From a virus, in IMG/VR virus record IMGVR_UViG_3300034407_002720, positions 1 to 20,163 of that record: 20,163 nt of DNA. One strand, written 5' to 3'. The notes under the pieces are model-generated. The model saw nothing but the letters and a program-made list of their open reading frames with translations, made no database searches and was not told the origin of the DNA. Shown in pieces: positions 1-20,163 of this stretch. A program made the translations under genes and the position numbers. Numbering within the stretch: the stretch's first letter is position 1; the number at the start of each line of letters is the position of its first letter.

Positions 1-310
1 TATATACGTTGGTTCCATCATCACTCATTGACATATTACGTACTGATGGCATATACAATGTTTTGTAATCTTTATTTGTTTTTTCTAGTTTTGTTTGCCA
101 TGCTGGCGTTACCAAACTAGTAGTATCAGTTAATTGTGCCAAGTCGGTTGGAATGTCTGCCAATCTAGCAATTGCAATACCAGAAACTGTAGTACCATCG
201 TGTACAACTAATCTATTATTGGTAGTGTCAAATGTTACTTCGCCCGCTTCGCCCGTGAATGTGGAATGTTCAGCGGATGTACCGCGTCTAAACTGTACTG
301 TATATGCCAT
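1..310 (-). CDS. Tail fibre/receptor-binding type protein with Mtd-like N-terminus (3' end off the window)
   Basis: The first 103 codons of a minus-strand gene are visible, and the frame is open to the left edge. Residues 1-40 (MAYTVQFRRGTSAEHSTF..., then GEAGEVTFDTTNNRLVVHDG) have the pattern of the major tropism determinant N-terminal domain: an RRGT turn, then a GE-V-D-T-LVVHDG block. That domain starts many phage tail-fibre and structural proteins. The start is the ATG at 310, preceded by TTTGGAGATACAAATA. The same RBS style and N-terminal motif recur in the 216-aa gene upstream (476-1126), so the two are probably paralogous at the N-terminus. A late-promoter motif at 388-395 gives it its own transcription unit. 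Residues beyond about 60 resemble nothing I recognise. The call as a fibre-type virion protein is an inference from the domain and the neighbours. Confidence 0.75.
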   Translation of the reverse strand, partial: MAYTVQFRRGTSAEHSTFTGEAGEVTFDTTNNRLVVHDGTTVSGIAIARLADIPTDLAQLTDTTSLVTPAWQTKLEKTNKDYKTLYMPSVRNMSMSDDGTNVY

Positions 311-343
311 TATTTGTATCTCCAAATTTTCTTTTGCATGGAC

Positions 344-364
344 AACACTATTAATAATAGTGTT
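344..364 (-). other. Leader hairpin upstream of the left-edge fibre gene
   Basis: A perfect 9-bp inverted repeat (AACACTATT / AATAGTGTT) surrounds a 3-nt loop. It lies between the late promoter (388-395) and the ribosome binding site of the gene starting at 310. No T-run follows on the minus strand, so it is not a classical terminator. If transcription starts near 382, the hairpin is about 20 nt from the mRNA 5' end, where it could affect stability or translation. The stem is AT-rich and therefore weak. Confidence 0.45.
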
Positions 365-387
365 ATTAATTTTTTATTACTCATTGT

Positions 388-395
388 TATTTATC
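388..395 (-). promoter_or_regulatory. T4-type late promoter (GATAAATA)
   Basis: On the minus strand the motif reads GATAAATA, one base from the T4 late -10 consensus TATAAATA. By T4 spacing the start site would be near 382, giving a leader of about 70 nt for the gene starting at 310. It lies just downstream of the terminator at 411-435, as expected for a separate unit. The same octamer precedes several other virion genes in the window. Confidence 0.65.
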
Positions 396-410
396 ATTCG
401 TACCAAACGA

Positions 411-435
411 AAAAACTGCGAGTAATTACTCGCAG
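411..435 (-). terminator. Rho-independent terminator after the 216-aa gene
   Basis: On the minus strand, 435-416 is a perfect 20-nt palindrome (CTGCGAGTAATTACTCGCAG) followed directly by a run of T (TTTTTTCG, complement of 409-415). It lies about 40 nt after the stop of the minus-strand gene 476-1126 and before the late promoter at 388-395. It should end the transcript covering the 115-aa and 216-aa genes. Confidence 0.85.
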
Positions 436-475
436 CTTAATTTATACTATATCGTTAATGGTATGTTAAATATCA

Positions 476-1126
476 TTAGAGTGTAATATTTCTATTAGCT
501 GGTATAATTCGTTGTCCCATTTGTATCCCGTGAGAACCACAATAATACCATAATGGAAATCTAGCAGGAGTAGGATATGTAAATGTTACTTTTGCTCCGG
601 TAGTTCCTGGCGTGCCTGTAGCTACAACTCCTTTAGTGTATGCTGAATTTCCAGAAGTATCAGTAAATCTAAATTGATGCCCTGCATTGGATTCCTCACT
701 TACATCAAATATGTAAACTGTTCCAGGTACCATAGATAATATGGGATTTGAAGTGAACTCAGTTTCACCAGATGTCACATTCTTTAAGAAAAACGTAGGA
801 GCATTAGTTAATTGTGTTCTTCGATATCCTCTACCAGGTGCAACTTGAACACTGTAGTTAACAACCGGCGCCGCCGCCGCAGTACTGATTGTTGATCCTT
901 GCTTTGTAAAGGTATGGTCTCCAAACTTTCCTTCGTTATCAGTGAACTGATTTACGTCTGTTTTTATATCACTGTGTGCAGCTATGTAATGCCCACCAGG
1001 TGTTACCCCATCGTGTGCTACTAACCTTTTAAGATCGGTATCTACTGTTATCTCTCCTTCTGCACCAATAAACGTTTTGTGCTGAAGAGTTGTCCCTCGG
1101 CGTAATTTAACTCTATATGCTGGCAT
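476..1126 (-). CDS. Virion/fibre protein: Mtd-like N-terminus plus cupredoxin-like C-terminal domain
   Basis: 216 aa. Residues 1-50 (MPAYRVKLRRGTTLQHKTFI, then GE-TVDTD-LVAHDG) match the major tropism determinant N-terminal domain pattern. Residues about 85-216 look like a single cupredoxin-type beta-sandwich: PGTVYIFDVS, then NAGHQFRF, a GVVATGTPGTTGAKVTFTY strand, and a final WYYCGSHGIQMGQ loop. His150, Cys196, His199 and Met203 fall in the order and near the spacing of type-1 (blue) copper ligands (H...C-x2-H-x3-M). Similar C-terminal domains ending in YYYC..H..MG occur, from memory, in marine T4-like phage structural proteins. The start is ATG 1126 with GGAGATT upstream. The gene follows the 115-aa gene by 27 nt and is closed by the terminator at 411-435. 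A fibre or decoration role is inferred, and copper binding is untested. Confidence 0.8.
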   Translation of the reverse strand: MPAYRVKLRRGTTLQHKTFIGAEGEITVDTDLKRLVAHDGVTPGGHYIAAHSDIKTDVNQFTDNEGKFGDHTFTKQGSTISTAAAAPVVNYSVQVAPGRGYRRTQLTNAPTFFLKNVTSGETEFTSNPILSMVPGTVYIFDVSEESNAGHQFRFTDTSGNSAYTKGVVATGTPGTTGAKVTFTYPTPARFPLWYYCGSHGIQMGQRIIPANRNITL

Positions 1127-1153
1127 ATATAATCTCCAATATTTATTTCTACT

Positions 1154-1501
1154 TTATGAATTGCCGCCACGGGCTCTTGCAAATACACGATTTTCTCTGC
1201 GGCGTTGTTTCCATGATTTAGTTGCAGCTACGCCCACCTCTACCGAAATTACACCAAAATCTTGATCCTCTATTATCTGAGTATCTGTTATAGATCCCAG
1301 TGTAATACTGTCAGAAACTGCCGACTTGCCACCACCATTTGCATCTTTGCGCCAGCCTGCACCTTTGTCGTCAGATGTATGTGCTTCAGTTATACTTCCA
1401 CGATCTAACATATCAGTCAAATCAATTGCTTTTTTAACAACAACATTTTTCATCTGTGAAATCATCGACACTGGTACGTTTAAACCTCTATATGATGCCA
1501 T
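1154..1501 (-). CDS. Small structural-type protein with GSIT repeats
   Basis: 115 aa, function unknown. Start ATG 1501 follows TTTGGAGAATATATA, nearly the same RBS segment as for the gene starting at 310. Residues 30-90 contain repeated short units of the kind LDRGSITEAHTSDD, LGSITDTQIIEDQ and DFGVIS. These resemble the DYGSIT-type repeats I associate with fibre proteins of marine T4-like phages. The C-terminus (WKQRRRENRVFARARGG) is strongly basic. It is the first gene after the late promoter at 1567-1574 and is followed after 27 nt by the 216-aa gene, so both are probably late virion proteins. A fibre or baseplate-attached role is inferred only. Confidence 0.7.
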   Translation of the reverse strand: MASYRGLNVPVSMISQMKNVVVKKAIDLTDMLDRGSITEAHTSDDKGAGWRKDANGGGKSAVSDSITLGSITDTQIIEDQDFGVISVEVGVAATKSWKQRRRENRVFARARGGNS

Positions 1502-1566
1502 TATATATTCTCCAAATTATTAAATATAACACTACTTTCTACTTTTTAAAATCAGTGCTTCATAAG

Positions 1567-1574
1567 TATTTATC
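1567..1574 (-). promoter_or_regulatory. T4-type late promoter (GATAAATA)
   Basis: The minus strand reads GATAAATAC in the 109-nt gap between the 136-aa gene and the 115-aa gene. T4 spacing puts the start near 1561, giving a leader of about 60 nt for the gene starting at 1501. The rest of the gap holds no other clear signal, and I saw no strong terminator for the upstream unit. Confidence 0.65.
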
Positions 1575-1610
1575 GTACTGTTATCCGATAAAAGACGTAT
1601 CTTAATTATC

Positions 1611-2021
1611 TTATGTTTTCTTTGCAGGTTTCATTGTTTCGTATTCTGACATTAGTGCTTCGTAAATGTCACTTTCATTTGTAGAATATTCAAGTGGATT
1701 ATCACCTCTACTGGGCTTCAATGATTTTTTCTGCATTGAAATGGAATTAGCAGTTTTCTTCGAAAAGTCATCTAAATCTAATTCATCATTTGCTGGTGTT
1801 GCTCTGTATTCTGCTTCTGCATTTAGTTCTTCAACATCATTGCCACATCCACAAGTTTCTCCGCCACAGCCACATCCGGTTACAACTGGTGTAATTTCAA
1901 CTGTTCTGCCTGCAAGTGTCAACATTCTCATTAGTTCTTCGGGATGTTCAGTACTCACATTTGTTGTTGTAACTGCTTTACCGTTATTGTCGGTCACTGT
2001 TAAGTTATAATGTTTGCTCAT
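1611..2021 (-). CDS. Conserved unknown protein with a four-Cys cluster
   Basis: 136 aa. N-terminal residues 1-48 form a short beta-rich segment (YNLTVTDNNGKAV... ELMRMLTLAGRTVEITPV). Next come Cys50, Cys52, Cys57 and Cys59 in a CxCx4CxC arrangement embedded in Gly, suited to metal binding. The C-terminal half is polar and acidic with a GDNPLEY motif. From memory, a 'KVTITDGNGKQV ... Cys ... GDNP' layout is found in unannotated proteins of cyanophage-like T4 relatives, often next to a protein like the neighbour at 2018-2593. Start ATG 2021 overlaps the upstream stop (ATGA) and is preceded by GGGAGAAGAAGA, so the pair is translationally coupled. Function unknown. Confidence 0.75.
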   Translation of the reverse strand: MSKHYNLTVTDNNGKAVTTTNVSTEHPEELMRMLTLAGRTVEITPVVTGCGCGGETCGCGNDVEELNAEAEYRATPANDELDLDDFSKKTANSISMQKKSLKPSRGDNPLEYSTNESDIYEALMSEYETMKPAKKT

Positions 2022-2593
2022 TCTTCTTCTCCCGATATAACAGATTTACTTGATTTTTCATCTGTATCCATTTGATCCGGTGCTGTATCTTTTTTAGGAT
2101 TAATACTTAGTTCATTTTCAACTGTTACTTCATCTCTTTTGCTGAGAGATTTTAAAAAATTATCAATAAACCCTCTACCGTAATGTTCACCGTTGTCTGA
2201 TTTGTCATCATAATCAGAATCTAGAAGTGCTTTTTTATCAACATTATCTGTATCTTCTTCCTCCATTGGCTCCCAGCCTTCAGGATGCACAGCGATATGT
2301 AAAATATTCATTTCTAATAGATCAGATAACTGAACTCGTAAAATATCAGCCGATACAGGATACCCAGTTTTAATTTCTATCTTTGAAACTTTTGTGTTGT
2401 TTACATCTTTAGAAAAGAACAATGGATTTTTGGTAATAGGCGTTGTCGATGTACGTGATATGGAAATCAAGTCATACTTACCTAGAAAACGCTCAATACG
2501 ATTTACATCCTCTTCATTCAATTCTGCTGCAAATCTCAAGGTTAAACAACATTCCCTCGTAGACTCTGTTAAATATTCTCTAAAACTTTTCAT
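2018..2593 (-). CDS. Conserved unknown protein of marine T4-like phages (MKSFREYL-type start)
   Basis: 191 aa from ATG 2593. An in-frame TTG at 2605 would extend it, but the GGAGAG ribosome binding site lies inside that extension, which decides for 2593. The N-terminus MKSFREYLTES is a start often seen in T4-like phage proteins. Residues 10-110 look like one alpha/beta domain with IERFLGKYDLISI, TPITKNPLFF, a YP-VSADILRVQL helix and ILHIAVHPEGWEP. I recall the same order of motifs in unannotated cyanophage proteins. The C-terminal 75 residues are highly charged and low in complexity. The gene is coupled to the Cys-cluster gene by an ATGA overlap. Placement among packaging and head-completion genes suggests a late role, but no function can be assigned. 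Confidence 0.75.
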   Translation of the reverse strand: MKSFREYLTESTRECCLTLRFAAELNEEDVNRIERFLGKYDLISISRTSTTPITKNPLFFSKDVNNTKVSKIEIKTGYPVSADILRVQLSDLLEMNILHIAVHPEGWEPMEEEDTDNVDKKALLDSDYDDKSDNGEHYGRGFIDNFLKSLSKRDEVTVENELSINPKKDTAPDQMDTDEKSSKSVISGEEE

Positions 2594-2614
2594 TGGTCTC
2601 TCCAATTTATATTG

Positions 2615-3142
2615 TTATTTATCAACATTCGAAGAATCTTTAACATTTGATATTCTTCTTAGTAATTCGTTTCTATCGATAACAACTGACCCTGAACCAT
2701 CAATCTCATTATGATTAGATTTTTGTTCTTGCTTTTCGATTTGATGTTCAAGTTTTGCTTTCTGCATCTGTAAATTAATCATCTTTAATTTTCTATCGAC
2801 TTTACTATCTTTTGCTTCCATGGCAGTCTTTAGCATAGAGTTTGCAGTTTCCATAAGTTTTGCACCTGCATGCACTTCGACATTCATCCCCAACTGAAAT
2901 AACTCTTCAAACGCACTAAGTGCCTTTGCATGGATTTCATCCATCTCCCTATCGTGTTGATTTAAATCTTGTACCATCGGAAGTGCTGCATCAATTTTAT
3001 CAGTTGTATCAATTGCCGAACTTAGCATAGCGGTAAGTGCACTAGATTGTTCAATTACAGTTTCAGGTTCAACTACACTATCTGTCGATTCTTCTTCTAC
3101 AAGTGGTGCTAAGTTAAATGTTTCTTCTAACTTTTTTGTCAT
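2615..3142 (-). CDS. Probable terminase small subunit (gp16-like)
   Basis: 175 aa, close to T4 gp16 (164 aa). Small terminases recognise or present DNA to the large-subunit motor. The layout fits: an acidic N-terminus (residues 1-30), a long helical core at about 55-145 with DREMDEIHAKALSAFEEL, then NVEVHAGAKLMETANSMLKT and a Lys/Gln-rich coiled-coil stretch, and a short C-terminal segment (VVIDRNELLRRISN) like the conserved tail of gp16 relatives. Start ATG 3142 has AGGATAATACA upstream. It lies 12 nt after gp4. The large terminase gp17, which follows gp16 in T4, is absent here. The alternative is an unrelated coiled-coil virion protein. The call rests on recalled pattern and length, not on a motif unique to the family. 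Confidence 0.55.
   Translation of the reverse strand: MTKKLEETFNLAPLVEEESTDSVVEPETVIEQSSALTAMLSSAIDTTDKIDAALPMVQDLNQHDREMDEIHAKALSAFEELFQLGMNVEVHAGAKLMETANSMLKTAMEAKDSKVDRKLKMINLQMQKAKLEHQIEKQEQKSNHNEIDGSGSVVIDRNELLRRISNVKDSSNVDK
2616..2623 (-). promoter_or_regulatory. Possible late promoter overlapping a stop codon
   Basis: GATAAATA on the minus strand coincides with the final Asp-Lys-stop codons of the gp16-like gene (GAT AAA TAA). T4 spacing would start RNA near 2610, about 17 nt before ATG 2593, just enough to include GGAGAG. It matches the other late promoters exactly but could be chance, because the bases are also coding. Confidence 0.4.
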
Positions 3143-3154
3143 TGTATTATCCTA

Positions 3155-3613
3155 TTATTTCTTTTTAGGTTTACGTGCTTTGGGTTTTTTAGTATTTTGA
3201 TATATGTCGCCTTCATTCAAAACTCTAAACTTCATACCTCTTTTTTTGGCCCATGAAGTCGCTGCCTCCCATTTAGCATAGTTTATTGCAACTTGTGCTT
3301 GATCGCCTCTGCCTTTGGCAAACTCTAACTTTGTTTGTGATGATGGTTTTATCTCTATAAGTTCTGCATGTTTTTTACCACTTGCATCTATATATGTTAT
3401 TACAAAATCTGGCACATAACCTGTCACTTTTCCCGTAAGTGGATTTTGGTATGTTATTTTTACGGGTTCACTTGCCCAAGCAACTATGTTTGGATTGTCA
3501 TCGCAAAAATTCATAAATGTATGTTCCCAACTACTTCTAAAAGTTGGGGTTTTACCGCCTGCATATTTCTGGGCGTTTTTTATAGGGTACTTACCTTGAT
3601 GAAATTTAGTCAT
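3155..3613 (-). CDS. 4: Head completion protein gp4, PD-(D/E)xK nuclease-like
   Basis: 152 aa, essentially the T4 gp4 length (about 150). T4 gp4 acts on packaged heads before tail joining. The conserved line of motifs is present: a TFRSSWEHTFMNF helix (Glu30), NPNIVAWASEPVKITY, YVPDFVITY (Asp69), LIEIKP (Glu87, Lys89), and a C-terminal KWEAATSWAKKRGMKFRVL. The E...D...ExK order matches the TnsA-like restriction-endonuclease fold proposed for this family. The C-terminus is a Lys/Arg/Pro-rich tail (KPKARKPKKK), longer and more basic than I recall for T4. ATG 3613 overlaps the upstream stop by ATGA, so it is co-translated with the 87-aa gene. Confidence 0.85.
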   Translation of the reverse strand: MTKFHQGKYPIKNAQKYAGGKTPTFRSSWEHTFMNFCDDNPNIVAWASEPVKITYQNPLTGKVTGYVPDFVITYIDASGKKHAELIEIKPSSQTKLEFAKGRGDQAQVAINYAKWEAATSWAKKRGMKFRVLNEGDIYQNTKKPKARKPKKK

Positions 3614-3873
3614 TTAATAATCGCTCTTGCAATATATTTATTCGGCTTTTTTTCTGACATTTTACCAGTAACATACCCATATCGCAAAGCGTTATTAATA
3701 ATAAATGATCCTAGATCATTAAGTTTAAAATCAGTTGATACTTGGTCAACTAGATATGACGCATCAACTCCATATTGTTTAGCAGTTGTTGATATTTCAT
3801 TTGCAAAAACTTTAGCACGTTCAACTGAAAATCCTTTTTTTACAAGTTTGGCAACGAGTACATCAATATTCAT
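3610..3873 (-). CDS. Small helical unknown protein
   Basis: 87 aa, not recognised. Residues 1-55 appear to form two or three helices (MNIDVLVAKLVKKGFSVERA, FANEISTTAKQYGVDASYLV). These are followed by LGSFIINNALRYGYVTGKMS and a basic end. It is tightly placed: its ATG (3873) overlaps the stop of the gp48/54-like gene and its stop overlaps the ATG of gp4, both as ATGA. The GGGAGGC ribosome binding site lies in the upstream gene's last codons. The position suggests a virion or assembly role. There are no membrane segments. Confidence 0.75.
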   Translation of the reverse strand: MNIDVLVAKLVKKGFSVERAKVFANEISTTAKQYGVDASYLVDQVSTDFKLNDLGSFIINNALRYGYVTGKMSEKKPNKYIARAIIK

Positions 3874-5537
3874 CTGATGCCTCCCGTTTTATTTCTTAAA
3901 TTTGTTATATTATTTTGAGTAGCAGAGCGAGACTTAGAATCAAATTGTACTCCGGGAGCACGCAAATCTTTGTCTGAAAAATCTGAAGTTGGTGCAGAAA
4001 ATGTTGGCGCAGTTGATACTACAGTAGTACGAGGACCCGTTGTATTATTACCAAGTCTAGTAGATTGCAATAATGAATCTCTGATTATATCTCCGCCTAC
4101 ACCAAATCTACTTTGTGAAGTTTTTAAGGCAGTTTGTAATCTGCCTATTCCAGTATTGCCACCTAGTATACCCTGCGCGATTGGAGATGTGATATTATCC
4201 AAATTAATTGATTTGCCATTTAAAAAAGAAGTTATAAGTTCATTTGATATCAAATTTGCTAAATCAATACCTGTGAACCTATCAGTGCCGCCATTTGCAA
4301 GTCTTGCATCTGGGAACCCAGCAATATTAGGATATAATATATCACTAGAGTATGGATTATCAGGGAATCTATTCCTACTGTTTAACGAATTTTGCATTTC
4401 GCCAAAATCATCATACTGCTTTAATGATGAGGCAGGCATTGGTATCGCTGTCGCAATTTCCTCAGCAAATAATTTTTGAGCCTCTGCTTTTTCTTCTTCG
4501 GTAGCATCAGGATTTGATTTTACATATTTCAATGTACCGCTTAGTTTTTTAAGTCTGCTTAATTGTTCTCTAGCATTGGCGTCGGATGAGACCCCAAAGA
4601 CAGAATTATCTTTAGCAATTTGATCCAATCCATTAAGATCATTATCAATTTGTCCTAAGTTTTTACCGTCTGCTAATCCAGAAATCATTGATTCTAATTT
4701 TTTGTTAGTGTTAACGTTAGAAATGAGTTTCATTGCATTAGTAACACTATTGCTTGGATCCAAATCTTCTAAAATAAATTCCAAACCTTGTTTCATCCAA
4801 TCTGGCATGGCAACATTGTTTTCGGGCGTCCCAAATATAATATTCTCAGGTTGCAATTGAAGATCAATTGTTCGCAATGATGAGTCTGAATAATCACTGC
4901 CACTGAATGTAATACTAGTCAAAAGAGGATTTATTATTTCTATTTTTTGGATTGAAGCGGAATTATTACTCGCAACTGATTCGCCACCGCGCTGATCTTT
5001 TCCGCGAGGATCTATACCAGTATTACTTCCGAATGACCCAAAGAAATGATAGATAACTATTTTTTTAAAACTTCGGTAATACCCTGTATCTTCAGCATTT
5101 GATGGAAGACTACGGCCAGAGGTTCTGTCCCTAATCGTACTATCCAAAACACTAGATTCCGTTCCAAGATTAGCATTTTTAAAAAAATTACTATATAACT
5201 CATTTGCAATTGTGAAGCCGCTTCCGTCAGTTTTATCATATAAACTGACGGAAATCTCAGGAAAATTAACATAAACAGGCAAATGTACTTTTTTGCCATA
5301 TTTGTCAACTGATACTGTTTCGGTTGAAATAGTTATTGGTGATACTGATTTGGCGAACGATGACATACCAGATGATAATCCAGTTACTGTATCTATGAAC
5401 TCAATAAACCACATATCTCCCATTTTGGGAGCATTTGTGATATATTCACCAGAAAAACCAAACTTGCTGGCGGCTTGATTACTACCTGCTAGAATGGTTG
5501 CATCTGTACGTTCGTTTTGTAAAGACTTATCCGCCAT
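3870..5537 (-). CDS. Baseplate-tube junction protein, gp48/gp54-like
   Basis: 555 aa. It lies directly downstream of the tail tube gene (13-nt gap). The first 270 residues carry a tube-like beta-barrel pattern: GDMWFIEFIDTVTG near 40, ITISTETVSVDKYGKKVHLP, FPEISVSLYDK with a helix IANELYSNFF, FKKIVIYHFFG, then IQKIEIINPLLTSITF and LQLQPENIIFG. In T4, gp48 and gp54 share the gp19 tube fold and start tube assembly on the baseplate, which fits both the pattern and the position. Residues 270-555 are an Asn/Ser-rich, mostly polar extension that makes it much longer than T4 gp54 (320) or gp48 (364). Which of the two it matches cannot be settled by eye. It could also be another baseplate hub protein. 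Confidence 0.55.
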   Translation of the reverse strand: MADKSLQNERTDATILAGSNQAASKFGFSGEYITNAPKMGDMWFIEFIDTVTGLSSGMSSFAKSVSPITISTETVSVDKYGKKVHLPVYVNFPEISVSLYDKTDGSGFTIANELYSNFFKNANLGTESSVLDSTIRDRTSGRSLPSNAEDTGYYRSFKKIVIYHFFGSFGSNTGIDPRGKDQRGGESVASNNSASIQKIEIINPLLTSITFSGSDYSDSSLRTIDLQLQPENIIFGTPENNVAMPDWMKQGLEFILEDLDPSNSVTNAMKLISNVNTNKKLESMISGLADGKNLGQIDNDLNGLDQIAKDNSVFGVSSDANAREQLSRLKKLSGTLKYVKSNPDATEEEKAEAQKLFAEEIATAIPMPASSLKQYDDFGEMQNSLNSRNRFPDNPYSSDILYPNIAGFPDARLANGGTDRFTGIDLANLISNELITSFLNGKSINLDNITSPIAQGILGGNTGIGRLQTALKTSQSRFGVGGDIIRDSLLQSTRLGNNTTGPRTTVVSTAPTFSAPTSDFSDKDLRAPGVQFDSKSRSATQNNITNLRNKTGGIR

Positions 5538-5550
5538 ATTAAATTACCTA

Positions 5551-6147
5551 TTATCCACTCAAACTTGAATCATTAGTAAATCCTGGTGAAGGCATCAAAT
5601 CAGTGTCAGTTAAAATAGCGTTATCATACTGAAGTGTTAAATTGATTGTGATTGCCTCAGATACAGCATAATCACTTTGTGAGTAATCTGTATTTGTTAG
5701 GAAACAACCTTCTAGTTGCCATTGTTCAATTGGATTACCATCATTGCCGTTTAGTGTTTCAATGAGTGTTGAAAACTTATAATTTGTTCCTGAAAGAGGA
5801 CCGGTTTGATTTCTGTGATCTAATTGTGATTGCACCTGACGACCAACTAGTTTAGTTAGTGAGTTAGCGACATCATCACGTAATGTGATCGTAATTGGTT
5901 CCCAAGTATGCTTGCCCATCATGTACATACGAGAGTTGTATGAATCTATAGGAATTGACTCGTGTGAAACTTTAGGACGAGTTACATTCATAACCTGTCT
6001 TGTAAAATCTGTTGTATTCTCCGAAAGGCCGCCAAAACCAGCAACTTGCACTCTAAAACGATAATTTAATTTAGGTTGTAGAATACCCGTACCGGTTGCT
6101 GCGCCGCTATCTGTTGGAACACCGAAATTTTGTAATGTTCTTGCCAT
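5551..6147 (-). CDS. 19: Tail tube protein gp19
   Basis: 198 aa (T4 gp19 is 163). It polymerises into the inner tail tube surrounded by the sheath. The family pattern is visible: LNYRFRVQVAGFGG, VMNVTRPKVSHESIPIDSYN (the strand entering the tube ring), MMGKHTWEPITITLRDDVAN, a helix LTKLVGRQVQSQLDHRNQ, WQLEGCFLTNTDYSQSDYAV, and the final strand ITINLTLQYDNAIL. The extra length comes from a 25-residue Gly/Thr N-terminus and a short Pro/Asp C-terminal tail. Start ATG 6147 has GGAGATATCA upstream (TCAGGAGATATCAATATG). It has its own late promoter(s) at 6184-6201, beyond the terminator that closes the sheath gene. Confidence 0.9.
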   Translation of the reverse strand: MARTLQNFGVPTDSGAATGTGILQPKLNYRFRVQVAGFGGLSENTTDFTRQVMNVTRPKVSHESIPIDSYNSRMYMMGKHTWEPITITLRDDVANSLTKLVGRQVQSQLDHRNQTGPLSGTNYKFSTLIETLNGNDGNPIEQWQLEGCFLTNTDYSQSDYAVSEAITINLTLQYDNAILTDTDLMPSPGFTNDSSLSG

Positions 6148-6183
6148 ATTGATATCTCCTGATATAGTTTTGCGTTATACAAG

Positions 6184-6201
6184 TATTTATCAGTATTTAT
6201 T
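6184..6201 (-). promoter_or_regulatory. Late promoter pair for the tail tube gene
   Basis: The minus strand reads AATAAATACTGATAAATA: two late-type octamers, AATAAATA (6201-6194) and GATAAATA (6191-6184), ten bases apart. The GATAAATA copy is the better match and would start RNA near 6178, about 31 nt before ATG 6147. A doubled element could strengthen or spread initiation for the abundant tube protein. That is inference. Confidence 0.65.
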
Positions 6202-6222
6202 AAAATTAAAGTTGTAGTTAAT

Positions 6223-6247
6223 AAAAAACCCGACATTGCTGCCGGGT
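6223..6247 (-). terminator. Rho-independent terminator after the tail sheath gene
   Basis: On the minus strand, ACCCGGC (6247-6241), a 6-nt loop and GTCGGGT (6234-6228) form a 7-bp stem with one G-U pair, followed by a T-run ending TTTTTTATT. It lies about 30 nt after the sheath stop at 6278. This GC-rich stem stands out in AT-rich surroundings. Confidence 0.9.
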
Positions 6248-6277
6248 CTCTTAAAATTATTGTTTTTAAATACTATA

Positions 6278-8956
6278 TTATAGTTCTTCGCCTGTATTAC
6301 GAATACGTAGTGGTATATAGATAAATTCAACTGATTTGACTGGTTGAATTGCTATGTCTACCCATAATTCGTTTCTATCAATACGTGCTGGTGTATTATT
6401 TGATTCATCGCATACTACTAAGAAATCATATAGACCTCTGTTAGTAACTAGACCGCCACAGAAACGCTCAACTGCATCACGCATGTTATCACGTGTGATT
6501 TTATCATTCTGCTCAAATAAGAACCCTCTGGATAGTTGGTCTAAACTATAACGCATGTGGTTGACTAGTCTTGCTACGTTAATACGATCAAGTGCTGATG
6601 CAAATGATTGGCGTGTCTTTTGTCCATACACAACCAAACCTGTTCCTGGCATATCTGCAATTGGATTCATGCGGTTTGCATACATCACATCACGTTGTCC
6701 TTCTGTAAGACGAACACGAACAAATTCATTTTCACTGTTTACATAGCCAACTTGTGATGCATTAGTAACAATACCACGTGTCAAACCTGCTGGTGCAAAC
6801 CATGGGAAAGATACTTGGTCTGAGAAAGCAATAGTACGCAATGCAATTGCTGATGCTGGCATAACAACTTCATTGCCTGATAAATCAGTTGTCAAACCGT
6901 GTGGATAATAAACACCTGCATATGCATCTGTTACTGTATTATTATCTGCCCAGGCTTTAATATCTGTTGCAGTACCTTTTAGTGTCATTGGCGTGTCACC
7001 GATAACAAATGCTATTTCTTTTTTGTCTTTGTTTAGGCCAATCATTTCATCTGTTAGTTCAGGATAACCTGGCGCTGCAATCAAATTGAAGTATACTGCT
7101 TCTGCACGAATACCCTCGTTTGCTACTAGTGCAGCACTCATTGCCTCTGATACCATGTGGCGCTGTGCAAGTGAACCGAATTTACCTGAACCATCGAGGT
7201 TTACGCCTGATGCCCATTCCCATTTTCCATCTACATATTGCTTGACATTATATGTTGTATAATCCATATTAACCATTAGGATATTTTCTGGAAGTAGTTC
7301 AGCATTTGGTGTTTTTTCGTGTGCTGTACGTGCATTTTCATTACCCAAAGTATCATACGGTGCATCTGCCGAGTAGTGACCGAAAATCATACCATTAGTT
7401 GATGATTGGTCAGCATTATCTAGTTTTACCCATTCAGCACCACTGTAACGCCAAATTACTGGATAATTTACTGCATCAGTATCAACCCAAATATCACCAG
7501 CAACTAGTACAGATGAACCATCTTTACGTGCTGTTGGACGACTTGAACGTAATTGTAATTCATTACCATAGATACCATCGTTATCTTCTGACCATGCATA
7601 TTTAACCCATTGCTGTTCGCCGTTGACAAATTCAACTCTCATTAGTTCCATTTTTAAATCAGCATTATACCATAGTGTATCTGGTGCAATATCACCCTTA
7701 GGTGCTAGTGTACTCGATTCATATGAAAGGTCTTCCCATACTGTTGCTATAAATGTACTACCTGATGTGAAACCCATATCATTTGCGCCTGCTGAAAATG
7801 ACAATGTTAGCCCTTTACCATCAGTTTTGATAAGTCTAATTTTATTTGTTCCAACTTTTTCAATCTTTACATTATTATCATTCAACTCTGAATTATTCTG
7901 CATAGATGTAATAACAGTGTCAATTGATGCAGTTGTGAATGAAAACGCAGTTACATTACCGTCAACTGATACAGTAAATGCTGTAGTTATAGATGAAGTA
8001 TCTACTATACCAATTTCACTTTGTATTTTTGTTTCAGTTGCGCCAGTGTGTCTACGTAATTCTAGGACGCCCTTTGTTTCGCCGCGTCTAGCATATACAT
8101 CACCAAGAGTCATCAATGAATTGTTAATTGCAATATCATCATTACTGTATACTGGAACTTGTAATGCCTGGAATGCACCTGATACCGAATTATAATTTGC
8201 AAGTTTAATGTCTATACCACCGCCTTGTTTTGTTAAGCGAACATAAACATCAGTTGTTATTGGACTTGCTGGTGCATAATTTGCAAATGAGAAGTTAGGT
8301 GAACCAATATCACCTAGTAGAACCCAAGTAGTTGAAATTTTCTTCCAGTATGACATTTTTGTGGTTGAAGTTACTACTGCGAAGTCGCCAGCAGAACCAA
8401 ACGTATTTACTGGAGCGGCATAACCAGATGAATTCATCGGTTCTACATTACCAGTGCCCGGTGCATCCATTAATACTGCCGGTGCTTTGGCAACCCATGC
8501 AGTGCCATTATACTCAAATAATCCATAATCGGACGCTGTTGCTTCATGCCAATATGTACCATTTGCTAAAACACCTGCAGGCTCTTCAGTGCTTGCTTCT
8601 AATTCTGCTAGATCAATATCTGCACGAATAATATAAGCATTGTTTGAAACGCCTAGATATTGGTATGCTGCTAGTAGACCATATTCACTTGTTTCGGAAC
8701 CCTGTACTATTGAACCACCCACTTCATAAAAATTTGGTTCGCCAAAAGTTTCTACTAATTCACGTTGGGAGGAAACTAGATAAGCAACGCCAGAATTTGC
8801 TGGAATTGTGCCTGCTGCTAATGCAGTTCCGGAACCGTCTGTTTTGTTTGATGCTGTTGCTACTACAACTAGCGGTAGGGTACCTTGTGTTGCTGCTACG
8901 TACTGTGATTCGTCCGTAACCATTACCGATACACCTGGGGATACTAATGTCGCCAT
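6278..8956 (-). CDS. 18: Tail sheath protein gp18 with large central insertion
   Basis: 892 aa (T4 gp18 is 659). It forms the contractile sheath. The ends are diagnostic: the N-terminus MATLVSPGVSVMV...ETFGEP...AYQYLG-NNAYIIRA (residues 1-112) matches the sheath start. The C-terminus (700-892) has FPWFAPAGLTRG, VMYANRMNPIADMPGTGLVV, SALDRINVARLVNHM, RGFLFEQND, YDFLVVCDESNNTPARIDRN and a final AIQPVKSVEFIYIP strand. Between them, residues about 130-590 hold repeated Trp-hairpin units, for example YWHEATASDYGLFEYNGTAW, GDIWVDTDAVNYPVIWRYSG and YNVKQYVDGKWEWA. These replace or enlarge the surface domains and explain the extra length. The start at ATG 8956 has TAAGGAGAAACAGA. Late promoter at 9005-9012, terminator at 6223-6247, so it is a single-gene unit. 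Confidence 0.95.
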   Translation of the reverse strand: MATLVSPGVSVMVTDESQYVAATQGTLPLVVVATASNKTDGSGTALAAGTIPANSGVAYLVSSQRELVETFGEPNFYEVGGSIVQGSETSEYGLLAAYQYLGVSNNAYIIRADIDLAELEASTEEPAGVLANGTYWHEATASDYGLFEYNGTAWVAKAPAVLMDAPGTGNVEPMNSSGYAAPVNTFGSAGDFAVVTSTTKMSYWKKISTTWVLLGDIGSPNFSFANYAPASPITTDVYVRLTKQGGGIDIKLANYNSVSGAFQALQVPVYSNDDIAINNSLMTLGDVYARRGETKGVLELRRHTGATETKIQSEIGIVDTSSITTAFTVSVDGNVTAFSFTTASIDTVITSMQNNSELNDNNVKIEKVGTNKIRLIKTDGKGLTLSFSAGANDMGFTSGSTFIATVWEDLSYESSTLAPKGDIAPDTLWYNADLKMELMRVEFVNGEQQWVKYAWSEDNDGIYGNELQLRSSRPTARKDGSSVLVAGDIWVDTDAVNYPVIWRYSGAEWVKLDNADQSSTNGMIFGHYSADAPYDTLGNENARTAHEKTPNAELLPENILMVNMDYTTYNVKQYVDGKWEWASGVNLDGSGKFGSLAQRHMVSEAMSAALVANEGIRAEAVYFNLIAAPGYPELTDEMIGLNKDKKEIAFVIGDTPMTLKGTATDIKAWADNNTVTDAYAGVYYPHGLTTDLSGNEVVMPASAIALRTIAFSDQVSFPWFAPAGLTRGIVTNASQVGYVNSENEFVRVRLTEGQRDVMYANRMNPIADMPGTGLVVYGQKTRQSFASALDRINVARLVNHMRYSLDQLSRGFLFEQNDKITRDNMRDAVERFCGGLVTNRGLYDFLVVCDESNNTPARIDRNELWVDIAIQPVKSVEFIYIPLRIRNTGEEL

Positions 8957-9004
8957 TCTGTTTCTCCTTATAAAAACATATATTTGTTTGCTATTTGCTA
9001 AGAG

Positions 9005-9012
9005 TATTTATT
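9005..9012 (-). promoter_or_regulatory. Late promoter for the sheath gene (AATAAATA)
   Basis: The minus strand reads TTTAATAAATACTC in the gap between the kinase-like gene and gp18. The start by T4 spacing is near 8999, about 43 nt before ATG 8956. The first base differs from the GATAAATA copies elsewhere, but the context and the following C agree. Confidence 0.6.
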
Positions 9013-9068
9013 AAATATACAGAAAAATGCGTATTTTTGAATTAACTACATAGACAATTATTTTATAA

Positions 9069-9569
9069 CTAGGCTATATAGTGCATTAATTGGTCTAAGT
9101 TGAATTTTAATTCTGACAAGTCGCCGTTATTGTCAATAGTATAATCTGCCATCCATTGTTCGAGGCTCATTGAATCTTTAGATTCTGGCGGCAGATGCAT
9201 ACTACGATCAACCCAAATGGCGTAGTCAAAGACCCCAGTATTTCGCATTGCAAAGAATTCACGTTTGTTTCTCAATCCACAATATATGTCATATGAGGTA
9301 AACATTTCTCTACCAAGTGTGGCAGCATCAGGTACATTATAATCACAAATAGCATTATACCACTCTTCTCTGTGATTATGTCTATCAGCATAACACTCTT
9401 CTTCACAAGAATATCCATACTTGTCTTTTAAGGTATCAAATATAAATAACTTTGAACAGAACTGAGAACTACTTTCAAAAGTATAACCATAATCATCACG
9501 TAAAAATTCACACACAGTATCTTTTCCATGTCTGCCGTGACCAATGACTAGTAATTTAGGCTTACTCAT
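9069..9569 (-). CDS. P-loop dNMP-kinase-like protein
   Basis: 166 aa. Residues 5-18 (KLLVIGHGRHGKDT) form a beta strand plus Walker A loop of the type GxxxxGKDT seen in phage deoxynucleoside monophosphate kinases such as T4 gp1. The middle has SSSQFCSKLF, then a conserved-looking block NHREEWYNAICDYN and LGREMF...DIYCGLRN, followed by DYAIWVDRS, where the Walker-B-like strand ends, and ADYTIDNNGDL at the C-terminus. The length is shorter than T4 gp1 (about 240 aa), so true dNMP kinase activity is uncertain and NTP-dependent phosphotransfer is the safer statement. Its own sigma70-type promoter (9601-9629) marks it as early, consistent with nucleotide metabolism, and it sits as an island between late genes. 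ATG 9569 has AGAGGAATATAGT. Confidence 0.7.
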   Translation of the reverse strand: MSKPKLLVIGHGRHGKDTVCEFLRDDYGYTFESSSQFCSKLFIFDTLKDKYGYSCEEECYADRHNHREEWYNAICDYNVPDAATLGREMFTSYDIYCGLRNKREFFAMRNTGVFDYAIWVDRSMHLPPESKDSMSLEQWMADYTIDNNGDLSELKFNLDQLMHYIA

Positions 9570-9600
9570 ACTATATTCCTCTAGATTCGTTATATAAATT

Positions 9601-9629
9601 AATATAGCATTGAATTAATGAATTGTCAA
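9601..9629 (-). promoter_or_regulatory. Sigma70-type (early) promoter for the kinase-like gene
   Basis: Minus strand: CTTGACA (-35, TTGACA at 9629-9624), 17-bp spacer, TATATT (-10, 9606-9601). The start would be near 9594, about 25 nt before ATG 9569. The -35 is a perfect consensus and shares CTTGAC with the other two early promoters in the window. Confidence 0.75.
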
Positions 9630-9631
9630 GT

Positions 9632-9898
9632 TTAATCGTAACCTAAATGCGCAACTTTAGATATATCATCTTCATCATATGTGGTGATTTCAACTATTGA
9701 ATGTGTCCATACGTTTCTATTATTCCAAATTTCTTCAAAATCTTCTGCATGTAAATGAAATTCGTGGTTTCCCCACATTCGTGAAAAGTAACTATTATAT
9801 ACACTGCGCATTTCGTCAACAGTATATTCTATTGGAAATAAATGTCCTTTGACTGCAAAAAACATTTCATTCACTTTTTTAAGTTCATCTAAGTTCAT
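9632..9898 (-). CDS. Small unknown protein
   Basis: 88 aa from ATG 9898 (MNLDELKKVNEMFF). A TTG at 9916 would add six residues, but neither start has a clear Shine-Dalgarno sequence. Aromatic residues are frequent, with a Trp/His-rich middle (SYFSRMWGNHEFHLHAEDFEEIWNN cut short: Trp48-region) and an acidic C-terminus (TTYDEDDISKV). I do not recognise it. It lies between gp13 and the kinase-like gene. Its promoter is unclear: a weak TTGCAG-17-TAGAAT possibility lies upstream within 9909-9937. It could be early like the next gene, or read through from gp13. Confidence 0.6.
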   Translation of the reverse strand: MNLDELKKVNEMFFAVKGHLFPIEYTVDEMRSVYNSYFSRMWGNHEFHLHAEDFEEIWNNRNVWTHSIVEITTYDEDDISKVAHLGYD

Positions 9899-9947
9899 AA
9901 CTATATTTACATACAATTCTAATAGTTAGCGTTATCACCTGCAATAA

Positions 9948-10700
9948 TTAACCAATAATAAATCCTAATGGAGCCGATCCATCGATGTAGTTTGCTAAAT
10001 CCATTTCTAATTTATCTATCATGACATCGGCTTCTGCTTTCATCTCTGCACCATTAAGTGTAACCCCACCTTGTGCACCAGGCAATGAAGAAAATTTACC
10101 ACGTGCTTCTCCTAACATACGCTTACAATATGCAAGTGCATAATCTCGTAACCAAGATTTCAAATATGGATCTACTAGTAATTGTTCATCATTGCGTTCA
10201 ACATGAACATGAATTAGAACTAATGCATCGGCTCTCATTTTTCTTAACAGTTTTAATTTTTTTGTAACTGGATTCCAAATATACATAATATCGGTTGCTG
10301 CTACTTTATTTAAAGTTTCACGATACTGAGTAAAGAAGTCAAATGTTGCAACACCGCCAATATGATTGTTTAAAAAGAAATATGAATTAGCATATGCTAA
10401 CTCAAATGGATCCATGTCAACGCCGCCAGAAACTCCGTTACCAAATGAACGATTCCATATTTGCTTTACTTCTATGATTTCTTCTGGTAATGTATACTCT
10501 GCTACATCTTCTTTTAATTCTAACGCATAGAAATCTTCTTCAACTGCATTTTCTGAACGTTGTCTTATTTTAGAAAGAGCAATATCCAATGCAACATCAT
10601 AATGCTCTGGATCCAATTCTATATCAATCATCCCATCGCCAAGCAATAGTCTGATTTGTTTGATTACATCATTCTTAATTTTATTTCTGGTTTCAGGCAT
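9948..10700 (-). CDS. 13: Neck protein gp13 (head-tail connector)
   Basis: 250 aa (T4 gp13 is 309). With gp14 it closes the filled head and forms the neck to which the tail joins. The pattern follows T4 gp13 from end to end: an N-terminal helix pair KNDVIKQIRLLLGDGMIDIE then YDVALDIALSKI; TLPEEIIEVKQIW; a central YFTQ-like FFTQYRETLNKV; DIMYIWNPVTKKLKLL; then the strongest block, SWLRDYALAYCKRMLGEARG, LPGAQGGVTLNG, and the C-terminus ending SAPLGFIIG (T4 ends PPFGILVG). ATG 10700 has CGGAGATAAATT. A late promoter at 10721-10728 gives a leader of only about 15 nt. In T4 it is followed by 14 and 15, but here those lie on the opposite strand. Confidence 0.9.
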   Translation of the reverse strand: MPETRNKIKNDVIKQIRLLLGDGMIDIELDPEHYDVALDIALSKIRQRSENAVEEDFYALELKEDVAEYTLPEEIIEVKQIWNRSFGNGVSGGVDMDPFELAYANSYFFLNNHIGGVATFDFFTQYRETLNKVAATDIMYIWNPVTKKLKLLRKMRADALVLIHVHVERNDEQLLVDPYLKSWLRDYALAYCKRMLGEARGKFSSLPGAQGGVTLNGAEMKAEADVMIDKLEMDLANYIDGSAPLGFIIG

Positions 10701-10720
10701 AATTTATCTCCGATATACAG

Positions 10721-10728
10721 TATTTATC
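10721..10728 (-). promoter_or_regulatory. Late promoter for gp13 (GATAAATA)
   Basis: The minus strand reads CTGATAAATACTG immediately after the stop of the 415-aa gene (10734). T4 spacing puts the start near 10715, about 15 nt before ATG 10700 and just upstream of GGAGAT. It lets gp13 be expressed late although the preceding gene has an early promoter. Confidence 0.6.
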
Positions 10729-10733
10729 AGAAA

Positions 10734-11981
10734 CTAAAAAATCCTTAGTATCAACGTCTGTTCATTAAACCTTCCGTTCATTTTTGTTTCAACACTCTTA
10801 ACTGCACTAAACTCTTTCTGTAATGAACGCTTTGCAACCTTTTTAAACATGGATATCTGTTCCGCTGGTTTGCGCATAGTTTTTTGTACACTTTTCTTTT
10901 CATCAAAGTTAATAAGGGTTGTTCCTTTAAATGACAATGAATTTTTATCTGCGGGATAATATATACCCAACTTGCGTGTCTTTGTATTATATGTCATAAT
11001 AGCTTGAGCGTCTAAACATTCTAATGGTTTCTGACTTACACTATTAGTTGATGTATCTTGCTTACAGTACTTTACCTTAGATACGATCTTTTCCTTGCTC
11101 TGTGGTTTGTTCTTACGTGGGACGCGGTTAATTTTACTTTCTTGAATAATCATATCACACGCATCTAGAATATTACGATACATTATCCACACATTTTTGA
11201 TTTGATCTTTTTTAAGATGATTGTAACCTTCTTTAATTTGTTCGTAATCATCCTTCTTGGTATCAGTCATGCGCTTCGGTGGATTCAGTAGCATATCAAT
11301 TTCAGAATACGCACCTTCATACATCCCTTGTATGCACTTTGCATGATTTCCTTTTGCATCAACTTTTTTAAGAATTTTAAATGGATCAAAATTATTTAAT
11401 GTAGATTTTTTATAATCAAATTGGTCAACAAAATCATCTATGTCATTTGCCATATCCATTGATTTTTCTTTGAGCAATTGTTGAATGTTAGGACGTTGGA
11501 CATCCTTTATTTTTGCTTCTTCAATCTTCGCTTCTTTTACTTCAAGACCACGCCGAATGAGATCTTCCAGTTTTTCTTTAACATACATATCAGCATCACG
11601 CATGGTGTTATTACTTACTCCAGGCAATGTTTCCAAATATGCTGTCATACCACTGTGATTTACTGGCATACCTTTCACCAACGCTCTAGTATATGAACAG
11701 ACTGTCATTGGTATTAATACGTCAGATATATTTTTAACAGCCGATACTTGTTCCTTGGTGTATCCGTTTTGTCTCATCCAATCTATTACCCAAGGCTTGC
11801 CGTCCTTCTGTGTAAAGTAATAGTTATAATAAAATGTAGTTCGGCACCGTTCCCTGTAGTATTCTTCTGCAGACATATCATCTGCATATAGCCACTCCGG
11901 TTCCGGGCCTGTGTATTTTTCATCTACAAACTTAGGCGTCCTAGCCGGTTTAGATTTTTTACGTTTTAAAGTTGCTACCAT
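10734..11981 (-). CDS. Unknown 415-aa early-type protein
   Basis: Not recognised. The N-terminus is basic (MVATLKRKKSKPARTPKF), followed by an aromatic segment WLYADDMSAEEYYRERC and YYNYYF at 35-60. Residues 125-165 are strongly helical and charged (KEKLEDLIRRGLEVKEAKIE), and 240-290 is another helical stretch with DYEQIKEGYNHLKKDQIKNV. The C-terminal 100 residues look like a separate compact domain: ECLDAQAIMTYNTKTRKLGI, LSFKGTTLINFDEKKS, then a basic end. Cysteines are scattered, with no zinc motif. The theoretical charge is clearly basic, which would suit nucleic-acid contact, but that is inference. Start ATG 11981 has AAGGAG with 9-nt spacing. The consensus sigma70-type promoter at 12013-12040 suggests early expression. 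Confidence 0.8.
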   Translation of the reverse strand: MVATLKRKKSKPARTPKFVDEKYTGPEPEWLYADDMSAEEYYRERCRTTFYYNYYFTQKDGKPWVIDWMRQNGYTKEQVSAVKNISDVLIPMTVCSYTRALVKGMPVNHSGMTAYLETLPGVSNNTMRDADMYVKEKLEDLIRRGLEVKEAKIEEAKIKDVQRPNIQQLLKEKSMDMANDIDDFVDQFDYKKSTLNNFDPFKILKKVDAKGNHAKCIQGMYEGAYSEIDMLLNPPKRMTDTKKDDYEQIKEGYNHLKKDQIKNVWIMYRNILDACDMIIQESKINRVPRKNKPQSKEKIVSKVKYCKQDTSTNSVSQKPLECLDAQAIMTYNTKTRKLGIYYPADKNSLSFKGTTLINFDEKKSVQKTMRKPAEQISMFKKVAKRSLQKEFSAVKSVETKMNGRFNEQTLILRIF

Positions 11982-12004
11982 GTCGAATCACTCCTTAACC
12001 CTAT

Positions 12005-12019
12005 TTAATGTTAGTATAT
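12005..12019. repeat. 15-bp repeat, copy 1 (early promoter -10 and start region)
   Basis: TTAATGTTAGTATAT is identical to 12767-12781. Both copies cover the -10 box and presumed start site of a minus-strand sigma70-type promoter. The downstream leaders are also alike (AACATTAAATAGGG here, AACATTAAGTATTAGGG there), so the two promoters probably arose by duplication or are under shared constraint. Confidence 0.7.
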
Positions 12020-12040
12020 AATAATATAAAGATTTGTCAA
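12013..12040 (-). promoter_or_regulatory. Sigma70-type (early) promoter for the 415-aa gene
   Basis: Minus strand: TTGACA (12040-12035), 16-bp spacer, TATACT (12018-12013). The start is near 12006, about 25 nt before ATG 11981. This is the best sigma70 match in the window. It lies just after the oxygenase stop at 12049. Confidence 0.8.
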
Positions 12041-12048
12041 GTTTTTTC

Positions 12049-12735
12049 TTAATTTTTAACAAAATCAGTATTACCATCAAGTTCTTTTACCCTTGGGATA
12101 ATATCAGACTTCAATGCATTTATCAGTAATGCACTTCGAAAGTCATTTGAGTTATTAGGCATAGTACTATGCAAAGTTCTACCATCATACATCAATACAT
12201 CTCCTGGTTTAGCAAGAAATTGCTGCCCCTCAGTAATTAGTCTATGGTTATAATGTTCTCTATTTTCTTCTAAGTCCTTATAATTAATTCGTTCTAAACT
12301 AGAACCAGGTAGATAGGCAGTGCCACCATTCTCTAATGTAAAGTCATCTAGAGGAATGATAATTTGAACGCCAAGAGTTTCATAACTTTCGGCAAACTCC
12401 TCGAAACGATATGGAGTGTCAATATGAGCATATACTTTATTCGATGATGGACGAGTTGAAATGCAATCAACTACATGAATATCCCATTCGTTAATACCGA
12501 ATAGCCTATTTATTTGATTATATAATTGCCAAACAACTGGCTCCCACATCTCTCTTGGTGGCTGTGTTGTCCACCATACATCATACTCTCGTTCACCGTC
12601 ATGTTTGCCATAGTAATTGCCATCTACTGCATTACCACGGTGATACCTTTCTGGATTAGTAGCCCATAATTTAAATTGTGAAATTGTAGTAGGATTAATT
12701 ACATCCCGCATTACTAATGTACCATCAGATACCAT
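12049..12735 (-). CDS. 2OG-Fe(II) oxygenase, phytanoyl-CoA dioxygenase (PhyH)-like
   Basis: 228 aa. Enzymes of this fold couple oxidation of a substrate to 2-oxoglutarate decarboxylation at an Fe(II) site. The facial triad is visible: His104-x-Asp106 in VYAHIDTPYRF and His189 in MYDGRTLHSTMPNN. Arg200 (DFRSALLIN) sits about 11 residues on, where the 2OG carboxylate is bound. Between them lie GVQIIIPLDDFTLENGGTAY and PGSS, the strand-turn typical of PhyH-like members. The substrate is unknown; marine T4-like phages often carry such genes. Start ATG 12735 follows GGAGAATAAA. A GTG at 12747 in frame would put that ribosome binding site inside the protein, so it is rejected. The sigma70-type promoter at 12775-12803 suggests early expression. 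Confidence 0.85.
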   Translation of the reverse strand: MVSDGTLVMRDVINPTTISQFKLWATNPERYHRGNAVDGNYYGKHDGEREYDVWWTTQPPREMWEPVVWQLYNQINRLFGINEWDIHVVDCISTRPSSNKVYAHIDTPYRFEEFAESYETLGVQIIIPLDDFTLENGGTAYLPGSSLERINYKDLEENREHYNHRLITEGQQFLAKPGDVLMYDGRTLHSTMPNNSNDFRSALLINALKSDIIPRVKELDGNTDFVKN

Positions 12736-12766
12736 TTTATTCTCCACGATGTTTACTCCCTAATAC

Positions 12767-12781
12767 TTAATGTTAGTATAT
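12767..12781. repeat. 15-bp repeat, copy 2 (early promoter -10 and start region)
   Basis: Identical to 12005-12019. Here the repeat carries the -10 box of the oxygenase promoter and ends one base before the plus-strand late octamer GATAAATA begins. Confidence 0.7.
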
Positions 12782-12803
12782 GATAAATACAATTATAAGT
12801 CAA
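12775..12803 (-). promoter_or_regulatory. Sigma70-type (early) promoter for the 2OG oxygenase
   Basis: Minus strand: TTGACT (12803-12798), 17-bp spacer, TATACT (12780-12775). The start is near 12768, about 33 nt before ATG 12735. The spacer contains the plus-strand late promoter of gp14, and the -35 hexamer overlaps the gp14 Shine-Dalgarno sequence (AAGGA, 12802-12806). Confidence 0.75.
12782..12789 (+). promoter_or_regulatory. Late promoter for the gp14-gp15 unit (GATAAATA)
   Basis: GATAAATAC on the plus strand. The start by T4 spacing is near 12795, about 19 nt before ATG 12814. It lies wholly within the spacer of the divergent early promoter, so the two polymerases cannot occupy the site together. 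Confidence 0.7.
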
Positions 12804-12813
12804 GGAAAAAATG

Positions 12814-13812
12814 ATGCCAAGATTAAGTTTATGGAACCCACGCAAAGGTAATGACTATAAGTTCATTGACAAAATGGTGAAAGCACATTTTGAACATGGC
12901 GGTACTGCATTACTTGTACACAAGTATATAGGATCAGTTGATGAAGCTGATCCCAACTATGACCCTGCGAATCCACCCATCCAAGACTTATTATTTATGG
13001 AAAATAGAGATAGACGATACGAAACTACAATTTTTGAGTTGCGTGGAACATATACTGTCAACGACCAAGACTTTGATCTATCACAATTTGGTATGTTCTT
13101 GGGAACGGACCAAAGTATATTTCAAGTTCATATAAATGACATGGTTGAAAGAATTGGTAGAAAACTTATGACAGGAGATGTAATTGAATTGCCTCACATG
13201 AGAGAGGATCTATTACTTGACGAAGAAGCAGAAGCAGTAAATCAATATTGGGTTGTCCAAGAAGGTTCGAAATCATCAGAAGGTTTTGATCCAGGATGGT
13301 GGCCACATATATGGCGTATACGTTGTAAACAACTACAAGATACACAAGAGTATACAGATATATTTGGAACTGGCGAAGAAGTAGATGACTTGAAGAATTT
13401 ACTTTCAACATATAATAAAGAACTTGATATAAATGAAGCGATAATTGCAGAAGCACAGGAAAATGTACCGGGTAGATACTATGATTATAGAAAAAATAAT
13501 TTAGAATTTGCAGTAGAAAATTCAGAACATCCCGGTGATGTCGATTATTCTACAGTCGAAAATGGAATTTCATTTCCACAATACCCAGATGACAATGCAT
13601 TTTTTCTCAGAACTGATTACACGCCGCATAGATTATTTCAATATAGAGATAACAAATGGTACAAAATAGAAGACGATGACGGCTCTTGGCAAGTTGGAAA
13701 CTATCTACACCATAAATTTATCAACAATGATGGCATAGTTACATTGGATGATGGTACTGAAATTACGTCACGTGTTAATTTGTCAAAAGCAATTAAACCT
13801 AAAGTAGACTAA
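12814..13812 (+). CDS. Probable neck protein gp14
   Basis: 332 aa from the second of two adjacent ATGs; 12814 has the better spacing from AAGGA than 12811. gp14 completes the neck with gp13. Residues 55-180 hold the informative block: MENRDRRYETTIFELRGTY, DFDLSQFGMFLGTD, VHINDMVERIGRKLMTGDVI, ELPHMREDLLLD, then WWPHIWRIRCK. The 'QFG...GD-I-LP' arrangement resembles the T4 gp14 core, and the gene directly precedes gp15 as in T4. Residues 195-255 are helical, acidic and not alignable. The C-terminal segment has a Trp hairpin (FFLRTDYTPHRLFQYRDNKW, near 260-282) of the type also found in sheath and gp15. The name depends partly on gene order. Another neck or head-completion protein is possible. 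Confidence 0.6.
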   Translation: MPRLSLWNPRKGNDYKFIDKMVKAHFEHGGTALLVHKYIGSVDEADPNYDPANPPIQDLLFMENRDRRYETTIFELRGTYTVNDQDFDLSQFGMFLGTDQSIFQVHINDMVERIGRKLMTGDVIELPHMREDLLLDEEAEAVNQYWVVQEGSKSSEGFDPGWWPHIWRIRCKQLQDTQEYTDIFGTGEEVDDLKNLLSTYNKELDINEAIIAEAQENVPGRYYDYRKNNLEFAVENSEHPGDVDYSTVENGISFPQYPDDNAFFLRTDYTPHRLFQYRDNKWYKIEDDDGSWQVGNYLHHKFINNDGIVTLDDGTEITSRVNLSKAIKPKVD

Positions 13813-13822
13813 GAAAAATATT

Positions 13823-13873
13823 ATGAAACAATTATTCACTGTAAATCTCACATTACAATATGGATTGGATTAA
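13823..13873 (+). CDS. Possible 16-aa mini-ORF between gp14 and gp15
   Basis: ATG 13823 to TAA 13873 encodes MKQLFTVNLTLQYGLD, starting 10 nt after the gp14 stop behind a weak AAGAAAA and ending 2 nt before the gp15 start. Its NLTLQY repeats the last beta strand of the tail tube protein (INLTLQYDN), though with different codons. It may be a coupling ORF, a decayed tube-like remnant, or chance. Confidence 0.25.
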   Translation: MKQLFTVNLTLQYGLD

Positions 13874-13875
13874 CG

Positions 13876-15273
13876 ATGGCAGATTTAAGACAACTACACT
13901 TTTATGATGAACAGGTAAGACGTTACTTGCTTCAGTTTATTCGTATTTTCAGTGGCTTTAATGTGAAAACTGGTAAAAAATTAAATGACGGAACAAGTGA
14001 TTACTATATAAAAGTTCCGAGTCGTTATGGCGATGTATCAAGAATGGCTGCAACAATTATAAAAGGCAACAGTGAAAATATTGTTAATTCAGCACCATTT
14101 ATTTCTTCATATATTCAAAGTTTACAACCTGATAGACAAAGATTACAAGAACCATTTTTTAGTGATACAGTTAAGGTAAACGAAAGACAATGGGATCCTG
14201 TAACTAGTTCCTATACTGAAGAACAAGGTAACAGATACAGCGTAGGCAGATTAATGCCAGTTCCATATCTGTTAAATATGCAAGTTGATATATGGACATC
14301 AAACACCGATCAGAAATTACAACTACTTGAGCAAATTTTAGTTCTGTTTAATCCAGCATTAGAGATACAACAAAACGATAATCCCATTGACTGGACTACA
14401 ATTACTACAGTTGAACTTACTGACATTCAGTGGACCAGTAGATCGATCCCAGCGGGCATTGAGGATCAAATTGATATTGCTAGTTTATTCTTCCAAATAC
14501 CAATTTGGATTAATCCGCCTGCACTGGTCACTAGACAAAATGTTATTAGAAATATCATTCATAATATTTATGAATACAATGATATTGATACACTAGATTA
14601 TGATCCAAATGCATTTGAATTCTTTGCTGATTTACAGGTACAAACAAGTGTTGTAGTTACACCGGGAAATAATGCTATACAAGTCACAAATAACAACGGT
14701 AATGTAACAGTACAACTACTAGAGAATGGAAACTATAAAGACGATAATAATAGTTGGGAAAAAGTTATTGCCAACTATGGTTTATTCAATGATGGTGTAT
14801 CACGTATGCGCCTAAAGTATCATGGAAATTTAGAAAATATTGATGCAGATGTGATAGGAGTTCTATCATCGACTGCTGATCCGTCTGTGTTATCATTACA
14901 GATCGATGTAGATACATTACCAGGAAATACAATAAATCCCATAGATAGAGTAATTGACCCATCAACAACTCGTCCGGGGTTTGGCAACTTACCATTTCCT
15001 AGTGTGGGACAACGTTACTTATGCTTGAATACAGAACAAGCATTACCACAGTGGGGAACCAACATATCTACAAATGATATAATCGAATACAATGGTAGTA
15101 ATTGGGTTGTGAGTCTGGATGCAAGTGAAACATCTGAAGTACATTATGTAACAAATGTATTCACATCACAGCAATTTAAACTAGTAAATAATGAGTGGGT
15201 TGATACATTCCAAGGGGTGTATGAAGGTGGCTATTGGAGATTAGAATTATTAAGTGGCAATGATAATGATTAA
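13876..15273 (+). CDS. 15: Tail terminator/sheath stabiliser gp15 with C-terminal extension
   Basis: 465 aa (T4 gp15 is 272). It caps the tail tube and sheath and joins the tail to the neck. Residues 1-215 follow T4 gp15: HFYDEQVRRYLLQFIRIFSG, a DYYIKVPSRYGDVSRMAATI strand-helix, RLMPVPYLLNMQVDIWTSNT (T4: ...MIYELSIFTRYED), QLLEQILVLFNPALEI, then IDIASLFFQIPIWINPP matching T4 'WSLTFEVNGWMYPP'. After about residue 255 it continues with 210 residues not present in T4. These are a beta-rich segment and two Trp-hairpin units (IIEYNGSNWVV near 402-412, FKLVNNEWVD near 434-443). ATG 13876 has GGATTGGATT upstream. It is cotranscribed with gp14 from 12782-12789, and its last codons overlap the Nudix gene. 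Confidence 0.85.
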   Translation: MADLRQLHFYDEQVRRYLLQFIRIFSGFNVKTGKKLNDGTSDYYIKVPSRYGDVSRMAATIIKGNSENIVNSAPFISSYIQSLQPDRQRLQEPFFSDTVKVNERQWDPVTSSYTEEQGNRYSVGRLMPVPYLLNMQVDIWTSNTDQKLQLLEQILVLFNPALEIQQNDNPIDWTTITTVELTDIQWTSRSIPAGIEDQIDIASLFFQIPIWINPPALVTRQNVIRNIIHNIYEYNDIDTLDYDPNAFEFFADLQVQTSVVVTPGNNAIQVTNNNGNVTVQLLENGNYKDDNNSWEKVIANYGLFNDGVSRMRLKYHGNLENIDADVIGVLSSTADPSVLSLQIDVDTLPGNTINPIDRVIDPSTTRPGFGNLPFPSVGQRYLCLNTEQALPQWGTNISTNDIIEYNGSNWVVSLDASETSEVHYVTNVFTSQQFKLVNNEWVDTFQGVYEGGYWRLELLSGNDND

Positions 15274-15691
15274 AGCAGCAGGTGCTTGTATTTTAGCAAA
15301 AGATACTAAAAGAATTTTATTGCAACATAGATCTCTTAAAAGTTCATATGCAAGGAACTGGGCATTTTGGGGTGGCAAAATTGAAGATAACGAAAATGTG
15401 TCACAAGGACTTCTTAGAGAATTAGAAGAAGAAATTGGAATTGATGTTGAAGAATGTGTTACAAAAGTTTATCCCTTGGACCAATATCATACTAGAGATA
15501 AGACATTCAGTTATTATACTTTTGTAGTACTGATAGATAAAGAATTTACCCCTATTATAAATGATGAAAGTGGTGGATATGCTTGGGTAAATTCAAATTA
15601 TTTCCCAAGACCCTTGCACCCAGGTGCACAACGAACACTTTTTAAGAAGAAAAAATTAAACATACTTAAATCAATAATTAATTCTCTATAA
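15266..15691 (+). CDS. Nudix hydrolase
   Basis: 141 aa. The full Nudix box is present at residues 37-59: GKIEDNE, then seven residues, then RELEEEIGI, fitting G-x5-E-x7-REU-x-EE-x-GU. The RE and EE glutamates bind the metal. Such enzymes hydrolyse nucleoside diphosphates linked to another moiety; the substrate cannot be read here. The N-terminal strand KAAGACILAKDTKRILLQHR and the WAFWGG lead-in to the box are typical. Possible starts are GTG 15254, ATG 15260 and ATG 15266. I chose 15266 because AAGTGG lies 8 nt before it and MIKAAGACIL is a natural Nudix start. The gene begins inside the end of gp15 (8-nt overlap), so it should be made late with the virion genes. Confidence 0.85.
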   Translation: MIKAAGACILAKDTKRILLQHRSLKSSYARNWAFWGGKIEDNENVSQGLLRELEEEIGIDVEECVTKVYPLDQYHTRDKTFSYYTFVVLIDKEFTPIINDESGGYAWVNSNYFPRPLHPGAQRTLFKKKKLNILKSIINSL

Positions 15692-15694
15692 ATA
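15687..15694 (+). promoter_or_regulatory. Late promoter, exact T4 consensus (TATAAATA)
   Basis: TATAAATA overlaps the Nudix stop codon (TAA at 15689-15691). T4 spacing gives a start near 15700, about 27 nt before GTG 15727. It is the only copy in the window with the exact T4 octamer. Confidence 0.6.
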
Positions 15695-15703
15695 TATATG
15701 AGG

Positions 15704-15717
15704 CAACTAATTAGTTG
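15704..15717 (+). other. Palindrome at the predicted mRNA 5' end
   Basis: CAACTAATTAGTTG is a perfect 14-bp palindrome. If RNA starts near 15700, it occupies about +5 to +18, ending at the GAGAG ribosome binding site of the next gene. It could form a small 5' hairpin or bind a dimeric protein. Either role is inference. Confidence 0.35.
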
Positions 15718-15726
15718 AGAGAATAT

Positions 15727-16419
15727 GTGAAAGTTATTGATTTCAAAAAACGAAAATTCCTTAAAGAGTGTAGAACTTACCTTAAAAATGGTGAAGTTTC
15801 TAATTCATTAAGTATGGCCATCAATAATTCAACGCCCGGACATATAGAATTTTTAAAATCTGACATGACAGAGGATGAAAAAAATATTGTTGACATTGTA
15901 GTTAAAAAGATTAGAGGCACATTTAAAAAAAATATAACATCACAAAGACAAAAAATAAATATATTAGCAATTAGTGCACTTGAAAATTTAAGTACACTAG
16001 ATAAATCATTTATAATACCAGAAGTTATAAAACGTTACAGAGATACTATAAATCCAGTAAAAGCATTGTATTATGATTTACAAGAAATAATGTTTTTATA
16101 TGATCGTAAAACTAGAAAAGACCACCATAAGTTTTTGATAGAACGTTTTTCAGATATAGAAGATTTTAATAATATAATTTCGGCGGTTGATAAAGATATA
16201 GAAGATTTATATAAATGCAAAGAACAACTCAAGGCAATATCAACAACTTCATCAGTATCTAATAGTAGCGAATATGCAGTGAAAGTATTCGATACACATA
16301 ATCAGTTAATACAATGGAAAAAATTATTTGAAAGATTTCCAGACTGGGTGAAAGAGAATCAAGATAATAAAAGAACATCATTATGCGAGACGCTCAAAAA
16401 TTTCTTTACTAATGAGTAA
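15727..16419 (+). CDS. Unknown Lys-rich helical protein
   Basis: 230 aa from GTG 15727, chosen because GAGAG lies 5 nt upstream; a TTG at 15715 is in frame but has no ribosome binding site. Not recognised. It is Lys-rich, almost entirely helical in character, and without membrane segments. Notable stretches are VIDFKKRKFLKECRTYLKNG, MTEDEKNIVDIVVKKIRGTF, PVKALYYDLQEIMFLYDRKT and WKKLFERFPDWVKENQDNKR. Base composition looks even more AT-rich than the preceding structural genes, with many AAA and ATA codons, possibly a sign of later acquisition. It has an exact late promoter (15687-15694) and ends 6 nt from the convergent adhesin gene, with no visible terminator between them. A scaffold or assembly role is possible but unsupported. 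Confidence 0.7.
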   Translation: MKVIDFKKRKFLKECRTYLKNGEVSNSLSMAINNSTPGHIEFLKSDMTEDEKNIVDIVVKKIRGTFKKNITSQRQKINILAISALENLSTLDKSFIIPEVIKRYRDTINPVKALYYDLQEIMFLYDRKTRKDHHKFLIERFSDIEDFNNIISAVDKDIEDLYKCKEQLKAISTTSSVSNSSEYAVKVFDTHNQLIQWKKLFERFPDWVKENQDNKRTSLCETLKNFFTNE

Positions 16420-16425
16420 TTAATA

Positions 16426-18534
16426 TTATGTCGCTCCATAAATAGTACCGCTGTTTGTTAATGTACGGCTGGTACCAGTGATAGCGGCGCCGCCTGCACC
16501 GCCGTTCCTGGCGTTTCTACCAATACCATTACCGCCTGGTTGTCCCCAGAATCCACCATCCCCACCTCTAACATTACCGCCAGAAGGAGCTGAACCCGTA
16601 GCAGAACTACTTGGGTCTCTACCACCACTGATAGCAGTAGTGTGATCGGCTGCGCCGCCATCTTGTGATGCAAGTGTACCACCGAAGCCACCATGTGGTC
16701 CGCCAATGCCCGCGATACTATTAGCAGAGTTGCTCTTTCTGCCACCATTACCTGCTGATTGTCCGATGCTGCCTGGAGTACTGCCCGGCCCAGAGTAACT
16801 AAGTCCTGCAATGCCACCGCCTGCGCCGCCGCCGCCACCAACGCCATCAGAATCTGTCATATCAAGCGCGCCGCCACCGCCACCGCCACCGCCCACTATG
16901 TAACCGCCAGCGTTATTTAAAATTGTTACACCAGTAGAGATTACATTAATCGCTGGACCACCTGCGGCGCCATTGCCAGATTTGGCACCACCGTTACCAC
17001 CACGTCCCATGATGAACCCGCTGTTGCTTACTGTAAGACCACCGGGGAATGCCCCTGAGATTATAAGGCCAGCTGTGGCGGTATTGTCAGACCAAACGTA
17101 AACACCGCTGCTTATGTTGGCTAACAGTGCTGAGGTACCATCCCACCCACTCGCTACAGCAGCAGAGCGTAGGTCCCAATTCTCTTGGTTCGAAGTAAGG
17201 GTGAAGTCAAATTGAGATGCCTCAACTTCTATATTAAAACTCAGCGGAGCGGTTGCACCAGCAGTATCAGTTGCAGTTACGGTTACATTATATGACCCTG
17301 CCTGCGCAGGGGTTCCACTAAATGTTCTGTTGTTTGAATCAAGTGTTACACCACTCGGCAAACCACTCGCACTATATGTTATTACATCACCATGTATTAA
17401 ATCTTCATCTGAGAAAGTATTAGATGGGAATTGATATGATAAACTATCAGCATCAGTTAATGCTTGATTTGTTAACGAACCAACTACGACTGGCACATCA
17501 TTTACATTTTCAATACTTAAAGTAAATGTGGAAGTTACACTCGCATTTTCCAAATCAGTACCTGTGACAGAAACCGAATAATCACCAACAGTATCATTTG
17601 TCGAATTACCACTGATAATACCAGTTGTACTATTAATTGTGTAACCGGGCGGTAATCCTTCAGCAGAGAAGCTTAGTTGTTCCGTAGAATTTGGAATATT
17701 ATAATCAACATCTGTGAAGTAACTCGAAATATTAATTTCGTGATATGTCTCTTCGTATCCAGTATTATTCGGTATTTGAGTTACAGTTGGAGCATCATTT
17801 ACATTGGTCACAACTAATGTAAATGCATTGGTTGCGGATGCACCAAATAAATCAGTTGCAGTTAAACTAATACCGTGAATACCAACATTGTCGTTTGTTG
17901 GACTAGCAGAAAAATTTCTAGTTGGAGAATCAAATGTTAACCACGCAGGCAAAGGGCTACCATCACTTAAAGTTACAGTGTAAGTAAGTACATCACCTTG
18001 ATCTAATTCTACAAATGTTGTAATAGGAATAGTAAAACTAATAGTACTATCTTCTGGCATAGTTTGATCTAATATTGGATCTGAAAGAATTGGACTATCA
18101 TTTGTGTTAATAACAGTTAGATCAAATACATCTGCGATATTTGCTCTGTTACTATCAGTTGCAACAACTTTTATCGACAAAACAGCAACGTCATCGTTAG
18201 ACGGTGTGCCAGAAAATTCTCTTGTGGTAGGATTAAATGTTAACCATGCGGGCAATAATTGTCCATTCTGTTGTGTTGCAGTATATGTTAATACATCATC
18301 TGGATTGTCATCAGTAAATACATTTTCTGGAAATTGAAAATAAAATGGACTATCTTCGTAAACCGACAAATCAGCAATCGGATTAGAAACTGCTGGTCTA
18401 ATATTAGTATCTTCGGGAACTTCCAATAATCCTAGCCGCCATCTATTCAACTCTTTGTCATACACATGAGTATAGCGAGTAGTTCTATAATTTTGCATAA
18501 GGGTAGCATTATTAGTGAAATTATTTTTTGACAT
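16426..18534 (-). CDS. Adhesin: four cadherin-like (CADG) repeats plus Gly-rich tip domain
   Basis: 702 aa from ATG 18534; an upstream in-frame ATG at 18564 lacks a ribosome binding site and lies within the mini-gene. Residues 1-40 carry an aromatic module ending YTHVYDKELNRWRL. Residues about 50-440 are four dystroglycan-type cadherin-like repeats of about 97 residues, with LPAWLTFNPTTREFSGTP, LPAWLTFDSPTRNFSASP, LPPGYTINSTTGIISG and LPSGVTLDSNNRTFSGTP, separated by NTNDSP/NVNDAP linkers. Residues 440-702 are a Gly-rich domain with runs of 8 Gly, introduced by VYVWSDNTATAG and ending TLTNSGTIYGAT. Gly-rich tips of this kind (polyglycine-helix packing, as in phage S16 gp38) bind receptors. 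A host-recognition fibre is the likely role. It is the last gene of the TAATG-linked operon. Confidence 0.85.
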   Translation of the reverse strand: MSKNNFTNNATLMQNYRTTRYTHVYDKELNRWRLGLLEVPEDTNIRPAVSNPIADLSVYEDSPFYFQFPENVFTDDNPDDVLTYTATQQNGQLLPAWLTFNPTTREFSGTPSNDDVAVLSIKVVATDSNRANIADVFDLTVINTNDSPILSDPILDQTMPEDSTISFTIPITTFVELDQGDVLTYTVTLSDGSPLPAWLTFDSPTRNFSASPTNDNVGIHGISLTATDLFGASATNAFTLVVTNVNDAPTVTQIPNNTGYEETYHEINISSYFTDVDYNIPNSTEQLSFSAEGLPPGYTINSTTGIISGNSTNDTVGDYSVSVTGTDLENASVTSTFTLSIENVNDVPVVVGSLTNQALTDADSLSYQFPSNTFSDEDLIHGDVITYSASGLPSGVTLDSNNRTFSGTPAQAGSYNVTVTATDTAGATAPLSFNIEVEASQFDFTLTSNQENWDLRSAAVASGWDGTSALLANISSGVYVWSDNTATAGLIISGAFPGGLTVSNSGFIMGRGGNGGAKSGNGAAGGPAINVISTGVTILNNAGGYIVGGGGGGGGALDMTDSDGVGGGGGAGGGIAGLSYSGPGSTPGSIGQSAGNGGRKSNSANSIAGIGGPHGGFGGTLASQDGGAADHTTAISGGRDPSSSATGSAPSGGNVRGGDGGFWGQPGGNGIGRNARNGGAGGAAITGTSRTLTNSGTIYGAT
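16801..16920 (-). repeat. Gly-codon repeat tract in the cadherin-like adhesin
   Basis: The plus strand is a dense series of CCGCC/CCACC triplets, with (CCGCCA)-type repeats around 16870-16893, encoding two Gly runs (about residues 547-554 and 565-575 of the product). It is strikingly GC-rich against the surroundings and a plausible slippage site. Confidence 0.6.
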
Positions 18535-18650
18535 TAATCTAACTCTTTTCTTTCGAGTTTCCATTTATTGGATGCTGCATGATACACGTACACATATGAC
18601 CGCAATGTTATTTTTGTTCCATCAGGTGCATTTTTAGGAAAATTTGCCAT
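18534..18650 (-). CDS. 38-aa mini-protein made only of the fibre N-terminal aromatic module
   Basis: ATG 18650 to TAA 18534. The product starts MANFPKNAPDGTKITLRSYV, continues YVYHAASNKWKLERKELD and then stops. Its second half matches the N-terminal module of both Gly-rich adhesins: RSYVYVYHAASNKWKL here, TTRYTHVYDKELNRWRL in the 702-aa protein, and TSDFLYKYSSEFNIWFL in the 320-aa protein. The ATG overlaps the upstream stop (TAATG) and its stop overlaps the next ATG in the same way, which argues that it is translated. A Shine-Dalgarno sequence is not obvious, so coupling is the likely way in. It may be a cap or linker subunit, or what is left of a third adhesin gene. Confidence 0.65.
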   Translation of the reverse strand: MANFPKNAPDGTKITLRSYVYVYHAASNKWKLERKELD

Positions 18651-19159
18651 TACTCAAAAGCCTCCCATATTGCATATTCTTTTGTGATATCTTCTACGAA
18701 CTGTTCTATTCTAACATCCAAAGATTCAATTTCGTTCTTGGTAGTATAAACATCTCCCATAATTGTTTCGGCTCTATTGAAATTATTTATATTACCATCT
18801 TCGATTATACCATCTACAATGTTAGAAAATTTAACCCATTCAAGATTTTTTCTGAATTGACGGCACTCAGCCAATGAACCTTGTTTAACTGACATTTCAT
18901 TTATTATAACTCTATACGTATCAGTTGGTACCGCATCAATGCCAAGTCTTATAGCAGTGGGTTCTGATTTCAACCTTCTTGCAAGACTTAACCATATACG
19001 TTTATCATCATCTGATATTAGCGGATCTTGAGCAATTTTTTGAACACATGTTCTATATGTATACCCTTTACCTAGAATATTATCTTCTAAGTATTGAATA
19101 GCTTCGTCACATAAATAATCGTAATTTCTTAAATTAAGTAGAACTTTATCAATTTGCAT
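18650..19159 (-). CDS. Unknown helical protein in the adhesin operon
   Basis: 169 aa from ATG 19159; the reading frame is open further upstream, but that part lies inside the Gly-rich gene in another frame. Largely helical: MQIDKVLLNLRNYDYLCDEA, then a helix-loop-helix segment with VQKIAQDPLISDDDKRIWLS, LGIDAVPTDTYRVIINEMSV, and an acidic C-terminus (DVRIEQFVEDITKEYAIWEA). No membrane segments or known motif. It is flanked by the two Gly-rich adhesins and coupled to both sides by TAATG. In T4-like phages a fibre-assembly chaperone often follows an adhesin, so a chaperone or attachment role is a fair guess, but nothing in the sequence proves it. Confidence 0.75.
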   Translation of the reverse strand: MQIDKVLLNLRNYDYLCDEAIQYLEDNILGKGYTYRTCVQKIAQDPLISDDDKRIWLSLARRLKSEPTAIRLGIDAVPTDTYRVIINEMSVKQGSLAECRQFRKNLEWVKFSNIVDGIIEDGNINNFNRAETIMGDVYTTKNEIESLDVRIEQFVEDITKEYAIWEAFE

Positions 19160-20121
19160 TATGTATATCCTCCGTACATTGTACCATCGTTGATTACAGT
19201 AGATGTTCGTCCATTCCAATTGATTGCCCTGCCGCCAGCGCCGGCATAACGATATGTATTTGAACCAATGCCACCTACACCACCGGATGCACCCCAGCCA
19301 CCTCCGCCGCCTGCATACCATTCACCATGTGGTGAACTTCCTCCTGGATTACCGCCGCTTCCGCCTGCGCCGCCGCCTCTGCCGGACCGAGGCGCGCCAG
19401 AACCGGGAATAATTCTGCCACCGCCGCCGCCGCCGCCACTAGGATCATTATTTTTACTTCCAGAATCTGGAGCACTACCACCAGAACCACCAGCGCCGCC
19501 ACCATATCCTATTAAGTCTGATACGCCTGTACCATTGGTGCCTGCTCTGTTTAATGAACCACCTTGTCCACCATAAAATGGTCCCTGGTCGTCTCCCATA
19601 AACCCGCCAGAGCCCCCACCGTTACCACCGCCAGCGCCACCACCACCAGATGTGTATGCTGATCCTCCGCCGCCGCCGCCGCCGCCTGCCATTATTCCAG
19701 TTGAATAATTTTCAACTTCTACATAATCCGCAGTGATACTAACAGCATGGCCGCCACTTTCACCATGGGTGCCAGCACCACCTGCACCACCTTTTCCTAT
19801 AATGGTACCATAATTTAATAATACTGTATTTGGTACATCCATTATTATAGCAGCAGAGCCTGTATAATCTGACCAAACCCAAAAATCTTCAGGCACTAAT
19901 AATGCATCACCTTCAAATAAACCCAACGATGATGCAGTAACCGGTCCTAATTTATTTTCTATATCATTAATAATTTCATCTTTGTATTCTGATATATCAA
20001 CTGTTTTACTTAAACGATTCAAAAACCAAATATTAAATTCAGAACTATACTTGTACAAGAAATCACTTGTCCGTATAGTGCTTTCATCAGCTACTCCATT
20101 AATGAATTTACTTTTTGTCAT
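19159..20121 (-). CDS. Gly-rich adhesin (gp38/S16-type tip)
   Basis: 320 aa. The N-terminal 40 residues contain the aromatic module DFLYKYSSEFNIWFLNRL, and residues 40-75 are a helical linker. From 79 on it is a Gly-rich domain matching that of the 702-aa protein: WVWSDYTGSAAIIMDVPN, then NYGTIIGKGGAGGAG, HAVSITADYVEVENYSTGIM, many Gly runs of 5-8, and an ending TVINDGTMYGGYT that mirrors TLTNSGTIYGAT. Receptor recognition by loops between polyglycine helices is known for phage S16 gp38, and a similar role is inferred. The start ATG 20121 has no strong ribosome binding site; the upstream 42 bases are AT-rich and its promoter is probably outside the window. Its last codons GGA GGA TAT provide the Shine-Dalgarno sequence for the next gene. 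Confidence 0.85.
   Translation of the reverse strand: MTKSKFINGVADESTIRTSDFLYKYSSEFNIWFLNRLSKTVDISEYKDEIINDIENKLGPVTASSLGLFEGDALLVPEDFWVWSDYTGSAAIIMDVPNTVLLNYGTIIGKGGAGGAGTHGESGGHAVSITADYVEVENYSTGIMAGGGGGGGGSAYTSGGGGAGGGNGGGSGGFMGDDQGPFYGGQGGSLNRAGTNGTGVSDLIGYGGGAGGSGGSAPDSGSKNNDPSGGGGGGGRIIPGSGAPRSGRGGGAGGSGGNPGGSSPHGEWYAGGGGGWGASGGVGGIGSNTYRYAGAGGRAINWNGRTSTVINDGTMYGGYT
19420..19438 (-). repeat. (GGC)n trinucleotide run in the 320-aa adhesin
   Basis: The plus strand has an uninterrupted ACCGCCGCCGCCGCCGCCA tract encoding consecutive Gly as GGC codons. Pure triplet repeats of one codon, although Gly has four, are prone to slippage by multiples of three and would change Gly number without breaking the frame. 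Confidence 0.6.
19667..19686 (-). repeat. (GGC)n trinucleotide run, longest copy
   Basis: Twenty bases of CCG/GCC repeat on the plus strand encode six to seven Gly with identical codons, inside the eight-Gly run of the adhesin (about residues 146-153). It is one of the strongest GC islands in the window. Confidence 0.65.
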
Positions 20122-20163
20122 TGTTAATTATACATTTCTATTTAAAGTTATTGTAATTATTGT

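Follow-up and report, generated by a model that had tools for sequence, protein, structure and literature searches.

Layout of the locus

The window (the whole 20,163-nt stretch of viral DNA analyzed here) carries a minus-strand quartet of genes, P1-P2-P3-P4, that spans 20121–16426, with all four ORFs listed by a first-pass annotation of the sequence present at those positions. P1 (19159–20121, minus strand) encodes a predicted adhesin of 320 aa, made up of an N-terminal module, a short linker and a gp38-type Gly-rich tip. P2 (18650–19159, minus) encodes a 169 aa protein of no recognized family, a candidate assembly partner, and P3 (18534–18650, minus) a protein of only 38 aa and pI 9.5 that consists of the N-terminal module standing free. 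P4 (16426–18534, minus) encodes the longest product, a predicted adhesin of 702 aa with the N-terminal module, four He_PIG (cadherin/Ig-like) domains and a second gp38-type Gly-rich tip. A plus-strand block (gp14-like, gp15-like, NUDIX and an uncharacterized 234 aa protein) converges on the quartet, leaving a gap of 6 bases.

As the first-pass annotation had claimed, the four genes are joined by TAATG: at all three junctions the last A of the stop codon is the first A of the next start codon. The P1 start lacks such a one-base overlap. P2 and P3 are each preceded by a GGAGG-type sequence inside the upstream gene; the ribosome-binding-site-like GGAGG for P2 (19169–19173, minus) lies within the codons for the P1 C-terminal 'YGG' and is also found in three related contigs, L010, L084 and L013. 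The four genes probably form a host-recognition cassette whose members are co-translated. We considered three consecutive TAATG junctions as remarkable in themselves and toned this down, since no other same-strand spacing is as common in these phages as the one-base overlap (44 of 654 pairs, 6.7%). Because such overlaps are common here, weight is given to their conservation and not to their presence.

The source phage and its tail-fibre island

Judged by its tail genes, the source phage is an uncultured T4-like relative of PA5oct-like jumbo phages. The sheath, tube and gp15 genes match T4-type families (PF16724; PHROG sheath and tube), gp15 is about 40% identical to that of Pseudomonas phages of the PA5oct group, and the gp15-type sheath stabilizer, sheath, tube and gene order are together those of the T4-like tail module of PA5oct-like jumbo phages. 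Two relatives sit on contigs of 246 and 342 kb. The marine habitat mentioned in the first-pass annotation was an assumption.

Contig L002 is nearly identical to the window and continues past its edge, where a fibre with an S74 end and a beta-propeller-like protein are encoded just upstream of P1; it is the beta-propeller-like gene, not gene 37, that lies directly upstream. At the place of the cassette, sister phages (L005, L007, L016 and L017) carry other fibres, and the major capsid gene then follows where the sister locus extends that far. The position is thus bounded by the gp15-NUDIX-234 aa protein block on one side and the major capsid gene on the other. This variable fibre content at one place in the sisters, together with the layout of phage Cassandra described at the end, locates the cassette within a variable tail-fibre island.

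Conservation among relatives

The order P1-P2-P3-P4, with its one-base overlaps, recurs in L084 (which stops within P4), L010 (which stops within P1) and L013. Since L084 and L010 are nearly identical here, these represent two further lineages, in both of which the genes are kept together in the same order, as the comparison across related phages suggested by the first-pass annotation could reveal. In L013 one junction is TGATG instead of TAATG. P4 homologues were found in L009–L013 and L084.

Amino acid identity to the window, given for L084 or L010 and then for L013, is 79% and 61% for P1, 57% and 57% for P2, 84% and 82% for P3, and 69% and 41% for P4; for comparison, the gp15 values are 91% and 82%. 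In the cassette genes, including P3, dN is low while synonymous sites are near saturation. With dS mostly above 1, three consecutive overlaps in all three lineages are not due to chance.

Searches of isolate phages did not turn up the four-gene cassette: tblastn of P1, P2 and P4 gave zero matches there, a null result due in part to low-complexity masking; two consensus queries against the isolate phages gave just two distant matches. The literature, as far as it was covered, yielded no description of two gp38-type tips in one cassette.

The second gene, P2

P2 is 57% identical in L084, L010 and L013, with dN of 0.30–0.34 against dS above 1. No relatives outside the cassette were found in further viral scans, nor in one scan of bacterial and archaeal genomes, and searches of Pfam, PHROG, NCBIfam and PDB sequences gave no match of weight. 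Its predicted structure (pLDDT 58) is a low-confidence, mixed alpha/beta model with no fold match, BFVD included. The 'helical assembly factor' of the first-pass annotation is not supported by any family or fold match, nor by this model.

An assembly role is nonetheless plausible by analogy, because there is a precedent in phage Pam3, whose Gly-rich fibre gp24 has a 162 aa chaperone, gp25 (PMC9608196), and because in L084 the island includes a further gene with the tail-assembly-chaperone domain PF16778. We give an even chance to the idea that P2 is a fold-specific chaperone of the Mu Tfa or Pam3 gp25 kind and, instead of being structural, is missing from the mature particle. Its place directly after the first tip gene, its length (169 aa, against 162 aa for gp25; PMC9608196) and the PF16778 domain on the neighboring L084 gene all speak for this; against it, the sequence of P2 matches none of Tfa, PF16778 and gp25, and the fold comparison, made from a poor AlphaFold model, returned nothing, although with such a model a remote kinship of fold may still exist. 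Resembling no known chaperone, P2 may do something other than chaperoning.

Gly-rich tips and the P4 stalk

The P1 tip (19162–19884, minus) runs from FWVWSD to INDGTMYGGYT, and the P4 tip occupies 16429–17214 (minus). The likeness that had been noticed between the first and last products was seen in both: the lead-ins are 'FWVWSDYTGSA' in P1 and 'VYVWSDNTATA' in P4, and the endings 'INDGTMYGG' and 'TNSGTIYG'. The two tips align end to end with about 35% identity, and in an alignment that covers the length of 25 tips, taken from this and other viral contigs, W-S and many Gly columns are invariant.

The P4 tip matches the Pfam family GP38 (PF05268; E = 4.9e-7, 30.2 bits with a cut-off of 25) and phrog_2056 (tail fibre, host specificity; E = 1.3e-8). 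GP38 is matched by 11 of the 25 family tips. P1 alone falls below the Pfam threshold for GP38, yet belongs to the same tip alignment. Run against the PDB, the tip family profile found S16 gp38 (6f45_D, E = 1.3e-5), in an alignment that stays colinear as far as the N-x-G-x-I-x-G motif at the C-terminus; phmmer of P1 and P4 singly against the PDB found no gp38, giving linker-like or Ig-like matches only.

For P1, an AlphaFold model (pLDDT 78.7, pTM 0.80) was compared with known structures. Its sole significant matches in the PDB were two chains of the PP01 gp38 RBD (E = 2e-6 for 9v85 and 2e-5 for the other, probability 1.00), with a modest TM-score to gp38 (9v85_C) of 0.51 by target length; several BFVD matches carry the names Gp38 or tail fibre. 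The PP01 gp38 RBD is a poly-glycine II lattice whose loops touch OmpC, the receptor that PP01 gp38 binds and that S16 also targets (PMC12892980). By this model match the P1 tip has the poly-glycine II sandwich fold of the gp38 domain. The comparison of a predicted structure with gp38, which had been suggested for both tips, thus came out in favor of kinship for P1, and the assignment of P4 to the S16/T2 gp38 type comes from its sequence and its alignment with the P1 tip. Homology of the C-terminal Gly-rich domains of both proteins, and their place in the gp38 adhesin superfamily, are supported by a predicted fold in one case and by sequence in the other.

The stalk of P4 (17224–18399, minus), overlooked in the first-pass annotation, consists of four He_PIG domains (PF05345, E = 2.6e-60 over 4 stretches). 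L010 has about one repeat fewer, seen as an alignment gap, and L013 has 3.

A shared N-terminal module

Also missed before was the N-terminal likeness of P1, P3, P4 and the fibres of the island. A segment of 30–40 residues ending in Y-x-Y...N-x-W is common to P1, P3 and P4, and the same module opens the S74 and collagen-type fibres of the island. In P1 it lies at 20011–20106 (minus; 'YKYSSEFNIW'), with predicted beta strands; in P4 it lies at 18421–18522 (minus; 'HVYDKELNRW'). The P1 model places strands within residues 15–36 with moderate confidence.

Profile-profile comparison by hhalign gave probabilities of 90–95% for P3 against P1 (91%), P4 (90%) and the fibre group, and for P1 against P4 (95%), with scores of 29–37 for those pairs and at most 17 for shuffled controls. 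P1 against the fibres (33%) and P4 against the fibres (71%) were weaker. A profile built without P3 recovers P3 at E of about 1e-9. Profiles leaving out P1, P4 or the fibres recover them weakly to marginally (0.0008 to 0.23), so that the links among P1, P4 and the fibres come mainly from the profile-profile scores.

As the module opens several otherwise unrelated fibre types, the simplest reading is that it would dock proteins to the virion; it could instead be a fold or trimerization element. Another reading takes P1 and P4 as gp38-like caps at the far ends of separate fibres whose genes lie upstream, the module binding a fibre tip and not the baseplate. In T2-type phages gp38 does sit on gp37 as a separate cap protein (PMC12892980), L002 and L084 have fibre genes ending in S74 chaperones upstream, and the Sphaerotilus phage vB_SnaP-R1 has a tail-fibre gene followed, with a one-base overlap, by a gene whose tip lead-in is similar. 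However, the module also starts collagen-type and S74 fibres themselves, which a shared virion dock fits better, and P4 has a stalk of its own; we regard such caps as possible and rather unlikely.

P3 was seen only inside the cassette. With dN of about 0.11 against dS of 0.7–1.1 it is under purifying selection. A module with nothing after it might suggest the non-functional N-terminus left over from the loss or swap of an adhesin gene, but P3 has the same length and place in three lineages at 82–84% identity, its own start and one-base overlaps, and that dN/dS contrast, which together make a remnant improbable.

Origin and exchange of the tips

Of 29 tips placed in a tree, those of P1 fall into one clade (100/100) and those of P4 into a second (100/100), while a branch with support of 100/99 unites P4 with tips of other phages, leaving P1 outside. 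The P1 and P4 tips therefore look to have been acquired independently, and in-place duplication of the tips was discarded on account of the separate clades; the 'paralogous tips' of the first-pass annotation do not hold in the sense of a duplication. A duplication within this phage as the source of P1 and P4, providing dosage of one adhesin, is very improbable despite their common cassette, domain type and similar N-terminal modules, given this tree, their low tip identity, their different stalks and the state of P4 in L013.

The tip of P4 has been swapped in L013, where the N-terminus and three Ig-like domains of the homologue are retained, followed by a different tip that is not Gly-rich; L013 also has an additional Gly-rich gene upstream of P1. 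Both features weaken the earlier proposal of two adhesins made in fixed ratios, and a sequence does not by itself reveal such ratios. Within the window itself, the N-terminal edge of the P4 tip holds a probable recombinant patch (16945–17217, minus; about residues 440–530), marked by a dip in identity and a shift in GC3. GC3, computed on non-Gly codons, is 0.41–0.47 in the patch, against about 0.2 for L010 and for most of the gene; identity to L010 is about 50% in the patch, with flanks of 88% and 83%. From these figures, a recent exchange of this edge is probable.

One scan found two tip genes at 2 of 50 loci with a recognizable tip, as counted by a simple pattern that misses some tips. Loci with two or three tip genes occur in other environmental phages (L093, L099, L100–L103, L149 and L176), L099 having three tip genes with one-base overlaps, and L104 and L171 encode double-tip proteins. 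The first-pass annotation's 'unusual' for two tips on one transcript is thereby weakened: multi-tip loci are a minority, but the arrangement is not unique.

Proposed working of the cassette

Our overall reading, to which we assign a probability of about 0.72, is that of a modular host-recognition cassette with two gp38-type tips and a shared N-terminal module, set in a variable island of a PA5oct-like jumbo phage. The short P1 and the long P4, with its Ig-like stalk, would each bear a poly-glycine tip at the C-terminus, whose variable loops between Gly runs would contact bacterial surface receptors. The Y-x-Y...N-x-W module may let each protein dock at one shared kind of virion site, and common docking would then present the two tips at different heights. 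P3, a module without a tip, could fill, cap or prime docking sites, and P2 may help to fold or place one or both adhesins.

A stronger version makes all four genes one assembly system, in which a common plug enters a single class of docking site, the long-tipped P4, short-tipped P1 and tipless P3 come from one mRNA, translation sets their shares of the sites, and P2 loads the plugs. So specific a stoichiometric scheme we hold to be doubtful.

The cassette is a conserved mosaic whose parts are of known kinds and whose arrangement is new. It widens the range of gp38-type poly-glycine adhesins to include uncultured jumbo phages. Tips fused to an Ig-like stalk and to a module common to unrelated fibre types suggest how phages swap or combine receptor-binding tips, and the free 38-residue module, being small and open to testing, offers a way into the question of how the virion mounts and counts its adhesins.

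Comparison with known systems

Pseudomonas phage Cassandra (Arenbergviridae, Wroclawvirus; PA5oct-like) shares the surroundings of the cassette: virion structural protein, gp15-like, NUDIX, small protein, opposite-strand variable block and major capsid gene. Its block differs from that of the window, containing other proteins of unknown function and a homing endonuclease.

The Pam3 pair gp24/gp25 resembles the cassette in having a C-terminal Gly-rich receptor domain on a self-contained fibre and a small partner of similar size; gp24 differs in its helical shaft and TNF-like domain (PMC9608196), neither of which was detected in P1 or P4. P2 has no detectable similarity to Tfa or Pam3 gp25.

A further likeness is to gp38 of T2-type phages (S16, T2, PP01; PF05268, PDB 6F45, 9V85), which has the poly-glycine tip domain in common with the cassette tips, with the same GRGG...GG-x-A/C-I...N...GGGGGGGG start and the same N-x-G-x-I-x-G C-terminal end. 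In those phages gp38 is a cap protein in its own right, about 250 aa long, and attaches to gp37 through a small helical part at its N-terminus. P1 and P4 are not gene 38 orthologues in the sense of a separate short protein with a helical N-terminus encoded beside gene 37, because their N-terminal module has predicted strands, P4 carries the He_PIG domains and, in L002, gene 37 is not directly upstream of P1. Unlike gp38, the tips of the cassette are joined to a different N-terminal module and, in the case of P4, also to four Ig-like domains, and two such tip proteins come together in one cassette.

Gly-rich tips

At the tip edge of P4 (window 16945-17217), one of the two cassette adhesins with gp38-type Gly-rich tips, non-Gly codons have roughly double the GC3 found in the remaining gene, the sign of a probable recombination at this edge.

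The locus of a related phage with the same cassette, L013, encodes an additional Gly-rich tip protein of 318 aa directly upstream of P1, the other adhesin (L013:15788-16744); its N-terminus differs, and it forms a very long branch in the tree of 29 tips. Among other viral contigs, three Gly-rich tip genes linked via one-base overlaps stand in tandem at L099:1155-4062. A single 598-aa protein (L104:6906-8702) has two tandem gp38-type tips, and L171 contains a similar double-tip pattern.

Other genes

Upstream of P1 in L002, a nearly identical contig extending beyond the window edge, lies a gene for a 351-aa beta-propeller-like protein (L002:235-1290; BNR/sortilin-type, matches below Pfam cut-offs), possibly a further fibre or adhesin of the variable tail-fibre island. 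At the window end opposite the cassette, the product of the gene at 476-1126 carries an Mtd_N domain (the N-terminal part of the major tropism determinant), and a gene cut by the window edge (2-325) starts with a similar sequence (YTVQFRRGTSAEHSTFTGEAGEVTFDT).

A gene for a PhyH-type 2-oxoglutarate dioxygenase (window 12049-12747) is flanked by tail genes, and those sister phages for which a gene map was inspected retain it. A gene for a NUDIX hydrolase (window 15254-15691) lies immediately 3′ of gp15, an adjacency common to the window and PA5oct-group phages such as Pseudomonas phage Cassandra.
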